The position numbers and the translations under genes were made by a program. From Paraneptunicella aestuarii (GTDB lineage Bacteria; Pseudomonadota; Gammaproteobacteria; Enterobacterales; Alteromonadaceae): a stretch of DNA of 64,000 bases. The stretch lies in NCBI RefSeq assembly GCF_019900845.1, contig NZ_CP074570.1, positions 124,001-188,000 of the forward strand. Direction: 5' to 3'. The stretch's first letter is position 1. Every line of letters starts with the position of its first letter. Below, piece after piece: positions 1-64,000 of the stretch. The notes beneath the pieces are model-generated. The model searched no databases and was not told the origin of the DNA. It worked only from the letters and a program-made list of their open reading frames with translations.

Positions 1-1743
1 ACCAAAACCTGGGAAGTGGTTGCTGTGCAGCAGGAAACGCCAGCGGTTGCTATGCCAGCCTTGCAATATGTCATCGAAGGGGATGTTCAGGTTACTCGAG
101 TGCAAAACGAGTTAGCTAGAGCAGAAGCCGAGAACCGTGGCGATGACATTGCTCATTGGCACGACCAACTTGCGATTGCGGGTGGTTATGACATTGAATC
201 ACGCGCCTCGGTTATTTTACAAGGCTTGGGATTTAAGCAGGCGGAATTGCAGAACTCAGTCGATTCATTCTCTGGTGGATGGCGTATGCGCTTGAATCTA
301 GCTCGTGCGTTGATTTGTCGGTCAGATTTATTGTTGCTCGACGAACCCACTAACCACCTGGATTTAGATGCTGTTATTTGGCTTGAAAAGTGGCTGAAAC
401 AATACCCTGGTACATTAATGTTGATCTCGCACGACAGGGATTTTCTGGACAATACGGTCTCGCATATTCTGAGCTTTGAACAACAAAAGCTTCAGACCTA
501 TACTGGAAACTATTCCAGCTTCGAGAAGCAAAAAGCTGCCCGCCTGAGGCTGCAACAGCAACAATATGAAAAACAGCAGGCGAAGGTTGCTCATTTACAG
601 AGCTTTATTAATCGCTTTAAAGCCAAAGCGTCGAAAGCTAAACAGGCACAAAGCCGGGTTAAACAGCTTTCTCGGTTGGAAGATATTCTTCCTGTCCAGC
701 AAGAAAATCCATTCTCATTTGAATTCTTTGAACCTGAAAAAGAGCCTAACCCACTAATTAAATTAGAGAAAGTTCAAATTGGATATGGCGACAAGGTCAT
801 TTTGCGCGATATTCACCTGAATCTGGTTCCTGGTAGTCGTATTGGCTTGTTGGGGCATAATGGTGCTGGTAAATCTACCTTGGTGAAGTTGCTCGCGTCA
901 GAATTATCGCCCATTGCTGGCGATTATCAGGTTAGCCAAGGCGTAAACATTGGCTATTTTGCTCAGCATCAAGCTGAAAAGTTGAATTTCGACGAGTCGC
1001 CTTTATGGCATATCCAAAGGCTCGACAAGCAAGCAACAGAGCAACAATTGCGTGATTATCTCGGTGGTTTTTGTTTTCGAGGTGATGACGCATTAGCGCC
1101 AGTTGGGCCAATGTCGGGCGGTGAAAAAGCCCGTCTTGTTTTAGCGTTGATTATTTATCGTAAACCGAATTTGTTATTGCTAGACGAACCGACCAACCAT
1201 TTAGATTTGGAAATGCGTCAGGCGCTGACGTTTGCGCTTCAAACTTATACCGGCGCAGTGTTGCTGGTATCGCACGATCGTTATTTGCTGAACTCTGTTT
1301 GTGATGATTTCTATTTGGTTGATGGCGGTACGGTTGATGTGTTCAAAGGTGATTTGGGTGACTACCAGCAATGGGTCATGCAGTCTGTAAAATTGCAGGC
1401 AGCAGAAGCGACACAGGCTACAGCTCAAGATAAGCCCGAGAAGATAAATCGTAAGGATGAAAAGCGATTACAGGCGGAATTCCGGCAAAAAACCAAAGGG
1501 TTACGTGATCAGGTTAGCCGCTCTGAAAAAGCCATGAATTCATTTTCTGAAAAGCTACAGAGCATTGAGGAAAAGCTGTCGGATACCGCGTTATATTCCG
1601 AGGACAAAAAAGACCAACTGATCGCATTGCTGGCAGAGCAAACGGATCTTAAACAGCAATTAGAAGAGGCCGAAGCCAGCTGGTTTGAAGCTCAGGATGA
1701 ACTTGAGCAAGCGCAACAGGAGTTTGACCGAGAGTATGGCTGA
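1..1743 (+). CDS. yheS: ABC-F family ATPase YheS, 5' end outside window
   Basis: Cytosolic ABC-F protein, two ATP-binding cassettes on one chain without membrane segments; the family acts on ribosomes. The reading frame is open from base 1, so the GTG at 16 is internal and the first Walker A lies outside the window. Visible are the first signature (SGGWRMRLNLA) and Walker B (LLLLDEPTNHLD), the lysine-rich inter-domain linker (FKAKASKAKQAQSR), the second Walker A (GHNGAGKST), second signature (SGGEKARL), second Walker B, and a C-terminal charged coiled-coil tail. The linker and signatures match YheS rather than EttA or Uup. It is followed by an overlapping DUF2390 gene, then yheT and yheU, which is the usual neighbourhood of yheS. 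Confidence 0.95.
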   Translation, partial: TKTWEVVAVQQETPAVAMPALQYVIEGDVQVTRVQNELARAEAENRGDDIAHWHDQLAIAGGYDIESRASVILQGLGFKQAELQNSVDSFSGGWRMRLNLARALICRSDLLLLDEPTNHLDLDAVIWLEKWLKQYPGTLMLISHDRDFLDNTVSHILSFEQQKLQTYTGNYSSFEKQKAARLRLQQQQYEKQQAKVAHLQSFINRFKAKASKAKQAQSRVKQLSRLEDILPVQQENPFSFEFFEPEKEPNPLIKLEKVQIGYGDKVILRDIHLNLVPGSRIGLLGHNGAGKSTLVKLLASELSPIAGDYQVSQGVNIGYFAQHQAEKLNFDESPLWHIQRLDKQATEQQLRDYLGGFCFRGDDALAPVGPMSGGEKARLVLALIIYRKPNLLLLDEPTNHLDLEMRQALTFALQTYTGAVLLVSHDRYLLNSVCDDFYLVDGGTVDVFKGDLGDYQQWVMQSVKLQAAEATQATAQDKPEKINRKDEKRLQAEFRQKTKGLRDQVSRSEKAMNSFSEKLQSIEEKLSDTALYSEDKKDQLIALLAEQTDLKQQLEEAEASWFEAQDELEQAQQEFDREYG

Positions 1744-2281
1744 AACCAGTAACATTAAGCAGATTGCTGAACAGTTTTGGCAGTATTCATGGCAGTTTTA
1801 TGCTGCCACATATCAGGGTAAGCCAGTCGCTTCGGTGTGTTTACGTTTGCAAGATGATTTCGACGCAAACATCAACGCGCTTTTGTTGTGTTGTTTTATG
1901 CAAACGAAGAGTTATGAGTTATCGCAACAAGCGTTGGTTCAGTTGTTGCAGGTTATCGAAGAGAGTGACGCTGAAATTCGTTCTCTACGAGAGAAGCGCA
2001 GAAAAGCAAAACTTTATATTGAAGATGAAGCGAGTAAAGCGGCTTATCAGGCACTGAAAAAAGAAGAACTGCAAAAGGAGAAGGAGCAACAGCAAATCTT
2101 GGTTGCTGCTATGTTGGACATCGATTCACAATGTATGAAGGAGCTTATGGATCAGGCTAGGTTTAACAACCTTTCTCAGTATGAGTTATTGCTTTCTCGT
2201 GGAAACAACCCCCATAATCAAGAGTTGAAACGCCATATTAACTGGTTGTATGAAGCCAGTTTGTCCTTCAATTCCTTATAA
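1736..2281 (+). CDS. TIGR02444/DUF2390 family protein
   Basis: Small (181 aa) cytosolic protein of the DUF2390 (TIGR02444) family, which follows yheS in many Gammaproteobacteria and has no known function. The N-terminal part (QFWQYSWQFYAATYQGKPVASVCLRLQDDF) is typical of the family. The ATG at 1736 overlaps the last 8 bases of yheS and has an upstream CAGGAG at 1717-1722; a longer frame opens at 1685 but lies inside yheS. The middle is rich in Lys/Glu/Gln (about residues 85-120), suggesting a helical, possibly coiled-coil stretch. Translational coupling with yheS is likely. Confidence 0.8.
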   Translation: MAETSNIKQIAEQFWQYSWQFYAATYQGKPVASVCLRLQDDFDANINALLLCCFMQTKSYELSQQALVQLLQVIEESDAEIRSLREKRRKAKLYIEDEASKAAYQALKKEELQKEKEQQQILVAAMLDIDSQCMKELMDQARFNNLSQYELLLSRGNNPHNQELKRHINWLYEASLSFNSL

Positions 2282-2305
2282 ATTGGTGAGTGTGAATTAC
2301 TAAAT

Positions 2306-3289
2306 ATGTCAAGGAACAACCATTCTTTTACACCACCTTGGTGGGCTAAAAATCGTCATATACAAACCATTTGGCCGAGATTTTTCCAGCGTCGCGAGGC
2401 GCTCAATGTTATACCGCAACGTTTGGAACTGCCTGATGGCGATTTTCTTGATTTATCCTGGTCAGAAAGACCTTCTGGCTGCAAAGGGCTGGTTGCCATG
2501 TTCCATGGACTCGAAGGCTCGATTCGTTCTCATTATGCCAATGACATGATCGCCAAGTTATTTAAGGATGGCTGGTGGGTAGTGTTAATGCATTTCAGAG
2601 GATGTAGTGGCGAGCCGAACCGGCTGCCTCGTTCTTACCATTCTGGTGAAACCAGTGATGCATTGTATTTTCTGGAGTATTTGAAACAGAAATCTTTGGA
2701 TGTGCCTAAAATGGTGGCGATGGGCTTTTCCCTTGGCGGCAATATGCTGTTGAAATTGCTTGGCGAAAATCCCCATCAGTCGTTAGTTTCTGCGGGAGTT
2801 GCTGTTTCTCCACCAATGCGCCTGGATGAATGTAGCCAAAGTATCAGTAAAGGCTTTTCACGTATCTATCAATCTTATTTGCTCAAGAGTATGCGTGAGA
2901 ATTTAATGCAAAAGATGCAGCGTGTGGATTTCGCTAATATGCTTAAGATCCCTGCTGACCTTGTTCCTAAAATTGGTAGTTTTAGAGAGTTTGATGAAAA
3001 GGTGACTGCGCCTCTACATGGTTTCGCCAGCGCAGATGATTATTATCAACGTTGTAGTTCAATGCAGTACCTACGAAATATTCAAACCCCCACATTGATT
3101 GTGCATTCCAAAGACGACCCCTTCATGAACGAAGCCGTAGTGCCTAAGCCTGAGCAATTATCGTCAACCGTTGAACTGGATGTGACTGAAAAAGGTGGGC
3201 ATGTTGGTTTTATGCAAGGAACTCCCTGGAATCCTAAAATATGGCTGCATTCAAGGGTGTTGGATTACTTGAATAATTTGAAGAAGTAA
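2306..3289 (+). CDS. yheT: alpha/beta hydrolase YheT
   Basis: Predicted alpha/beta-fold hydrolase of the YheT (ABHD1/3-like, COG0429) family. It begins with the family hallmark PPWWAKNRHIQTIWP, followed by an oxyanion-region motif (MFHGLEG), an HFRGCSGE motif and the nucleophile elbow GFSLGG. The acid (KDDPF) and histidine (GGHVGF) of a catalytic triad are in place near the C-terminus. The length, 327 aa, is normal for the family. The physiological substrate is not known. It sits between the DUF2390 gene and yheU on the same strand with gaps of 24 and 15 bp, so one transcript is likely. Confidence 0.93.
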   Translation: MSRNNHSFTPPWWAKNRHIQTIWPRFFQRREALNVIPQRLELPDGDFLDLSWSERPSGCKGLVAMFHGLEGSIRSHYANDMIAKLFKDGWWVVLMHFRGCSGEPNRLPRSYHSGETSDALYFLEYLKQKSLDVPKMVAMGFSLGGNMLLKLLGENPHQSLVSAGVAVSPPMRLDECSQSISKGFSRIYQSYLLKSMRENLMQKMQRVDFANMLKIPADLVPKIGSFREFDEKVTAPLHGFASADDYYQRCSSMQYLRNIQTPTLIVHSKDDPFMNEAVVPKPEQLSSTVELDVTEKGGHVGFMQGTPWNPKIWLHSRVLDYLNNLKK

Positions 3290-3304
3290 GCGATTACAAA
3301 CCTG

Positions 3305-3538
3305 ATGATCATTCCTATTGAAGAGCTTGAAGCTGAAACCCTTGCTGCAATTGCCGAGTCTTTTGTTCTAAGAGAAGGCACTGATTACGGGGAAGAAGAA
3401 GTGTCTTTGTCTGCAAAAGTAGAGCAAGTCCTGGTTCAGTTGCGATCCGGTGAGGCAGTTTTGCTATACAGTGAGCTGCATGAAACGGTGGATATTGTGC
3501 CGAAAGATCAGGTTAAATTCTATTTGCAGGGCAATTAG
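3305..3538 (+). CDS. yheU: UPF0270 protein YheU
   Basis: 77-aa cytosolic protein of the YheU/UPF0270 family, function unknown. The start [29 protein letters not shown] and the acidic YGE-x-E stretch are characteristic. It lies 15 bp after yheT, as in Escherichia coli and Vibrio, and ends just ahead of a strong hairpin at 3550-3584, so it is probably the last gene of the yheS-yheU operon. Confidence 0.93.
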
Positions 3539-3549
3539 TATTACGGTCA

Positions 3550-3584
3550 ATTCATGCTCCCTACGTACTTTAGGAAGCATGAAT
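3550..3584. terminator. bidirectional hairpin between yheU and yceI-like gene
   Basis: Inverted repeat with 14-bp arms (ATTCATGCTCCCTA and TAGGAAGCATGAAT) and one mismatch around a 7-nt loop, placed between two convergent genes. There is no clean T-run on either side (CTTAATTTAAG on +), so termination is inferred from position and stem strength. Confidence 0.6.
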
Positions 3585-3600
3585 CTTAATTTAAGAACAA

Positions 3601-4185
3601 TTATTTCTTAAACACCAAATTAGCCGTTACAGGAACGGTTTTGGTTATCCCGCTTAAGCCTGCTATTTCTTGTAAAGCTATAACGCCAGCTTCCAGATCA
3701 AAGTCTTTTGCGTGAATAAGAATAGGGGTGATTACCGAGGCTGTCACTTTGTTGTTGCCATCGAAGGTCAGCAATAGCTTCACTTCTATTGCCTGTTTTT
3801 TACCGTGTAGTACCAGGGTGGCTTGTTGAGTAGTAATTAGTTGCTTTGATGAACCGTCTTTTGTGAGCTCTGCCAGCACTTCGCTCACGTCGGATGATAG
3901 AACTGCTTTTTGAAATTCCGCGACTTCAAACAGCATGTTTTGCATTCTTTCATTGCGGATGCCAATACCTGTTTCAACAGAGGCCAGGTCGATATTAACC
4001 ATCAGTTTGCCGCTGTCGGAAATGGCTCCTGTTAGCTTTTTAAAGTGATGAGTTTCTGCAATGTGCTCTTTCTTCACGGAAACAAAATCTACTGAAGAAA
4101 GCTCAGGCTCCAACTTCCAGCCTGCCCATGACGGTAAAGTCGCTAACGTTAGTGTTAAAGCTAAAACGGAACGTATATTTTTCAT
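3601..4185 (-). CDS. YceI-family periplasmic protein
   Basis: 194-aa exported protein of the YceI lipocalin-like family, whose members bind isoprenoid or other amphipathic molecules. A signal peptide is visible (MKNIRSVLALTLTLATLPSWA, cleavage before GWKLEP). The body has the alternating hydrophobic beta pattern of the family, starting W-x-L-x-P-x-x-S-x-V-x-F and with the VETGIGIRNERMQ segment typical of YceI. The protein should act in the periplasm; its ligand is unknown. It faces yheU across a hairpin and lies 78 bp downstream of cysQ on the same strand, so it may have its own promoter or be read through from cysQ. Confidence 0.85.
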   Translation of the reverse strand: MKNIRSVLALTLTLATLPSWAGWKLEPELSSVDFVSVKKEHIAETHHFKKLTGAISDSGKLMVNIDLASVETGIGIRNERMQNMLFEVAEFQKAVLSSDVSEVLAELTKDGSSKQLITTQQATLVLHGKKQAIEVKLLLTFDGNNKVTASVITPILIHAKDFDLEAGVIALQEIAGLSGITKTVPVTANLVFKK

Positions 4186-4263
4186 AATTTGCTTTGTGTT
4201 TATTGGTTGTTGGGTTGATATATGGACGGTAAATAGCTTACCGGTGTGGTGTTGAAAAATAGC

Positions 4264-5073
4264 TTACTTGATGATGCTTTGCCAGTTAACTCGTTGATCG
4301 CCAGTTACAATAAAATCTGGATTGTTCAGGCTATCGCGTTGGTTATAGGTTAGCGGTTCAAAATTAATATCGGCGATATTACCGCCTGCCTCACAGACGA
4401 TGCATTGCGATGCGCCGGTATCCCATTCACCTGTAATGCCCAGTCGGACAAAAACGTCGGCTTTGCCTTCTGCTACGTAACAGGATTTTAGAGAGCAACT
4501 GCCTAAAGCGAGAGTTGAGTACTGTCGGGTTGATGACATTTTTGACATTACTCTTTCCGGTGGTTGCTCGCGGCTAATGGCTACGATTAAGTCGTCTTGC
4601 TGTGGATCGGAGATTTGGCGTACATGGATCTGTTCTTTGCCTTGCGGAGATTGTTTAAATGCCCCGTTGCCTTTGCTGGCGAAATAAATGGTATCTGCTG
4701 TGGGCCAATAAATAACGCCAATGACAGGTTCGTGATCTTCTACCAAGCCAATATTGATCGCAAAGTGCCCACTTTGGGCTATGAATTCTTTTGTTCCATC
4801 AATAGGGTCGATAAGCCAATATTGCTTCCAGTGTAGGCGCTTCTTGAGTGGTTCGTTGCTGTTTTCTTCCGACATGATGGGAATGTCGGGAGTATGCTTT
4901 TGCAAGAGTTCGCAGATGATTTCATTGGCCATGTAGTCAGCGGTTGTGACCGGTGAATTATCGTCTTTGCAGAATGATGTAAAGTCGCCGCTATCATATA
5001 CCTCCAGCACTTGTTTGCCGGCTTTAATGCATGCTTGTTTGGCAAGTTCTAGCAAGGCTTCTCGGTCGGGCAT
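4264..5073 (-). CDS. cysQ: 3'(2'),5'-bisphosphate nucleotidase CysQ
   Basis: Mg-dependent phosphatase of the inositol monophosphatase superfamily that converts 3'-phosphoadenosine 5'-phosphate to AMP, clearing a toxic by-product of sulfate assimilation. The metal-binding motif DPIDGTKEF and the second motif EWDTGASQ are both intact, and EEN (SEENSNEP) supplies the upstream acidic ligand. At 269 aa the length is slightly above E. coli CysQ. Its ATG overlaps the nudE stop by one base (TAATG), so the pair is translationally coupled; nudE-cysQ adjacency is conserved in related bacteria. Confidence 0.93.
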   Translation of the reverse strand: MPDREALLELAKQACIKAGKQVLEVYDSGDFTSFCKDDNSPVTTADYMANEIICELLQKHTPDIPIMSEENSNEPLKKRLHWKQYWLIDPIDGTKEFIAQSGHFAINIGLVEDHEPVIGVIYWPTADTIYFASKGNGAFKQSPQGKEQIHVRQISDPQQDDLIVAISREQPPERVMSKMSSTRQYSTLALGSCSLKSCYVAEGKADVFVRLGITGEWDTGASQCIVCEAGGNIADINFEPLTYNQRDSLNNPDFIVTGDQRVNWQSIIK

Positions 5074-5678
5074 TAACGATTACCTGTTCCTTCTGTTGAG
5101 CTTGTTTCTGCGTGGCTTTTCGCGGCCAGGCTTCTTTCCGCCAGTAAGAGGGCTGCAATGCTTCGAGCTTCAGTAAAGTCATCTCTGGCAAGTAAGGCCG
5201 GGATGTCATGAATTGACCATTCAATAACCTCTAAAGGCTCCGGCTCATCTCCCGGTAAGCTGCTAGGGTATAAGTCGCTGGCAATGAAGATATCCATGTT
5301 AGCGTTGAAAAAAGTGGGTGCCATACTTACTGAGTGTAGCAGAGATAAAGAGTTTGCGGCGTATCCAACTTCTTCTTGCAATTCGCGTCCTGCGGCTTGT
5401 TCCGGTTTTTCATCCGGATCGATAAGCCCTTTGGGAAAACCAATTTGGTATGAATGAGTGCCGGCAGCGTATTCTCTGACAAGTAGAAAAGTTTCTGGAT
5501 TAATGAACGGAATAATCATCACTGCACCGCGACCTGAGCCAGCCATGCGTTCAAATCGGCGTTTAGCACCATTGGAAAATTCTAAATCTATACCTTCTAC
5601 ACGGAATAAATTGCTCTTGGCGACAATTTCTCGTGATGTGATTTCGGGTAATGGTTTGTCTGGGTCAATTTTACTCAT
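5073..5678 (-). CDS. nudE: ADP compounds hydrolase NudE
   Basis: Nudix hydrolase acting on ADP-ribose, NADH and Ap3A in the cytosol. The Nudix box is complete (G-x5-E-x7-RELQEEVGY, about residues 83-105) and the upstream AAGTHSYQIGFPKG segment is typical of NudE. E. coli NudE is 186 aa; this one is 201 aa with a short Ser/Thr-rich C-terminal extension. First gene of the coupled nudE-cysQ unit. In E. coli nudE is grouped with yrfG, hslR and hslO, all present nearby here; igaA is absent from the group. Confidence 0.93.
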   Translation of the reverse strand: MSKIDPDKPLPEITSREIVAKSNLFRVEGIDLEFSNGAKRRFERMAGSGRGAVMIIPFINPETFLLVREYAAGTHSYQIGFPKGLIDPDEKPEQAAGRELQEEVGYAANSLSLLHSVSMAPTFFNANMDIFIASDLYPSSLPGDEPEPLEVIEWSIHDIPALLARDDFTEARSIAALLLAERSLAAKSHAETSSTEGTGNR

Positions 5679-5833
5679 TTACCACTCACGTAAGCTTCAT
5701 TCTCGTTGCTACTATAACGTTTATAAATTCAAATGCCTATGCCGCACGGGAAGGAAATTTTAAGTTTTTATCAATGAGCTGTGACCCGTATTAATACCCC
5801 TATTTTTAATGCGTGTTTATGCGTTGTTGTTAC

Positions 5834-6292
5834 CTAGTGGTGGTACTGTTTTGTGTTATTGTAGGTTTCGGGGGAAAAGCCTGGGTAAGCGGCTTTTCTC
5901 ATGACTTCGATGACGGTTCTGAGTAGTGTGATCCATGCCTCTTTGGTGGCGTCATCAAAGCCGTCTTGCAGTCCTTCTTTCAGGGTGTAAATTAAAGCGT
6001 TACCAACAGGTGTGTAGTCTTCTATTTTTACACCATAATCCAGGTGTTTTACCGCTAATCCTTCAAGTGCTGGCACCAAGGCACTGAGATCCCTTAAGCC
6101 AGCGACAGCTACTCCCAAGGTTTTCATCAACTTTTGCCCTTGCTGATCCATATCGCTTTTAAACAAGGCTTTTAATTCAGGGTCGTACTCGAACAACTTG
6201 GCATAAAAGATTCTGGCTGCATCAGGGGCGATGGGAACGACTTTTTTGAAACTTTCTTGAATCAATGTCACTTGTTGTTCGGATAAACTCAT
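5834..6292 (-). CDS. single-domain globin
   Basis: 152-aa haem globin resembling the globin domain of flavohaemoglobins and Vitreoscilla haemoglobin, but without a reductase domain. The expected globin start (LSEQQVTLIQESFKKV), the FYAKLFEYDPELKALF helix B-C-D region, a Gln-rich distal segment (MDQQGQKL) and the probable proximal histidine (VKHLDYGV) are present. Likely roles are O2 binding or NO dioxygenation with a separate reductase; the sequence does not decide which. It is transcribed alone, divergent from yrfG across 189 bp of AT-rich DNA in which I saw no convincing FNR or NsrR box. Confidence 0.88.
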   Translation of the reverse strand: MSLSEQQVTLIQESFKKVVPIAPDAARIFYAKLFEYDPELKALFKSDMDQQGQKLMKTLGVAVAGLRDLSALVPALEGLAVKHLDYGVKIEDYTPVGNALIYTLKEGLQDGFDDATKEAWITLLRTVIEVMRKAAYPGFSPETYNNTKQYHH

Positions 6293-6481
6293 TGCAATTC
6301 CTCATTCTTAATTTTGAATATTTTAGTTGCTGGAAATTTACCAATTAATAATAGGCAAGGATTTACAAATAGGGGAAATACTCAAGTATAAAAGGTACTG
6401 AGGATTGAGTTCTGAATCGCTGTTTAGGCATTTTTGATGTTACACTTTCCGCATTAGTTAATTGATATTTTAGGCCTTCTT

Positions 6482-7207
6482 GTGACTTCACCTAGCGACA
6501 AAGCAAATACTTTAGTTTCAAACAACGCCAGCGAGTTAAATTGGTCAGAGATTAAAACGGTTCTGTTGGACATGGATGGTACTTTGCTTGATTTGCATTT
6601 CGACAATCATTTCTGGTTGGAGTTCTTGCCACAAAAATTGGCACAACGAGATGGCATTTCTGTTGAACAGGCTCAGGAATTCGTGAAACAGGAATACGAG
6701 AAAGTCCACGGCACTATTCACTGGTATTGCCTGGATTTCTGGGCGGATAAATTGCAAATGGATATTGTTGAAGCCAAGCGTGAAGTTGATCATTTAATAC
6801 AGATGCGTGACGACACACTTCCCTTTCTGGACGCCTTACATGCCACCGGACGGGAAGTGGTGTTAGTAACCAATGCTCACCCAGGGAGTTTGTCCCTCAA
6901 AGTAGAAAGAACTCAATTAGACAGCCATATTGACACTCTTATTTCTACCCATGAATTTGGTGTCACTAAAGAATCTCAAGAGCTATGGCGACAGTTGCAA
7001 GAGCGATTAGGCTTTGAAAATGAGCATACCCTGTTTGTTGATGACAGTTTGCACATTCTGGAAGCGGCTCAAGAATTTGGTATTGCTCATTTACTGGCAG
7101 TGCGTAACCCCGATAGCAAGCAACCGACGAGAGACATAGATAGCTTCCCGGCTATCGACGATTATCGTTACTTACTTGACGATATTCGAGCCAATCCTTG
7201 GCGTTAA
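6482..7207 (+). CDS. yrfG: GMP/IMP nucleotidase YrfG (HAD family)
   Basis: HAD-superfamily 5'-nucleotidase; E. coli YrfG dephosphorylates GMP and IMP. HAD motif I is DMDGTLLDL, motif II LVTNAH, motif III K (TKESQELW) and motif IV FVDDSLHILEAA. The family-specific HWYCLDFWADKL segment is present. The start is GTG at 6482; an alternative ATG is far downstream inside motif I, so GTG is preferred. Length 241 aa against 222 in E. coli, the extra residues being N-terminal. It converges on gspN across a 20-bp near-palindrome. Confidence 0.93.
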   Translation: MTSPSDKANTLVSNNASELNWSEIKTVLLDMDGTLLDLHFDNHFWLEFLPQKLAQRDGISVEQAQEFVKQEYEKVHGTIHWYCLDFWADKLQMDIVEAKREVDHLIQMRDDTLPFLDALHATGREVVLVTNAHPGSLSLKVERTQLDSHIDTLISTHEFGVTKESQELWRQLQERLGFENEHTLFVDDSLHILEAAQEFGIAHLLAVRNPDSKQPTRDIDSFPAIDDYRYLLDDIRANPWR

Positions 7208-7227
7208 ATAACCCGAATTCAGGTTAT
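7208..7227. terminator. near-perfect palindrome between yrfG and gspN
   Basis: 20-bp inverted repeat ATAACC-c-GAATTC-a-GGTTAT with a single mismatched pair, located between the convergent ends of yrfG and gspN. No U-tract follows, so its role as a terminator is inferred from position only. Confidence 0.4.
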
Positions 7228-7245
7228 ATAAAGTCTGGATAGTGG

Positions 7246-8010
7246 CTACATCGAAATAGAATAGTAGCCTTGGGCATCAGGAGTACCAAATAATATGGCG
7301 GCCTGTTGCACGTCTTTGGGCAATGATGGATCGAGCTTAAAGCGTCCTTTCGCTTTGATTTTCCCTTTAGCGTTAACCGTTGCGACTACATCCATATTTA
7401 AACGGTTTTGCGGATCGACTTTGATTTCAATTTGGTTGTCAGGGCAATTTAGCGTGGCGTCAAAGTTACCGAAATCAATAAAGCCATTTAAGCCTTCGAC
7501 ACTGGCATTTATCCACTGTCCTTTACCCGCCATTGCGTAGCATTGTTTTTCCGGGATGGAATACACCAAGTAGTCCAAATCTAACTTGAAGCGCCCGTTG
7601 GCGTTGACGGGAATTGGTAACGGTAGCTTTGCCATCACCAGATCAGTCGGTAATTGTAATCGGCCGTCATCCAGTTCAATCTTTTGAGAAGCAACAGAGA
7701 AAGAGGCTGCACCTGAAAACGAGACATCTTCGGCAATACGAGGGTCACTGACTTTGATATCTGCCGAAATAGAACCTATCAGTAAAGGCAAGAGGTTTAC
7801 GTCCCATTGGATATTTTTTAACGGAACGCCATTAATGACGGCTTTGCTTATTTGACCTTGCCAGATACTTCCATCAATACCTTGCAAACTTACATTTTTA
7901 GGTAATGTTATGCGATGGACTATGTGTGCTGCTGACAAGTTGGCCAGAAGCATGAAGATATAAAGAAGAATGCTGATAACGATGAGTTTGATTTTATGTT
8001 TCTGGATCAC
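7246..8010 (-). CDS. gspN: type II secretion system protein N
   Basis: 254-aa inner-membrane protein of the GspN/PulN family with one N-terminal membrane segment (IKLIVISILLYIFMLLANLSAAHI) and a periplasmic beta-rich body starting HRITLPKNVSLQGIDGSIWQGQ, a family hallmark. The start is GTG at 8010, supported by AAAGG 9-10 bases upstream. It is the last gene of the gsp cluster, 102 bp after gspM; the gap contains a GC-rich hairpin that may lower its expression. Confidence 0.9.
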   Translation of the reverse strand: MIQKHKIKLIVISILLYIFMLLANLSAAHIVHRITLPKNVSLQGIDGSIWQGQISKAVINGVPLKNIQWDVNLLPLLIGSISADIKVSDPRIAEDVSFSGAASFSVASQKIELDDGRLQLPTDLVMAKLPLPIPVNANGRFKLDLDYLVYSIPEKQCYAMAGKGQWINASVEGLNGFIDFGNFDATLNCPDNQIEIKVDPQNRLNMDVVATVNAKGKIKAKGRFKLDPSLPKDVQQAAILFGTPDAQGYYSISM

Positions 8011-8053
8011 GACTGAATACCTTTAGTTAATGACCAGTGATAAGAGATACAAG

Positions 8054-8074
8054 AAAGCCGCAGATTGCGGCTTT
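8054..8074 (-). terminator. hairpin in the gspM-gspN gap
   Basis: Perfect 8-bp stem AAAGCCGC/GCGGCTTT with a 5-nt loop. On the minus strand the tail is CTTGTATC, on the plus strand GTTTGT, so it looks like a weak or partial terminator or an mRNA-processing site inside the gsp operon. Confidence 0.55.
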
Positions 8075-8112
8075 GTTTGTGCTCGGAACCATCCTAATGC
8101 CAAGCAATGGCA

Positions 8113-8589
8113 TTATTTGCTTAACCTGAGTCGGCGGATTTTAATCATTCCGGGTTCATCAGACTCGGCTAAATCCGCTTCTGCGATGTTAATGCCTTGC
8201 TGCTCCATTTGTTGTAGCCATTTTAACACTTCATTGAATGGTGCTTTATCAACCCACACCTGGATTTCATCGCCTTGGGGCTGCATACGGGTAATGGCAA
8301 TGTTAAATCTGGCGGCAGTCTGGTTTACTGTTTGAGGCAAGGAACCATTAAACGTTCGATTGGAACCTGAAGATTGCTTTAATTGAATGGCGCGATTAGC
8401 GGATTGTTCAACCCACTCAAGCAGTTCTGTTTGACTGGCTACCGCTGCTTTGTTGGTTTTCAGCGACTGTTGCATAGGAGACCAAATGCCAAAGTAAAAT
8501 ATGGAGACAACCAGCATGATCCCGGCGGCGATAGTCAGAGTGCGCTCTCGTTCATTCAGGGCACGGTATTTTTCAAGTAATTGTTCCAT
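8113..8589 (-). CDS. gspM: type II secretion system protein M
   Basis: 158-aa bitopic inner-membrane protein of the GspM family, partner of GspL in the assembly platform. A short cytoplasmic N-terminus (MEQLLEKYRALNERERTL) precedes one membrane segment (IAAGIMLVVSIFYFGIW) and a periplasmic ferredoxin-like domain. The YRALNERERTL stretch is typical of GspM. It starts 1 bp after the gspL stop, implying coupled translation. Confidence 0.92.
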   Translation of the reverse strand: MEQLLEKYRALNERERTLTIAAGIMLVVSIFYFGIWSPMQQSLKTNKAAVASQTELLEWVEQSANRAIQLKQSSGSNRTFNGSLPQTVNQTAARFNIAITRMQPQGDEIQVWVDKAPFNEVLKWLQQMEQQGINIAEADLAESDEPGMIKIRRLRLSK

Positions 8590-8590
8590 G

Positions 8591-9799
8591 TTAGCTCCTT
8601 ATCACCAAAGAACCCATGACCTGATTATCACGGTTATTGATTGCGCCTTGTTCTACTTGAAAACCTTGTTGCTCGGCTAACGATTTAAAACGTTCCAAAG
8701 CTTCAAAATTGGCTGCAACAGCCTGTATACGGAGTTCTGAACGACCTTGGTCGAAACGTAAAGTTTGTGGTGTGACCTTGGTGGCAGAAAAAGCATTAGA
8801 TAGCTGTGACAACATAACTAACATGGAAGTGCTACCGCCTTTTCCTTCCAATTCTTGCAGCTTCTTACGCATCTGGCTGCGTACATTAACAATACGTTTG
8901 GTTTCCGGGAAGGCGCGTTGGAAATGCTCTTTAATTTGAGCGTCCAGAGTTTCTTTTTGCTGGCTCAATTGAGTCACTTGCATGCCTTTATCAGCCACCG
9001 TTATCAACAATGCCACACCCGCTAAAATAGCCGCGAGTCGCCACTGTTTCACAGCGCCACTTGCTGATTTTTTAGGGGTAAATTGCCCCTGCAATAAGTT
9101 GAATGTACTGCTTAATGCACCGCGAGTGAGGACTTCCATCGGCAGGGGAGCAAGATCAGGTTCCAGTTCAACATTAGGGATGGCGGGAATCGCAATCTCT
9201 GTCAGGCAATGAATAAGGACTTTGCTTTCCTGATGTTTGGCATAATGAGCAATAGCGCTGTATACCCAACCCGCTTCACCTTGTAGCCCTTGCCAGCTTC
9301 CCTGACGAACGAGAACATCATCCCCCAGGGTCATCATTGACCAGCCTTCTTGCTCTGACGCATCTTGTTTTAAAGGTAACGCCAGAGTATCAGGGATCAT
9401 GCGGTTGCATACCAAGTCTGCTTGTTTCAACAACCCTAGCCACTGGGCCATTTTGTTTTTTTGAACAATGGCAATGTTTTGCTTTTCACCTTCCTGATGC
9501 CCTAGTGCGAAAAATGCACTGTCGATGTCGGTACTGATTTCATCTTCCAACATGAAAGGGATAGCTGCTAACGCTTTGCGAGCCGCTTTCGCAGGTAAAA
9601 CAAGCTGTTTAAGTAAGACATCACTGCCTGGAACCAATGTAATAATGGGACGATTGCCAGCCCTGTCTTTCAGAGTGGACAACTCAGAGGCATTGGTTAA
9701 CTCGCCAGACGCAATGATCTCGTTCTGTTCACCAGACCATACCAGCCAATGAACGGGCTGATCCGTATGTGAACCTAAACGGATGACCAACTGTTCCAC
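8591..9799 (-). CDS. gspL: type II secretion system protein L
   Basis: 402-aa protein that links the GspE ATPase to the inner-membrane platform. The N-terminal cytoplasmic actin-like region (MEQLVIRLGSHTDQPVHWLVW, then VPGSDVLLKQLVLPAKAARKALAAIPFMLEDE) is characteristic, followed by a membrane segment near residue 255-272 (WRLAAILAGVALLITVADKG) and a periplasmic ferredoxin-like domain. The start is GTG at 9799 and shares a base with the gspK stop codon. Confidence 0.93.
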   Translation of the reverse strand: MEQLVIRLGSHTDQPVHWLVWSGEQNEIIASGELTNASELSTLKDRAGNRPIITLVPGSDVLLKQLVLPAKAARKALAAIPFMLEDEISTDIDSAFFALGHQEGEKQNIAIVQKNKMAQWLGLLKQADLVCNRMIPDTLALPLKQDASEQEGWSMMTLGDDVLVRQGSWQGLQGEAGWVYSAIAHYAKHQESKVLIHCLTEIAIPAIPNVELEPDLAPLPMEVLTRGALSSTFNLLQGQFTPKKSASGAVKQWRLAAILAGVALLITVADKGMQVTQLSQQKETLDAQIKEHFQRAFPETKRIVNVRSQMRKKLQELEGKGGSTSMLVMLSQLSNAFSATKVTPQTLRFDQGRSELRIQAVAANFEALERFKSLAEQQGFQVEQGAINNRDNQVMGSLVIRS

Positions 9800-10770
9800 T
9801 AAAGTTTACCTCCAAATTCTCGACGAATAACCTTGATACTCTCGGCATTGTCAATTTTAAAAACGGACGACATGGCAAAAGTGGCGTTATTGTAACTGGC
9901 TTTGGTATATAAAATAAAATACTGAGTTGTTACATCGAACCAATCTTTTTGCTCATCAGTTAACCCTTGGGCTGCTACTTCGGGCTGATTAATAAATTCT
10001 TCTTTTGTGTCATAAGGTATACTGCCAATAACGTTCTCTGCCGTGCTGATGGTCATGCCTGTTAGGGCTGCCAGTAGTGGCGCATGTTCTGGCGTGAGTG
10101 TGTTCACGTTAATTTTTAATACCGATACCCCAGGTATCGCACACACTAACGGCATTAGCTGGGTTAACCAGGGAAGTTTTGCGCCATTGACCAAGCGCAG
10201 CTCGGTTTTATTTACCATCAGGTTATTGGCGGCCAGATAGGGAAAGGGCTTGGATTCATAGTCTGGATCCTCAGCGCCAAAACTGCCTGATAGGTTTGAA
10301 TCTTCATCTAGCCAGTCTACTAATGAATCTTTTAACGTGTCTGCTTCCAAACTGGGAATTTTATATTCTGGATTAGTGAGTAAGCGATGAAACGCTGCCG
10401 GAATTGATTGATTTGCACTACCTTGAGTTTGCTGTACCTGCATCGCATTCAGGTTAAAACAGCTTTGCATGTCGACAAGCTCGGCCTGTATGCCTCCATT
10501 AGGTAATGGGAAAGTGAGGTTGGTTTTTGCCCATGCCTGATTAATATGAATCACACCCTTGGCATCTTCTACCAGTTTATTAATGGCGATGGTTGCGTAT
10601 TGCTCAGCCCCCATTGCATACCAATATGCCTGATTACTATCTTTGATATTGGCTGCACGTTTAACATTAAGCTGTAGGCGACCTGCCATTTCCGTTGACA
10701 ATATAATGACAATGGATGCAATTAAAAGGACGACGATTAGCGCGATGCCTTTTTGGTTTCCTGGCCTCAT
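9799..10770 (-). CDS. gspK: type II secretion system minor pseudopilin GspK
   Basis: 323-aa large minor pseudopilin that caps the pseudopilus tip with GspI and GspJ. The prepilin-type leader is short (MRPGNQKG) followed by IALIVVLLIASIVIILSTEMA; the usual Glu at position +5 is absent, as is normal for GspK. The large globular insertion distinguishes it from the other pseudopilins. The ATG overlaps gspJ by 4 bases (ATGA). Confidence 0.94.
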   Translation of the reverse strand: MRPGNQKGIALIVVLLIASIVIILSTEMAGRLQLNVKRAANIKDSNQAYWYAMGAEQYATIAINKLVEDAKGVIHINQAWAKTNLTFPLPNGGIQAELVDMQSCFNLNAMQVQQTQGSANQSIPAAFHRLLTNPEYKIPSLEADTLKDSLVDWLDEDSNLSGSFGAEDPDYESKPFPYLAANNLMVNKTELRLVNGAKLPWLTQLMPLVCAIPGVSVLKINVNTLTPEHAPLLAALTGMTISTAENVIGSIPYDTKEEFINQPEVAAQGLTDEQKDWFDVTTQYFILYTKASYNNATFAMSSVFKIDNAESIKVIRREFGGKL

Positions 10771-11435
10771 TCTGAATTACCTCCTGTTCCTGTTGCCAAG
10801 AGGAATTCACGTCGAATAGTGCCAAATTCTTTGGAAGTGATGGCAATTGCGATAGCTTTGGGAAGGGTTGTTCCTGCATATACTTCCGCCCATTGTAAGT
10901 CGTCATCCGCTGTACTTCTTCCACCGGCATAGAATTCAACCTGAAAGTCTTCAATATCTTCCATCAAGACTTTTATTTTAGGTTCAGTGCCGACGACGTT
11001 ATCGACATAGTTGGAATACAGCTTTTCTAGCTTATTGTCGCGAAGTCGATAAACGACAGGTTGTAAATTGCTGCGAGGAAGCATCATTTGTGGGTTGTCC
11101 CAACCTGCGCGTACGAAACCAACGCCGTCGGCGTCGCTTTCAAAGGCATTTAAGCCACCACGTAATACGATCTCGTTTTTCTCGCCTTCTACTCGTATAG
11201 GGCGTTGTGAAGCTTGTAGTATGTCGCGCTCGATGGTGATCATGACGCGTTGTAATTTTTTGAGCTGATTAAAGCGCTCTTGGGAAAGTGCGTCACTGTC
11301 TAATGTTGTCGTTAATACGCTATTGGATGCCAGACCAATCAAGGTGAAAATGGCCATCGCCACCATGATTTCAAGCAAGGTGAAGCCTTTTTGACGAAGT
11401 GAACGTGAATAGACAGAAGTCGGCTTTCTGTACAT
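10767..11435 (-). CDS. gspJ: type II secretion system minor pseudopilin GspJ
   Basis: Minor pseudopilin with prepilin motif QKG-FTLLEIMVAMAIF and the Glu +5 present; cleavage is after the Gly by the prepilin peptidase, which is not encoded in the window. The ATG at 11435 lies directly after the gspI stop with a GGGGG ribosome-binding stretch 9 bases upstream. An ATG at 11450 (MGVDNMYRK) with AAGAG upstream is an alternative start that would overlap gspI. The body carries the RPIRVEGE and DNKLEKLYSN regions usual in GspJ. Confidence 0.93.
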   Translation of the reverse strand: MYRKPTSVYSRSLRQKGFTLLEIMVAMAIFTLIGLASNSVLTTTLDSDALSQERFNQLKKLQRVMITIERDILQASQRPIRVEGEKNEIVLRGGLNAFESDADGVGFVRAGWDNPQMMLPRSNLQPVVYRLRDNKLEKLYSNYVDNVVGTEPKIKVLMEDIEDFQVEFYAGGRSTADDDLQWAEVYAGTTLPKAIAIAITSKEFGTIRREFLLATGTGGNSE

Positions 11436-11436
11436 G

Positions 11437-11859
11437 TTATCGACCCCCATTACTCTTCGTTCCCTGATTCGGCTTGGCAACAAAGGTACTCACGGTCGTT
11501 AAAACATTTTCACCGGCTGCATCTTCGCTGACCGATATTTCCACTGATAGCATGTTCTCTTCCTGAGTTTTGACCACTTTTTGCTTCCAATACCAAGTGA
11601 TTCCAGCCATTTCCTCAGAGCCTTTAACGTTGTTTTGAGGCGGCCATTTTTCGTCCAGGCTAACTTCAGTCAGGCGGTTGTTGGCAACCCAGGTGGCAAA
11701 GGTCATTTGTTCAAGCGTACCCACACCGCGCAAGTGCTCGGTGGTTGCTTTCATTACAGCCGTTGCTGTAAATGCGAAAATTAACAGGGCAACCATGACT
11801 TCTATCAAAGTCATACCGTTTGGTGCATTGATCTTTAGCTGTCCGCTCGAATTCTTCAT
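11437..11859 (-). CDS. gspI: type II secretion system minor pseudopilin GspI
   Basis: 140-aa minor pseudopilin. The leader ends in NG and the mature protein begins MTLIEVMVALLIFAFTATAV, with Glu +5 as required for assembly; Met at +1 is common in GspI. The leader is 15 residues long. The WVANNRLTEVSL segment and a tail of beta strands fit the family. It overlaps gspH by 4 bases. Confidence 0.93.
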   Translation of the reverse strand: MKNSSGQLKINAPNGMTLIEVMVALLIFAFTATAVMKATTEHLRGVGTLEQMTFATWVANNRLTEVSLDEKWPPQNNVKGSEEMAGITWYWKQKVVKTQEENMLSVEISVSEDAAGENVLTTVSTFVAKPNQGTKSNGGR

Positions 11860-12485
11860 AGGTTTTCCAGCGGCCCCTCTAGTATTAATGGTGTTTCATC
11901 AATGCCATTAATGCGGTAATAAGTAACCGGGTCGTCACCAAAATCAGGTTCGTATTTGAATATCAGGCTAAAGGGCGTGACTTCGCCACTGGAGTAGATC
12001 AGTATCTGCGGGGGAGGAAGTTGCTTTTCTTCTTCGTCTCCAATTTCAACGCCTTCGTCTCGAATAGACAGTTCTTCGTCAAAGATTTCGTCGTCAAACA
12101 GGCTGTCTTGTGTATCCCAGGGCAAGCCATCTAATTGCAATTCGAAGGTGAAAGGATCGGGGAGTTCGGATTCTTTGAACAGGTTGTCTTCGGTAAGCAA
12201 CTGCCAACGCTGTTCTTGATCCAGATACATGAAGGCAAAGCTTTGCTTTTCTTCATTAATACGTAGACCTAATTGACGCTGATTCAATATGGCCATATCG
12301 GAGGCCATATCAAATATCACTTGAAAGCGTTGTGCTTGTTTCTTTAATTCTTCGGCTTTATCTTGCCCACCCATATTCACCACCACAAAGCTGACAAATA
12401 ACGCCATAAGCGTAATCACCAGCATTACCTCGAGTAAGGTAAAGCCGGTTTGTCTGCGCTGCATGAGTGGTGATGAATGCTTCAC
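11856..12485 (-). CDS. gspH: type II secretion system minor pseudopilin GspH
   Basis: 209-aa minor pseudopilin with prepilin motif QTG-FTLLEVMLVITLMALF and Glu +5. The frame opens with GTG at 12485; the ATG at 12464 (MQRRQTGF) would give a shorter, more usual leader and is equally possible. The middle (about residues 130-160) is very acidic, with a DEEEKQ stretch, and longer than in typical GspH. Confidence 0.9.
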   Translation of the reverse strand: MKHSSPLMQRRQTGFTLLEVMLVITLMALFVSFVVVNMGGQDKAEELKKQAQRFQVIFDMASDMAILNQRQLGLRINEEKQSFAFMYLDQEQRWQLLTEDNLFKESELPDPFTFELQLDGLPWDTQDSLFDDEIFDEELSIRDEGVEIGDEEEKQLPPPQILIYSSGEVTPFSLIFKYEPDFGDDPVTYYRINGIDETPLILEGPLENL

Positions 12486-12524
12486 TGTTTAGATAGTCGC
12501 CGATCATTACTGAAAGATAATGGA

Positions 12525-12950
12525 TTAATTCAGGAAGTCGTTCAGGTTCCAGTTACCGATATCATCGTCAGTACCTGGTTGACCATCTGGGCCATTGCTG
12601 AACAAATCAACTGCACCTAATTCACCCGGGCTTAGCAATTGGTAGTCATTGCCCCAAGGGTCTTGAGGTAAACGCTTGATGAAGCCTTCGGCTGGGTAAT
12701 TTCTTGGTATCGGTTCAATCGTAGGTTCTTTAACCAATGCATCCAAACCTTGCTCTGTGCTAGGGAACACATTGTTGCGCAGTTTGTACATTTCTAAAGC
12801 GCCTTCCAACTGTTGAATATCAACAGCGGCTTTTTTCAATTTTGCTTCCTCGGTATTGCCTAAAATGTTGGGGGCAATAATGGCTGTCATTAAACCAATG
12901 ATGAGGATTACAACCATAACTTCGATGAGGCTGAAACCTTTTGCTTTCAT
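12525..12950 (-). CDS. gspG: type II secretion system major pseudopilin GspG
   Basis: 141-aa major pseudopilin. The leader is only five residues (MKAKG), followed by FSLIEVMVVILIIGLM with Glu +5. The C-terminal calcium-binding loop expected of GspG is visible (DLFSNGPDGQPGTDDDIGNW), with the conserved LFSxGxDG...DD pattern. It should be the most highly expressed pseudopilin. It lies 39 bp after gspF... on the transcript it follows gspF by 16 bp and precedes gspH by 39 bp. Confidence 0.96.
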   Translation of the reverse strand: MKAKGFSLIEVMVVILIIGLMTAIIAPNILGNTEEAKLKKAAVDIQQLEGALEMYKLRNNVFPSTEQGLDALVKEPTIEPIPRNYPAEGFIKRLPQDPWGNDYQLLSPGELGAVDLFSNGPDGQPGTDDDIGNWNLNDFLN

Positions 12951-12966
12951 ATGTGCGTCTCCTTCG

Positions 12967-14184
12967 TCAGACGAGTGAATTCAGGGATACGATTGGTAGC
13001 AGGATGGCGATAATGATAAAAAATACGATACCTGCCATCATGAGTACGATCGCGGGAGTCATGATGCTCAAGGCGATATTGACTTGAGTTTCAAACTCTC
13101 GATCCTGGTTGTCGGCAGCACGTGCCAACATTTGTTGTAGTTCTCCACTTTTCTCCCCGGAGGCAATCATATGCATCATCATGGGCGGAAAAGTTTTGGT
13201 TTTCTCCAATGAAACTTTCAAGCTGGAACCTTCCTGTACCAATGTGGCGGCCTCCATTATCAGTTTCTTGATGAAATCGTTAGTAAGCACTCGCCCTGCG
13301 ATACGCATACCGTCTAATACGGGAACAGCACTTGCAGTTAGAATACTCAGGGTACTGGCAAAACGCGCAGTATTCAGCCCTTTAATGACCTTGCCGAACA
13401 CTGGCACGCCTAAAAGACGACGATGAATTTTGAGTCGGATAGCAGGTACTTTTAACATGCGCTTGAACAGGATCACCAGCAGTATGACTGCGATGATCAC
13501 GTACAGAATGTAGGACTTAAACCATTCGCTCAGGCCAATCAGTACCTGGGTTACACCCGGTAGTTCTTGCCCCATGGTATCGAATTGGCCGACAATTTTG
13601 GGTACCACATAGGTTAGCAGTAAGCTGACGATACCAAAGGCAATGGTAAGCATTAGAATTGGGTAAATCATGGCTTGGGTGATTTTGCTACGAATGTGCT
13701 GACGTTTTTCGGTGTAGTCTGCCAATCGGTTGAGCACGGTATCCAGATGGCCTGACTTTTCACCCGCCGACACCATGGCGCAGAACAGATTATCAAATAC
13801 GCCCGGAAATTCAGACATGGCATCTGCCAATGAATGGCCTTCGACTACCTTGCTGCGCACTGCCATCATCATGCTTTTCTGACGTGGTTTCTCGCATTGC
13901 TCTGCAACGGCAAGTAAACATTCTTCCAGTGGCAGAGATGATTCTACCAATGTGGCCAACTGGCGAGTCAGTAGCGCTAAATCTGAGGTGGAAATCTTTG
14001 GTTGGAAGAGACCGCTAAAGCCGGATGCGTTTTTCTGCTCTTTTTCGGCAACTTGTTCGACTTCCAGAGGAATGAGCCCTTTGTCTCTAAGTTGAGCTCG
14101 CACCTGTTTGGCGTTATCACCTTCAATGACTCCAGACTTATTACGTCCGGATTTATCCATCGCTTTGTAGGAAAAGGCTGCCAT
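12967..14184 (-). CDS. gspF: type II secretion system inner-membrane platform protein GspF
   Basis: 405-aa polytopic platform protein with two repeated cytoplasmic T2SSF domains. The start MAAFSYKAMDKSGR and the motifs LPLEECLLAVAEQ, FCAMVSAGEKSGHLD and MIASGEKSGELQQML are canonical. Three membrane regions are visible (about residues 170-192, 220-242 and 375-400). Its ATG follows the gspE stop by one base. Confidence 0.96.
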   Translation of the reverse strand: MAAFSYKAMDKSGRNKSGVIEGDNAKQVRAQLRDKGLIPLEVEQVAEKEQKNASGFSGLFQPKISTSDLALLTRQLATLVESSLPLEECLLAVAEQCEKPRQKSMMMAVRSKVVEGHSLADAMSEFPGVFDNLFCAMVSAGEKSGHLDTVLNRLADYTEKRQHIRSKITQAMIYPILMLTIAFGIVSLLLTYVVPKIVGQFDTMGQELPGVTQVLIGLSEWFKSYILYVIIAVILLVILFKRMLKVPAIRLKIHRRLLGVPVFGKVIKGLNTARFASTLSILTASAVPVLDGMRIAGRVLTNDFIKKLIMEAATLVQEGSSLKVSLEKTKTFPPMMMHMIASGEKSGELQQMLARAADNQDREFETQVNIALSIMTPAIVLMMAGIVFFIIIAILLPIVSLNSLV

Positions 14185-14185
14185 A

Positions 14186-15763
14186 TTATTCGTCCCTGGT
14201 AACTCGTAATACTTCTTCCAGTGTTGTTACGCCTGCCAGTACTTTTGAGCAACCGTCTTCACGGATGCTTGGGGTAAATTTACGCACATATTTTTCAATG
14301 GACTGTTCACCATGACCATTGTGAATGAACTCACGGATCTGCTCATCAACGACGAGTAGTTCATGAATGCCTGTACGACCGCGATAACCTGTGTAATTAC
14401 AGGCTGGGCAGCCTTTTGGTGAGTATATGTGTGTATGCGCTATTTTATCGCTTGCAATACCTAACATGGCGGCTTCTTTCTCTGTAGGTAAATGCTCTTC
14501 GCGGCATTCGTTACAGAGGGTTCGCACCAAGCGTTGCGATAAAACGGCAAGTAAACTGGAAGATAACAGGAAGGGTTCTATTCCCATGTCCTCTAAACGA
14601 GTGATTGCACCCGCTGCTGTATTGGTGTGAAGGGTGGAAAGCACCAAGTGACCTGTTAAACTGGCTTGTACACCAATTTGTGCTGTTTCAAGGTCACGCA
14701 TCTCACCAATCATGACCACATCCGGGTCTTGACGCAAAATGGCTCTTAATCCACGAGCAAAGGTCATATCTACTCTGGGGTTAACCTGAGTTTGTCCAAT
14801 GCCGGGTAAGTCAAATTCAATCGGATCCTCTACGGTGAGGATATTACGGTCTTTTGAGTTGATCTCGGAAAGACCTGCATAAAGCGTGGTACTTTTACCT
14901 GAACCTGTTGGCCCGGTAACCAGGATAATACCGTGTGGTTTACGGATAAGGTCGGAAAAGGTATTACGGTTGGCCAAGGTCATGCCCAAATCTTCAAGAT
15001 TAAGACGAGCATTGTTTTTATCCAACAAACGCAATACGACACGTTCACCATGACCTGTTGGCATGGTACTTACCCGCACGTCAACTGCGCGGCCTGCTAT
15101 ACGTAGTGTAATACGCCCGTCTTGAGGAACACGCTTTTCAGCGATATCCAGCTTTGCCATAACCTTGATACGGGAAACCAGCATGGATGAGAGTTTACGG
15201 TTCGGACGCAAGATTTCTCTGAGTACCCCATCAACACGGAATCGCACAACCAGCTGATTCTCGAAGGTTTCAACGTGAATATCGGATGCGCCTTCTTTGA
15301 TGGCTTCACCCAGCATGGCGTTGATAAGCTTGATGATGGGCGCATCATCTTCACTTTCCAGAAGGTCTTCTGTTTCAGGCAGTTCTTCTGCAAGAGAAAA
15401 CAAATCAGACTCGTTACCGATATCTTCCATCAGCTGTTTGGCTGCGGAGGTATCACGCTGGTAAGTGTCGGTTAGCAGTTTTTCAAAACGGGTGGTGTCA
15501 ACTTCTTCCAGAGTAATAGGTTCGTCGATAAAACGGCGAACTTCTGCGAACACAGGAAATTCGGTTTCGTCTGTGTAGTAAATAGTGACAGGCGAAGTGG
15601 CGACATTCAGCAGTACCTTATGACGCTTGGCGAAACCGAAGGTAAGTTGTTTATACTCTTGTTCTTCTATTTCGCCATCTTGAGCTTCCAGAAGCTCCTC
15701 TGCTTCAGGAATCTCATCAACAGGCATGTCATCGTTTACCGACATTTCTGCGTTCGCTGACAT
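14186..15763 (-). CDS. gspE: type II secretion system ATPase GspE
   Basis: Hexameric secretion ATPase of the cytosolic face. Walker A is GPTGSGKST, the Asp box [10 protein letters not shown], Walker [13 protein letters not shown] with the His box LVLSTLHTN, and the tetracysteine zinc motif C-x2-C...C-x2-C (LCNEC and CPAC) is complete. The ATG at 15763 (MSANAEMS) has AGGA upstream and gives 525 aa; a longer frame from 15805 lies inside gspD and has no better start. An acidic N-terminal stretch precedes the GspL-binding region. Confidence 0.96.
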
Positions 15764-15764
15764 A

Positions 15765-17828
15765 TTAGTCCTGCTCCTTGTCTTTATTTTGCAGGTATTC
15801 TTCAAATGATGGTGGTAACTCTAACGGATTTTTCCAATCTGGAAGAGATGGCCCGTCAGTGAGTGGCATCAAAGGAATGCCTTCAGCTTGGCGCTTCAAT
15901 TGCTCTGCACGAATAAAGTTGTACTTGCGATGGCTGATCTTATTCATGGTAATGCCGTCACGAATAATCGTTGGGCGGATAAATACCATCAGATTACGTT
16001 TACGTTTGCTGGTTGTGGTCGATTTGAATATGTGACCCAGAATAGGAATGTCGCCAAGTAATGGAACTTTGGAAACACTTTCCTGAACGTCTTCGTCAAT
16101 CATTCCACCTAGTACGATGGTATCGCCATCGTCAGCCATAACCGTGGTTTTGATTTCACGCTTGTTAATGGCGATATCCACGTTGGTAGCACCGCTGACG
16201 CTGGATACTTCTTGCTCGATAATCAACTGTACAGCCGAGCCTTCGTTAATCTGGGGCGTTACTTTCAACTTGGTACCCACTTCCTTACGGTCTACGGTCT
16301 GGAATGGGTTGCTGTTGTTAGAGCCGGTTGATGCACCTGTGATAATTGGCACTTCCTGACCCACAATAAAAAATGCTTCTTCATTGTCCATTGTGGTCAG
16401 ATGAGGTGTTGCCAAAATGTTGGAGTTGGTATCGCTACTCACGGCTTGTATAACTGCGCCCCAGTCGTCTTTAATTACGCCTACAAGGAAGCCATTCACA
16501 GAGCCTAGCAGATTAGCTAACAGGGTAGGGTCGCCTTCCTGGGTTTCTTCCACTGGTGTTACGGTTCCAGTATCTGCACCGATAACATTGCTGCGGATGA
16601 CTTTGTCGCGGGCTTGATCGGCTGCTACAGCTAATGAACCAATTGGCACTGTACCGTTGGTAAACTGCTGACCACCGCCTGCTTCTGTTGCCCATTGAAC
16701 ACCCAAACTGGTGCCGTCACCTTCAAAGACTTCTACTATGATGGCTTCAACCAGAACTTGGGCACGGCGTACATCCAACTGGCGAATAACTTCTTGCAGT
16801 GAAGCCATCATGTCGGGTTCTGCAGTGATAACCAGTGCATTGGAATCAACATGGGCATCAATACTGATATCTCGACCGCTGTTACGACGACGTGAACCGG
16901 CAGCGTTTCCACCTTTGTTTTCTTCTGCACTAATACTGGCGCTTACACCCTGAAGTACCTTCACCAAGTCTTCGGCTTTGGCATATTTCAAGAAAGTAAC
17001 GCGTGTATTACCATTGGACTCAAGCTCTTTGTCCAAGCGTTCAACCAAGGTAATGATACGTTGTCTGGCTTTGATATCACCACTAACGATAACGCTATTG
17101 GTACGGTCATCGGCGACAATCTTGGGTTCCAGATTGGCTGGTGTCGCTTGCTTGGCCTGGGAATTATTGATGCTATCAATAATACGAACCATCTCTGAGG
17201 CTGAAGCGTATCTCAGTTTAACTATATCAACTTCACGGTCACCGGCCTGGTCTACACGTTCGATAATTTCTACCAATCGGTTTACTACTGCTGCACGTCC
17301 GGTGAGCATCATTACGTTCGATGGGTCGTGACTGATAACGTTACCACCGCCAGCCTGGTCGTTTAATTGGCGCAAAATAGGGGCTAGTTCGCGTACAGGG
17401 ACGCTATAAACCGGAACCACTCGCGTGATCATTTCATCGCCGTCGAACACCTGACCGTCAATAACCGGAATATTCGATGTTTTGGCGTCTTTGTCGCGAA
17501 CAACTTTCAGTACGCCACTTGGCATTTCTACAACCGCAAAACCGTACACTTGCAGAACGTTAAGGAAGAATTGGTAATACTGCTCTTCAGAAAGAAGATC
17601 GTAACTTCTTACGGTAATTTTACCGCGTACGTTAGGGTCAACAATGATGGTTTTTTTGAGGTTTTTACCAACAATATTAATAAACTCGGTGATTTCAGTG
17701 CCTTTGAAATTTGGCGAGTATTCCGCTGCAAAAGCGGGGCTGGCAACTGTCGGTAGTAAGAATACCGATGTCGCTAGCAGGGTTTTTAGGACTTGGGTGA
17801 TAAGCCTCATTTTCTTATCCTTATTCAT
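15765..17828 (-). CDS. gspD: type II secretion system secretin GspD
   Basis: Outer-membrane secretin of about 685 aa. A signal peptide ([28 protein letters not shown]) is followed by N0-N3 domains ([33 protein letters not shown]..., cut here) and the beta-barrel secretin domain with [16 protein letters not shown] near the C-terminus. Two starts are plausible: ATG 17828, overlapping gspC by 8 bases with AAGG upstream, and ATG 17810 with AAGGA 7-8 bases upstream. No pilotin gene (gspS) is seen in the window. Confidence 0.95.
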
Positions 17829-18741
17829 CTTGACCTTGTTCAGGAAGTTCAATCAGTACTTCTTCTTCAATGCCATTTCGCATCAAGGTGATTTGTAATT
17901 GTTGTGCCCGGGTTAGCACTTCAAACATTTGTTTAGCTTGTTCCTGGTCGGTTAAGTCCAAGCCATTAATGCTGGTAATAATATCGTTGGGTTGTAAAAA
18001 GCCTTCGCTAAATAAGCTCTTGTCTTTACCCGGATTAACACGGAAACCTTCGACATCTCCTTCGTTTTGCACTACCTGAATGTCGATGTAATCAACGAAC
18101 TGTAGGGGTTTGTTACGCACATCATTAAGTTCTTTCAGGGGGACAGGGCTACGGTATTTATTCAGCACTTCGCGTTCAGGTTCTACTTCTCTTGCAACTT
18201 GTTCATCAACAAGTTTTTCAAAGTCTTCACCTTCCAGCATTAGCGTTTCCATTCGGGAACCGTTTTGAATGATGATTCGATCTTCGTAAACTTCGTGAAC
18301 AGTTGCGTTAGTGCCCTCTACTTTCTCACCAATACCATAGGTTACCTGTGTCCCCTTGTTAGCAATAATAGCTGCGCCTGCCTGCGTTTCTGTAGAAGAA
18401 ACAACACCAGTAAGTGTCAAATTCAAATTAGTCTGGGGTGCGTCGGTAACAACGACTTCTTGTTTCACCGGCTTTTCTTCGGCATTCCCAAACAGGTTTA
18501 AGCGTTGAATGCCGTTTATGTTTGCTGATTGTTGCTGGTTATTACGAGGAGTATTTCGAGCACTCTGTTGGTTTTGCGCGCTAGCTTCCTGTTCAGGTTC
18601 TGGAATAAACCGCCAGGTTATTTCTGCTGCCAACATCACCAAATAGACAACCAACAGCACGACAACAACAGTATTAATATACTGCTGGTATCGTTGCAAA
18701 TACTGCCACATCTGATTGATGGAAATTCCGTTAGTTGTCAT
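17821..18741 (-). CDS. gspC: type II secretion system protein GspC
   Basis: 306-aa inner-membrane protein connecting the platform with the secretin. One N-terminal membrane segment (YINTVVVVLLVVYLVMLAAEITW), a Gln/Asn-rich linker, the homology region (LNLTLTGVVSSTETQAGAAIIANKG, family typical) and a C-terminal PDZ domain (GLQPNDIITSINGLDLTDQEQAKQM region) are visible in order. First gene of the 12-gene gspC-N operon, with a candidate promoter about 70-100 bp upstream. Confidence 0.94.
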   Translation of the reverse strand: MTTNGISINQMWQYLQRYQQYINTVVVVLLVVYLVMLAAEITWRFIPEPEQEASAQNQQSARNTPRNNQQQSANINGIQRLNLFGNAEEKPVKQEVVVTDAPQTNLNLTLTGVVSSTETQAGAAIIANKGTQVTYGIGEKVEGTNATVHEVYEDRIIIQNGSRMETLMLEGEDFEKLVDEQVAREVEPEREVLNKYRSPVPLKELNDVRNKPLQFVDYIDIQVVQNEGDVEGFRVNPGKDKSLFSEGFLQPNDIITSINGLDLTDQEQAKQMFEVLTRAQQLQITLMRNGIEEEVLIELPEQGQDE

Positions 18742-18810
18742 AAAAATTCGTCTTTTTGTCGTCTAAATTCCGAATGTTGTGCAAATCTCTACCCTGATGC
18801 AAGGCTGCAC

Positions 18811-18839
18811 ATAATAGATGGTCACAAAAAAGGGTACAA
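18811..18839 (-). promoter_or_regulatory. candidate sigma-70 promoter of the gsp operon
   Basis: On the minus strand TTGTAC (18839-18834), a 17-bp spacer and TATTAT (18816-18811) form a good sigma-70 pair. A transcript would begin near 18804 and leave about 63 nt of leader before gspC. Confidence 0.55.
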
Positions 18840-19232
18840 CTCTAATGCAGACTAATTACAAAAAAATAACAAGAGAGGCGTTTTTTTTGTCAAATTCCAT
18901 ATACAAGGCATCAAGCTCACGATATCTAAAAGAGCACCAGACTCACACCTTAAGGCAATTCATTGAATGATTGCTGAACAGAAGCCTGTTACGAAATGTA
19001 ATCGGTAATATATTTGCACATCATTGCTCTTTTGCCTAGAGGTGTTGGTACATTGGCTGGGAAATTATTTTTCTGAGAAAAATTCCAAGTTAGCATCGAA
19101 ATGCTTAAAAAATGCTCATTCTGCAAAGTTTGTCGATTAAACAGTAGCAGTCAATCTACACTTATTTATATGCAGTAACTTATCATTTTTATAAAACCTG
19201 ACCCAGTGGCTCGAAGCGCCGTAAAATTGAGG

Positions 19233-19238
19233 TATAAT
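19233..19238 (+). promoter_or_regulatory. -10 box (TATAAT) upstream of hslR
   Basis: Consensus -10 hexamer 37 bp before the hslR ATG. The matching -35 region (around 19210, CTCGAA) is poor for sigma-70 but resembles the CTTGAA half of a heat-shock promoter, which would suit hslR. The -10 is not of the sigma-32 type, so the assignment is open. Confidence 0.4.
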
Positions 19239-19275
19239 TCGCGGTCAAGTTGGGTAACTGAATTTTGGATTTATT

Positions 19276-19680
19276 ATGGCTGATAAATCACAACCTTCTG
19301 ACAATCCTCCGGTTCGCCTGGACAAGTGGTTGTGGGCAGCTCGATTCTTTAAAACGCGAGCTGTTGCCAGAGACATGGTTCAATCTGGTAAGGTTCACTA
19401 TAACAATGCGCGCTCCAAACCCGGCAAGATAGTCGAGTTGGGTGCTATTGTTGTAATACCTCAGGGTTTCGATAATAAAGAGGTTGTCATTGAGGCTATT
19501 ACTGACAAGCGTCAGGGAGCCGCTATTGCACAGACTTTATATAGCGAAACGCCTGAGAGTATCGAAAAGCGTGAAAAAAACAGATTGGCTCGCCAAACTC
19601 ATAGTTTTCATAGCCCCAAACCAGATAACAGACCCGACAAAAAACAGCGTCGTGAGATTATTAAGTTAAAACACAGCTAA
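19276..19680 (+). CDS. hslR: ribosome-associated heat shock protein Hsp15
   Basis: 134-aa S4-domain RNA-binding protein that rescues 50S subunits carrying nascent chains after heat shock. The S4 motif VRLDKWLWAARFFKTRAVARDMVQSG and the basic C-terminal tail (KPDNRPDKKQRREIIKLKH) are diagnostic. ATG at 19276. It is followed by hslO 218 bp later, the conserved hslR-hslO order, here separated by a hairpin-containing spacer with a dispersed repeat copy. Confidence 0.95.
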   Translation: MADKSQPSDNPPVRLDKWLWAARFFKTRAVARDMVQSGKVHYNNARSKPGKIVELGAIVVIPQGFDNKEVVIEAITDKRQGAAIAQTLYSETPESIEKREKNRLARQTHSFHSPKPDNRPDKKQRREIIKLKHS

Positions 19681-19744
19681 ATAAGTGTGATTAACTGCAA
19701 GTCAGCCACAGAAATTTATCGCAGACTCGCCGTGAATCAATCCT

Positions 19745-19765
19745 TTGAGGCTCCACAGCCGCTTC
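19745..19765 (+). repeat. short dispersed repeat, copy 1
   Basis: 21-bp stretch between hslR and hslO that recurs with one mismatch (20/21) on the opposite strand at 56721-56741 downstream of speA. Core: TTGAGGCT-y-CACAGCCGCTTC. It sits inside a longer inverted pair, TGAATC (19733-19738) and GATTCA (19769-19774). Both copies are intergenic. Confidence 0.55.
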
Positions 19766-19898
19766 GCCGATTCATTAAGTGAAAAGCAGGGCTGAGGGGC
19801 TGCTCAAAGCTTTCTGTTACTGATTGATAGTTTGGAACAGCTATTTAGCATAATCAATGGTGTTGAATTATTAGATTTTATGAATTTCCGGAGTTCCC

Positions 19899-20795
19899 TT
19901 GAGTAAACCTACACTAGACCAATTGCATCGATTTATCTTTTCTGATGCCAACATCCGTGGTGAGCTGGTTCAATTGAAAGATAGTTATCATTCCGTATTG
20001 GAATCTCATCCGTATCCACTTGCTATACAGCAACTGTTAGGAGAAATGATGCTGGCAACCAGCTTGTTGACAGCAACCTTAAAGTTTAAAGGTGAGGTTA
20101 GTTTCCAGATCCAGAGTGAGGGTGGCCTAAAGTATGCGGTTGTCAGTGGTACACATGATCAACAGATGCGAGCGATTGCCCGTTTTGATCAAAGTATCTC
20201 GGATCAGTGTTTTACTGAATTGGTTGATAACAAAGGCACTTTGGCGATTACTATCATGCCGGAAAAAGGGCAACAGTATCAGGGAGTGGTTGCTTTGGAT
20301 AAGCCTTCGTTGGCTGAGTGTCTGGAAGGGTATTTTCAACAATCAGAACAGCTGGCAACAAAAGTGGTATTGCATACTCGTTTAAGAGGTGATGAAGCTG
20401 TTGCTGCTGGAATGCTGTTACAAGTGATACCTGAGTCCGATATTTCTCATCAAAATCAAAATGAGAGTTTTGAGCATTTATCCCAGTTAACTCAAACGAT
20501 TACCTGTGATGAATTGGTGGATTTGCCTGTGGGGGATATTCTTCATCGTCTTTATCATCAAGAAGATGTACAGCTGTATGAACCTGTTCCTGTCACTTTT
20601 TCATGTAGTTGTAGCCGCGAAAAGATTGCTAATGCATTAGCCGGGATCCCTAGAGAAGAGCTTTGGGATATTCTGCAAGAAAAGGGTAGTATCGTAACCA
20701 ACTGCCACTATTGTTTGGCTGAATATCAATTTTCTGCACAAGATATTGAAGAAATGTTTGTTGAAGAAATTGGTGATCCAGATATAAAACATTAA
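19899..20795 (+). CDS. hslO: redox-regulated chaperone Hsp33
   Basis: 298-aa cytosolic holdase activated by oxidation and heat. The start is TTG at 19899 with CCGGAG 5 bases upstream; no ATG is available near the family N-terminus (SKPTLDQLHRFIFSDANIRGE). The C-terminal zinc/redox motif is complete: CSC at about residues 231-233 and CHYC about 30 residues later. Middle-domain hallmarks (KGEVSFQIQSEGGL, GILHRLYHQE-like) are present. A strong hairpin terminator follows. Confidence 0.95.
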   Translation: MSKPTLDQLHRFIFSDANIRGELVQLKDSYHSVLESHPYPLAIQQLLGEMMLATSLLTATLKFKGEVSFQIQSEGGLKYAVVSGTHDQQMRAIARFDQSISDQCFTELVDNKGTLAITIMPEKGQQYQGVVALDKPSLAECLEGYFQQSEQLATKVVLHTRLRGDEAVAAGMLLQVIPESDISHQNQNESFEHLSQLTQTITCDELVDLPVGDILHRLYHQEDVQLYEPVPVTFSCSCSREKIANALAGIPREELWDILQEKGSIVTNCHYCLAEYQFSAQDIEEMFVEEIGDPDIKH

Positions 20796-20850
20796 ATGTG
20801 GTGGTTGAAATTTAGTTTTTGATATTTCAGATTGCCCATTCTCTATTTTT

Positions 20851-20880
20851 ATTTAACCCATTGTTTTTAATGGGTTAAAT
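20851..20880 (+). terminator. terminator after hslO
   Basis: Perfect 12-bp stem ATTTAACCCATT/AATGGGTTAAAT with a 6-nt loop, followed by a T-rich tail (ATTTTTGTTTTC). Ends the hslR-hslO region. Confidence 0.7.
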
Positions 20881-21026
20881 AATCTATTTTTGTTTTCTTT
20901 ATTATTATTTTACATTTGTATTTCTTGTTTATAATTTTTAATTCGATATGGAAATCACTTCCCCTCTTTGATTTATTCTAATAGCTGCTAAACTTCGATT
21001 ATTAACAAGGAGCAGGGAATATACTT

Positions 21027-21275
21027 ATGCTACGAAGTGAAGTTATTAGTACTTGTTTGGTTAATTCTGAATATTTTGATGATATGGAGTCTGCAAAGGT
21101 TGCAGTGAAGTCTCTGTTTTTACAGACTTTTCCAAAAGAGGACTTTAAAAAGTGGGATAAATCTATCCCGAATGATGAAGCACAATTTCATATTGAACGA
21201 CTGCGAAATGAAACAGAAGTAGACTTTAAACACTTGGTAATGTCTCTTTCTCGACCCATTCACACGTCAGTATGA
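21027..21275 (+). CDS. small hypothetical protein
   Basis: 82-aa ORF not recognised as any family. It has a good ribosome-binding site (AAGGAGCAGG, about 10 bases upstream of the ATG). The protein is hydrophilic, with no signal peptide or membrane segment; the middle (SLFLQTFPKEDFKKWDKSIPNDEAQFHIERLRNE, cut) looks alpha-helical with alternating charges. It is isolated between hslO and the convergent envZ. Ribosome-binding site and length favour a real gene. Confidence 0.5.
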   Translation: MLRSEVISTCLVNSEYFDDMESAKVAVKSLFLQTFPKEDFKKWDKSIPNDEAQFHIERLRNETEVDFKHLVMSLSRPIHTSV

Positions 21276-21395
21276 TGATAGTGGTTCATTTGTAATGACA
21301 AGGCTGAGACCGTGTTGAGATGTTATTTGACGTTGGTTTTCAGGTGTATCCAGTTGTAGGTGCACTCAGGCACTCAGCCTACTATCTTTTTCACT

Positions 21396-22712
21396 TCATA
21401 CCTTTTTGTAAGAGCGTTTCCCGTCTAGAGGAAGTGTTACCGTGGCAACAAGACCTTGCTCCGAGTGATTCTGTAATGTAATCGTACCGTTATGTAACTC
21501 CACTGCACGTTTAACGATAGCAAGACCTAATCCTGAACCTACTGAACCGCGCGCTTTGTCTCCCTGGGCGAAGGGTTTAAATAAGCCTTCTACATCGCTT
21601 TCCGGGATCCCTGTGCCGAAATCACGTACTGCAAAGGTTACGGTTCCCTGTTTAGGGTTATGGCTGGACGTAATAATGATTTCATCACTGCCATATCGAA
21701 AGGCATTTTCAATGAGATTATCAAGAATTCTTTTTATAGCGACACGACGAATATTAAAGCTGGGCAATGGATTGAGATCCAACGCAATATGATGGTGCCC
21801 TTCTATGTTTCGCGCTTGCACAGCTTCTTGAATGAGTTCGTTAATATCTGTGCTTTCGCTCTTCTCTGAACAATCCTTCCGTACATATTCAGTGAACTGA
21901 TCGATGATGTCGTTCATATCCTCAATGTCGTGAATAATCCCGTCGCGGATCCATTCTTGATCTTCCGACATCATTTCAGAGGCTAACCTGATGCGTGTTA
22001 AAGGGGTGCGTAAGTCGTGTGAAATGCCGGCTGTGAGTAAAGCGCGGTCATCTTCCAGCTGTTTGATACCTTTCGCCATCTGGTTAAAGGTTCGTGTTAC
22101 TTCGATAATCTCGCTGGTTCCCTCTTCTTTCAGTGGTGGCGGTATTTCGCCTTTGCCAACCGCAATGGCAGCATTGGACAAGGCTTGTAGTGGCCTGTTT
22201 AGCCGTCGCACGAATATCCAGCCGCCGGCAACACTCAAAATACCAATCACCAGTAAATAAATGGTGAGTGGTGAAATATCGGCCTCGCCCACTCCAGTCA
22301 TTGGCACTGTTATCCAGATATTCGGCGCTTGTGGAGGATTTACCCAAAACATATAGGGATCTCCTGGCGTAATTCGAACTTCAGCCGTTCCACCCAGAGC
22401 GTCACTCATTTGCTTGGATAAAAACTGGTAATAGGTCGCGTTATCCAACCCGTTCGCTACAGCTCCTGCTTCCGTATAGATACGTATGCCAGTGGCTTCG
22501 AAGTATCGTTTGTGGAATGTTGGGCTGAGATGATCAACATCCTGCATGAAGAGGACTTTGATGTGGGTGGCCAGAAGGCTGTTGATTTGCTGATAGCTGG
22601 GGCGAATAAAGGTGTAAGTAACCGATAAGTAGGAAACGACCTGATTGATCAGCAAAAGAATGCCAATCAATAGCACGGTTTGACCGAATGCACTTTTAGG
22701 TTTTAAGTGCAT
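21396..22712 (-). CDS. envZ: osmosensor histidine kinase EnvZ
   Basis: 438-aa inner-membrane kinase/phosphatase that controls OmpR phosphorylation. Two membrane segments flank the periplasmic domain (about residues 9-32 and 150-168), followed by HAMP, the phospho-acceptor box [20 protein letters not shown], and HATPase N, G1 (DFGTGI) and G2 (GSGLGLAIV) boxes. The [12 protein letters not shown] sequence matches EnvZ closely. It lies 73 bp after ompR with a 20-bp palindrome between the two genes. Confidence 0.94.
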
Positions 22713-22735
22713 GGGTTGATTTTTCCTGATAACAA

Positions 22736-22755
22736 AGCCGCCAAATTTGGCGGCT
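22736..22755 (-). terminator. perfect palindrome between ompR and envZ
   Basis: 20-bp perfect palindrome AGCCGCCAAA/TTTGGCGGCT in the 73-bp ompR-envZ gap. In RNA it would form an 8-bp GC-rich stem with a 4-nt loop; the minus-strand tail (TTGTTATC) lacks a strong U-run, so partial attenuation of envZ or mRNA stabilisation is more likely than full termination. Confidence 0.5.
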
Positions 22756-22785
22756 GATGATGTAATTTCAACGTAATTTCAACAA

Positions 22786-23520
22786 TTAACTGGCTTGTGC
22801 TTGTTCTGTACCGTCTGGAACGAAAACGTATCCCAAACCCCAAACAGTTTGAATATAGCGAGGGTTAGTTGGATCTTCTTCAAGCATTCTGCGCAGGCGA
22901 GAGACCTGAACATCAATACTCCGCTCTAATGCACTGTAATCACGACCTCGTGCAAGGTTCATCAGTTTGTCTCGTGACAACGGCTCTCTTGGATGGGTCA
23001 CAAGTGCTTTCAACACTGCAAATTCGCCGCTGGTTAGTGCCATCGGTTGCCCGTTATTGGACATTTCGCGAGTACCCAGGTTTAAGGTGTACTGAGCGAA
23101 TTGAACAATTTGCTCTTCCTTGGAAGGCGCGCCTGGAGCTTCACTGGTATTGCGACGCAGAACGGCTTTGATTCGCGCTTGCAACTCACGAGGATTAAAT
23201 GGTTTGGGCAGATAATCGTCAGCACCCATTTCAAGGCCAATGATGCGATCAACTTCTTCGCCTTTGGCTGTGAGCATTATGATTGGGATTTCATTGTTGT
23301 TCTGGCGTAGGCGGCGGCAAATTGATAGGCCATCTTCACCCGGTAACATGAGGTCAAGCACCATCAGGTGGAAATTCTCACGCTCCAGTAGGCGTTCCAT
23401 TTGCTCGGAATTCGCTGCGCTTCTAACTTGATATCCTTGTTCTACTAAATAGCGCTCTAGCAAGCTGCGTAGGCGCATATCGTCATCTACTACCAGAATT
23501 TTGGGGGTTTCTTGTCCCAT
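22786..23520 (-). CDS. ompR: osmotic response regulator OmpR
   Basis: 244-aa response regulator: receiver domain with the acidic pocket (VVDDDMRLRSLLERYLVEQGY), phospho-acceptor Asp in LMVLDLMLPGEDG, Thr/Lys (LTAKG, PKPFNPRELQARI), and a C-terminal winged-helix DNA-binding domain ending in WGLGYVFVPDG. The ATG at 23520 with AGGTAG upstream is preferred over ATG 23535, because it aligns with the E. coli start and the latter lacks spacing for a ribosome-binding site. First gene of ompR-envZ. Confidence 0.95.
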   Translation of the reverse strand: MGQETPKILVVDDDMRLRSLLERYLVEQGYQVRSAANSEQMERLLERENFHLMVLDLMLPGEDGLSICRRLRQNNNEIPIIMLTAKGEEVDRIIGLEMGADDYLPKPFNPRELQARIKAVLRRNTSEAPGAPSKEEQIVQFAQYTLNLGTREMSNNGQPMALTSGEFAVLKALVTHPREPLSRDKLMNLARGRDYSALERSIDVQVSRLRRMLEEDPTNPRYIQTVWGLGYVFVPDGTEQAQAS

Positions 23521-23715
23521 AGTGCTACCTGACATTCCTGTTTATTTGTTTTCAACTATAAGTGAATATGGGGCATTACAAAAGCAAGGGGAAGAGCTTG
23601 GCGGCTCTGCTTTGTTACAAAGTTTGTATGCTGTTTCACTTTGAAGGAACTATTTTGTGGAGTTATAAAATAACCGAAACAGTGCCTGCTAAAATGTCCT
23701 TAAAGATCAAATGGC

Positions 23716-24624
23716 TTAATTTTTTTGATCCGTAACCCAATCCATTTGCATTGAGGCGCGACGTTTCTTCTCAAGCAGCTCTTCAATCAGTGGTGACAAA
23801 ATAAGCTCCATTGCTAACCCCATTTTCCCTCCGGGCACAACCATAGTGTTTATGCGCGACATAAAAGCACCATCTATCATTTGTAACAAATAGGGGTAAT
23901 CGACATTGCGCATTTCACGGCGGAAACGCACAACAACAAAGCTTTCATCTGAAGAAGGAATTTCTCTGGCACTAATAGGGTTGGACGTATCAACCGTGGG
24001 AACTCGCTGGAAGTTCACGTGGGTTTGCGAAAACTGAGGGGTGATGTAGTTAAAATAGTCGTCCATGCTGCGTACGATACTATTCATAACCGCTTCACGG
24101 GTATGACCGCGATCGGAAGTGTCTCGCACAATTTTCTGGATCCATTCCAGGTTTACAATAGGCACCATGCCTACCAATAAATCGACATGTTTTGCAACAT
24201 TCGCATCTTCTGTTACAACACCGGCATGTAACCCTTCATAGAAAAGCAAATCGGTATTTTCTGGCAAATCTTGCCAAGGTGTAAATGTACCCGGCATTTG
24301 ATTAAAGGGAACGGCTTCGTCAAATGAGTGTAAGTATTGTCTATGTTTGCCTCGTCCTGTTTGTCCGTATTCTTTAAACAGAGATTCTAAAGCAACAAAG
24401 TCATTGGCTTTGGGGCCAAAGTAACTAATGTGCTTACCTTGTTCCTGAGCTTTACGGATTTCCACTTCCATTTCTGGACGCGTATATCGATGAAAGCTGT
24501 CGCCCGATACCATAGCGGCATTGAGATCCAGATTATGAAAAATATGACGGATCGCGTTAGTGGTGGTAGTTGTACCTGCGCCTGAAGAACCCGTGATAGC
24601 AATAATGGGATGCTTGACTGACAT
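23716..24624 (-). CDS. prkB: phosphoribulokinase-like P-loop kinase PrkB
   Basis: 302-aa protein of the bacterial phosphoribulokinase family (class I), with P-loop GSSGAGTTTTT, VSGDSFHRYTRPEME, the lid region (RGKHRQYLHSFDEA) and FYEGLHAGV. Phosphoribulokinase makes ribulose 1,5-bisphosphate from ribulose 5-phosphate. No RuBisCO gene is in the window, and heterotrophic Gammaproteobacteria (E. coli prkB beside yheSTU) keep this paralogue without a Calvin cycle, so its true substrate is uncertain. ATG at 24624 chosen; GTG at 24630 is two codons upstream. Transcribed alone. Confidence 0.85.
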   Translation of the reverse strand: MSVKHPIIAITGSSGAGTTTTTNAIRHIFHNLDLNAAMVSGDSFHRYTRPEMEVEIRKAQEQGKHISYFGPKANDFVALESLFKEYGQTGRGKHRQYLHSFDEAVPFNQMPGTFTPWQDLPENTDLLFYEGLHAGVVTEDANVAKHVDLLVGMVPIVNLEWIQKIVRDTSDRGHTREAVMNSIVRSMDDYFNYITPQFSQTHVNFQRVPTVDTSNPISAREIPSSDESFVVVRFRREMRNVDYPYLLQMIDGAFMSRINTMVVPGGKMGLAMELILSPLIEELLEKKRRASMQMDWVTDQKN

Positions 24625-24981
24625 AAACACTCTATCAAGTTAAGAGCGTTATTTATAAGCTCCCTAGTGAAGTGGGTCAAGGTATCAGCGCAAAGAATTT
24701 CTCTTCCAAGTGGTACTAATCGAATACGTAGGCGGAGAAATTTAATACATATCAAAGTATTAAGTGTCTACAGTTTTTGTATTACTTTTCCTAATAAAGA
24801 CAAATATTTATGTATATCTGTACGGGTTTGCAATTCGTTTGTTATTACTCCATAGTAAAGTTACCCATAGTGCCGTTTAAAAACATAACGCCATTGAGCG
24901 GGCTCTTCAATTCGCGAATGTGTATTTAAGCCTTATGATGATATGTATTCTTTTATTGAAAGAGCGTTTGTTGGAATAGCG
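24625..24981. other. divergent intergenic region prkB / exonuclease
   Basis: 357 bp, AT-rich, between divergent genes. An in-frame ATG at 24943 could extend the exonuclease by 13 residues but has no ribosome-binding site. I see no convincing -35/-10 pair, RNA gene or operator. Confidence 0.5.
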
Positions 24982-25575
24982 ATGGTTGAGTTTGTTGTAT
25001 TTGATACCGAGTTTACCGCCTGGCCTGGTTCGCGAGAGCGCCAGTGGTCAGAGCCGTGGGAACATCGTGAACTCATCCAGATGGCGGCAGTAAAAGTAAG
25101 CGTTGTTGAACAACGATTGCAAATAACAGAGACGTTTAATGAGTTGGTGACGCCTGTTATTAATCCGCAATTGAGTAATTACATTATTCAATTGACGGGA
25201 ATAACACAGACAATGATTCAGGAGCTAGCGGTTGATTTCTCATCTGTTTTACGACAGTTCCATCAATTTTGTCATTATGGAGAATTACCCGGATTCTCGT
25301 GGGGAAATGATGTGAATGTGTTGCGCGAGAATTGCGCGTTAAATTCGGTCAACTGGCCAGAGTTTAATGCTGGGTTGAGAGACATCAAGCCATTGCTGCG
25401 TAATTCAGGAATACAGTTTGGCGAAATCAATAGTGGCGGACTGGCAAAAAGCCTTGGGCTGGAAGTCGCTGGTCAGGAGCACAATGCATTACATGATGTC
25501 AGGAGTATTGTTGCTGCACTACAACATTGGGTTTTCGAGGATCAGCTTGATATAGAAAGTTTCGCGACTAGCTGA
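24982..25575 (+). CDS. DEDDh 3'-5' exonuclease (ERI-1/KapD-like)
   Basis: 197-aa RNase-T-fold exonuclease resembling the ERI-1/KapD group. The Exo I motif is FDTEFTAWPGS, Exo II lies around SWGNDVNVLREN, and Exo III is EHNALHDVRSIVAAL, giving the four acidic residues plus His of the DEDDh class. The motif FTAWPG and ELIQMAAVKV match this group better than DNA polymerase epsilon subunits. Target (RNA or DNA) unknown. Start at ATG 24982; 36 bp before the cytosine deaminase, so the two are probably co-transcribed. Confidence 0.8.
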   Translation: MVEFVVFDTEFTAWPGSRERQWSEPWEHRELIQMAAVKVSVVEQRLQITETFNELVTPVINPQLSNYIIQLTGITQTMIQELAVDFSSVLRQFHQFCHYGELPGFSWGNDVNVLRENCALNSVNWPEFNAGLRDIKPLLRNSGIQFGEINSGGLAKSLGLEVAGQEHNALHDVRSIVAALQHWVFEDQLDIESFATS

Positions 25576-25611
25576 TTGGTTTTGCTTAACGAGTATTTGA
25601 GGTAAGTGCGC

Positions 25612-26073
25612 ATGAGTGAATTTATGCGGATAGCAATAGATGAAGCAAAGCAAGGATTGCAGGAAGGTGGTATCCCAATCGGATCCGTGATTGTACATAA
25701 AGGAAAAGTGCTGGGGCGGGGACATAATAGAAGAATTCAAAAGGGCAGTGCCACTTTGCATGGTGAAATGGATGCGCTTGAAAACGCTGGTCGCCAACCT
25801 GCCAAGGTTTATCATGAGTCCGTGTTGTATACCACATTATCCCCATGCGCTATGTGTACTGGAGCGATTCTTTTATACGGTATTCCCAAAGTGATTATTG
25901 GTGAAAATAGAACCTTTATGGGCGAAGAAGACTTATTGCGTTCCAGGGGCATTGAAGTTGAAGTCTTAGAAGATGCTGAGTGCATTAAAATGATGGAAGA
26001 TTTTATTGAAACTCACCCTGAACTTTGGAATGAAGACATTGGCGAAGAAGATCAGTGTCGAGGCCACAGATAA
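25612..26073 (+). CDS. yeast-type cytosine deaminase
   Basis: 153-aa zinc deaminase of the CDA/TadA fold that closely resembles the yeast enzyme Fcy1, not the bacterial amidohydrolase CodA. Zinc ligands are in HGE (LHGEMDALEN) and PCAMC (LSPCAMCTGAI); KGSATLHGE, LYTTLSPC-x-MCTGAI and the C-terminal W-NEDIGE tail follow the yeast sequence almost residue for residue. TadA carries HAE instead. Expected reaction: cytosine to uracil, cytosolic. ATG at 25612 with GAGG 10 bases upstream. A rho-independent terminator follows. Confidence 0.85.
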   Translation: MSEFMRIAIDEAKQGLQEGGIPIGSVIVHKGKVLGRGHNRRIQKGSATLHGEMDALENAGRQPAKVYHESVLYTTLSPCAMCTGAILLYGIPKVIIGENRTFMGEEDLLRSRGIEVEVLEDAECIKMMEDFIETHPELWNEDIGEEDQCRGHR

Positions 26074-26083
26074 TTGAGTGAAT

Positions 26084-26118
26084 AAAAAAGCACAATAGTG
26101 TGAGCTATTGTGCTTTTT
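26084..26118 (+). terminator. rho-independent terminator after the cytosine deaminase
   Basis: Stem AAAGCACAATAG/CTATTGTGCTTT with a 6-nt loop, A-run before and T-run after, so it can work in both directions and also end the purD transcript arriving from the minus strand. Confidence 0.85.
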
Positions 26119-26162
26119 CTTATCCTGCTTATTGATCTATCGTCTATCGCTTTATTTGAGCG

Positions 26163-27446
26163 CTATTTCTCTCGTGCAATAGCGCGATAGCCAATATCGT
26201 CACGATAATAGGCATCATCCCAACGGATATTACGTACCAGCTGATAAGCTTTATGCTGCGCTTCAGTCACAGTGTCTCCCAATGCTGTTACGCAAAGTAC
26301 GCGGCCACCATTGGTAACAACCACATCGCCTTGCAAGCTGGTGCCAGCATGGAAGACTTTCTTATCGTCACTATGTTTAGTGGGAAGACCTCTAATTACC
26401 TTACCTTTGATATAGCCGCCAGGATAACCACCCGCAGCCATCACGACGCCAATTGATGCTCTTGGATCGAACTCAATGGTTTGCTCGGCAAGTGTGCCAT
26501 CCAGCGCCGCCATGCATAATGACACCAAATCAGACTTCATTCTTAGCATGATAGGCTGTGTTTCGGGGTCTCCAAATCGGCAGTTATATTCGATGACTTT
26601 CGGGCTACCGTCGGCCATGATCATCAGGCCAGCATATAGGAAACCAACATAGTTGTTGCCTTCCTTCGCCATGCCTTCCACTGTCGGTTCGATTACCTCT
26701 TTCATGACGCGATCATGAATTTCTTGCGTTACCACTGGTGCGGGGGAATAAGCACCCATGCCGCCAGTATTGGGGCCTGTATCACCATTGCCCACACGCT
26801 TGTGATCCTGGCTGGTAGCAAAAGGCAGAATGCACTTTCCATCAGTCATGACAATAAAGCTGGCTTCTTCACCATCCAGAAATTCTTCGATGACCACACG
26901 GCTACCAGCATCACCAAAGCGGTTTCCTGCCAGCATGTCTTTGATGGCTTCTTCTGCTTCTTCCAGTTTGGTTGCTACCACAACGCCTTTACCCGCAGCC
27001 AGGCCGTCAGCTTTGATGACAATCGGAATAGATTGTTCATGCAAATAAGCCAAGGCTTTGTCTACGTTGGTGAATGTGGCATAGGCCGCAGTTGGAATAT
27101 TATTACGAGCTAGAAAATCCTTGGTAAATGCTTTGGAACCTTCCAATTGTGCAGCGCCTCTGCTGGGCCCAAATATCTTCAGTCCTTCGGCCTCGAAAAG
27201 ATCCACAATACCTGCCACCAGTGGCACTTCCGGCCCAACGATGGTCAGATCGACACTGCTTTCTTTAGCGAAAGCAATTAATGCATCGTAATCTTCAACA
27301 TCAATGGCAACATTTTTGATTTTGTCTTCCATTGCAGTTCCAGCATTACCCGGTGCAACGAAGACGCTCTCTACGGTCGGTGACTGAGCGGCTTTGTAGG
27401 CAAGAGCGTGCTCTCTACCACCGCTACCAATAATTAATACTCTCAT
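26163..27446 (-). CDS. purD: phosphoribosylamine-glycine ligase
   Basis: 427-aa ATP-grasp enzyme, second step of purine synthesis (phosphoribosylamine + glycine to GAR). Start MRVLIIGSGGREHALAYK, VGPEVPLVAGIVD, FGPSRGAAQLEGSKAF, and the ATP-grasp core (IKADGLAAGKGV, EFLDGEEAS, EYNCRFGDPETQ) are all intact. Usually paired directly with purH; here a secreted methyltransferase-like gene is between them. Confidence 0.97.
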   Translation of the reverse strand: MRVLIIGSGGREHALAYKAAQSPTVESVFVAPGNAGTAMEDKIKNVAIDVEDYDALIAFAKESSVDLTIVGPEVPLVAGIVDLFEAEGLKIFGPSRGAAQLEGSKAFTKDFLARNNIPTAAYATFTNVDKALAYLHEQSIPIVIKADGLAAGKGVVVATKLEEAEEAIKDMLAGNRFGDAGSRVVIEEFLDGEEASFIVMTDGKCILPFATSQDHKRVGNGDTGPNTGGMGAYSPAPVVTQEIHDRVMKEVIEPTVEGMAKEGNNYVGFLYAGLMIMADGSPKVIEYNCRFGDPETQPIMLRMKSDLVSLCMAALDGTLAEQTIEFDPRASIGVVMAAGGYPGGYIKGKVIRGLPTKHSDDKKVFHAGTSLQGDVVVTNGGRVLCVTALGDTVTEAQHKAYQLVRNIRWDDAYYRDDIGYRAIAREK

Positions 27447-27459
27447 TACGGCTTTTTAC

Positions 27460-28263
27460 TTACGGTTTGATAAACTTCAAGGTCATACGGTCACTTTCAC
27501 CGATGGCCAAATATTCTGCTTCCTTTTCTTCACCCAATGCTAAACGAGGTGGCAATGTCCATACCCCTTTCGGGTGTTGTGCTGTATCTTTTAGGTTAGC
27601 ATTAATCTCGCTGCTTGCTACTAACTTAAAGCCTGCTTTTTCAGCAAGTTGAATAATATAGGACTGTTTCATGTAACCACTACGCTGCTGATCGGCGTCG
27701 TTAGCGTTTTCTGGCAGACGATGCTCAACAATTCCCAACTGTCCACCAGATTTTAATGCTGCAAAAAATTGTTTGAATGCTCCATTTAGACCTTCTTCAT
27801 TGTTATACATGTACCAGTTATGGACATTACGGAAGGTCAAAATACGATCCACGCTATTATCAGGCGCAATCTTCTGATCATTTTTGAGTGGATGAAAAGA
27901 TGTTAGTTCAACGTTTTTATAGGGAGGATGATTTTTTACTTTCTCGGCAAACTTTTCACGAGCCTTGCGATAATAGTCTTTTGTTTCTTCATCAATATAA
28001 AAGTGAGCGGCGTAATATTTGCCTTTTTCCTGCAATAAGGGTGCAAGGATATTGGCGTACCAGCCACCACCTGGCCAAATTTCTACAACTGCCATGTCGG
28101 GTTGAATATCAAAGAAACGCAAAGTCTGTTGAGGATGACGATATTCATCTCTCATGCGTTGTTCCAGAGGGCGATCAGGATGCGCAACTGCATCAGCAAT
28201 TGGGTCGGCAACAGCACTATTGGCTGCAACGGCAAACAAAAGTGAGGCAATGATTTTCTTCAT
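27460..28263 (-). CDS. exported methyltransferase-like protein (COG4798 type)
   Basis: 267-aa protein with a signal peptide (MKKIIASLLFAVAANSAVA, cleavage before DPIADAV) and a class I methyltransferase-like Rossmann domain; motif I is VVEIWPGGGWYANILAPLL, followed by DRILTFRNVHNWY. Such COG4798 proteins are annotated as predicted methyltransferases, but SAM is not expected in the periplasm, so the fold may be reused. ATG 28263 is preferred to a longer frame from 28380 because it places the signal peptide at the N-terminus. 13 bp upstream of purD start, between purH and purD. Confidence 0.8.
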   Translation of the reverse strand: MKKIIASLLFAVAANSAVADPIADAVAHPDRPLEQRMRDEYRHPQQTLRFFDIQPDMAVVEIWPGGGWYANILAPLLQEKGKYYAAHFYIDEETKDYYRKAREKFAEKVKNHPPYKNVELTSFHPLKNDQKIAPDNSVDRILTFRNVHNWYMYNNEEGLNGAFKQFFAALKSGGQLGIVEHRLPENANDADQQRSGYMKQSYIIQLAEKAGFKLVASSEINANLKDTAQHPKGVWTLPPRLALGEEKEAEYLAIGESDRMTLKFIKP

Positions 28264-28377
28264 ATTTTTCTCTGAATGGGTTGTCGAAGATACAGGGCGT
28301 GCTGAGCATTGTAGACCATCTGCCCAGTCATTCACACCATCCCAAGTCTTTGATCTGCATAATCTTGTAAGCAAACG

Positions 28378-28402
28378 CATCGGTCAGTCTACCTGACCGA
28401 TG
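28378..28402 (-). terminator. hairpin after purH
   Basis: Perfect 10-bp stem CATCGGTCAG/CTGACCGATG with a 5-nt loop, 18 bp beyond the purH stop. No T-run follows on the minus strand, so it may be an attenuator or RNA-stability element between purH and the methyltransferase-like gene. Confidence 0.5.
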
Positions 28403-28420
28403 TATCGCTAATTAAGAGAA

Positions 28421-30019
28421 TTAATGACGGAAGTGGCGCATACCAGTGAACACCATGGCTAAACCATGTTCGTTGGCCGCGGCGATAACTTCTTCATCAC
28501 GCATTGAACCACCAGGTTGAATCACAGCTGTAATGCCAGCCGCTGCGGCTGCATCTATACCGTCACGGAATGGGAAGAAGGCGTCTGATGCCATCACTGA
28601 ACCCGCTACTTGCAGATTTTCATCCTGTGCCTTGATACCCGCGATTTTTGCTGAATAGACTCGGCTCATTTGGCCTGCGCCAACACCAATGGTCATTTGA
28701 TCCTTGGCATAGACAATGGCGTTAGATTTAACGTATTTGGCAACTTTCCAGGTGAACAGTAAGTCTTTCAATTCCTGCTCGGTTGGTGCTCGCTCGGTGA
28801 CGGTGATCAGGTCTTCCATTTCCACCATGCCAAAGTCGCGTTCCTGAACCAGGATGCCGCCGTTAACTCGTTTCAAATCATATTCTTCGGTTAATTGTCC
28901 TTGCCATGAACCACATGACAACACGCGTACGTTTTGCTTGGCTGCTAATACAGACGCTGCATCGGCATGTACCGATGGCGCAATGATAACTTCGACAAAC
29001 TGTTGCTCAATAATGGCTTTTGCGGTTGCTGCATCCAATTCACCATTGAAGGCGATAATGCCGCCAAAGGCAGAAGTAGGATCGGTTTTAAATGCGCGTT
29101 GGTAGGCTTCTAACAGCGAAGTGCCGATAGCCACACCGCAAGGGTTCGCGTGTTTAACAATGACACAGGCTGGTGCTTCGAATTCTTTAACGCATTCCAG
29201 TGCGGCATCTGTGTCGGCAATATTGTTGTAGGACAATGGCTTACCTTGAAGCTGCTGAGCAGTGGCAACAGAGGCTTCAGTAACGTTATTTTCTACGTAA
29301 AAAGCTGCTTCTTGATGGCTGTTTTCGCCGTAACGCAAATCCTGCTTTTTAGTGAATTGCATATTGATGGTACGTGGGAAGATAGAGCCTTCAGCTTCGG
29401 GATTATTCTCTTCGCCATAGGCTGGTAACATTCCGCCAAAGTAGTTAGCGATCATGCCGTCATATTCTGCGGTGTGTTCAAATGCAGAAATCGCCAAACT
29501 GAAACGAGTTTGCGCGGTAACAGAACCGTTATTTTGCTGCATTTCGCTGATAACTTTCGCATAATCGGCGGCGTTAACTACAATTGTTACATCTTGGTGA
29601 TTCTTCGCTGCTGCGCGAACCATGGTTGGCCCACCGATATCAATATTTTCGATAGCATCTTCAAGAGAGCAATCATCGTTGCTAACCGTTTCTGCGAAGG
29701 GATACAGGTTAACCGCTACCAAATCAATGGGTTGAATGTTGTGTTGATCCATCACTGCTTCGTCCTGGCCTCGACGTCCCAGAATGCCGCCGTGTACTTT
29801 CGGGTGTAATGTTTTAACCCTGCCATCCATGATCTCCGGATGCCCTGTGTAATCTGATACTTCAATAACAGGGATCTCGTTTTCAGCTAATAGCTTAGCT
29901 GTTCCGCCAGTGGAAAGAATCTCTACGCCCTGAGTTGCCAAGGCTTTGGCGAATTCGACGATGCCTGTTTTATCGGAGACGCTAAGTAATGCTCTGCGGA
30001 TGGGTTTTGGGGTTTTCAT
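28421..30019 (-). CDS. purH: bifunctional AICAR formyltransferase / IMP cyclohydrolase
   Basis: 532-aa enzyme for the last two steps of IMP synthesis. The N-terminal IMP cyclohydrolase part ([28 protein letters not shown]) and the C-terminal formyltransferase part ([49 protein letters not shown]) are complete; length is as in E. coli (529). Next to fis as in many Gammaproteobacteria. I did not find a PurR-like operator in the short leader. Confidence 0.97.
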
Positions 30020-30096
30020 TTATGCTCTTACCTCAAAATACGATGGAATTACTACATTTTAGGGCATTTATTTTTCTTTGCCCTTAGCATAAAAAC

Positions 30097-30120
30097 AAAA
30101 GGCACCCGTGGGGTGCCTTT
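30097..30120 (-). terminator. rho-independent terminator after fis
   Basis: On the minus strand AAAGGCACCC-cac-GGGTGCCTTTT followed by GTTTTT, 16 bp beyond the fis stop. Ends the dusB-fis transcript. Confidence 0.85.
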
Positions 30121-30135
30121 CAAGTCTGGTCTATA

Positions 30136-30435
30136 TTAGCCCATGTGGTAGTGCTTCAATTTTTTGCGAAGCGTGCCTCGGTTAATGCCCATCATAGTGG
30201 CTGCACGAGTTTGGTTACCACGGGTATAAGTCATGATTTCTTCAAGCAGAGGCGCTTCAACTTCCGCTAATACAAGCTCATACAAGTTGTCGATATCTTC
30301 GTGATTATTTAACTGTTTCAAGTATTTGTTTACGGCCTGTTTTACCGAATCACGTAAAGGCTTTTGCGCCTGAGTTTGAGAAGGTGTAGTCACCGTAGTG
30401 GTGAATGGAGAAGAAGATTCATTTTGATCAAACAT
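30136..30435 (-). CDS. fis: nucleoid-associated regulator Fis
   Basis: 99-aa DNA-bending protein, growth-phase regulator. The helix-turn-helix ([23 protein letters not shown]) is nearly identical to E. coli Fis and the core [18 protein letters not shown] is conserved. Located 34 bp after dusB, the standard dusB-fis operon. Confidence 0.97.
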
Positions 30436-30469
30436 GCACGTCTGCTCTTTAAAGTTGTTTTAATTTACA

Positions 30470-31471
30470 TTACGCAGCAGGAGAACACTCTTCTGGTGCT
30501 TCGCCTGCCCACCGATAAAAAATTGCTTCCAAAGCATCTAGTTGTGCTTGAGCACTTTCCAGAGCATTAAAAGTCTTTCGAAACGTTCTTTCTGGATCAC
30601 GTTCCGCCAAATACCACCCTACATGTTTACGGGCAATACGAACTCCCATTACTTCACCGTAAAAACGGTGAACATTGCTGATGTGTCCACTCAATACTGA
30701 GTAAACTTCCTGCAATGTTGGCGAGGGAAGTTGCTCACCGGTTTGCAAATAATGATGAATTTCCCGAAATATCCAGGGATTCCCCTGAGCACCTCGGCCA
30801 ATCATGACACCATCTGCATTGGTATAATCCAAAACCTGTCTGGCTTTTTGAGCTGACGTAATATCCCCATTCGCTAGAACCGGAATATTCACTGAACCTT
30901 TAACTGCTTTAATGGTGTCGTATTCAGCGACGCCATTATAAAGGCATGCTTTTGTTCTGCCGTGCAGCGACAAAGCTTGAATGCCGTTATCTTCGGCAAT
31001 CTTCGCGATTTGTACTGCATTTTTATTATCCGGATCCCAACCTGTACGAAACTTTAACGTAACGGGTACAGAAACCGCATTGACAACAGTTTTTATAATG
31101 GACTCAACCAAGTCAGGAAACTGCAGCAGAGCTGAGCCTGCGAGCTTCTTATTCACCTTTTTGGCTGGGCAACCCATATTAATGTCAATAATTTGAGCGC
31201 CGTTTTTCTCGACGTTATATTGTGCTGCAAATGCCATTTGCTCTGGTTCTGAACCTGCAATCTGCACAGAGCGAAGACCTTCTTTACTGCTGTGTTCCAT
31301 GCGTTTCAGAGATTTTTCAGACTCCCACACCCTGGGATTGCTTGAAAGCATTTCCGAGACCACAAGTCCTGCCCCAAGAGATTTGCACAATTCTCTAAAC
31401 GGTTGATCCGTTACTCCGGCCATCGGTGCCAAAACCACATTGTTTTCCAATTGATACGGGCCGATGTACAT
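30470..31471 (-). CDS. dusB: tRNA-dihydrouridine synthase B
   Basis: FMN-dependent enzyme that reduces uridine in tRNA D-loops (U17 in E. coli). The TIM-barrel start [26 protein letters not shown], the active-site Cys in [20 protein letters not shown], and the FMN-phosphate segment ([17 protein letters not shown]) are present. ATG 31471 chosen; two earlier in-frame codons add four residues not seen in the family. Leads fis. Confidence 0.95.
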
Positions 31472-31798
31472 TATCAAAATCAATAAATAAAATTGGGCAA
31501 AAAATGCTCAGGTTCCAAAAAGGGCGCTAAGTTTACGGTTTTTTTACGAGCTTGAAAAGGCTAGAAATTAAACAAAAGTAAAATTTTTTGAGGATGGTCA
31601 AAAAGGCGTCTCTCAATTGCCAGACACAAGCACCACAGGTTGTTGATTTTGAGCACAATTTGATGGCTAAAAGTGCTAAACATCCTTGTTCTCGCCTGCA
31701 ATTCCATCGAACAGGTCGGATCTCGGTTTAGTCGATATCCGCCCTGTTTTACACCCTGTTATTTGTTAATAAGATGTAATTGAGCTTCAAAATTTCAC
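31472..31798. other. intergenic region upstream of dusB-fis
   Basis: 327 bp between prmA and dusB, expected to contain the growth-phase-regulated dusB-fis promoter. An imperfect inverted repeat with 12-bp arms (AACAGGTCGGAT at 31710-31721, ATCCGCCCTGTT at 31737-31748, one mismatch) is present; it lacks a T-run on the prmA side. No gene seen. Confidence 0.5.
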
Positions 31799-32680
31799 TT
31801 AAGTGAATCTGACCCCGGTTAATCGAGCCCATTCACTTTCAAGTGCAACCGGATCCATTTTGAAGTCTTCGCTATACAGAGAGGAAACATGTTCTGCCTG
31901 AGTGTCTAAAATACCTGACATCACGATGAGACCTTGAGGTTTACAATAGCCAGTGATGATGTGGCGTAATTCACCCAAAGGACCAGCCAGAATGTTTGCC
32001 ATAACCACATCGGCTTTGTATTCAGGTTGTGAGTCGGGTAAGTAGAGTTTTAGCTTATCGGCTACGCCATTACGCTCAGCGTTGTCCTGGCTGGCAACAA
32101 GTGCTTGTGGATCGATATCAATACCAATGGCTTCTTTTGCCCCTAATAACAGCGCTGCAATAGCTAAAATACCGGAACCGCATCCGTAATCCACAACGGT
32201 TTTACCGGTAAAGTCGATACCATCCAGCCACTTTAGGCATAAAGAGGTAGTAGGGTGAGTACCGGTGCCAAATGCAAGACCAGGGTCTAACATAATGTTG
32301 ATTGCCGATGGTTCAGGAACATCGCACCAGCTTGGACAAATCCACAAGCGCTCACCAAATTGCATCGGGTGGAAGTTATCCATCCACTCGCGTTCCCAAT
32401 CCTTGTCTTCCAGCTGATCCAGCTTGTAGTGAAATTCTTCGCCTAGCACATTGGCTTTGCGCAGATTATTGATGACTTTTGTCATGTCGTGCTCTGCGTC
32501 GTACAGGCCAATTACCTGAGTGCGAGGCCAAAGAGTGACCTCGCCCAGCTTGGGCTCGTAGATAGGATCGTTTTTGGCATCTGTAAAGGTGACGGCTTGA
32601 GCACCATTCGCAGAAAGCATCTCGCCGATTCTTTCAGCATGCTCTTTTTCAGTATTAATTTTAAGTTGTATCCAGGGCAT
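31799..32680 (-). CDS. prmA: ribosomal protein L11 methyltransferase
   Basis: 293 aa, the same length as E. coli PrmA, which trimethylates L11. Start [19 protein letters not shown]-binding motif [20 protein letters not shown], preceded by the hallmark [18 protein letters not shown]; NPxY-like active segment is [13 protein letters not shown] 32680 is chosen over an in-frame upstream codon at 32725 by alignment to the family start. Gene order prmA-dusB-fis is conserved. Confidence 0.96.
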
Positions 32681-32811
32681 GGTTATTTGTTGCGTATTCA
32701 ATTTGGCGCGCAGTATAGCACTCACTTTAGAACTGCCCTAATTCATGACGCTTGAGGTTAATCAATTTTTAATATTGGCATGATAGATTTTTAAAACTTC
32801 AAGCAGTTATA

Positions 32812-32827
32812 AGGTATAACCTATAAT
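32812..32827 (+). promoter_or_regulatory. -10 box with overlapping inverted repeat upstream of the MBL gene
   Basis: TATAAT at 32822-32827, about 95 bp before the ATG, directly overlapped by an inverted repeat AGGT-ATA-ACCT (32812-32822). A TTCAAG 18 bp upstream is a weak -35. The layout would allow a repressor to block the promoter; the regulator is unknown. Confidence 0.4.
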
Positions 32828-32921
32828 GATTAGCAACTGACTAATTTGACAGCGCAATCGAACAGGTATGCCGCATTTGTTTTAAGTATTCGGGCTGTAA
32901 ATCTTTCGTTAGAGGTAAATC

Positions 32922-33791
32922 ATGAGTGGCACAGTACAAATATCGTCATTCCTTGATAATGACAGCGAAACCTACACCTACGTTGTGCAGGATACAGTAA
33001 ACAAACTGGCTGTTGTTATTGATCCCGTCTTGGACTTTGATTTCAAATCTGGTCGCACCAAAACTGATGGTGCTGAGCGAGTGCTGGATTTTATTCATCA
33101 GCACGAGTTAACCGTTGAGTGGGTTCTGGAAACTCATGCCCATGCCGATCATTTATCTGCTGCTCCTTTCTTCAAAGAAAAATTGGGCGCGAAAATCGCC
33201 ATTGGCGAGCGCATCAAGCAGGTACAAGAAACCTTTAAGCGCTTGTTTAATCTGGAAAAGGAATTTTTGCCTAATGGCGCTCAGTTTGATCATCTATTTG
33301 CGGACGGTGATGTTCTGGAAGTCGGCAATATTCATATCCGTGTTATGCATGTACCGGGTCATACCCCTGCAGATTTAGCTTATGTTGTTAACGAAGACGC
33401 GGTTTTCGCAGGCGATACCATCTTCATGCCGGATGTGGGAACCGCTCGGTGTGACTTTCCCGGCGGTAGCGCTTCTACGCTTTATGATTCCATTGGAAAA
33501 TTGCTATCACTTCCGGATGAAACCCGTATTTATGTTTGCCACGACTATCCGCCTAAAGGGCGCGAGCATCACAGCATGACAACGGTCAAAGAGCAAAAGC
33601 TAAACAATATCCATGTGAAGCAGGGGACGTCGAAAGACGAGTTTGTGACTCGACGGGAAACGCGTGATGCCACGTTGCAAATGCCGCGTCTGATACTACC
33701 TTCTATTCAGGTCAACATTCGAGCCGGGCATATGCCCCCGGCAGAAGATAATGGTCAGGTATACCTGAAGATCCCAATCAATCAGCTTTAA
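32922..33791 (+). CDS. MBL-fold persulfide dioxygenase-like hydrolase
   Basis: 289-aa metallo-beta-lactamase-fold protein of the ETHE1/Blh-like group that oxidises glutathione persulfide. Metal ligands: THAHADH, the GHTPAD histidine, GDTIFMPDVGTARCDFPGGSA with the bridging Asp, and the CHDYPP histidine. The MPDVGTARCDFPGG stretch separates it from glyoxalase II and from beta-lactamases. It heads a run with a TauE/SafE transporter (gap 41 bp) and a rhodanese (gap 11 bp), a grouping typical of sulfide/persulfide detoxification. Confidence 0.88.
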   Translation: MSGTVQISSFLDNDSETYTYVVQDTVNKLAVVIDPVLDFDFKSGRTKTDGAERVLDFIHQHELTVEWVLETHAHADHLSAAPFFKEKLGAKIAIGERIKQVQETFKRLFNLEKEFLPNGAQFDHLFADGDVLEVGNIHIRVMHVPGHTPADLAYVVNEDAVFAGDTIFMPDVGTARCDFPGGSASTLYDSIGKLLSLPDETRIYVCHDYPPKGREHHSMTTVKEQKLNNIHVKQGTSKDEFVTRRETRDATLQMPRLILPSIQVNIRAGHMPPAEDNGQVYLKIPINQL

Positions 33792-33832
33792 GTAGTGTGA
33801 GTTTTGAGCCCTTAACCGGGGAGGCTGAAATT

Positions 33833-34600
33833 ATGATAAATGCCATCATTGGTGCCTTGATAATTGGATTAAGTTTGGGTGTATTTGGCTCAGGCGGCTC
33901 CATTTTGACAGTGCCAACTTTGCTGTATTTAGTGAATATGCCTGCGCAGGTCGCTATTGCTTCGTCGCTATTTATTGTGGGTGGGATTTGCCTGGTAAGC
34001 AGTTCTGTGAACATCTACAAGCGCAAGGTTTCATGGCCTCATGTGCTGCTGTTCGGCATCCCGGGAATGGTAGGGACTTATAGTGGTGCATGGCTTGGGG
34101 TGATGGTTGATAGCAAGATTCAGCTGGCAGTGTTTGTTCTTCTTATGTCTGTGGCTGCGGTTCTAATGTGGCGCGGCAAACCCAAAGACTCATTAAGTGG
34201 CGCTGGTGGTGAGGGTGGCGAGCTCAAAATCATCAAGATTGGCCTGGATGGATTATTTGTCGGGATTATTACCGGTTTTGTTGGTGTCGGTGGCGGCTTT
34301 CTCATTGTGCCAGCGCTGATTTTTTTGGGCGGCTTGTCCATGTCGTTGGCGGTAGGCACAAGCTTAGTCATTATTGCCATGCAGTCTTTTTCCGGATTTT
34401 TCAAATACTACAGTGCGCTAAGTTCACAGAATTTTACTTTTGACTGGTGGGTTATCGGATTGATGATTGCCGGCGGAGTCATCGGAAGTTTCTCTGGTAT
34501 ATGGCTAAGCGGACGCTTGCCGAAAGAGAAATTACAGAAATCGTTTTCTATATTTTTAGTGGTTATGGCGATTGTTGTATTCACGCAATCGGTACTTTAG
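33833..34600 (+). CDS. TauE/SafE family sulfite/sulfur-anion exporter
   Basis: 255-aa membrane protein with about 7-8 hydrophobic segments and the two internal repeats of the TauE/SafE family (GLSLGVFGSGGSILTVPTLLY and GFVGVGGGFLIVPALIFLGG, here split). ATG 33833 is supported by GGGGAGG 9 bases upstream; a GTG at 33797 is rejected. Between the MBL and rhodanese genes it probably exports sulfite or thiosulfate made from persulfide oxidation. Confidence 0.88.
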   Translation: MINAIIGALIIGLSLGVFGSGGSILTVPTLLYLVNMPAQVAIASSLFIVGGICLVSSSVNIYKRKVSWPHVLLFGIPGMVGTYSGAWLGVMVDSKIQLAVFVLLMSVAAVLMWRGKPKDSLSGAGGEGGELKIIKIGLDGLFVGIITGFVGVGGGFLIVPALIFLGGLSMSLAVGTSLVIIAMQSFSGFFKYYSALSSQNFTFDWWVIGLMIAGGVIGSFSGIWLSGRLPKEKLQKSFSIFLVVMAIVVFTQSVL

Positions 34601-34611
34601 AAGAGGTTAAT

Positions 34612-35007
34612 ATGAAAAGTTCTCAACAGTTGGTAGCAGAAGCAAAAGCGGTGATTAAAGAGGTGGATGTTGCGACGCTGTTGTCTGCGCTTGATGATCA
34701 CCACACCGTGCTTATTGATGTGCGCGAAACCGATGAATATGACAAGGGGCATATTGACCGCTCTGTCAATTATCCTCGCGGTATGCTGGAAATGCAGATT
34801 CATCAACATCCTTCGGTGAGCCATCATTTTGAGCCAATGAATGCGCTGGAAGAGTTAAGCAGTAAACCTATTTATGTGATTTGCCGTTCAGGTGCTCGTT
34901 CTGCATTGGCGACTCAGACATTAATGAATATGGGGTTTGAAAATGTTATGTCGGTTGCCGGTGGCATGAATGCCTGGAGCGAGGCGGGATATCCGATAGA
35001 AGTATGA
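34612..35007 (+). CDS. single-domain rhodanese
   Basis: 131-aa rhodanese-fold protein. The domain starts at about residue 20 (LLSALDDHHTVLIDVRETDEYDKGHI) and ends with the active-site loop CRSGARS, catalytic Cys included, and VAGGMNAW. No signal peptide, so cytosolic. ATG 34612 with AGAGG upstream. Third gene of the sulfur operon; sulfane-sulfur transfer to or from the MBL dioxygenase substrate is the likely role. Confidence 0.9.
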   Translation: MKSSQQLVAEAKAVIKEVDVATLLSALDDHHTVLIDVRETDEYDKGHIDRSVNYPRGMLEMQIHQHPSVSHHFEPMNALEELSSKPIYVICRSGARSALATQTLMNMGFENVMSVAGGMNAWSEAGYPIEV

Positions 35008-35149
35008 TTTGGTAGTGCCATTCTGGCGAAGGATATAATCCCGCTCTCTTTGTTTGAGACAAAATACAGCACGGCTATTATTGCCTCCTTATCTTTTGCA
35101 TAATGCATGGGTCATTATGTATATGCACCTACACAGGAGGCTTCTCTCA

Positions 35150-35845
35150 ATGCTATCGATGTCTGACACTCACCATTATGTTGTTGGTTACGGCAGTTTA
35201 ATGAGTAAATATAGTCGTGAGGTATACAGCAATATTGATGCTGAACCTGTACCTGTGAGGCTGCATGGATGGCAGCGAGGTTGGGTAACCAACTGTGCAA
35301 TTGAGCGCTTTACCAGTGTAGGAGCTGTGCCAGAGGAAGGAGCCAGTCTTAACGGGGTTTTGCTTGCCATGCCTCATATTTCAGATGATCTACAGAAAAG
35401 AGAAATGAACTACCGTTTTACTCAGGTTGCTTTCGATTCTCTTAATATATTGCCTCGTGGCGAATTAGAGAATGAATCAGGCGCTGAATTCAGCAATGCC
35501 TCTATCTGGGTGTGCGAAGTTCTCAACCCTGGACAACCTTGTTCAGACATACCCATGTATCAGTCATATATTGATACTTGCCTGATTGGTTGCCTTGAAG
35601 CTGCCAATGAAGAATTCGCAAAAGAATTTATTCTGTCTACTCTGGGGTGGCATGGGACTGACAAAAATAAAGATAGGGAGAGCGATAAAGGCGTTTTTAG
35701 TCATAAAGTGCAAATTAAACAACCACATTGGATTAATGATCGAACCTCACCTCAATATCCAAGAGCGGCCAAATTATCTTCGCATGATTATCAAATAATT
35801 GATGAATTATTGCATGAACTGGATGTACTAAAGCATAGGAATTAG
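35150..35845 (+). CDS. gamma-glutamylcyclotransferase-fold protein
   Basis: 231-aa protein whose N-terminus (HYVVGYGSLMSKYSR) carries the YGSL phosphate/substrate loop of the GGCT/AIG2-like fold. The rest is not clearly assigned; the usual catalytic Glu of GGCT is not certain from the sequence. Start ATG 35150, which has CAGGAGG 9 bases upstream; a longer frame from 35054 lacks this. Followed after 2 bp by a GNAT gene, so the two form a unit. It may act on glutathione-related gamma-glutamyl substrates, which would fit the adjacent sulfur genes, but this is speculation. Confidence 0.6.
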   Translation: MLSMSDTHHYVVGYGSLMSKYSREVYSNIDAEPVPVRLHGWQRGWVTNCAIERFTSVGAVPEEGASLNGVLLAMPHISDDLQKREMNYRFTQVAFDSLNILPRGELENESGAEFSNASIWVCEVLNPGQPCSDIPMYQSYIDTCLIGCLEAANEEFAKEFILSTLGWHGTDKNKDRESDKGVFSHKVQIKQPHWINDRTSPQYPRAAKLSSHDYQIIDELLHELDVLKHRN

Positions 35846-35847
35846 GA

Positions 35848-36384
35848 ATGGAAAATAGCTTACTGGGGTTAAATACAGAAAGGTTGGTGTTACGTCAACT
35901 CGTTGAAGATGACGCCGACTTCTTGGTGCAATTAATGAATGATCCTGACTGGCTTGCCTATATTGGTGATCGTAATGTCAAAACGCGCGAAGCGGCTTTG
36001 CAGCACATCCATGAAGCTCCTCACAAAATGTATATAGAGAAACAATTTGGCATGTTGATGGTGATCCGTAAGGACACTGGCGCAAGAATTGGATTAGCGG
36101 GTATTTTATCTCGTAGAGAATTTCAGGAGCCGGATTTAGGCTATGGCTTTGTGCCGGCGGGAAGAGGGGCTGGTTTTGCCTACGAAGCTACGTCTGCTTT
36201 GATGAAGGTGGCTAAAGAGTCTGGTCGTTTTAGCGTGTTAAGGGGGTTGGTTCATCCAGGCAACAAAGCATCCAGAGCATTATTGGAGAAGTTGGGGTTT
36301 ACATTAATGTCACCACAACCTGCATGCCCGTGGGAAAATACATTGATTTATGAAAATAGGCTGAAAAGTTCTGAGAATGAATAG
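35848..36384 (+). CDS. GNAT N-acetyltransferase, RimJ/RimL type
   Basis: 178-aa acetyltransferase (TERLVLRQLVEDDADFLVQLMNDPDWLAYIG, cut; then DLGYGFVPAGRGAGFAYEA and the acetyl-CoA loop, and LVHPGNKASRALLEKLGF). The pattern is that of the RimJ/RimL-like group which modifies protein N-termini or small amines. AGGA upstream of the ATG. Substrate unknown. Probably co-transcribed with the upstream GGCT-fold gene. Confidence 0.85.
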   Translation: MENSLLGLNTERLVLRQLVEDDADFLVQLMNDPDWLAYIGDRNVKTREAALQHIHEAPHKMYIEKQFGMLMVIRKDTGARIGLAGILSRREFQEPDLGYGFVPAGRGAGFAYEATSALMKVAKESGRFSVLRGLVHPGNKASRALLEKLGFTLMSPQPACPWENTLIYENRLKSSENE

Positions 36385-36634
36385 TATTGGAGTAAGAAAA
36401 TTAGGTTCGTCCTTGAACCATCGGTGAATAGGGAGGGATAGTCCCAATGTACCGAATATTGGTGTAGATATCCGGTAACTGAGTGCAATAATAAACGTTG
36501 AATGCTTCTAGCGTGTTTTTCTAATGTTTCTCTAATATTTCAATATTCAGCGAAATTAGCCGAAAATCGCTGAAATACCTGCTTTTTGGTTAATTATGTA
36601 ACCGAAAAGAGGTGAGTTGTATTGAGACTGTGAG

Positions 36635-37327
36635 TTAACTACTTGAATTTCTTGAAAGCTTATACCCCAGTCCTTTTACCGTGAGAATGATTTCTGGTTT
36701 TTTTACATCTTTTTCAATTTTTTTTCTTAATCTACTTATGGTTATGTCGATTGCGCGAGTGCTCTCGGGACCTTCCAGATCGTTAAAAATATCGATTAAT
36801 TCTTCACGACTGTAGATTCGGCCTGGATGCCTTGCCAAAGCCGAAAGTAATTGAAATTCGTGACGAGTGAGTTGGGCTTCTTCGTTGTCTTCGCTAAATA
36901 GCGATTTATCATCCAGGTTGAGTACCCAGCCATGAAACTCAGAGATGCTTGAAGTATTGTTATTAACGCCAGTACGGGAAAGGATGTTGTTGACTCGGTA
37001 CAGTAATTCTTTGGGGAGAAAAGGTTTGCAAAGGTAGTCGTCTGCTCCGAACTCCAGACCTGCGAGCCTATCGTCGCCCGAGGTTCTTCCCGATACGACA
37101 ATGATGGGGGTGTCTCCCTTGGTTCTTAACTTTCTTAATAAGACCAAGCCATCTTCGTCGGGCAGGGTAAGATCTAAAACAATCAGATCGACGTGATTAT
37201 TTTCCAGAACGCGTAAACAGCCAGCGGCATCGGCCGATTGAAATATTTTAAATTCGTGTAATTCAAAATATGCCGCCGTTACGGATAGTAATTGTTCATC
37301 GTCCTCAACTAACAACAAGGTTGCCAA
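36635..37327 (-). CDS. OmpR-family response regulator
   Basis: 230-aa regulator: receiver with VEDDEQ, phospho-acceptor Asp52 in LIVLDLTLPDEDG, VSGRTS and KPFLPKEL, then a winged helix ending in TVKGLGYKLS. The start is TTG at 37327: AGGAG lies exactly 6 bases upstream and the receiver begins at once (TTG ACC-like start, ATLLLVEDDE). The longer frame from 37447 would add 40 residues unlike any receiver. Last gene of a three-gene signalling run with two kinases; 236 bp separate it from the middle gene, so it may also have its own promoter. Confidence 0.88.
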   Translation of the reverse strand: MATLLLVEDDEQLLSVTAAYFELHEFKIFQSADAAGCLRVLENNHVDLIVLDLTLPDEDGLVLLRKLRTKGDTPIIVVSGRTSGDDRLAGLEFGADDYLCKPFLPKELLYRVNNILSRTGVNNNTSSISEFHGWVLNLDDKSLFSEDNEEAQLTRHEFQLLSALARHPGRIYSREELIDIFNDLEGPESTRAIDITISRLRKKIEKDVKKPEIILTVKGLGYKLSRNSSS

Positions 37328-37563
37328 GCAAAACTCCTCTCTTAGATACTTATATTGTTCCTTCCAGTGTATGGGATAGAAGGCTAGTGCTTGTTCCAAT
37401 ATTCCCAAAGCATGAACGAATATTATTTTGTCTGAAAGCGTTACCAAATTATAGGAGAAATCTTGCTATTTAACTCTCAGTAAGGAAAATATAGTTCTCT
37501 AAAGAGGGGGATTTTAAAGTAATTCATTGAAATACATATAGAATATTTTAAAAGAAAAAAAGT

Positions 37564-38322
37564 TTATTTCACTAAAACGGGTAATAAGAGTTTTACCTCG
37601 CACCCTTGATATGGCGTGCTGGATATTTCAATTTTTCCACCGTGGATCAGCACAGCTTGTTCGGCTACGGTAAGACCCATTCCAACATGTTTAGCTGCTC
37701 GCTTCGAAGTGCTAAAGGGCGTGAAAAGGTTACTCATATCATCAGGCTCAATGCCAATTCCTTTGTCTGAAATAGTAATTTCCAGAATTAGATCATCAAT
37801 TGTTTGAACTTGAATATTGATTTCTTGTACAGAGGATTCTGCTTCTAGCAGGGATTCACTGGCATTTAATACCAGCGCTGTCAGTGCGCGTTTTAATATG
37901 CTTTCGTCGGCGTTGATGTTGAGTTGCTTATTATCCAGTTGTAATTTTATTTTCTGCTTTTCAGGCAGTGTTAAATTTAATTCGCTGATCCAGCGATTCA
38001 GAAATACGCTTAAATTAAAAATTTCACAGCGGCATTGGAAGCTATTTCCATAGTCTATTAAGTGTTGCGTAATACCCCGTCCGCGTTCCACATAGGTGAC
38101 AATTTTTTGTAGCACATTTTGCATGGATTCTGGAATGTCTGGTTGTAGTTGTGCCAACTCTGCCATGCCCAGTATGTAAGTGAACACGTTATTTATATCG
38201 TGAGATGTCCCTCTGGCTATCTTTTGAAGATAGCGATTCAGTCTTTCTTGCTCATCTTCTTTTCCTGCATGAGATTGCTCATTAGGGAAGTTATCACGTA
38301 AGTTACAAATGGATTTGTTCAT
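37564..38322 (-). CDS. cytosolic histidine kinase without sensor domain
   Basis: 252-aa kinase consisting only of a dimerisation/phospho-acceptor helix (GTSHDINNVFTYILGMAE, His41) and an HATPase domain (LNASES N-box, DKGIGI G1, MGLTV G2). No membrane segment or PAS domain. The HDINN box, not HEL/HDL, fits the NtrB/PAS-kinase type HDFNN group, as in the neighbouring hybrid kinase. It overlaps that gene by 4 bases (ATGA), so they are translated together. Confidence 0.85.
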   Translation of the reverse strand: MNKSICNLRDNFPNEQSHAGKEDEQERLNRYLQKIARGTSHDINNVFTYILGMAELAQLQPDIPESMQNVLQKIVTYVERGRGITQHLIDYGNSFQCRCEIFNLSVFLNRWISELNLTLPEKQKIKLQLDNKQLNINADESILKRALTALVLNASESLLEAESSVQEINIQVQTIDDLILEITISDKGIGIEPDDMSNLFTPFSTSKRAAKHVGMGLTVAEQAVLIHGGKIEISSTPYQGCEVKLLLPVLVK

Positions 38323-40622
38323 CGAAATAGCTCTGAAATAGATGCCCGCAATTTTTCTCGAGAGAAAGGTTTTTGCAAGATAGGGTAAGCGCTTAACTCC
38401 TGATTATCCGTACCTTGATAGCCACTCATGAGTAGTATCTTGGTGTCGGGAGCGTTTTCATTTACCTTTCTTACGACATCAATAGGTTGTTTTTCACCAG
38501 GCATCAGTATGTCTGAGAGAACCAGATCATATGTGTCTTGTTCCAGTCTGCTTAAGGCTTCCTGAGCATTGCTGCAACGAGTAACGTTATGACCATCACT
38601 TTCCAATAAAATTGAAGTGATCTTCAATAGTTCCTGCTCATCATCCAATAAGAGTATTTTCAAGGTTTTGGCATCTTTCTTTTGTGATTCGGATTTTGAG
38701 GGAGATTTCGATTCATCGGGCTCACATATTGGTAGCCACAAGTGAATTTCTGTGCCTGACTTGTCGCTGTCTAAGCCGATATAACCGCTGCTTTGTCGGA
38801 TAAAGTTGTAAACCATGCTTAACCCTAGCCCGGTGCCCTTTCCTAATGGCTTGGTGGTATAGAATGGAGTGAATATCTTATCCAGATTTTCTGGAGGAAT
38901 ACCTGAGCCTGTGTCTTTTACCTTTATGTGGCAATAGGTTGCATCAGGTAGTTCTTCCGGAAAGAAGCCCGCAGCGCAATTTAATACTGGCCTTGCCCTA
39001 TCTACGCTGATAGTGATCGAACCCCGGCCTTCAATCGCTTCTTTTGCATTGAGGGTTAAATTAATAATGCAATCTTCAAAATCGGATTTATTCAGGTTGC
39101 ACCAGATTGGCTCATCGATCATTTCAATATGACTATCTACGGTTTTAGCGAAAGACTTATCAAGCAATACAAGTGTTTCCTGTATGCAGGTTTGAATATG
39201 ATTAGGCGTTTTCTTGACCTTTCGCGATTTGGAAAATTTGAGTAGTTTTTGCGTAAGATCGGCTGCTCTTTCAATAGCGTGAAAGGTATTATCAATGTTT
39301 TCTTTGCCTGCATTAGCGCAAGCATATTTGGAGTTGAGATGTTCAAGATTGGAACGTGCAATACCCAATACATTGTTAAAATCATGGGCAATACCCCCCA
39401 TCATGACATTTAACGATTCCAGATGGCTTGCTTGGCGCATGAGTTCCGTACTGCGCTTGTTCTGGGTGATATCTGTTTGAATACCCAGATAACTGGTTAC
39501 TCGATTTTTGCTGTCAAAAATGGGCGCGATAGACAGCCGTATCCAGTATTTTTCCCCTTTCTTGTTGTAGTTAAGAATATCGCAATCGACGGTTTGGTTA
39601 TTCGCCAGACGGCTACGCATATAGCTTTTCGATTCTTCGCTGGTTTCTTCGCCATGGAGCATTTGCGAAGGGTATAAACCCACAGCTTCTTCCTGTGTAT
39701 AGCCCGTTAATTTTTCAAACCCTTCATTCACCCAGACAATACGCTTTTCGCGATCACAAACCAGTACGCTAATACCGGCATGTTTAACGATGTGCGACAA
39801 ATATTTCAGTTCTTCTTCTGTTGAAACCTGTAACGATACGTCCTGAAAAGTACCAACAATGGCGATAGGAGTTTGGTTGGCGCTGTATTCTACGTAGCCG
39901 CGAGCTTGAATATGCTTCAATTTGTTAGCTGGAGTGACCAGACGAAATTGCAGGAAAAACGGTTTATTTTCACGAATTGCCTGCTTTAATGTCAGCCTGA
40001 CTTTTTCTCTGTCGTCTTCATGATAAAGTGCCAGACACTTGTCCCAACTTGGTGCTTCATCTGAAATAGGCAAATCATGAATATTGAAAACTTGTTCGGA
40101 CCAGGTGACCTTTCTTGAATCAAGTTCGACACGCCAATAGCCAATACCCGTGAGTTTTTCTGACAAATAGATATAGTCGGCATCCATATCTGTACAACTG
40201 GGTGTTGAGGCTGGGCTGTTTTTGACATTACTGGTCAGCGTTGCAGTTGCATAAATTTTTCCCGCATTATGATCGCTAACAAATATCCAGCTCAGTTCCT
40301 TATATTCCCCTGTGGATGTTTTGATACGATTGACCAATGCATTCTTTTTGCCGTGTTGAGCTGAAATATTAATGAGTACATTTGTGGTGGCATCAAGATC
40401 TTCAGGATGAACAAAGTAATTGAAGGGCTTACTCATCATGTCATGGGCATTGTATTCAAACAGATGAAGCCCAGTTTCATTCACAAATTCAAATTCTCCA
40501 TTTAAATTGCAAATGCATAACACATTGCTGGAATTATTTACTAACGCCGTTAATGCAGCACAGGAAGGAGGAGCTGAATTTTCCAGACTTGTAACCGTAT
40601 TGATTCTGTTAAATGGTGCCAT
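38319..40622 (-). CDS. hybrid histidine kinase, three PAS domains and receiver
   Basis: 767-aa soluble hybrid kinase. Three PAS domains (about residues 25-130, 155-270 and 275-395, the last with PAC), HisKA with GGIAHDFNNVLGIARSNLEH (His413), HATPase (N-box NLTLNAKEAI, G1 DTGSGI, G2 GKGTGLGLSM), then a receiver from about 655 with DDEQ, Asp704 (LVLSDILMPG) and KPFS. No membrane segment, so it should sense an intracellular signal (redox, oxygen or ligand). Promoter side is the 280-bp gap before phoD-like. Confidence 0.9.
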   Translation of the reverse strand: MAPFNRINTVTSLENSAPPSCAALTALVNNSSNVLCICNLNGEFEFVNETGLHLFEYNAHDMMSKPFNYFVHPEDLDATTNVLINISAQHGKKNALVNRIKTSTGEYKELSWIFVSDHNAGKIYATATLTSNVKNSPASTPSCTDMDADYIYLSEKLTGIGYWRVELDSRKVTWSEQVFNIHDLPISDEAPSWDKCLALYHEDDREKVRLTLKQAIRENKPFFLQFRLVTPANKLKHIQARGYVEYSANQTPIAIVGTFQDVSLQVSTEEELKYLSHIVKHAGISVLVCDREKRIVWVNEGFEKLTGYTQEEAVGLYPSQMLHGEETSEESKSYMRSRLANNQTVDCDILNYNKKGEKYWIRLSIAPIFDSKNRVTSYLGIQTDITQNKRSTELMRQASHLESLNVMMGGIAHDFNNVLGIARSNLEHLNSKYACANAGKENIDNTFHAIERAADLTQKLLKFSKSRKVKKTPNHIQTCIQETLVLLDKSFAKTVDSHIEMIDEPIWCNLNKSDFEDCIINLTLNAKEAIEGRGSITISVDRARPVLNCAAGFFPEELPDATYCHIKVKDTGSGIPPENLDKIFTPFYTTKPLGKGTGLGLSMVYNFIRQSSGYIGLDSDKSGTEIHLWLPICEPDESKSPSKSESQKKDAKTLKILLLDDEQELLKITSILLESDGHNVTRCSNAQEALSRLEQDTYDLVLSDILMPGEKQPIDVVRKVNENAPDTKILLMSGYQGTDNQELSAYPILQKPFSREKLRASISELFR

Positions 40623-40902
40623 AGACCTACTACTTAAATATCAGCGCTAAACTCGCCCTATAACTTAAATGTTTAGTTCAGACGTTTGTGACTGTCTAAT
40701 ATTTATCTTTTCATGGTAAATAAATGATCCAGAAAAAGAGTAACTTAAAGGGCTTTTTGCTGCTCTGAAGGATGATAAATCGTGATTTTTCTATACGATA
40801 TACTGCGACATATCTAAATTTAGAAACTCAGTATTTCAGCAAGCGCATGAATGTATTTCTGCAGTGTTTCAGACAGAAAGTGGGTGGATGAGACAATCCT
40901 GG

Positions 40903-42807
40903 TCAGGAGAAATCTACGTCAGTACCATCGTGGCACAGTAGTTTTACTTCTGCTTTAGAAGTGTCTGGGGTGAGTTGGATCAGGCCAATCGCACTCTTGT
41001 TAACCAGCGTTTGTAGTTTGTGTCCTTTGGGATGCCTTGCTCTAATCGACATTTTTCGGCGTCGAGTAAACCAGTTAAGTACCGACATTCTGCCGTAAAA
41101 CCAGCGATTAAGTTTTTCCATGATACGCAACAGCTTTTCAGGAAAGCTGTTTTTAATGCCGCTACAGGTGATTTGTTGAATGCGTGGCGCACCCTGTTTA
41201 AAACGCAGTTTTACATCGTAAACAAAAGAATAATGCACATCGCCCGACAGGATAATGATGTCGTTGGGGCTTTTCTTGTGCTGAAAAATACTCAAGATGA
41301 CCGACGCCGTGCCTTTGTGAGCCATCCAGTTTTCGGCATCAACCACAAGAGCACCACCAAAGAACGTGAAAATGCGCTGTATTACTTCAATCACCTTCAC
41401 ACCAAAAATAGGTGCGGCTGACACAATGATCACCTTGGGTTCGTTAATAATGGTTTGTTGCAAATGGTTGAGCGACTCCCAATCCATTAAACCGGAAGGT
41501 TGCGACATGCTATCTTCCGAGCGCCAACGGTGAGTGCGGGTGTCGAGTGCGATCAATTTAGGCGTGGTATCCAGTTCAAATTGCCAGTCGTCCCAGTCGA
41601 GTAAAGTCGAAATCAGTTCATCATGGCCTTGTAAGCTTGTTTCAGTGAACCAATTTGCATGATCACGGAATAAGGGCGCAAAACATTTGGGATTGTTGCC
41701 CAAGCCTTGAAAGATCAGATAGCCAAGCAAGGCGTTACCGATAATACGGCGAGAATAAGGATTGTTATAGGCCGCTTCTTCCCAACCTCGGGTCAGATTC
41801 CAGTCGTCGGTGACATCATGATCATCGAAGATCATATACACGGGTAAGTGAGCGAAAACTCGTTGTGCATGGGGTAAATCGTCGCGAAATTCTTCGATAT
41901 GTTGCTTTTCTTTCGCATAAAGTTCCTGATATTTTTCAGGCACATTATGTTTGTCTAAATCGACAAAGCGCCACAACACTGGCGACCAGGTCAGCATATA
42001 CATGGCAAAGACTTCTGCGCTGGTAATCAAGTGATTTTTGGCATGAGCTGAAGTAAAGATAGGCTTGCGTTTGCCTTTAAAAAAGCGCTTTTCAACCACT
42101 TCATTGTAATCTTCATCAGGGAGCAGTTCCGCTCGCTGATAGTAATTAAAAGGGTGCGCCATCAGCTCATCGGTATTGTTAACCAATGCGCCTTCCAGTT
42201 CTTCCGGAAACAATCCCAAGAGCGGGATAATCTGGTGAATGGCAACCAACAAAGGCCCTGCCACATCGTCGGCGTATATTTGATCGCCAGCCATCATCAT
42301 CAACGCTGGGCGTGCATAATCGTCGCTATGGGATGCAATTAATTCATCCACGCGAACCAAGGCATCTTTGCTGGAAAAGTGAGGTTTACGACAAGAACCA
42401 TGCAGTAAACTGTCGATATGATCTTTAAACACCACTTTGGGACGAGCTTCGTCGTTATAAACCAGATGGTGTAAGCGCTCTTTAAGTGGGGTTTTGTCGT
42501 CGTCGATTAAGACATCATATTCGAGTTCACAGAGCTGTTTGATTGGCCGCTCGAAATTGATGTGTAGCAAGCGAACAAAGGCATGTTCGCCTATTTGAAT
42601 TTGCTGGCAATCACTGAGATGATCGTCTGACTGAGAACTCACTAGCGTTTGTTCGTACTCTTCGCCAGTGTTACGGAATGTCACATTCAGTGTGAGCTTG
42701 CAAGGTTTGGACGTGACTAACCAAATCACCATTTCTGATGTGGTAAGGCGGCGCACCATGGGGCCGCAAATGATATCGGGAAGTGTTGGTGATTGGCTCA
42801 CATCCAT
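40903..42807 (-). CDS. PhoD-like metallophosphatase
   Basis: 634-aa protein of the PhoD/PhoD-like (Pfam PhoD_2-type) calcineurin superfamily. Metal-site motifs: HGSCRKPHF, GDQIYADD, FDDHDVTDDWN and LSGDVHYSFVYDV. No signal peptide or Tat motif, unlike secreted Bacillus PhoD, so it may be cytosolic or act at the inner face; the substrate is unknown. ATG 42807 is used; a TTG at 42813 is the other option. Follows the DUF2252 gene by 65 bp on the same strand. Confidence 0.88.
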   Translation of the reverse strand: MDVSQSPTLPDIICGPMVRRLTTSEMVIWLVTSKPCKLTLNVTFRNTGEEYEQTLVSSQSDDHLSDCQQIQIGEHAFVRLLHINFERPIKQLCELEYDVLIDDDKTPLKERLHHLVYNDEARPKVVFKDHIDSLLHGSCRKPHFSSKDALVRVDELIASHSDDYARPALMMMAGDQIYADDVAGPLLVAIHQIIPLLGLFPEELEGALVNNTDELMAHPFNYYQRAELLPDEDYNEVVEKRFFKGKRKPIFTSAHAKNHLITSAEVFAMYMLTWSPVLWRFVDLDKHNVPEKYQELYAKEKQHIEEFRDDLPHAQRVFAHLPVYMIFDDHDVTDDWNLTRGWEEAAYNNPYSRRIIGNALLGYLIFQGLGNNPKCFAPLFRDHANWFTETSLQGHDELISTLLDWDDWQFELDTTPKLIALDTRTHRWRSEDSMSQPSGLMDWESLNHLQQTIINEPKVIIVSAAPIFGVKVIEVIQRIFTFFGGALVVDAENWMAHKGTASVILSIFQHKKSPNDIIILSGDVHYSFVYDVKLRFKQGAPRIQQITCSGIKNSFPEKLLRIMEKLNRWFYGRMSVLNWFTRRRKMSIRARHPKGHKLQTLVNKSAIGLIQLTPDTSKAEVKLLCHDGTDVDFS

Positions 42808-42872
42808 CGTCAAAACAAATTCCTGTTCCGTATAGAGCGCTAGCTCTTGTGTTAGTCGTACTTATCTATTAG

Positions 42873-44216
42873 TTATCTGTCAGCAATAATTTGCTTTAAT
42901 AATGCGCAATCTTGTACACATTGTGCTGCATATGTCTTGGCTAAAGACACTAAGTGATCTTGATGCAGAGGTAAAGTGTTTACCACGGATTGTTCAAACC
43001 GGGTCGAGCGACGATCACCACGACAATGAGCTAAGGCCAAGGCTTCACCACAGGTTCGGGCATAACTAGCCAATCCGGGTTCTTCACCTGTTTTGGCAAG
43101 GCCAATATGCTCAGGCTTGATGCCGACTTTCGCGTGATGACGAGAACGGACTAACCAGTGTTTGCCTTGCCACATGATATCGTCTAACACCAGATCGGGA
43201 CGGCGTTGCATTCGCTGTTGGCACATTACCGTTAAGTGCGCCGGATTCAGCCTGTTTGCCGGACTGCATAGTGGGCTGTCATCAGCAAAATGCTGCGCAG
43301 GCGCTGCCACGCGTTGCTGCTTAATTTCAACAATATGGCATAGAGGTAGATCTTCAATACCCGCATAATCTTGTGGGCCAACCAGCAAATAATATCGCCC
43401 CATATTCACAGAACCCGTTCCTGCACCAAGGCGTTCTGATACATCCAAAATAGCGTCGTCCACATAGGGACTAAAGGTATGAATAATCTCGTTTTTTAAT
43501 TCGTCTGAAACGGGCTTTAATTTAGCGGAAGGTTGGTTAAAAACCGGAAAGGTTTCCATATTACGAATAGCTTTAGCCAAGGCGCTTTTGGATGTGAAAT
43601 TCTTGCCACCTGCCGCTCGTTTTCGGGCTTTTTCGGCGAATTTACGCAGCACATGGCCTTTGGGGAAATCCATCAATACACGCTGACGTCCGCTTGGGTC
43701 AGCAATCAATAAATCACAGGTGCAAATATAAGCATCAAGAAAGCCTTCCTGAGCTTCGTCGAGCTCTTCGTTGTTTGCGGCGATGAAGTCATCCAGTGAT
43801 TCCAGCTCATCAGTAACATACTCACCAGCTAACAAGCCCTGACAATAATCCACAGTTAAATGTAGGCTGACCAAAAAGCGCAGTAAATCCCAACTGGCAT
43901 TGCCGACACAAGCATCATCAAAATCATTGGGCGCAAACACCACATTGTCGCCGTGAGAACCTTCCTCGGTGAAGAAACCAAAATTGGAAATATGGCAGTC
44001 GCCCACAATACAGGTACGCAAGTGCTTGCTATTCAGGGATTCAGGTAAAGATACAAAGCCAGAACGTAAATCGGCATACATCAAACTGGCAGAACCGCGC
44101 ATAAAACGAAAAGGATTCGTCGCCATCAGCTTATGCTTGGCTAAAGGCGTATCGCTGGTGGGACTCACCTTGTCGATACTCGTTAGTTCATCGCAGATTG
44201 TCTGGTGTCTTTGCAT
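42873..44216 (-). CDS. DUF2252 protein (kinase-like fold)
   Basis: 447-aa DUF2252 protein. The conserved segment TCIVGDCHISNFGFF with NDFDDACVGNASWDLLRF recalls the catalytic loop and DFD of aminoglycoside phosphotransferase-like kinases (GDxHxxN...D-F-D), and the N-terminus has the usual NPFRFMRGSA. Function is unknown. It starts 43 bp after the NACHT-LRR stop and is followed by phoD-like, so it may be co-transcribed with either group. Confidence 0.85.
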   Translation of the reverse strand: MQRHQTICDELTSIDKVSPTSDTPLAKHKLMATNPFRFMRGSASLMYADLRSGFVSLPESLNSKHLRTCIVGDCHISNFGFFTEEGSHGDNVVFAPNDFDDACVGNASWDLLRFLVSLHLTVDYCQGLLAGEYVTDELESLDDFIAANNEELDEAQEGFLDAYICTCDLLIADPSGRQRVLMDFPKGHVLRKFAEKARKRAAGGKNFTSKSALAKAIRNMETFPVFNQPSAKLKPVSDELKNEIIHTFSPYVDDAILDVSERLGAGTGSVNMGRYYLLVGPQDYAGIEDLPLCHIVEIKQQRVAAPAQHFADDSPLCSPANRLNPAHLTVMCQQRMQRRPDLVLDDIMWQGKHWLVRSRHHAKVGIKPEHIGLAKTGEEPGLASYARTCGEALALAHCRGDRRSTRFEQSVVNTLPLHQDHLVSLAKTYAAQCVQDCALLKQIIADR

Positions 44217-44259
44217 TCTTTTTGTTGTTTCATTTTCAGGAAAAGTTAAGCATTTTTTA

Positions 44260-46920
44260 TTAATTGGTATAAATACGTAGGTTTTTGTTTGTCTTTTTCA
44301 AAGAATCAATATCAAGCGTGTTATATTGCTCTTCATCTAGTGTTAGTTGGCCTAATTGATTAAGCTTTAAAAGTGGTTTTATGTTTTTAATTGGGTTTCC
44401 GTTGATTCTTAAGAATTGTAATTCTTTTAATAAGGAAAGCGGTGTTAAATCTTCTATCTGATTATTGTCAAGGTTTAAAAAGAATACGCTTTTAAGAGAT
44501 GATATAGCCGATAGGTCTTGAATTTTATTGTTTTGAAGTTCGAGCATTCTTAATTTTCTCAAAGGCTTAATAAAATCAATGTTTTTAATCTTTTGACTAA
44601 ATACAGAAAGCACTTCTAATGATTTTAAGTTGGAAATAGGTGTGAAGTCCTCAACATGATTACTTCCAATCTCTAGCCGCTCAAGTGATCTGATATTACA
44701 AATAGGTGAAATATCATCAATATCATTGTTTCGTAATATTAACGTTTCGAGGTTTTTATGCTTGGAGAGACCTGCAAAGTGACTAGTATCTTTTAGATTA
44801 CAATTACTTAAATCGAGCACAGTCAATGTTGGTAGTGCGAGTAGTTTGTCAAAATGCTCAGGTTTGAAAGCACTGCCTAACTTCAATATTTTAATCTCAG
44901 CATCAAGCATATAATCGGTTGAATTAAAGTTAGATGTCCAAAGACATCTTGTATAACTTAAAATATTTGATTCATGATAGAAATCAGGGATGAAAGATAA
45001 TTTTTTCCAACACTCTTGAATTGATTTGCTTCTGTCTGAAAGTTTAAATTTTAGAGTGGGGTTCATTATTACTTTAACGTGTAATAAATCCCTGGTGTGA
45101 ATGTTTTTCTCTTTAGCAATATCCGCAAAAAGAACGTCCTTCATTTTGGCTTGTTGAGTGCGAGAAGATTCCTCAAAAGCTAATTGCCAAACTTCTATCC
45201 AGCTTTCTTCGTTCGTACTTTTCTGAAATGTCTCAATATGTTCATCTTTCCATTCATTCCATTGCTGGCTTAAATAGTGTCCAGCAAAGTATTCTTGAAA
45301 TGAGAGGTGACTAAAAGAAAAGAACTCTTCAGTTTTATTGGTTTCGGGATTTAGCTGTTGTCCTTTAGGGATTAAAAAACCTGTCCGTTTCTTTAAAAAA
45401 GTAATGAGTTTTTTTGCTTCGTCTATAGCTTCTTGTGGTAATCCATTGCCTTCGCATGAGTCACAAATTAAGTCTGCTAATTGACTAGCAAAAAAGGATA
45501 AAAGTTCGCTGTACCAAACAGTAATTAAGCGTTGCTGAAAGCCTGTTGTATAGTGTGTTGAGATATTTCCGTTTGAGTCTTCAATTTGAAACTCTTCCTC
45601 TACAACGTCGAATTGAGGATCCTTTTCTGCAGTCATAAGAGATTGACTTACAATCTCTCCACACTGCATTTGCCAAGCCAGCTTGCCCAGCCAAAGCTTG
45701 ATATCGTCAAAATCATAGGCCATTTTGTCTGGTGTAAAACCGATATCTGTTTTTCTGGCACGATCCAGTGCTACCAAGTAAGTAGCTACAATGCGTTGAT
45801 ATAATTCGGCTCTACCATTAGGTAGTTGTCCTACCCGCCATTGAATAAAACAGATCATGGTCAGTAATACAGGATTACGGCTTAGCGCATCCAAATAAGG
45901 CGTTTCTGCACAAGTGTTACGCAAGGTTTCCGAAAAGGTTCTGGCATCGCTTTTCTTCGGTAAATATTGCTTAGTCCAGTTTTCTACATAGACATCTCGT
46001 CGGTTTTGATCAAATGGCGCGAGATAAAACTGTGGGTAAAGACTTTTTGTATGATAGTCAGTTATTCCCTCGTTAATTTTCGATGCTAGAGATTCTGAAT
46101 CATCAGCATTTTCTGATAATTGGGTATTCTCAGATTTACTTTCTTCATCTTCAATATTTTTACGTAACTTTAAAAGCTGCCAAAAATCATAGCTATCAAA
46201 ACCTACCACGCGCGCTGTCAGGATCAGGCGGACGCCAGGATATTCTGTTAAAAAGGTTTTTAGTTGCGATGATAACCAGCGCGATTTTTCGGTTGAGATT
46301 TCATCAATGCCATCGACGAGTAGAATGGCTTGCCCGGTTTTAAATGTGTCAAGCAATGTGCTATTAGCTTCACTTTCTTTAAGAGGTTCACCGATAGACC
46401 CCATGCTATTAATGATAGTGTCCAGAAAGTTGCTGTCTTCAGTATTCTTTTTACCTGCAAAGGGCAGCTTTCTTGCGGTAATGACGACAGGTAGTAATTC
46501 GCCCAGCCAACGTTTGGCGGTATTTTCACTGGTGTGAGACAGTGACAGAGACAGCCATTGAATAAAGGTTGATTTACCAATGCCGGGGTCGCCTAGCAGC
46601 GTGACACGAGGGTTTTCCTGAATCACTTTAGACAAATCGTTTAACTGTTCTCTATCTTCGCCTTTTTTCAGTTTGATAATTTCATCGGGGTCTATGCGTT
46701 TTTCCGATGCAGCGGGGAAGACATACAAGGAATCAAGCGTGATTTTATTGGATGAACCCGTGTATTCCTGATCATCCATAGCCAAGCCCTGGTTATCCAG
46801 AAAACGAGTGTCTTGACGTAATAGTTCCAGATAGCGACGTAACGGAGAGCTGTGTAACTTGATAAATTGTTTGCTATCAGGTTCAACAAATTGCGGTAAT
46901 GGGGTAAATGGTGCAGTCAT
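44260..46920 (-). CDS. NACHT NTPase with leucine-rich repeats
   Basis: 886-aa STAND-type protein. N-terminal region to about residue 95 is not recognised. The NACHT core has Walker A GDPGIGKST (110-118), Walker B ILLVDGIDEIS (199-209) with the NACHT-type extra acidic residues, the sensor segment LILTARVVGF (232-241) and the terminal FSFSHLSFQEYFAGHYL (534-550) that marks NACHT winged helices. About eight 22-residue SDS22/internalin-like LRRs follow (about 690-880; L-x2-L-x-L-x2-N-x-I-x-D-I-x-PL). No TIR, protease or nuclease domain is visible. The LRR part is visibly more AT-rich. 17 bp downstream of the KAP gene. Bacterial NACHT proteins are established anti-phage defenders; the role here is inferred. 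Confidence 0.9.
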   Translation of the reverse strand: MTAPFTPLPQFVEPDSKQFIKLHSSPLRRYLELLRQDTRFLDNQGLAMDDQEYTGSSNKITLDSLYVFPAASEKRIDPDEIIKLKKGEDREQLNDLSKVIQENPRVTLLGDPGIGKSTFIQWLSLSLSHTSENTAKRWLGELLPVVITARKLPFAGKKNTEDSNFLDTIINSMGSIGEPLKESEANSTLLDTFKTGQAILLVDGIDEISTEKSRWLSSQLKTFLTEYPGVRLILTARVVGFDSYDFWQLLKLRKNIEDEESKSENTQLSENADDSESLASKINEGITDYHTKSLYPQFYLAPFDQNRRDVYVENWTKQYLPKKSDARTFSETLRNTCAETPYLDALSRNPVLLTMICFIQWRVGQLPNGRAELYQRIVATYLVALDRARKTDIGFTPDKMAYDFDDIKLWLGKLAWQMQCGEIVSQSLMTAEKDPQFDVVEEEFQIEDSNGNISTHYTTGFQQRLITVWYSELLSFFASQLADLICDSCEGNGLPQEAIDEAKKLITFLKKRTGFLIPKGQQLNPETNKTEEFFSFSHLSFQEYFAGHYLSQQWNEWKDEHIETFQKSTNEESWIEVWQLAFEESSRTQQAKMKDVLFADIAKEKNIHTRDLLHVKVIMNPTLKFKLSDRSKSIQECWKKLSFIPDFYHESNILSYTRCLWTSNFNSTDYMLDAEIKILKLGSAFKPEHFDKLLALPTLTVLDLSNCNLKDTSHFAGLSKHKNLETLILRNNDIDDISPICNIRSLERLEIGSNHVEDFTPISNLKSLEVLSVFSQKIKNIDFIKPLRKLRMLELQNNKIQDLSAISSLKSVFFLNLDNNQIEDLTPLSLLKELQFLRINGNPIKNIKPLLKLNQLGQLTLDEEQYNTLDIDSLKKTNKNLRIYTN

Positions 46921-46937
46921 GATACGTCTTCTTGTTA

Positions 46938-48293
46938 CTATTGATGACCATTATAGAGTCTGATCAGCTGTTTTAATACGTCTTTAAAGTCGGATTGTTG
47001 GCCTGCCAGGCCAATATCCTGAATGATTTTTTGTGGCCTAAAAATATTTAGGGACGAGGGGTGAACCCCGATATATTCAACTGATGGTTTAGGCTGCCTG
47101 ATGCCATCTAATGGACTGTTTTCAATTGCTTCGTCGGCAAATTCGAAACTCTCATTGGTGAAATCATCAAGCTTGTCATAGAAATTGATATCCCATTCTA
47201 ACTGTTCGTAGATTTGACGGTAGCTGACATACAAGCAGCTCAAGAGTGTAATGCCTTTCACTGCCAGAGCATTGGGAGCTTCATCCTGATACTTCCAGTT
47301 TCTTAGGTAGCTTGCCATTCTATTGATGGTCATTTTTACCCTGCGAGGGTTAGCGGGTAAGCAAGCGCTTTCCATAACCACATCTTTGATTTCACTCGCT
47401 GTGACGCCAATTTCAACAACATTTTCGTGCTGTTTGAATATCTGATTTAATTCTTTTTCTATCAGGTTTGCGCCCTGTTCTTGCGACATAAGTGGCAAGC
47501 GGTGGGCATCTTGGCAAAGCTTCTCTAAATATTCGACGCCAACAAAATGATGCGAGGCATTATCGCCCAGTTCTTTTTTCACGACTTGTTCAAGTTGCGA
47601 TTGGTCGATCGCCATAACAATGACGCAATTGGGGATGCTGAGATACAGCTTGAGCCCTTCTAATAACTTTAATGCAGCCTCGGGTTGGCAGCGATCCAGG
47701 TCGTCGATAAAGATGATCAGCTTGCGTTTGCCTTCCTTTTTGTCTTTTACTAACGCACTGATAGCTTCCTGTAAGGCCAAGTGGATCATGTCTGTTGGCA
47801 ACATACTCAGTAAGTTATCTTTCTCGTATTTTTCCCCTAGTTTGGGCAGGTTTTTAAAATCCGTTTGCGCGCCTGTTGCCGCTTTTATTACGGAGTCAAA
47901 AATACTGAGTGAACCCAGAAATGCCACATCTACCAGTTTTTTCATACTGCCTTTGAGCTTTTGTAAACGGGTGAACTCTTGCTTGATGGAATGCAACAAG
48001 GCAACGATGGGTTGGGCTTCATTTTGATATCGCCAGGCTTCAAACCAGATTCCAACGAAATGTTCTTTTGTTTGATTGTCTGATATTTCCCCTTTAAACG
48101 GCGGAGGACGATTGGTGAGCTTTTGATAAACCTGTGCCAGTGCGGATGTTTTACCACTGCCCCAATAGCCAGTAATCGCGATGGTTTTTGGTGGCTCTGA
48201 CTGTTTTATTTCTTCGGCAATTTGACTGACAAAGTGACGATAGAAATCGTCAGTCTCCATGTATGGAATGTCATTGAGTGTTTTATGAGACAT
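46938..48293 (-). CDS. KAP-family P-loop NTPase
   Basis: 451-aa KAP NTPase. Walker A GYWGSGKTS (42-50), the KAP hallmark WFEAWRYQNE (83-92), Walker B LIIFIDDLDRC (192-202) and an AID-x-S sensor segment (VMAIDQSQLEQ) are intact; NPRRVKMTINR near residue 325 is the KAP arginine region. The membrane insertion of many KAP proteins is at most weakly present (about 119-140). ATG 48293 with AGGAA 9 bases upstream is chosen over TTG 48368. It sits between a small membrane protein and the NACHT-LRR gene. Confidence 0.9.
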   Translation of the reverse strand: MSHKTLNDIPYMETDDFYRHFVSQIAEEIKQSEPPKTIAITGYWGSGKTSALAQVYQKLTNRPPPFKGEISDNQTKEHFVGIWFEAWRYQNEAQPIVALLHSIKQEFTRLQKLKGSMKKLVDVAFLGSLSIFDSVIKAATGAQTDFKNLPKLGEKYEKDNLLSMLPTDMIHLALQEAISALVKDKKEGKRKLIIFIDDLDRCQPEAALKLLEGLKLYLSIPNCVIVMAIDQSQLEQVVKKELGDNASHHFVGVEYLEKLCQDAHRLPLMSQEQGANLIEKELNQIFKQHENVVEIGVTASEIKDVVMESACLPANPRRVKMTINRMASYLRNWKYQDEAPNALAVKGITLLSCLYVSYRQIYEQLEWDINFYDKLDDFTNESFEFADEAIENSPLDGIRQPKPSVEYIGVHPSSLNIFRPQKIIQDIGLAGQQSDFKDVLKQLIRLYNGHQ

Positions 48294-48370
48294 AGAAGAA
48301 CTTCCTTGATGATGCCTTAGGGTATATAGCTTGCCATGAAAGCTAACCAGCGATGGGGGTAAAGTCAATG

Positions 48371-48404
48371 TTTCAGGCTAATTTATGTCTCCTTGTGCCT
48401 GAAA
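48371..48404 (-). terminator. intercistronic hairpin between the membrane protein and KAP genes
   Basis: Perfect 8-bp arms TTTCAGGC and GCCTGAAA with an 18-nt loop, placed between the stop at 48426 and the KAP start at 48293. No T-run follows, so partial attenuation or processing rather than strong termination is likely. Confidence 0.45.
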
Positions 48405-48425
48405 GTTAATCCATTTTCTGTGGCT

Positions 48426-48932
48426 CTACTTATCTAACTGCGCAGGCTTGTCGAACGCGGCATATAGCTGTCGACCATCTCTTGCTTTAAGGACTTGTAC
48501 CTGTGGGTTAGAGCCCAGTATTTGTTGTACTTTGTCTTTGGGGATTTTGACGTCTTTTGCGATGCCATCGAGGGTTCTGTATTTAAATCGTGGATTTTTC
48601 AATGCCACGTTTAATACCTTGTCGATTTCTAATTCGGTGGGTTCTTTTTGTGTGAATTTTTCTTTGTCTGGCGTGGTTTTTCCCATCGTTTTCATTTGCT
48701 CTTCCAGTGCATCTAGCCTTTCTTTTATTGGGTCGAGATCTTGATCCAGATTATCTGCCAGATCGCTTAATTCAATAGATCTATCACCCCAGGTTATTTT
48801 CAGGTTGGAACGGTCTACCAGATTTCGGATCTGTCTTCTGGTTACGTAGATTAGAGTGCTTACCAGAATAAAGAGAAGGAAAGGCCAATCTAGCAGCTTG
48901 AGTACAATTTGCAGGGCTTCGGATTGTTCCAT
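48426..48932 (-). CDS. membrane-anchored coiled-coil / winged-helix-like protein
   Basis: 168-aa protein not assigned to a named family. One membrane segment at about 14-31 (DWPFLLFILVSTLIYVT), a basic stop-transfer, an acidic heptad region (about 53-83, LADNLDQDLDPIKERLDALEEQ, cut) likely coiled coil, a charged linker, and a C-terminal 65 residues with a winged-helix look (EIDKVLNVALKNPRFKYRT, then LDGIAKDVKIPKDKVQQIL, then a beta wing VQVLKARDGRQLYAAF). First gene of the KAP-NACHT unit, behind a sigma-70-like promoter. It could tether or sense for the two NTPases. Confidence 0.7.
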   Translation of the reverse strand: MEQSEALQIVLKLLDWPFLLFILVSTLIYVTRRQIRNLVDRSNLKITWGDRSIELSDLADNLDQDLDPIKERLDALEEQMKTMGKTTPDKEKFTQKEPTELEIDKVLNVALKNPRFKYRTLDGIAKDVKIPKDKVQQILGSNPQVQVLKARDGRQLYAAFDKPAQLDK

Positions 48933-48956
48933 TGAATTTCTCTGTTTTTTACACTA

Positions 48957-48984
48957 AAAATAGTTGAGTCATTTCACCCGTCAA
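48957..48984 (-). promoter_or_regulatory. candidate promoter of the KAP-NACHT operon
   Basis: On the minus strand TTGACG (48984-48979), 16-bp spacer, TATTTT (48962-48957). A transcript would start near 48950, some 18 nt before the ATG at 48932. Confidence 0.5.
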
Positions 48985-48991
48985 GGCAGGA

Positions 48992-49010
48992 ATAGCATTG
49001 AATATGCTAT
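48992..49010. promoter_or_regulatory. inverted repeat upstream of the KAP-NACHT promoter
   Basis: Perfect 7-bp arms ATAGCAT-tgaat-ATGCTAT, placed 8 bp upstream of the -35 box on the minus strand and between divergent genes. The position suits an operator of a dimeric regulator. Confidence 0.4.
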
Positions 49011-49123
49011 ACGTTGATATAACTACTCTTGTCATAATTTGCACGATATGAACTTAAGATTGTCATCAACATCATGTAGACTCGTGATTTTTGTACATAC
49101 CTCATACTAGTTGGAGTGGAGCA

Positions 49124-50290
49124 GTGATTAACAGGTTGTTTGGGGTCGAGGGCTCTTTTTCTTTTATGCGCTTTTCCGGTTTAGGTTTTTCATTACTGAG
49201 CTTATTTACGTTTCCTGTATTGGCAGACGAGACTAGTGCTGCCGTGTTTCAAGATGCTCCCATTGAAATGAAAAGCATTTGGGTAAAAAACAGCGAAGGT
49301 AAGGTGGTTGAAGATCCGCAAACTTCTGCCTTGGTGTATTGGCGTGGACGTATTCTGAGTATTGGTGATGGTAGTGCTCGTCATGCCATGCGTTTGCAAC
49401 TATTGCCTATTGATCCTGCTACCGCGCAGATGTCTGATGAAACGATTTCTCTGGTTCAATCTAAAGAAGTGAAAAATGGCTGTTTTAGCGGTTATCTTTC
49501 CTATGGCCCTGATTTGGAAGCGGTTGCGGCAGATCCTGATAATGACAAAGTCTTTATCATCGCAACTGAAGACGCTTATCGTTTTACTCTGAAAGACGAG
49601 TGTTTTAGAAAGTACGGTAATACTGGTTCTACTGTTCACCCTACCTTGTTGTTGCGTGCTGAATTGGTGTCAGACACCAAAGCCATGATTACGCATGTTA
49701 AGGCGGTGCGTTTTCCAAAAGAATACAAGGTGGGTAATTCACCGAATGATGGTATTGAAGGGCTGGTATTTGGCGCTGGACGAACCCTTTATTTGGGGTT
49801 GGAAAAAGATACCAAGGGTAAAGCGCGAGTGTTTGAAGTTAATGTAGATAAAGACTTCTGGAACCGTGATGAAATGGCGGTTGTTGCCGACAGCAAGCTA
49901 TTAATGCCTGAGATCAACGATGGTGGAAACCATCCAATTAATGCTTTGGCTTATTATCCTACCAGCGACAAAGATGGGTTCTTATTCGCTGCTGCCCGGA
50001 ACGATAATCAAATCTGGATTTTAGACACGGCGCGTAAAAAGCCGACGACTGTGGTGAAGATGGAATTTTTGGCTCAGTCGCTGGATGATGCTTGTCCTTC
50101 CTGGGAGAAGATGAATAACTACTCTATTGAAGGTATGACCTTTATTGATAATACCTTGTACATGATTAATGATCCCTGGAAAGTGAACTACCAAAAAAAC
50201 GCTACCTGTAAAGCGATGGAGCCTTACTACAAGGCGATGGCGCCGTTGTTGACTCATGTTGATGTTTTGCCTGAGTGGGTGAGTCGCTAA
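49124..50290 (+). CDS. secreted beta-propeller-like protein
   Basis: About 388 aa. A signal peptide (MRFSGLGFSLLSLFTFPVLA, cleavage before DETSAA) lies 14 residues into the GTG-started frame; GTG 49124 has GGAG upstream, ATG 49166 would begin exactly at the signal peptide. The body repeats strands such as LEAVAADPDNDKVFIIATED, DGIEGLVFGAGRTLYLGLE and IEGMTFIDNTLYMINDP, as in SdiA-regulated or phytase/esterase-like propellers. Two to three Cys pairs (CFSGY, ECFRK, DACPS, ATCKA) suggest periplasmic disulfides. No enzymatic motif is certain. Divergent from the KAP-NACHT operon. Confidence 0.7.
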   Translation: MINRLFGVEGSFSFMRFSGLGFSLLSLFTFPVLADETSAAVFQDAPIEMKSIWVKNSEGKVVEDPQTSALVYWRGRILSIGDGSARHAMRLQLLPIDPATAQMSDETISLVQSKEVKNGCFSGYLSYGPDLEAVAADPDNDKVFIIATEDAYRFTLKDECFRKYGNTGSTVHPTLLLRAELVSDTKAMITHVKAVRFPKEYKVGNSPNDGIEGLVFGAGRTLYLGLEKDTKGKARVFEVNVDKDFWNRDEMAVVADSKLLMPEINDGGNHPINALAYYPTSDKDGFLFAAARNDNQIWILDTARKKPTTVVKMEFLAQSLDDACPSWEKMNNYSIEGMTFIDNTLYMINDPWKVNYQKNATCKAMEPYYKAMAPLLTHVDVLPEWVSR

Positions 50291-50299
50291 GTGGATTGG

Positions 50300-50378
50300 C
50301 GTCATCCTGAACTTGTTTCAGGATCTTGATTTGCCTATGTGGAGTTAAGAAAGATGCTGAAATAAATTCAGCATGACG
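50300..50378. repeat. REP-like palindromic element
   Basis: Two imperfect hairpin units in opposite orientation: 50300-50327 (CGTCATCCTGAACTTG...) and 50351-50378, each with its own stem (CCTGA/TCAGG and GCTGA/TCAGC) and together forming a large inverted pair. The compensatory CC/GG to GC/GC change shows that base pairing is conserved. Resembles the widespread GTCATCCTGAA-type intergenic repeats. Confidence 0.7.
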
Positions 50379-50398
50379 AACTCTATCCAGTGCATAGA

Positions 50399-50444
50399 AA
50401 CCCCTCCCAACTTCCCTTAATAAGGGGAAGGTCGGGATGGGGTT
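50399..50444. repeat. second palindromic intergenic repeat
   Basis: Inverted repeat AACCCCTCCC-aaCTTCCCtTAATAAGGGGAAGGtcGGGATGGGGTT, cut here in parts: arms AACCCC-tCCC and GGGaTGGGGTT around an inner CTTCCC/GGGGAAG stem. It directly follows the REP-like unit and precedes the TonB receptor stop, so it may act as a transcription end for both flanking genes. Confidence 0.6.
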
Positions 50445-50465
50445 CATGATTTTCTTACACTCTAA

Positions 50466-53150
50466 CTAGAAAGTATAAGCGCCACGGATGTAGAACAGTC
50501 TACCTCTAGGGTCGTGGTGTTTAGGGTCGTAGCTAAAGTTTGCTGCGTCGTATAGCGCTGGTGGCTCTTCATCAAACAGGTTGATAAATCCAACTGTAAT
50601 CTCCGCTAAATCATCGCCTAATTCCATGTTGTAACGGTACTGCACGTCAACAGGCATAAAGCTGTCGATTTTGTTCGTCAAACCTGTGGATTCAGGTACT
50701 ACACGCGTGTTGGTGTAGCTGGATACATAGTTCACGCGGGCATAGATACTGTGGCGATCGTTTTGCCATTGCAACGATACATTACCTTTGGTTTCCGGCA
50801 TGGAGCGAGCAAAGTTATTGTGGTTGAATAAGCCGGCTACGTCTGTATTCACGCCATTGAGCGGGATCTCGTATTTCAGGATATGCGCAATGTTGGTAGA
50901 AAGTTCCAACGAGCCACCGGCTAAATCCCACTCGTAGCTGGCTTCAAAATCGATACCGCTGGCGTCGATGGTTTCAGCGTTGAAATAGTTGGTGTACAAG
51001 CCTGCCAATTCACTGGTTGGGTCGTTCGGGTCAAGACGAATAATGTCTGATCCATCCGGGTCTGCGAGTAATTTGCCGTTGGCATCTTCAATGGTGATAA
51101 CGTCTTTGTAATCCACACGCCAGTAATCCAAACGGGTTTGTAATGAATCACCATTCCAGACTACACCCAGGTTGTAGTTGGTGGCTTCTTCCGGTTTTAG
51201 ATCCAGGCTACCGTTTTGTGTTTCGCGAATAAACAACGTGCCCCCACGAGGGATGATTTGACCGTTTTCATCACGTACAAAGTCGCCGTTAGTGTCCAGA
51301 ACGAAGTCTTGCACGCCTTTGGTGTTTACGTTTTGCGCGTAAAACTGTGCCAGTGAAGGTTCACGGAATGATGTGCTGACAGAAGCGCGCACAATCATCT
51401 CGTCGGTCATTTTATAGCGCAGGGCTAATTTGGGGTCGAAGCTGCTGGCTGTATCCAATTCTTCGTAGCGAACGGCGATGTTTACGTCGAAGCCTTCTGC
51501 TACAGGCATCTCAGCTTCGGCAAAAGCCGCGTAGGCTTGGCGCGATTCATCAACCACATTCACGCCGCCCAGAAACAGAAAATCATTAGCGATGGGATTG
51601 CCGTTGGCGTCGTAATGAAGCTCGGAAATATCGTCTGGATCGACTTCATAGGTTTCGCGACGAATTTGAGCGCCTACTGCGAAGCTGGCTGTGCCTGCGC
51701 CCATTTCCATTAAGTCGCCACTGATCACACCATCCCAAACCAATAAGCTGGTAGAGGTTTCAGAGGAGAAAGCGGTTTTTGCCCATTCTTGAACCAACAG
51801 GTTGTCGCTGTCGAGAGGATCAAAGGGATTGTAGAGCAAGTCACCAGATTCTCCACCCATGCCAAGTACGGCCAAATCCAGCTTGGAAGGTGATAGATCT
51901 GGCTGTGTGATTTTGTAGTCGTTACCGCTGTAGGCAATAGAGGTTTGCCACTCTAAATCACCAGCCGTTAAGCCTTTTAATGCAGCTTCAACGCGCCATG
52001 TGTTGTTTTCCCTTGGTGCTGGTAAGGTGGTGCTTGGATCCAGGAATGGGTAAGGGCGGCCTAGCCAAACCACATCTGTGCCAAATGGGTTGTCTGGATG
52101 ATCGGCAGAAACCGTTGGGAAGGTCAGGTTTGGATAGGATGGTACGGTGTAGTTATCCAGTACATCGTAGTCGGTGTACATACCCGTTACTGTCAAATCC
52201 ATATTGTCGAATTCAGAATTAACCGAAACGTAAAACTGCTCGCGCTCTTCTTCGTTCACCACGTTGTAGTGCAAACCGTATTGGTAGCCACAGCGTGAGC
52301 CGTTAGGTTGAGGAAGTATGATCCCGCCAAAAGATTCACAGTTGGGTGCTGCCACGTTTTCACCGGCAGTGTATGAACCTGCATAAGGGCCGTCTGCAAC
52401 GGTGACGGCTTCTGGTATTGAAAAGCTGCTTCCCAGGCTGCTAATCGCACGATTAACCAGTTCGGGACGCTCTCTGGAGTTCAGGTTGCTGCGTCGTAAT
52501 AGGGTTCCAGCTAGTACAACATGAGTGCTGTTGCCAACGTCAAAGCCGCCTAAGACGCTCAGATTTTTGTCTTGCTGGCTGTCGCTGGTGGTGGTTTGCC
52601 ACGAGCCTTCAACGCGAATGCCATCGAAGGACTTGCGGGTCATGAAGTTCACAACGCCCGCCACTGCGTCGGAACCGTAGGTGGCAGCCGCACCTTCTTT
52701 CAGAATATCGACTTGTTGTAAGGCGATGGCGGGAATTGAGCCTGTATCAACAAAGACACTGCCGTCTTGTGCTTTCGCGCCGCTAATGGTTTGGCGTTTG
52801 CCGTTAATAAGAACTAATGTGGATGAAAGCCCTAATCCACGTAAGTTCACGTTCGATGTACCCTGACTATAAAAACTGGTGAACGTGTCCGGTCGGTTCT
52901 CAGCACCGCTACTCACGGAGATTTGACTCACGATTTCGGAAACGTCATATGCGCCCAGATTTTTGATTTCGCTAGCATCGAAGATGGAGACTGGATTTGC
53001 TTCCGAGGTTTCAGAACCTTTTACGTAGCTTCCTGTTACTCGAATTTGTTCGACTCTATCTTCTTCTGCGGATTGCCCCAAAGCGGCAGGTGCAACGGCA
53101 ATCGCCGTAGTGCCCAATGCCACAGCGACCGCATGACGAATTGATTTCAT
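50466..53150 (-). CDS. TonB-dependent outer-membrane receptor
   Basis: 894-aa receptor. Signal peptide (MKSIRHAVAVALGTTAIAVAPAALG), a TonB box-like start (EDRVEQIRVTGSYVKG), plug domain with NPVSIFDASEIKNLGAYDVSEIV and the YGSDAVAGVVNFMT signature, and a C-terminal barrel ending in F (LFYIRGAYTF). Such receptors import bulky ligands; the substrate (sugar, peptide or siderophore) is not given by the sequence. No TonB/ExbBD or sigma-factor gene is near. The flanking secreted genes may act on the same substrate. Confidence 0.92.
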   Translation of the reverse strand: MKSIRHAVAVALGTTAIAVAPAALGQSAEEDRVEQIRVTGSYVKGSETSEANPVSIFDASEIKNLGAYDVSEIVSQISVSSGAENRPDTFTSFYSQGTSNVNLRGLGLSSTLVLINGKRQTISGAKAQDGSVFVDTGSIPAIALQQVDILKEGAAATYGSDAVAGVVNFMTRKSFDGIRVEGSWQTTTSDSQQDKNLSVLGGFDVGNSTHVVLAGTLLRRSNLNSRERPELVNRAISSLGSSFSIPEAVTVADGPYAGSYTAGENVAAPNCESFGGIILPQPNGSRCGYQYGLHYNVVNEEEREQFYVSVNSEFDNMDLTVTGMYTDYDVLDNYTVPSYPNLTFPTVSADHPDNPFGTDVVWLGRPYPFLDPSTTLPAPRENNTWRVEAALKGLTAGDLEWQTSIAYSGNDYKITQPDLSPSKLDLAVLGMGGESGDLLYNPFDPLDSDNLLVQEWAKTAFSSETSTSLLVWDGVISGDLMEMGAGTASFAVGAQIRRETYEVDPDDISELHYDANGNPIANDFLFLGGVNVVDESRQAYAAFAEAEMPVAEGFDVNIAVRYEELDTASSFDPKLALRYKMTDEMIVRASVSTSFREPSLAQFYAQNVNTKGVQDFVLDTNGDFVRDENGQIIPRGGTLFIRETQNGSLDLKPEEATNYNLGVVWNGDSLQTRLDYWRVDYKDVITIEDANGKLLADPDGSDIIRLDPNDPTSELAGLYTNYFNAETIDASGIDFEASYEWDLAGGSLELSTNIAHILKYEIPLNGVNTDVAGLFNHNNFARSMPETKGNVSLQWQNDRHSIYARVNYVSSYTNTRVVPESTGLTNKIDSFMPVDVQYRYNMELGDDLAEITVGFINLFDEEPPALYDAANFSYDPKHHDPRGRLFYIRGAYTF

Positions 53151-53455
53151 TGTTTTACCTATTCTTGTTAAGCCATATATAAGTGAAATTGTTGGTAGAT
53201 ATGCCGTAAATATTTACCGGTGACGTTTATATATAACTGGGCGTGGCTCGGGAATAGTACTTTAGTGCTGCTAATGTATAGCGTAAGTAAATACTTATCT
53301 TACACGTTTAATCCTGTTGTGTAGGTTTTATAGGGGATGCGAGCCTTTTCCTATGTGCTTCTGATGAATGTGAAGGGATTTTGCTTCTTTTTCATTTTTA
53401 AGTCGCCATTTTTAGGTAACAATGAAGGTATGTTCTGGAAGATATCAACAAAATT
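53151..53455. other. divergent region TonB receptor / serine hydrolase
   Basis: 305 bp with one notable element: a perfect 12-bp palindrome GTAAATATTTAC at 53206-53217 about 60 bp upstream of the receptor ATG, a candidate operator. No Fur-box consensus was recognised. No gene seen. Confidence 0.45.
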
Positions 53456-54616
53456 ATGCTGTATATGCGCCGAATCTTTGTATTTTTAAGCTTTTCTCTT
53501 TTACTTGCTGCATCGACAAGTTTTGCCGAAGAGTATTTTCCGAGTCGATTCGAATGGCAGACGATATCACCTGCTCAAGCAGGGTTTAATCCTGAAAAAC
53601 TGGAACAAGCCAAGCAGTTGTCTATTTCAAAGACGGTTGTAGAACCGCAAGATTTGAATCAGGTATTGCTCGATAACTATACTCCCAAAGAGCCGAATTA
53701 CCGTGTGTTGGGGCCTACTGTACCAAGGAAAACGCCAGCCGGTATGGTACTAAAGAATGGTAAGGTGCTGACTTCCTGGGGTGATACCCAACGTGTTGAT
53801 ATGACTTTTAGTGTGGTGAAGAGCTATTTGTCCACGTTGGTGGCGATTGCGTTGCGCGATGGGCTTATTAAGGATGTTCATGACCCTGTGGTTAATTATG
53901 TACGGGATGGCAAGTTCGACAGCGGGAAAAACCGTGCCATTACCTGGCATCACCTAATGCAACAAACTTCAGATTGGCAGGGGACTTTGTGGGATACGCC
54001 TGATTGGGCTGACCGCCCGGTAGGGAAGTCATTAGAAGAATGGCAAAACAGAGAACTTTACCCAGCGGGAACCCACTTTAAATACAATGATGTTAGAGTA
54101 AACTTGCTGGCTTACGCGCTCTTGCAAGTCTTCCGTGAACCCTTACCACAAGTGTTACGCCGAGAAGTGATGGATAAGATAGGTGCGTCTAACACTTGGC
54201 GCTGGCATGGCTACCATAATTCCTGGATTGAATTAGATGGTCAGAAGATGCAGTCGGTTTCAGGTGGTGGTCACTTTGGCGGTGGCATGTTTATTAGTGC
54301 CGAAGATCAAGCGCGTTTTGGTTTGTTATTTTTGCGACATGGTAAGGTGGGAGATAAGCAGGTGATACCTGCTGACTGGGTTGAGAAAATCACAGTGCCT
54401 ACCGAGGTTCGTCCTGATTATGGTTACATGTGGTGGTTGAACACTAACAAACGAATTAGCAAGGCTCCAAAAACGGCTTACTTTGCAACTGGGTTCGGTG
54501 GCAACTATATTTATGTCGATGATACAAACGACTTAGTCATTGTGTTGCGCTGGATACCTGAAATGGCGGATGTGATAAATGCATTCCTGGATGCTCAGGT
54601 TGTTGCGTTAAAATGA
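53456..54616 (+). CDS. exported class C beta-lactamase-like serine hydrolase
   Basis: 386 aa with signal peptide (MRRIFVFLSFSLLLAASTSFA) and the serine beta-lactamase-like fold. The SxxK motif is SVVK (FSVVKSYL), the second motif is Y-N-D (KYNDVRVN) and the third HFGGG (GGGHFGGGMF). These are the EstB/DD-peptidase-like hydrolase patterns and do not imply antibiotic resistance. Substrate unknown. ATG 53456, or 53465 three codons on, which puts the signal peptide first. Divergent from the TonB receptor gene. Confidence 0.85.
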   Translation: MLYMRRIFVFLSFSLLLAASTSFAEEYFPSRFEWQTISPAQAGFNPEKLEQAKQLSISKTVVEPQDLNQVLLDNYTPKEPNYRVLGPTVPRKTPAGMVLKNGKVLTSWGDTQRVDMTFSVVKSYLSTLVAIALRDGLIKDVHDPVVNYVRDGKFDSGKNRAITWHHLMQQTSDWQGTLWDTPDWADRPVGKSLEEWQNRELYPAGTHFKYNDVRVNLLAYALLQVFREPLPQVLRREVMDKIGASNTWRWHGYHNSWIELDGQKMQSVSGGGHFGGGMFISAEDQARFGLLFLRHGKVGDKQVIPADWVEKITVPTEVRPDYGYMWWLNTNKRISKAPKTAYFATGFGGNYIYVDDTNDLVIVLRWIPEMADVINAFLDAQVVALK

Positions 54617-54650
54617 AATAAATCCATATGATTTTGTATCGGTGGGCACT

Positions 54651-54656
54651 ATAATA
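54651..54656 (+). promoter_or_regulatory. -10 box (TATAAT) upstream of speA
   Basis: Perfect -10 hexamer; the -35 position (about 54628) reads TATGAT, weak. A start near 54663 would place the inverted repeat at 54672-54689 in the 5' leader. Confidence 0.45.
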
Positions 54657-54671
54657 GCGCCCTTTTTTATG

Positions 54672-54689
54672 TGTGCATACTTATGCACA
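54672..54689. promoter_or_regulatory. ARG-box-like inverted repeat upstream of speA
   Basis: 18-bp inverted repeat TGTGCATA-CT-TATGCACA with perfect 8-bp arms. Against the ArgR box pattern (TGNAT-N4-ATNCA) the core fits: TGCAT-ACTT-ATGCA. A site for the arginine repressor in front of arginine decarboxylase is biologically reasonable. Confidence 0.5.
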
Positions 54690-54748
54690 TTTTACTCTGA
54701 TTATATGCGTCCTGATTGTATTGTTGGTTGGGGGTGGAGAATAAGCTT

Positions 54749-56686
54749 ATGACGGATTGGTCTATTGCAGATGCGGAGAAACTCTATCGCGTAAAGCGCT
54801 GGGGTGGTGGGTATTTTGAAATCGGTGAAAATGGCAACTTGCAAATCACCCCGGATCCCACTAATCCCAATGTCAGGATAGATTTCAAAGCAATTCTGGA
54901 AGAGATTAAAGAAGAAGGCATTCAGATGCCTATCGTGGTGCGTTTCCACGATATTTTGCGCTCTCAGGTTGTTAGCCTTAATAAAACTTTCCGACGTAAG
55001 ATGGATGAGGCTGGGTACAAAGCTTCATACATGGGTGTATACCCAATCAAAGTCAATCAGATGCGTGAAGTGGTTGAAGAGGTAGTTGATGCTGGCGAAC
55101 CCTTTAACTTTGGCTTGGAAGCCGGCTCTAAAGCAGAATTACTGACCGTATTGGCATACAACACTAATGCTGAGTCTCTGACCATTCTCAATGGCTACAA
55201 AGACGAAGAGTTTATGCGCCTTGCGTTAATGGGACGCAAGATGGGACGTAAGATCATTGTCGTTATCGAAAAGTTCTCTGAATTACTGACCTTGACCAAA
55301 TTGTCTAAACAGATCGGTGTTGAGCCGCTAATTGGTATTCGTGCCAAGATGTTTGTGAAAGGAAAAGGGCGTTGGGAAGGTTCTGGCGGCGACAAAGCCA
55401 AGTTTGGTCTTTCCACTTCTGAAATTATCAGCGCGGTTAATTTTCTGAATGAAAACAACATGGGGCACTGCCTCAAGCTGTTGCATTTCCATATTGGTAG
55501 CCAGTTGACCGATATTCGTGCTGTTAAAGATGCTGTGACCGAAGGTGCTCGAATTTACTCAGAACTGCATCATTTGGGCGCCAAGCTGGAGTACGTTGAT
55601 GTTGGCGGTGGTTTGGGTATCGATTATGACGGTAGCCATTCAACCAGTGAATCTTCTCGTAACTACACCATGGAAGAGTATGTGGGTGACATTGTGTACG
55701 GCATGATGGAGCTGTGCGATATGGAAGATGTTCCTCACCCAATACTGGTGAGTGAAAGTGGGCGCGCACTTACTGCACATCACAGCTGTGTTGTGACCGA
55801 AGTGGTGAGTGAGATTAAACCGAACTATCAATCATTTGATACTTCTCCTGGTGAAGATGACCACTTAATCGTGAATAATATTCGTGATTTGGCGCAGAAT
55901 CTGGATAGATACCCCAACTCGCAAGAAGTGTATAACGATGCCAGCGATTGGAAAGAACAAGCCATTAATGCATTCAAACTGAATGTATTGTCGTTGGGTG
56001 AGTTGGCGAAGGTTGAGACCCTATACTGGCAAATACTGAAGCAATTAGATAAGCGTCAGTTGAATGTTGATGTGAACGCGGATCTGATGTGGGAATTGGA
56101 AGAGCAATTAGCCTCTCAGTATTTGGGGAATTTCTCTGTGTTTCAGTCGGCCGCCGATACCTGGGCTATCGATCAGATATTGCCAGTTGTACCTCTAACA
56201 CGATTAAACGAGAAGCCGACCATTAACTGTTCATTGGTTGATATTACCTGTGACAGTGACGGTAAAATTGATAATTTCATCGGTGATGGCGAGATCAGTA
56301 AAACCATTCCGATGCATCCATTGAAAGAGGATGAGCAATACTATATTGGCTTGTTCCTGACAGGTGCTTATCAAGACGTAATGGGTGATATGCATAACCT
56401 GTTTGGCCGTTTGAACGAAGTGCATATATACAGTTACGACGACGATCCGGAAGATTTCTACATCGAGGAAGTGGTCGCGGGCTCTTCGGTGAGTAATGTG
56501 TTGTCGATAATGCAATACAATCCTAATGCGATGGCACAAGACGTGAAGCGCATGATTGATAAGTGTATTGCCAATGGTCAAATCAAGCCGCGTGAAGGGG
56601 TTAAATGGATCGACTTCTACGAGGATTGCTTGAAGGGCTATACCTATTTGAAGACTAATTCGAAAGGCTCGTTGTCGGTTGAGTGA
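54749..56686 (+). CDS. speA: biosynthetic arginine decarboxylase
   Basis: 645-aa PLP enzyme (fold III) that makes agmatine for putrescine synthesis. The start MTDWSIADAEKLYRVKRWG is typical; PLP lysine is in GVYPIKVNQ, substrate-side motif in HFHIGSQ, and the SESGRALTAHH segment is conserved. ATG 54749 with GGAGA about 10 bases upstream is preferred over a longer frame from 54716. No speB follows. Preceded by an ArgR-like inverted repeat. Confidence 0.96.
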   Translation: MTDWSIADAEKLYRVKRWGGGYFEIGENGNLQITPDPTNPNVRIDFKAILEEIKEEGIQMPIVVRFHDILRSQVVSLNKTFRRKMDEAGYKASYMGVYPIKVNQMREVVEEVVDAGEPFNFGLEAGSKAELLTVLAYNTNAESLTILNGYKDEEFMRLALMGRKMGRKIIVVIEKFSELLTLTKLSKQIGVEPLIGIRAKMFVKGKGRWEGSGGDKAKFGLSTSEIISAVNFLNENNMGHCLKLLHFHIGSQLTDIRAVKDAVTEGARIYSELHHLGAKLEYVDVGGGLGIDYDGSHSTSESSRNYTMEEYVGDIVYGMMELCDMEDVPHPILVSESGRALTAHHSCVVTEVVSEIKPNYQSFDTSPGEDDHLIVNNIRDLAQNLDRYPNSQEVYNDASDWKEQAINAFKLNVLSLGELAKVETLYWQILKQLDKRQLNVDVNADLMWELEEQLASQYLGNFSVFQSAADTWAIDQILPVVPLTRLNEKPTINCSLVDITCDSDGKIDNFIGDGEISKTIPMHPLKEDEQYYIGLFLTGAYQDVMGDMHNLFGRLNEVHIYSYDDDPEDFYIEEVVAGSSVSNVLSIMQYNPNAMAQDVKRMIDKCIANGQIKPREGVKWIDFYEDCLKGYTYLKTNSKGSLSVE

Positions 56687-56720
56687 TCTGATTTAGATAT
56701 GCTTTAACGTCGGCCGCATG

Positions 56721-56741
56721 GAAGCGGCTGTGAAGCCTCAA
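56721..56741 (-). repeat. short dispersed repeat, copy 2
   Basis: Reverse-complement copy (20/21) of 19745-19765, just after speA. It overlaps a GCCGC-ATGGAA-GCGGC hairpin (56713-56728). A second copy 37 kb away points to a genome-wide small repeat family. Confidence 0.5.
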
Positions 56742-56958
56742 GAGTGATTTATAGCAAGTCTCATTTTCTACTTTTCTCTTTCTTGATCCGCTTAATCTTT
56801 AATCTATTTCATCGAAATTTCATTAAATTAAATCAATATGCTCAATGTTTAGCCAATTATTTTGGTCATTTCCTAATGCGTGTGCTACATTTTGCAACGG
56901 TAATTTTTTGGGTCGCTATTTTCCAAGAGTAGAATAGCGTTGCTGAGAGGAATTCATA

Positions 56959-57204
56959 ATGAAACTAATTATCGATGCTTTGTTAGGTGGAATGTATCTC
57001 GCTTCTACAGAATCACAAGGCAACGTTACTCAGGTCAAAGAAAGTTGCGATACCCCCATTTGTTTTCAATGTATTGAGCAAATCAAAGCCTATTTTCATG
57101 AGCATTCTTTCGATGAAGTCATCTTGAGAGAAGACTCTCTCATCGATGAACTTATGGGTTTTTCTTCTTCTGAACAGCAAACGGTAACAACATTAAATTG
57201 GTAG
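56959..57204 (+). CDS. small hypothetical protein
   Basis: 81-aa ORF, not recognised with certainty. Good ribosome-binding site (GAGAGGAATT, about 8 bases before ATG). Notable segment CDTPICFQCIEQIK with three Cys, and an acidic helix DEVILREDSLIDELMG. No signal peptide or membrane segment. It lies between speA and a bidirectional terminator, 270 bp after speA. Confidence 0.5.
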   Translation: MKLIIDALLGGMYLASTESQGNVTQVKESCDTPICFQCIEQIKAYFHEHSFDEVILREDSLIDELMGFSSSEQQTVTTLNW

Positions 57205-57261
57205 CTGTTTTTCTGGTTTAATTTTTCACCGTCCGATTCTATTTAGATTAAATAAATAAAA

Positions 57262-57295
57262 AAAGCCCCGAAACAAGAAATTGAATCGGGGCTTT
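57262..57295 (-). terminator. bidirectional terminator between the small ORF and fadE
   Basis: Stem AAAGCCCCGA/TCGGGGCTTT with a 14-nt loop. On the minus strand it is followed by a run of T (TTTTTTTATTTATT), so it should end fadE transcription; weaker on the plus strand. Confidence 0.8.
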
Positions 57296-57327
57296 CTGTA
57301 TTTGGATAACTTCTATAGCAATTGATT

Positions 57328-59580
57328 TTATGCTGCTGGCTTATGCTCGAAAGAGCTTTCTTCCTTAGCGTCAGACAACAAATTTAAATCGAAGTCGTAT
57401 TCATCAACACGTACTGCAACTTTGCGTTTTTCGTTGTAGTCAGTCACGGCTGCAACTTCTGTTGAATCCAAATCACCACGTTTTTGTAATTCAACCAACA
57501 TGTCGTCGAAGCTGGTTGCTGGTGCAACTGGGTTGCTGCGTAAAGTCTTCTGAATCTTGTTCAAGATAGGCAGCACTTTATGCTTGGCTTCAAACGCTTG
57601 AGTATTGATGTCGTAGCCATCGCCTTCAGTAGCTTTAACCAGATGAGAAATTTGCGCTTTGAACGCGTTATTTTCCATGCTGGCTTCTGCCAATTGGCGC
57701 ACCAAATCGTCAGAGACACCTGTTGTAGCGTTGCTGTAACGCTTGGTGATAAGACGCATCAGGCCACGAGCAGCAGAGTTCGGGAAGTTATCAACGAAGT
57801 CTGCTTGAGCTTTTTCGCACTGCTGTAGAGCCCATGCTACACCGTACTCGAAGTAAGGTTTGGCTTGATCTCTGATGCTTGCATCAACTTTTTGCTCGTA
57901 GTAACGAATCGCTGCCATTGTCATGTACATGTAGCTCATCATGTCACCCAAGCGAGCAGACAGCATTTCAGCTTTCTTCAAGTTTCCGCCCAGTACACCT
58001 AACGCAAGGTCTGCCATAGTCGCCAGGTTAGCTGACAACTTGCTCATACGCTTCTCGTAAGGTCTTACTTCAGCCAGTTTAGAGCTTTGCTTGCGGAACA
58101 TTGGCAAGTAGCTTTGGAACAAGCTGCGGAAACCATTTGCAACGCCGTAATTAACGGTTTTCATCAATACGCTGTTGAACTTGGAATCGGCACCTTTTTC
58201 GTCACTGTGAATGAGTTCAACCATATCTTTCAGGTATGGGTGACAACGCATTGCGCCTTGACCGAAAATCATCAAGCTGCGAGTCAGGATGTTCGCACCT
58301 TCTACCGTGATAGCGATTGGCTGTGCCTTATAAGCGCTCGCCAGGGTGTTTTGAGGACCCATTTGAATCGCTTTACCACCTTGAATATCCATCGCAGAGA
58401 TTAATACATCGCGACCTAATTCAGTAATGTGGTATTTAGCCATTGCTGTAATAACTGAAGGTTTCAAGCCTAAGCCCAAGCCTTCAGTGGTTAGAACACG
58501 CATTGACTCAAGCAGGAAGGTTTTGCCAGCCATGTCAGCCAGTTTTTCCTGAATACCTTCAAAACGACCAATTGGAACACCAAATTGTTCACGAACAAAT
58601 GAGTATTCAACCGCTGATTTCAGTGCGGCTTGTGCTGTTGCTGTACCCATTGCTGGAAGAGAGATACCACGACCAGCACCAAGACAGGCAACCAACATTT
58701 GCCAACCACGACCAATGTTTTTCTGACCGCCGATGATGAAGTCCATAGGAATAAAGACGTTTTTACCGCGTGTAGTACCGTTGTAGAAACGAACATCCAT
58801 AGGATTATGGCGGTTGCCCAATTCAACACCTGGGTGTGATTTAGGGATTAAAGCACAGGTGATACCCAGTTCAACTTTGTCGCCAATCAGACCTTGAGGG
58901 TCGAATACTTTAAACGCCAAACCAAGTACAGTAGCAATAGGGGCTAGAGTGATGTAACGCTTGTCCCAGCTTACTGACAAGCCGATAACCTCTTTACCTT
59001 CCCACATGCCTTTGGTAACGATACCTGCATCTGGAATTGCACCCGCATCTGAACCTGCGTCAGGCCCAGTTAGTGCGAAACAAGGAATATCTTGACCAAC
59101 AGCAAGCTTAGGCAGCCAATATTGTTGTTGCTCTGGCGTACCATAATGCATCAGCAATTCACCTGGGCCCAATGAGTTGGGAACCATAACGGTGACCGCA
59201 ACCGTACTGCTTTTGGATGCCAACAAAGACACAATAGTCGAGTTTGCATAAGGACTGAATTCCAAACCACCGAAGGCTTTAGGAATAATCAATGCAAAGA
59301 ATTTGTTGGCTGATAGAAAATCAAGAATATGTTGAGGAATATGAGTCTGGTGTTGCAACTCATAATCATCAACCATATCGATAACCTTTTGCACAGGGCC
59401 ATCGATGAAAGCTTGTTCCTCGGCGGTAAGTGTTGCTGCCGGGATATTACGTAAACCAGCCATATCTGGCTTACCTTGATAAATAGAAGCTTCTAACCAA
59501 ATATCACCGGCGTCTAAGGCTTCTTGCTCAGTGATTGAAATAGGAGGTAGTACTTTCTTTAAACTCTTACGTATGCTCAT
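57328..59580 (-). CDS. fadE: long-chain acyl-CoA dehydrogenase (FadE type)
   Basis: 750-aa FAD-dependent dehydrogenase of the large FadE family, first step of fatty-acid beta-oxidation. ACAD features: FALTGPDAGSDAGAIPD, the SVSWDKRYITLAP segment, RGWQMLVACLGAGRGISLPAMGTATA, FGVPIGRFEGIQEKLADMA and a C-terminal extension found in FadE but not in short ACADs. E. coli FadE is 814 aa. Two fatty-acid-type operator candidates lie just upstream of the ATG. Confidence 0.93.
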   Translation of the reverse strand: MSIRKSLKKVLPPISITEQEALDAGDIWLEASIYQGKPDMAGLRNIPAATLTAEEQAFIDGPVQKVIDMVDDYELQHQTHIPQHILDFLSANKFFALIIPKAFGGLEFSPYANSTIVSLLASKSSTVAVTVMVPNSLGPGELLMHYGTPEQQQYWLPKLAVGQDIPCFALTGPDAGSDAGAIPDAGIVTKGMWEGKEVIGLSVSWDKRYITLAPIATVLGLAFKVFDPQGLIGDKVELGITCALIPKSHPGVELGNRHNPMDVRFYNGTTRGKNVFIPMDFIIGGQKNIGRGWQMLVACLGAGRGISLPAMGTATAQAALKSAVEYSFVREQFGVPIGRFEGIQEKLADMAGKTFLLESMRVLTTEGLGLGLKPSVITAMAKYHITELGRDVLISAMDIQGGKAIQMGPQNTLASAYKAQPIAITVEGANILTRSLMIFGQGAMRCHPYLKDMVELIHSDEKGADSKFNSVLMKTVNYGVANGFRSLFQSYLPMFRKQSSKLAEVRPYEKRMSKLSANLATMADLALGVLGGNLKKAEMLSARLGDMMSYMYMTMAAIRYYEQKVDASIRDQAKPYFEYGVAWALQQCEKAQADFVDNFPNSAARGLMRLITKRYSNATTGVSDDLVRQLAEASMENNAFKAQISHLVKATEGDGYDINTQAFEAKHKVLPILNKIQKTLRSNPVAPATSFDDMLVELQKRGDLDSTEVAAVTDYNEKRKVAVRVDEYDFDLNLLSDAKEESSFEHKPAA

Positions 59581-59593
59581 AATATTAACTCAT

Positions 59594-59610
59594 CCGACAT
59601 CCGACCAGTT
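59594..59610 (-). promoter_or_regulatory. FadR-box-like sequence upstream of fadE
   Basis: On the minus strand AACTGGTCGGATGTCGG matches the left part of the FadR operator (A-N-CTGGTC-N-GA) and diverges at the right end. Located 13-30 bp before the ATG, where binding would block transcription or its start. Confidence 0.5.
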
Positions 59611-59625
59611 GGTGTAAGTATGATT

Positions 59626-59640
59626 CAAACGCGCGTTTTG
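59626..59640. promoter_or_regulatory. PsrA-like palindrome upstream of fadE
   Basis: CAAAC-GCGC-GTTTTG contains the perfect 12-bp palindrome AAACGCGCGTTT (59627-59638), close to the PsrA pattern (CAAAC-N2-4-GTTTG). PsrA controls fad genes in several Gammaproteobacteria. Confidence 0.45.
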
Positions 59641-59850
59641 ATCAAAACTTTTAACAACTTTTTTACTAATTTGTTTGAAAATTCAATAAAAACAAATGGT
59701 TATTAAGGTTAAAAATTTTCGTGAAATGATACGTTTTTGCTTGTTTCGACTTGAAAAGTGTTGTGTGGAGATGTTTATATATTAAGCGTTTTATCTCTTT
59801 TCCGATAAAAATAGCTCTCATAAGGTTCGTGTTTTGGTGATGTTGAAATA

Positions 59851-60420
59851 ATGAAAGTTGCAAATCCACAAGGTAAAGGTTTGGTTGCTGTCTTCAAGGA
59901 TTGGCATGCGCCTATTGTCATTGAGGAGCAGCGCGACCTTTCTACATTGGTAAAAGACTATCTGTTGTCCTTAATGGTGTTGTCAGCCAAATTCAAATTT
60001 CGCCCGGTGAGAGATAAAGAGTATTACCTGTATTTAAAGAGGGGCGAACTCATCATGACCCTGATTGAGCCTGAAAAGTCCGGTGAACGTTTCGGCAAAT
60101 ATGTTGGTAGCTGTTATATAAAGCCAGAGCTTACCTGGGGGCTTGAGTTTTCCGAATTATCTAAAACAGACCCTGACATTCAAGATTACATTCAAAGCTT
60201 CTACAGGGGGTTTGAGGATCACCACGGCCAGAATGTCGACTTGCTCTCCCTTCTGCCTTTCTTTGAAGAATCTCTGCCTTTTTATGCACGCATGTATGCC
60301 AATGGCTTGGCAAAGAGTATTGAACAGGGAATGGTGAGCTTGGGGATGGGGAAAATAAAAGCTAATTTATTATTGAATAACTCTGAAAGTCTGCAATTTA
60401 TCTTACCTCATAAGGGATGA
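59851..60420 (+). CDS. hypothetical protein, 189 aa
   Basis: Soluble protein of 189 aa, start MKVANPQGKGLVAVFKDWH; I do not recognise a family with confidence. The sequence is mixed alpha/beta with conserved-looking aromatic segments (EYYLYLKRGELIMTLI, YARMYANGLAKSIEQG). No signal peptide or membrane segment. It is transcribed alone, divergent from fadE. Normal codon use and length support a real gene. Confidence 0.7.
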   Translation: MKVANPQGKGLVAVFKDWHAPIVIEEQRDLSTLVKDYLLSLMVLSAKFKFRPVRDKEYYLYLKRGELIMTLIEPEKSGERFGKYVGSCYIKPELTWGLEFSELSKTDPDIQDYIQSFYRGFEDHHGQNVDLLSLLPFFEESLPFYARMYANGLAKSIEQGMVSLGMGKIKANLLLNNSESLQFILPHKG

Positions 60421-60694
60421 TAATTCGTACGAAAAAAGCTATATGTGCAACCATCATTTTTTACAAAAAAGATACATTATCAACATTTTTGTAAAAATTT
60501 AAGTTGGGATGTGTATCCTAATTAATTTCTTAAAATATCGAATGATTCCAATTTTAGATCCTTTTATTGACCGGATATTAGGTTTTTTATCCTAATTTTT
60601 CGTTTTTTTAAATTTGATCGAAATTTGTGCTTGCCCAACGCGAAAGTCTTATGTTATTTCTAAAAAGGTAACGAACAAACGAGATATTCTTTTC

Positions 60695-60805
60695 ATGCAA
60701 TTAGCCCACGTCACAAAACGCATTTTGAAAGCAAACGCTGCTCGCGTCGTGCTCGTGGTACTCGTGGTGATTATTAGCTCACTGCGGGGACGGCTATTGG
60801 CATGA
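60695..60805 (+). CDS. ilv operon leader peptide
   Basis: 36-codon ORF: MQLAHVTKRILKANAARVV, then LVVLVVIISS and LRGRLLA. Ten consecutive branched-chain residues (VVLVVLVVII) are the classic ribosome-stalling control region of ilvGMEDA (ilvL) and ilvBN (ivbL) attenuators. The leader is followed by a terminator 21 bp after its stop. A longer in-frame opening at 60614 lacks any reason to be used. Confidence 0.9.
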   Translation: MQLAHVTKRILKANAARVVLVVLVVIISSLRGRLLA

Positions 60806-60856
60806 ACGAGTAGGTCAGAATAGCGAAACCCCCGCACGAAAGTCCGGGGGTTTTTT
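60782..60856 (+). promoter_or_regulatory. ilv transcription attenuator
   Basis: Terminator hairpin: AAACCCCCG (60826-60834) pairs with CGGGGG-TTT (60845-60853), followed by six T. A competing GCGGGG (60784-60789), at the end of the leader ORF, is complementary to CCCCGC (60830-60835), so ribosome stalling at the Val/Leu/Ile codons would favour the antiterminator and open the operon. Confidence 0.85.
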
Positions 60857-60909
60857 CGTTTTAGGGCTCCAAAAATTTTAAACATCGGTGTTAAGGGCAC
60901 TCAGCAGTA

Positions 60910-62580
60910 ATGAACGGCGCACAATACATATTGAAGTTTCTAGAGCAGCAAAAGATTAAATCGATCTTTGGCTACCCGGGTGGTGCGATCATGCCGTTGT
61001 ATGATGCGTTACTGGACTCAACCGTTGAGCATTATCTTGCCAGACATGAGCAAGGTGCAGCGTTCTCGGCAATTGGCCATGCCAGAGCAACGAATCAGGT
61101 CGGTGTTTGCGTTGGTACGTCAGGGCCTGGTGCTACCAATTTGCTAACCTGTATGGCTGATGCCAAGTTAGATTCCATTCCCTTATTGATTTTAACCGGA
61201 CAGGTGGCGACTTCTGCGATGGGTTCCGATGCCTTTCAGGAAGTTGACGTGCTGGGATTGTCTTTGAGCATCTGCAAGCATAGCGAATTGGTAACAGACA
61301 TTGCTGATTTACCCAATGCATTGGAAGAGTGCTTCCGATTAACTACCGATGGACGCCCTGGCCCAGTATTACTGGATTTACCAAAAGATGTTTTGTTAGC
61401 GGAAGTGCCCGAGGTACTTCTTGAAGCCAAGAAAACCGTTGAAATGTCCTTAATTACTAGTCATTCCGACGAAGTAAAGGCTATCAATAATCTGCTACAA
61501 CAAGCCCGCAAGCCATTGCTTTATGTTGGTGGTGGAATTGGCATGGCTGGGGCAACGCATGAGTTGAATGCGTTTATTGAAAAATCGGGTATCCCGTCTG
61601 TTGCTACATTGAAAGGTTTGGGCTGCGTTGCTTCTGCACATCCTGGGTATTTAGGTATGTTGGGCATGCATGGTTGGCCTGCTGCCAATATTGCTGTTCA
61701 AGAGTGTGATGTATTGTTGGTGGTCGGTGCGAGATTAGACGACCGTGCTACCGGTAAATTGGCTGAGTTTGCCCCTCACGCCAAAGTTGTACATATCGAC
61801 ATTGATGAAGCCGAGTTGGATAAGCGCAGAATCGCTGAAATTGCTTTGCAAGCAAATATAAAAGAGATCCTGCCCTTATTAACAACCAATTTGGATATTC
61901 AGCCATGGAGCGATGAGCTTCAAGCGTTGAAAGCTGAGAAAGCTTATTCTTATAGTGATTTTTCTGAGCATGGACGACCTGACGCACCTTCGGTATTGCA
62001 CTATTTGAGCGAGTCATTGCCGGAAGATAACGTTGTGGCTTGTGATGTTGGTCAACATCAGATGTGGGTTGCCCAACATATGACTTTCCGTCGTCCTGTT
62101 GATCATTTAAGTAGTGGTGGATTGGGCACAATGGGCTTTGGTCTGCCAAGTGCTATCGGAGCTCAGGTAGCGAGACCAGAGTCTACAGTAGTAACAATAT
62201 GTGGTGATGGCTCATTCATGATGAATGTTCAGGAGCTTGCCACATTAAGACGTTACCAATTACCGGTAAAAATTGTGGTAATGGACAACCAGCGTCTGGG
62301 CATGGTGAAGCAATGGCAAGAGCTATTCCATGAAGAGCGCTACAGCGAAACGGATTTGTCCTGTAACCCACCTTTCAGCGATCTGGCTAAGGTCTTTGGT
62401 CTGGAAGCTCGGGTGCTGGAAGACAATGCTGATACCAAAGAGGCATTGGACTGGTTATTACAAACAGAAGGGCCAGCGTTACTACATGTTCGCCTGGATG
62501 AACAACAAAACGTTTGGCCCATCGTGCCGCCAAATACAGCAAATCACAAAATGTGGGAGCAACCATCATGCACAGCTTGA
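60910..62580 (+). CDS. ilvG: acetolactate synthase II large subunit
   Basis: 556-aa ThDP enzyme, first common step of Val/Leu/Ile synthesis. Start MNGAQYILKFLEQQKIKSIFGYPGGAIMPLYDALLD (cut) is IlvG-like rather than IlvB/IlvI; glutamate is in RHEQGAAF, FAD region in GGGIGMAG, ThDP motif in GDGSFMMNVQELAT with MDNQRLGMVKQW. Unlike the frameshifted E. coli K-12 ilvG, the frame is intact. Its stop overlaps ilvM. Confidence 0.96.
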   Translation: MNGAQYILKFLEQQKIKSIFGYPGGAIMPLYDALLDSTVEHYLARHEQGAAFSAIGHARATNQVGVCVGTSGPGATNLLTCMADAKLDSIPLLILTGQVATSAMGSDAFQEVDVLGLSLSICKHSELVTDIADLPNALEECFRLTTDGRPGPVLLDLPKDVLLAEVPEVLLEAKKTVEMSLITSHSDEVKAINNLLQQARKPLLYVGGGIGMAGATHELNAFIEKSGIPSVATLKGLGCVASAHPGYLGMLGMHGWPAANIAVQECDVLLVVGARLDDRATGKLAEFAPHAKVVHIDIDEAELDKRRIAEIALQANIKEILPLLTTNLDIQPWSDELQALKAEKAYSYSDFSEHGRPDAPSVLHYLSESLPEDNVVACDVGQHQMWVAQHMTFRRPVDHLSSGGLGTMGFGLPSAIGAQVARPESTVVTICGDGSFMMNVQELATLRRYQLPVKIVVMDNQRLGMVKQWQELFHEERYSETDLSCNPPFSDLAKVFGLEARVLEDNADTKEALDWLLQTEGPALLHVRLDEQQNVWPIVPPNTANHKMWEQPSCTA

Positions 62581-62840
62581 AACTAGAGGTATACAACAAA
62601 CCAGCAATACTAGAACGTGTTTTACAAATTATCCGCTATCGCGGTTATAATCTGATCAGTCTACAAGTTATCCCCGATGGGATGGATATGTTGACAGTCT
62701 TGATCACAATTGATGGTATGCAACCTGTTAGCAAACTAACCAATCAGCTAAATAAGTTGTATGATCTGGCGCGCATTATTAATTTGAACCTGGCACAACC
62801 AGAAGAAACAACACAACAAAAAGCTTTCCAAACAGCTTAA
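62568..62840 (+). CDS. ilvM: acetolactate synthase II small subunit
   Basis: 90-aa ACT-domain regulatory subunit (MHSLKLEVYNKPAILERVLQIIRYRGYNL, cut). The small size matches IlvM rather than the 160-aa IlvN/IlvH. ATG at 62568 overlaps the ilvG end by 13 bases, coupling translation. Confidence 0.92.
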   Translation: MHSLKLEVYNKPAILERVLQIIRYRGYNLISLQVIPDGMDMLTVLITIDGMQPVSKLTNQLNKLYDLARIINLNLAQPEETTQQKAFQTA

Positions 62841-62905
62841 CGCGATTTTTAGAACATCTCATTGCGAGTTGTTGTGTTGCCAGGCGGTATAAAATAGGAA
62901 CAAAA

Positions 62906-63835
62906 ATGGCTAAGAAACTCGCTGACTTAATTTGGTTTAACGGTGAAATCATTCCTTGGGAAAAGGCGACTGTGCACGTCATGACTCACGCGATTCACTA
63001 CGGTTCATCAGTATTTGAAGGCATTCGCGCCTACAACACGCCTGACAGAGGTACATGTGTATTTCGTCTGGATGAACATAACCGACGTTTATTGGATTCT
63101 GCGAAGATTTATCGCATGACCATTCCATACACGTTGGAGCAAATTAACGACGCTACTAAAGAAATTATTCGTAGTAACAAACTGGAATCTGCTTATATCC
63201 GCCCAATCGCTTACTACGGCGATATTGGTATGGGTTTACAAGTTCCTTTTGGCACTGAAACTGATTTGGCAATTGCTGCATTCCCATGGGGCGCTTATTT
63301 AGGTGCAGAAGCGTTGGAAAACGGCGTTGATGCAGGTGTTTCTTCCTGGAATCGCCTGGCTGCCAACACTATGCCAACAGGCGCTAAAGCAGGTGGTAAC
63401 TACCTGTCTTCTCAATTAATTTCTATGGAAGCGCGTCGCCATGGTTATGGTGAAGGTATTGCTTTGGATGTAAATGGCTACGTGAGCGAAGGTGCTGGCG
63501 AGAACCTGTTTATTATCCGTAACGGTGTGGTATCAACAACACCAAAAACAGCGGCGATTTTGCCAGGTATTACTCGTGATACCTGTATCACACTAATGAA
63601 AGACATGGGATTGGAAATCAGAGAAGAGAATATTCCAAGAGAAGCTCTATATCTGGCTGATGAAATCTTCATGTGTGGTACAGCCGCAGAAGTAACACCA
63701 GTACGCAGTGTTGACGGCATTAAAGTTGGCTCTGGTAAACGCGGCAAGATCACAGAGCAAGTACAAAGCACATTCTTTGGCTTGTTCAACGGTAAAACCG
63801 AAGATAAATGGGGTTGGTTAACGCCTGTAGAATGA
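62906..63835 (+). CDS. ilvE: branched-chain amino acid aminotransferase
   Basis: 309-aa PLP fold IV transaminase. PLP lysine in MPTGAKAGGNYLSSQ, the family motifs AYIRPIAYYGDIGMGL, YVSEGAGENLFI and LPGITRDT are intact. ATAGGAAC precedes the ATG. Third gene of the operon; the usual next genes (ilvD, ilvA) are not visible before the window ends. Confidence 0.96.
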   Translation: MAKKLADLIWFNGEIIPWEKATVHVMTHAIHYGSSVFEGIRAYNTPDRGTCVFRLDEHNRRLLDSAKIYRMTIPYTLEQINDATKEIIRSNKLESAYIRPIAYYGDIGMGLQVPFGTETDLAIAAFPWGAYLGAEALENGVDAGVSSWNRLAANTMPTGAKAGGNYLSSQLISMEARRHGYGEGIALDVNGYVSEGAGENLFIIRNGVVSTTPKTAAILPGITRDTCITLMKDMGLEIREENIPREALYLADEIFMCGTAAEVTPVRSVDGIKVGSGKRGKITEQVQSTFFGLFNGKTEDKWGWLTPVE

Positions 63836-63907
63836 AAGGGTTGAGACTCTATTATTGAGTGTTCGCACTTGCTCTATTCTATATTTACCTCATTAAAGGC
63901 TTATTGG

Positions 63908-63941
63908 CAGCACAGAAAAGATACTCTTCTTGACTGTGCTG
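63908..63941. terminator. inverted repeat after ilvE
   Basis: Perfect 8-bp arms CAGCACAG (63908-63915) and CTGTGCTG (63934-63941) around an 18-nt loop. No T-run follows, so termination of the ilv operon here is only a possibility. Confidence 0.35.
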
Positions 63942-64000
63942 TTGTGCTTCCTCGTGCGCTCAAATGCACAGTTGCAGTAACTAAGTCCAATTCACAATTA

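What the first reader, a model, noticed from the sequence alone, without database searches (positions are those of the whole stretch)
44260..48932. Candidate new conflict/defence operon: small membrane protein, KAP NTPase and NACHT-LRR NTPase
Three same-strand genes behind one promoter encode a membrane-anchored coiled-coil/winged-helix-like protein, a soluble KAP-family P-loop NTPase and a NACHT NTPase with an SDS22-like LRR sensor. Gap sizes are 132 and 17 bp. Bacterial NACHT proteins are established anti-phage factors and KAP NTPases occur in such systems, but I do not know this exact three-part set as a described system. It would allow membrane tethering (gene 1), sensing (LRR), and NTP-driven assembly. 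No nuclease, TIR or protease domain is visible, so the effector (possibly a membrane event) would be new.
Basis: partly seen in the sequence, partly recalled or inferred. Interest (0 to 1): 0.88.

Follow-up and report, generated by a model that had tools for sequence, protein, structure and literature searches.

The report
Mobile bacterial NLR paired with ATPase
Two neighbouring bacterial genes, one resembling the NLR immune receptors of animals and plants and one resembling a ring-forming ATPase of a known anti-virus system, travel together as a small mobile cassette found in many bacteria and in prophages, so they are probably an undescribed two-part defence against viruses.

Summary
The three genes are real and correctly placed. 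Two of them, a KAP ATPase (46938-48293) and a NACHT-LRR protein (44260-46920), form a conserved unit. Of 80 kept KAP loci from a species-wide scan, 22 of 22 testable among the 24 nearest carry the NACHT gene directly downstream, against 0 of 54 testable farther ones. The reverse search agrees: 8 of 8 testable nearest NACHT genes have the KAP upstream. Four viral contigs carry the pair, three of them between integrase and excisionase. In the window the block is a ~4.8 kb insertion between genes that adjoin in two relatives. The LRR diverges fastest, as a sensor would. No enzymatic effector domain precedes the NACHT module. The KAP model best matches RdrA, the ring ATPase of RADAR. Gene 1, the membrane protein, was found in no other genome or copy searched. 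Best reading: a mobile two-gene anti-phage system, NLR sensor plus KAP ring. Defence and mechanism are inferred. No description of the pair turned up in the papers I could search; the main bNACHT paper was not held.

The parts
44260..46920 (-). NACHT-LRR protein (886 aa): bacterial NLR without a recognisable N-terminal effector domain; predicted sensor and switch
   Evidence: Pfam NACHT 5.9e-8, LRR_4 6.1e-22; NACHT in 24 of 24 and LRR_4 in 23 of 24 partners scanned (24 of the 29 partner rows, leaving out L043, L051, L059, L061, L067); model mean pLDDT 79.8
46204..46605 (-). NACHT P-loop domain (residues 106-239): Walker A GDPGIGKS, Walker B LLVDGIDE
   Evidence: motifs kept in every row where the stretch is present
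44320..44832 (-). LRR repeats (about residues 697-867), internalin/SDS22 type, the fastest diverging part
46938..48293 (-). KAP-family P-loop ATPase (451 aa), no clear TM segment; model resembles the ATPase part of RdrA of RADAR
48426..48932 (-). gene 1: small protein with an N-terminal hydrophobic helix and a hydrophilic, coiled-coil-like (by eye) remainder; inside the same insertion but not found with other copies of the pair; accessory or passenger
44217..49090 (.). block present here and absent from the same place in G001 and G034, where the flanking genes adjoin (126 and 102 bp between called ORFs)
   Evidence: no flanking repeats recognised
42873..44216 (-). DUF2252 gene, left flank of the empty site (not part of the system)
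49091..50290 (+). phytase-like gene, right flank of the empty site (not part of the system)

Best explanation
KAP plus NACHT-LRR is a mobile two-gene anti-phage (probably abortive) system. Shown here by sequence: the two genes are a conserved, tightly spaced, co-inherited pair; they occur at unrelated sites and as prophage cargo; NTPase motifs are intact; the LRR diverges fastest; no enzymatic effector domain is found before the NACHT module; the KAP is predicted to fold like the RdrA ring ATPase. Inferred: the LRR recognises a phage product or a disturbed host protein; the NACHT module exchanges nucleotide and oligomerises; its short N-terminal segment (104 aa here) engages the KAP protein; this assembles or unlocks a KAP ring whose ATP-driven action (nucleic-acid loading or runaway hydrolysis) stops the cell or the phage. 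Gene 1 is at most an accessory in this strain.
For: Linkage, KAP to NACHT: directly downstream in 22 of 22 testable loci among the 24 nearest (2 more end at a contig edge), 4 of 4 viral contigs, 7 of 7 testable further phylum-sample loci (1 at a contig edge), and 0 of 54 testable farther KAP loci. Linkage, NACHT to KAP: of the 9 best NACHT matches in 299 phylum genomes, 8 have the KAP directly upstream and 1 (L181) has only 180 bp upstream; 7 of the 8 are genomes already counted above and one is the window's own. Spacing: 14 of 22 lie between a 4-bp overlap and 22 bp; most larger overlaps come from upstream-extended ORF calls. Mantel r 0.958 between KAP and NACHT distances over 26 pairs, 0 of 10000 permutations as high. 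Mobility: empty sites in G001 and G034; G001 holds the pair elsewhere; 3 of 369 class genomes carry it, own included; int-KAP-NACHT-xis in L148-L150, against int and xis directly adjoining in phages Haddon and F1Pa. Sensor: in that trio KAP is 83-91% identical, NACHT core 75-84%, integrase 90.5-93%, LRR 40-52%. RdrA fold. RdrA forms a heptamer (PMC9994260, passages); QatA, another KAP, is a heptamer or octamer that binds DNA (PMC13279940, passages). A Mokosh MkoC-like helicase lies next to the pair in G014.
Confidence: 0.66

Rival explanations
1. Three-part system as first read: gene 1 tethers the complex to the membrane and is the effector (membrane damage) released by the NLR and KAP.
For: Gene 1 lies in the same orientation, 132 bp upstream, inside the same insertion; one hydrophobic helix.
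Against: No relative of gene 1 in the loci of other copies checked for it or in any collection searched with it. In prophages L148-L150 nothing else lies between integrase and excisionase.
Confidence: 0.1
2. Prophage-style exclusion cassette: the pair mainly serves mobile elements (superinfection exclusion or competition between elements) and the chromosomal copies are relics or domesticated.
For: Prophage cargo position beside the integrase; tyrosine recombinase near the Alteromonas a30 copy.
Against: Most copies found are in bacterial contigs whose listed neighbours do not look like phage genes (by eye), with intact motifs. The mechanism would be the same as in the best explanation.
Confidence: 0.12
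3. Not defence: a STAND regulator with a KAP partner controlling a cellular process, as MalT controls maltose genes.
For: STAND proteins also serve as regulators (MalT, PMC10427625, start of abstract in the listing). Many copies stand alone between ordinary-looking genes (by eye).
Against: Patchy distribution, unrelated insertion sites, spread over several phyla, prophage cargo position and the rapidly diverging LRR fit a conflict role better.
Confidence: 0.12

Closest known systems
Bacterial NLR / bNACHT anti-phage proteins
   Same: Central NACHT module; LRR in place of other sensors occurs and such proteins are called bona fide bacterial NLRs (PMC12169576, introduction read)
   Different: Those are described as tripartite with an N-terminal effector domain, although clade 14 members lack a readily discernible one (passage). 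Here no effector domain is found before the NACHT, and a KAP gene is adjacent in every testable near copy. Kibby 2023 itself was not held.
RADAR (RdrA ATPase + RdrB deaminase)
   Different: No deaminase partner; the KAP is 451 aa and aligns to RdrA residues 18-493 of an 836-residue chain, so RdrA's C-terminal part is missing; the partner is an NLR
Qat (QatA KAP), PifA, PADLOC candidate PDC-S20
   Same: KAP family; all 27 aligned KAPs hit these models
   Different: Window KAP scores at most 111 bits to any of them; NCBIfam QatA gives 93.6 bits against a cut-off of 600; the window neighbours scanned are not QatBCD
Orc/CDC6-centred counter-invader operons with a KAP NTPase and a STAND (NACHT) fusion
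   Same: A KAP NTPase in the same mobile neighbourhood as a NACHT fusion (PMC10853773, one passage)
   Different: There the NACHT is fused to an Orc/CDC6 protein and a second Orc/CDC6 gene is present; no LRR pair is described in the passage

Membership tests
Bacterial NLR (NACHT + LRR) | NACHT module with intact Walker A/B | tested here: met
Bacterial NLR (NACHT + LRR) | C-terminal leucine-rich repeats | tested here: met
Bacterial NLR (NACHT + LRR) | N-terminal effector domain (tripartite rule) | tested here: inconclusive
   104 residues precede the NACHT core in the window protein, and 79-140 in 27 of 29 rows (two are longer through ORF calls running upstream). Pfam matches none of residues 1-86 here at E 0.1. 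A small unknown domain is not excluded; clade 14 bNACHTs also lack a discernible effector (passage)
Bacterial NLR (NACHT + LRR) | phage-triggered oligomerisation and protection | not testable with these tools
   needs experiment
RADAR | RdrA-like KAP/AAA+ ATPase fold | tested here: met
RADAR | RdrA C-terminal helical domain | tested here: not met
   451 aa against an 836-residue RdrA chain, aligned only to 18-493
RADAR | adjacent RdrB deaminase | tested here: not met
   neighbour is NACHT-LRR; other near neighbours are gene 1, DUF2252, PhoD-like, phytase-like
Qat | QatA above the curated cut-off | tested here: not met
   93.6 against 600 bits
PDC-S20 (PADLOC) | KAP model match at member level | tested here: inconclusive
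   110.8 bits; PADLOC's threshold for this model was not available
   no homologue; the species-wide collection was not scanned with gene 1

The most novel reading that the evidence does not exclude
A split bacterial inflammasome: an NLR that has no enzymatic effector domain of its own and instead drives a dedicated RdrA-like KAP ring ATPase encoded next to it. It would join the NLR and RADAR kinds of immunity in one two-gene mobile system whose killing step needs no nuclease, NADase or protease.
Probability: 0.4. Interest if true: 0.82.

Novelty: new variant of a known kind. Interest (0 to 1): 0.68.

Why it matters
Animal NLRs use NACHT and LRR, and bacterial relatives are described as carrying their effector in the same chain. 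A widespread bacterial NLR without a recognisable effector, bound genetically to a ring-type ATPase, makes a direct test possible: can an NLR signal to a partner AAA+ ring, and what does that ring do without an enzymatic effector? The prophage copies, with diverged LRRs on much more constant KAP and NACHT parts, offer a natural set for mapping what the LRR recognises.

Tried and rejected
Gene 1: looked for in 147 and 369 genomes (own genome in both), plasmids, phages, viral contigs and the loci of other copies; only itself, apart from four E >= 1 matches of its C-terminal piece to a Rhizobium oxidoreductase. Its winged-helix nature stays unproven.

KAP as a membrane protein: the aligned segment is at 1.12 or less in 23 of 30 rows, but at 1.16-1.92 in the window, L040, L045-L048 and L050. 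I take the KAP as soluble; a membrane-associated helix in the window's own clade is not excluded. Promoter scan: not above chance. Insertion-sequence or target-duplication signs at the block's ends: none recognised. E. coli genomes: no megablast match. Plasmids: one distant KAP at E 1e-16. Named phages: no match to the window KAP at 1e-8; the NACHT-LRR of L148 matched 10 Listeria phage records through its LRR part only. dN/dS: dS saturated, so only dN is compared. The NACHT core found no solved relative at E 0.001 by sequence, and the fold comparison of the NACHT-LRR model was filled by LRR proteins, so the NACHT part was barely tested. NACHT matches in relatives (24 of 147) are mostly LRR-only and were not counted as copies.

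The nearer/farther boundary L067/L068 was placed after seeing the data. L044 is the same contig as L040 and is counted once. Rows dropped: L051, L055, L057, L059, L066 (cut or split). In the far set L116 has a NACHT gene on the other strand 3.4 kb away, not adjacent. Of 13 class loci 2 have the pair, 9 do not and 2 are at an edge. Two KAPs (L051, L066) are split over two frames and were left as they are. Viral scan with the NACHT: 8 loci; four are the known contigs, L210 starts inside the gene at a contig end, L211-L213 are distant with no KAP found. Excisionase and integrase families were assigned on L148 only; L149 and L150 follow by similarity.

Literature: eight answered searches gave no paper describing a KAP + NACHT-LRR pair in the listings; ten papers were opened, as passages or single sections only. 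Kibby 2023 was not held, so a description there cannot be excluded.

Full report
WHAT IS THERE. The window lies in a 4.91 Mb genome held as one contig (G000:C1:124001-188000). On the minus strand are gene 1 (48426-48932), a KAP ATPase (46938-48293) and a NACHT-LRR protein (44260-46920), with gaps of 132 and 17 bp. Pfam gives KAP_NTPase 1.3e-31, NACHT 5.9e-8 and LRR_4 6.1e-22. The single promoter is not supported beyond chance.

THE PAIR IS A UNIT; GENE 1 IS NOT PART OF IT. Gene calls and profile searches on them split them sharply. In the 24 nearest, L044-L067, the NACHT protein follows directly in 22, and the other two (L055, L057) end at the contig edge. In the 56 farther ones it is adjacent in 0, with 54 testable. 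The line between nearer and farther was drawn after seeing the result. Other samples agree: of 369 class genomes, 3 have the pair including the window's own, and among 8 further strong KAP hits in 398 phylum genomes, 7 have it and 1 ends at a contig edge. Searching the other way round, with the NACHT core in 299 phylum genomes (largely the same genomes), the 9 best matches have the KAP directly upstream in 8, and the ninth has only 180 bp upstream. Weaker NACHT matches (E 1e-39 and above) show no KAP in what is visible upstream, 0 to about 1 kb, apart from a 15-bit match inside one NACHT gene. So the pairing is specific to one branch of each family, within what was sampled. Hosts include Alteromonas, Shewanella, Pseudoalteromonas, Methylomonas, Lysobacter and MAGs of Nitrosomonas, Gallionella, Accumulibacter, Planctomycetota, Verrucomicrobia, Acidobacteria, Armatimonadota and Desulfococcaceae. 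KAP and NACHT distances are almost collinear (Mantel r 0.958, 26 pairs, 0 of 10000). Gene 1 was found in none of the loci checked for it.

MOBILITY. In G001 (same genus) and G034 the two genes that flank the block here, DUF2252 and a phytase-like gene, adjoin directly, with 126 and 102 bp between the called ORFs, against 4,874 bp in the window. G001 has the pair at another place without gene 1. Four of the four IMG/VR contigs that encode a relative of the KAP carry the full pair. In L148-L150 the order is integrase, KAP, NACHT-LRR, excisionase; PHROGs assigned integrase and excisionase on L148, and L149 and L150 follow by 90.5-93% and 73-84% identity. L151 has tail and spanin genes upstream of the pair. 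In the Pseudomonas phages Haddon and F1Pa, related to L148 at least by the integrase, integrase and excisionase overlap or lie 9 bp apart. The Haddon integrase is annotated 'hypothetical protein', and I take it as integrase from its alignment to L148; whether their excisionases are kin of L148's was not tested. So empty sites are seen in chromosomes and in phages, and in the phage case the pair alone is the cargo.

SENSOR. Within the prophage trio the integrase is 90.5-93% identical, KAP 83-91%, NACHT core 75-84% and LRR tail 40-52%. Between L148 and L149 dN is 0.049 for KAP, 0.106 for NACHT and 0.406 for LRR. Synonymous sites are saturated, so relaxed constraint and positive selection cannot be told apart. 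The window and G001 show the same order: KAP 59%, NACHT 60%, LRR 32%.

KNOWN OR NEW. For the NACHT-LRR proteins PADLOC gave only weak mad8/DpdH matches (window), and nothing at 1e-4 for 5 of 6 further partners. The KAPs match PDC-S20, QatA and PifA only distantly. Eight literature searches showed no description of the pair. The nearest in print that I saw is a mention of KAP with Orc/CDC6-NACHT fusions in mobile operons (PMC10853773, one passage), and remarks that KAP can take the place of STAND NTPases in conflict systems (PMC8195603, passage; PMC10907252, passage). The main bNACHT survey could not be read.

VERDICT. A real, conserved, mobile two-gene system. A defence role is likely, the mechanism is plausible but inferred, and the third gene is a local addition.

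Noticed in passing
L042:8324-15997 (G000:C1, about 3.512 Mb): A second, different KAP gene in the same genome heads a tight operon with a 1080-aa protein matching PDC-M43B near its C-terminus (by eye histidine-kinase-like), a 179-aa protein (by eye receiver-like) and an 853-aa protein. Possibly another conflict system.
   Followed up: partly
L104:6818-9133: A Phycisphaerales MAG encodes KAP and LRR in one 771-aa protein (KAP_NTPase 2.3e-33, LRR_4 6.1e-26), an independent KAP-LRR link.
   Followed up: no
L041:4534-7851 (G014): A 1105-aa helicase matching Mokosh MkoC (226 bits) lies directly downstream of the pair, with an IS4/5-family transposase nearby.
   Followed up: no
L043:9089-12334 (G030): The NACHT partner gave no LRR match and has a long SR/LG dipeptide-rich low-complexity stretch in its C-terminal half: another sensor type or an expanded repeat.
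   Followed up: no
L040:5734-6723: A tyrosine recombinase (Phage_integrase 1.2e-37) lies about 2 kb upstream of the pair in Alteromonas sp. a30.
   Followed up: no
window 44217-44259: The insertion leaves only 43 bp between the NACHT-LRR stop and the DUF2252 start, so DUF2252 may have lost its own promoter here (inference from coordinates).
   Followed up: no
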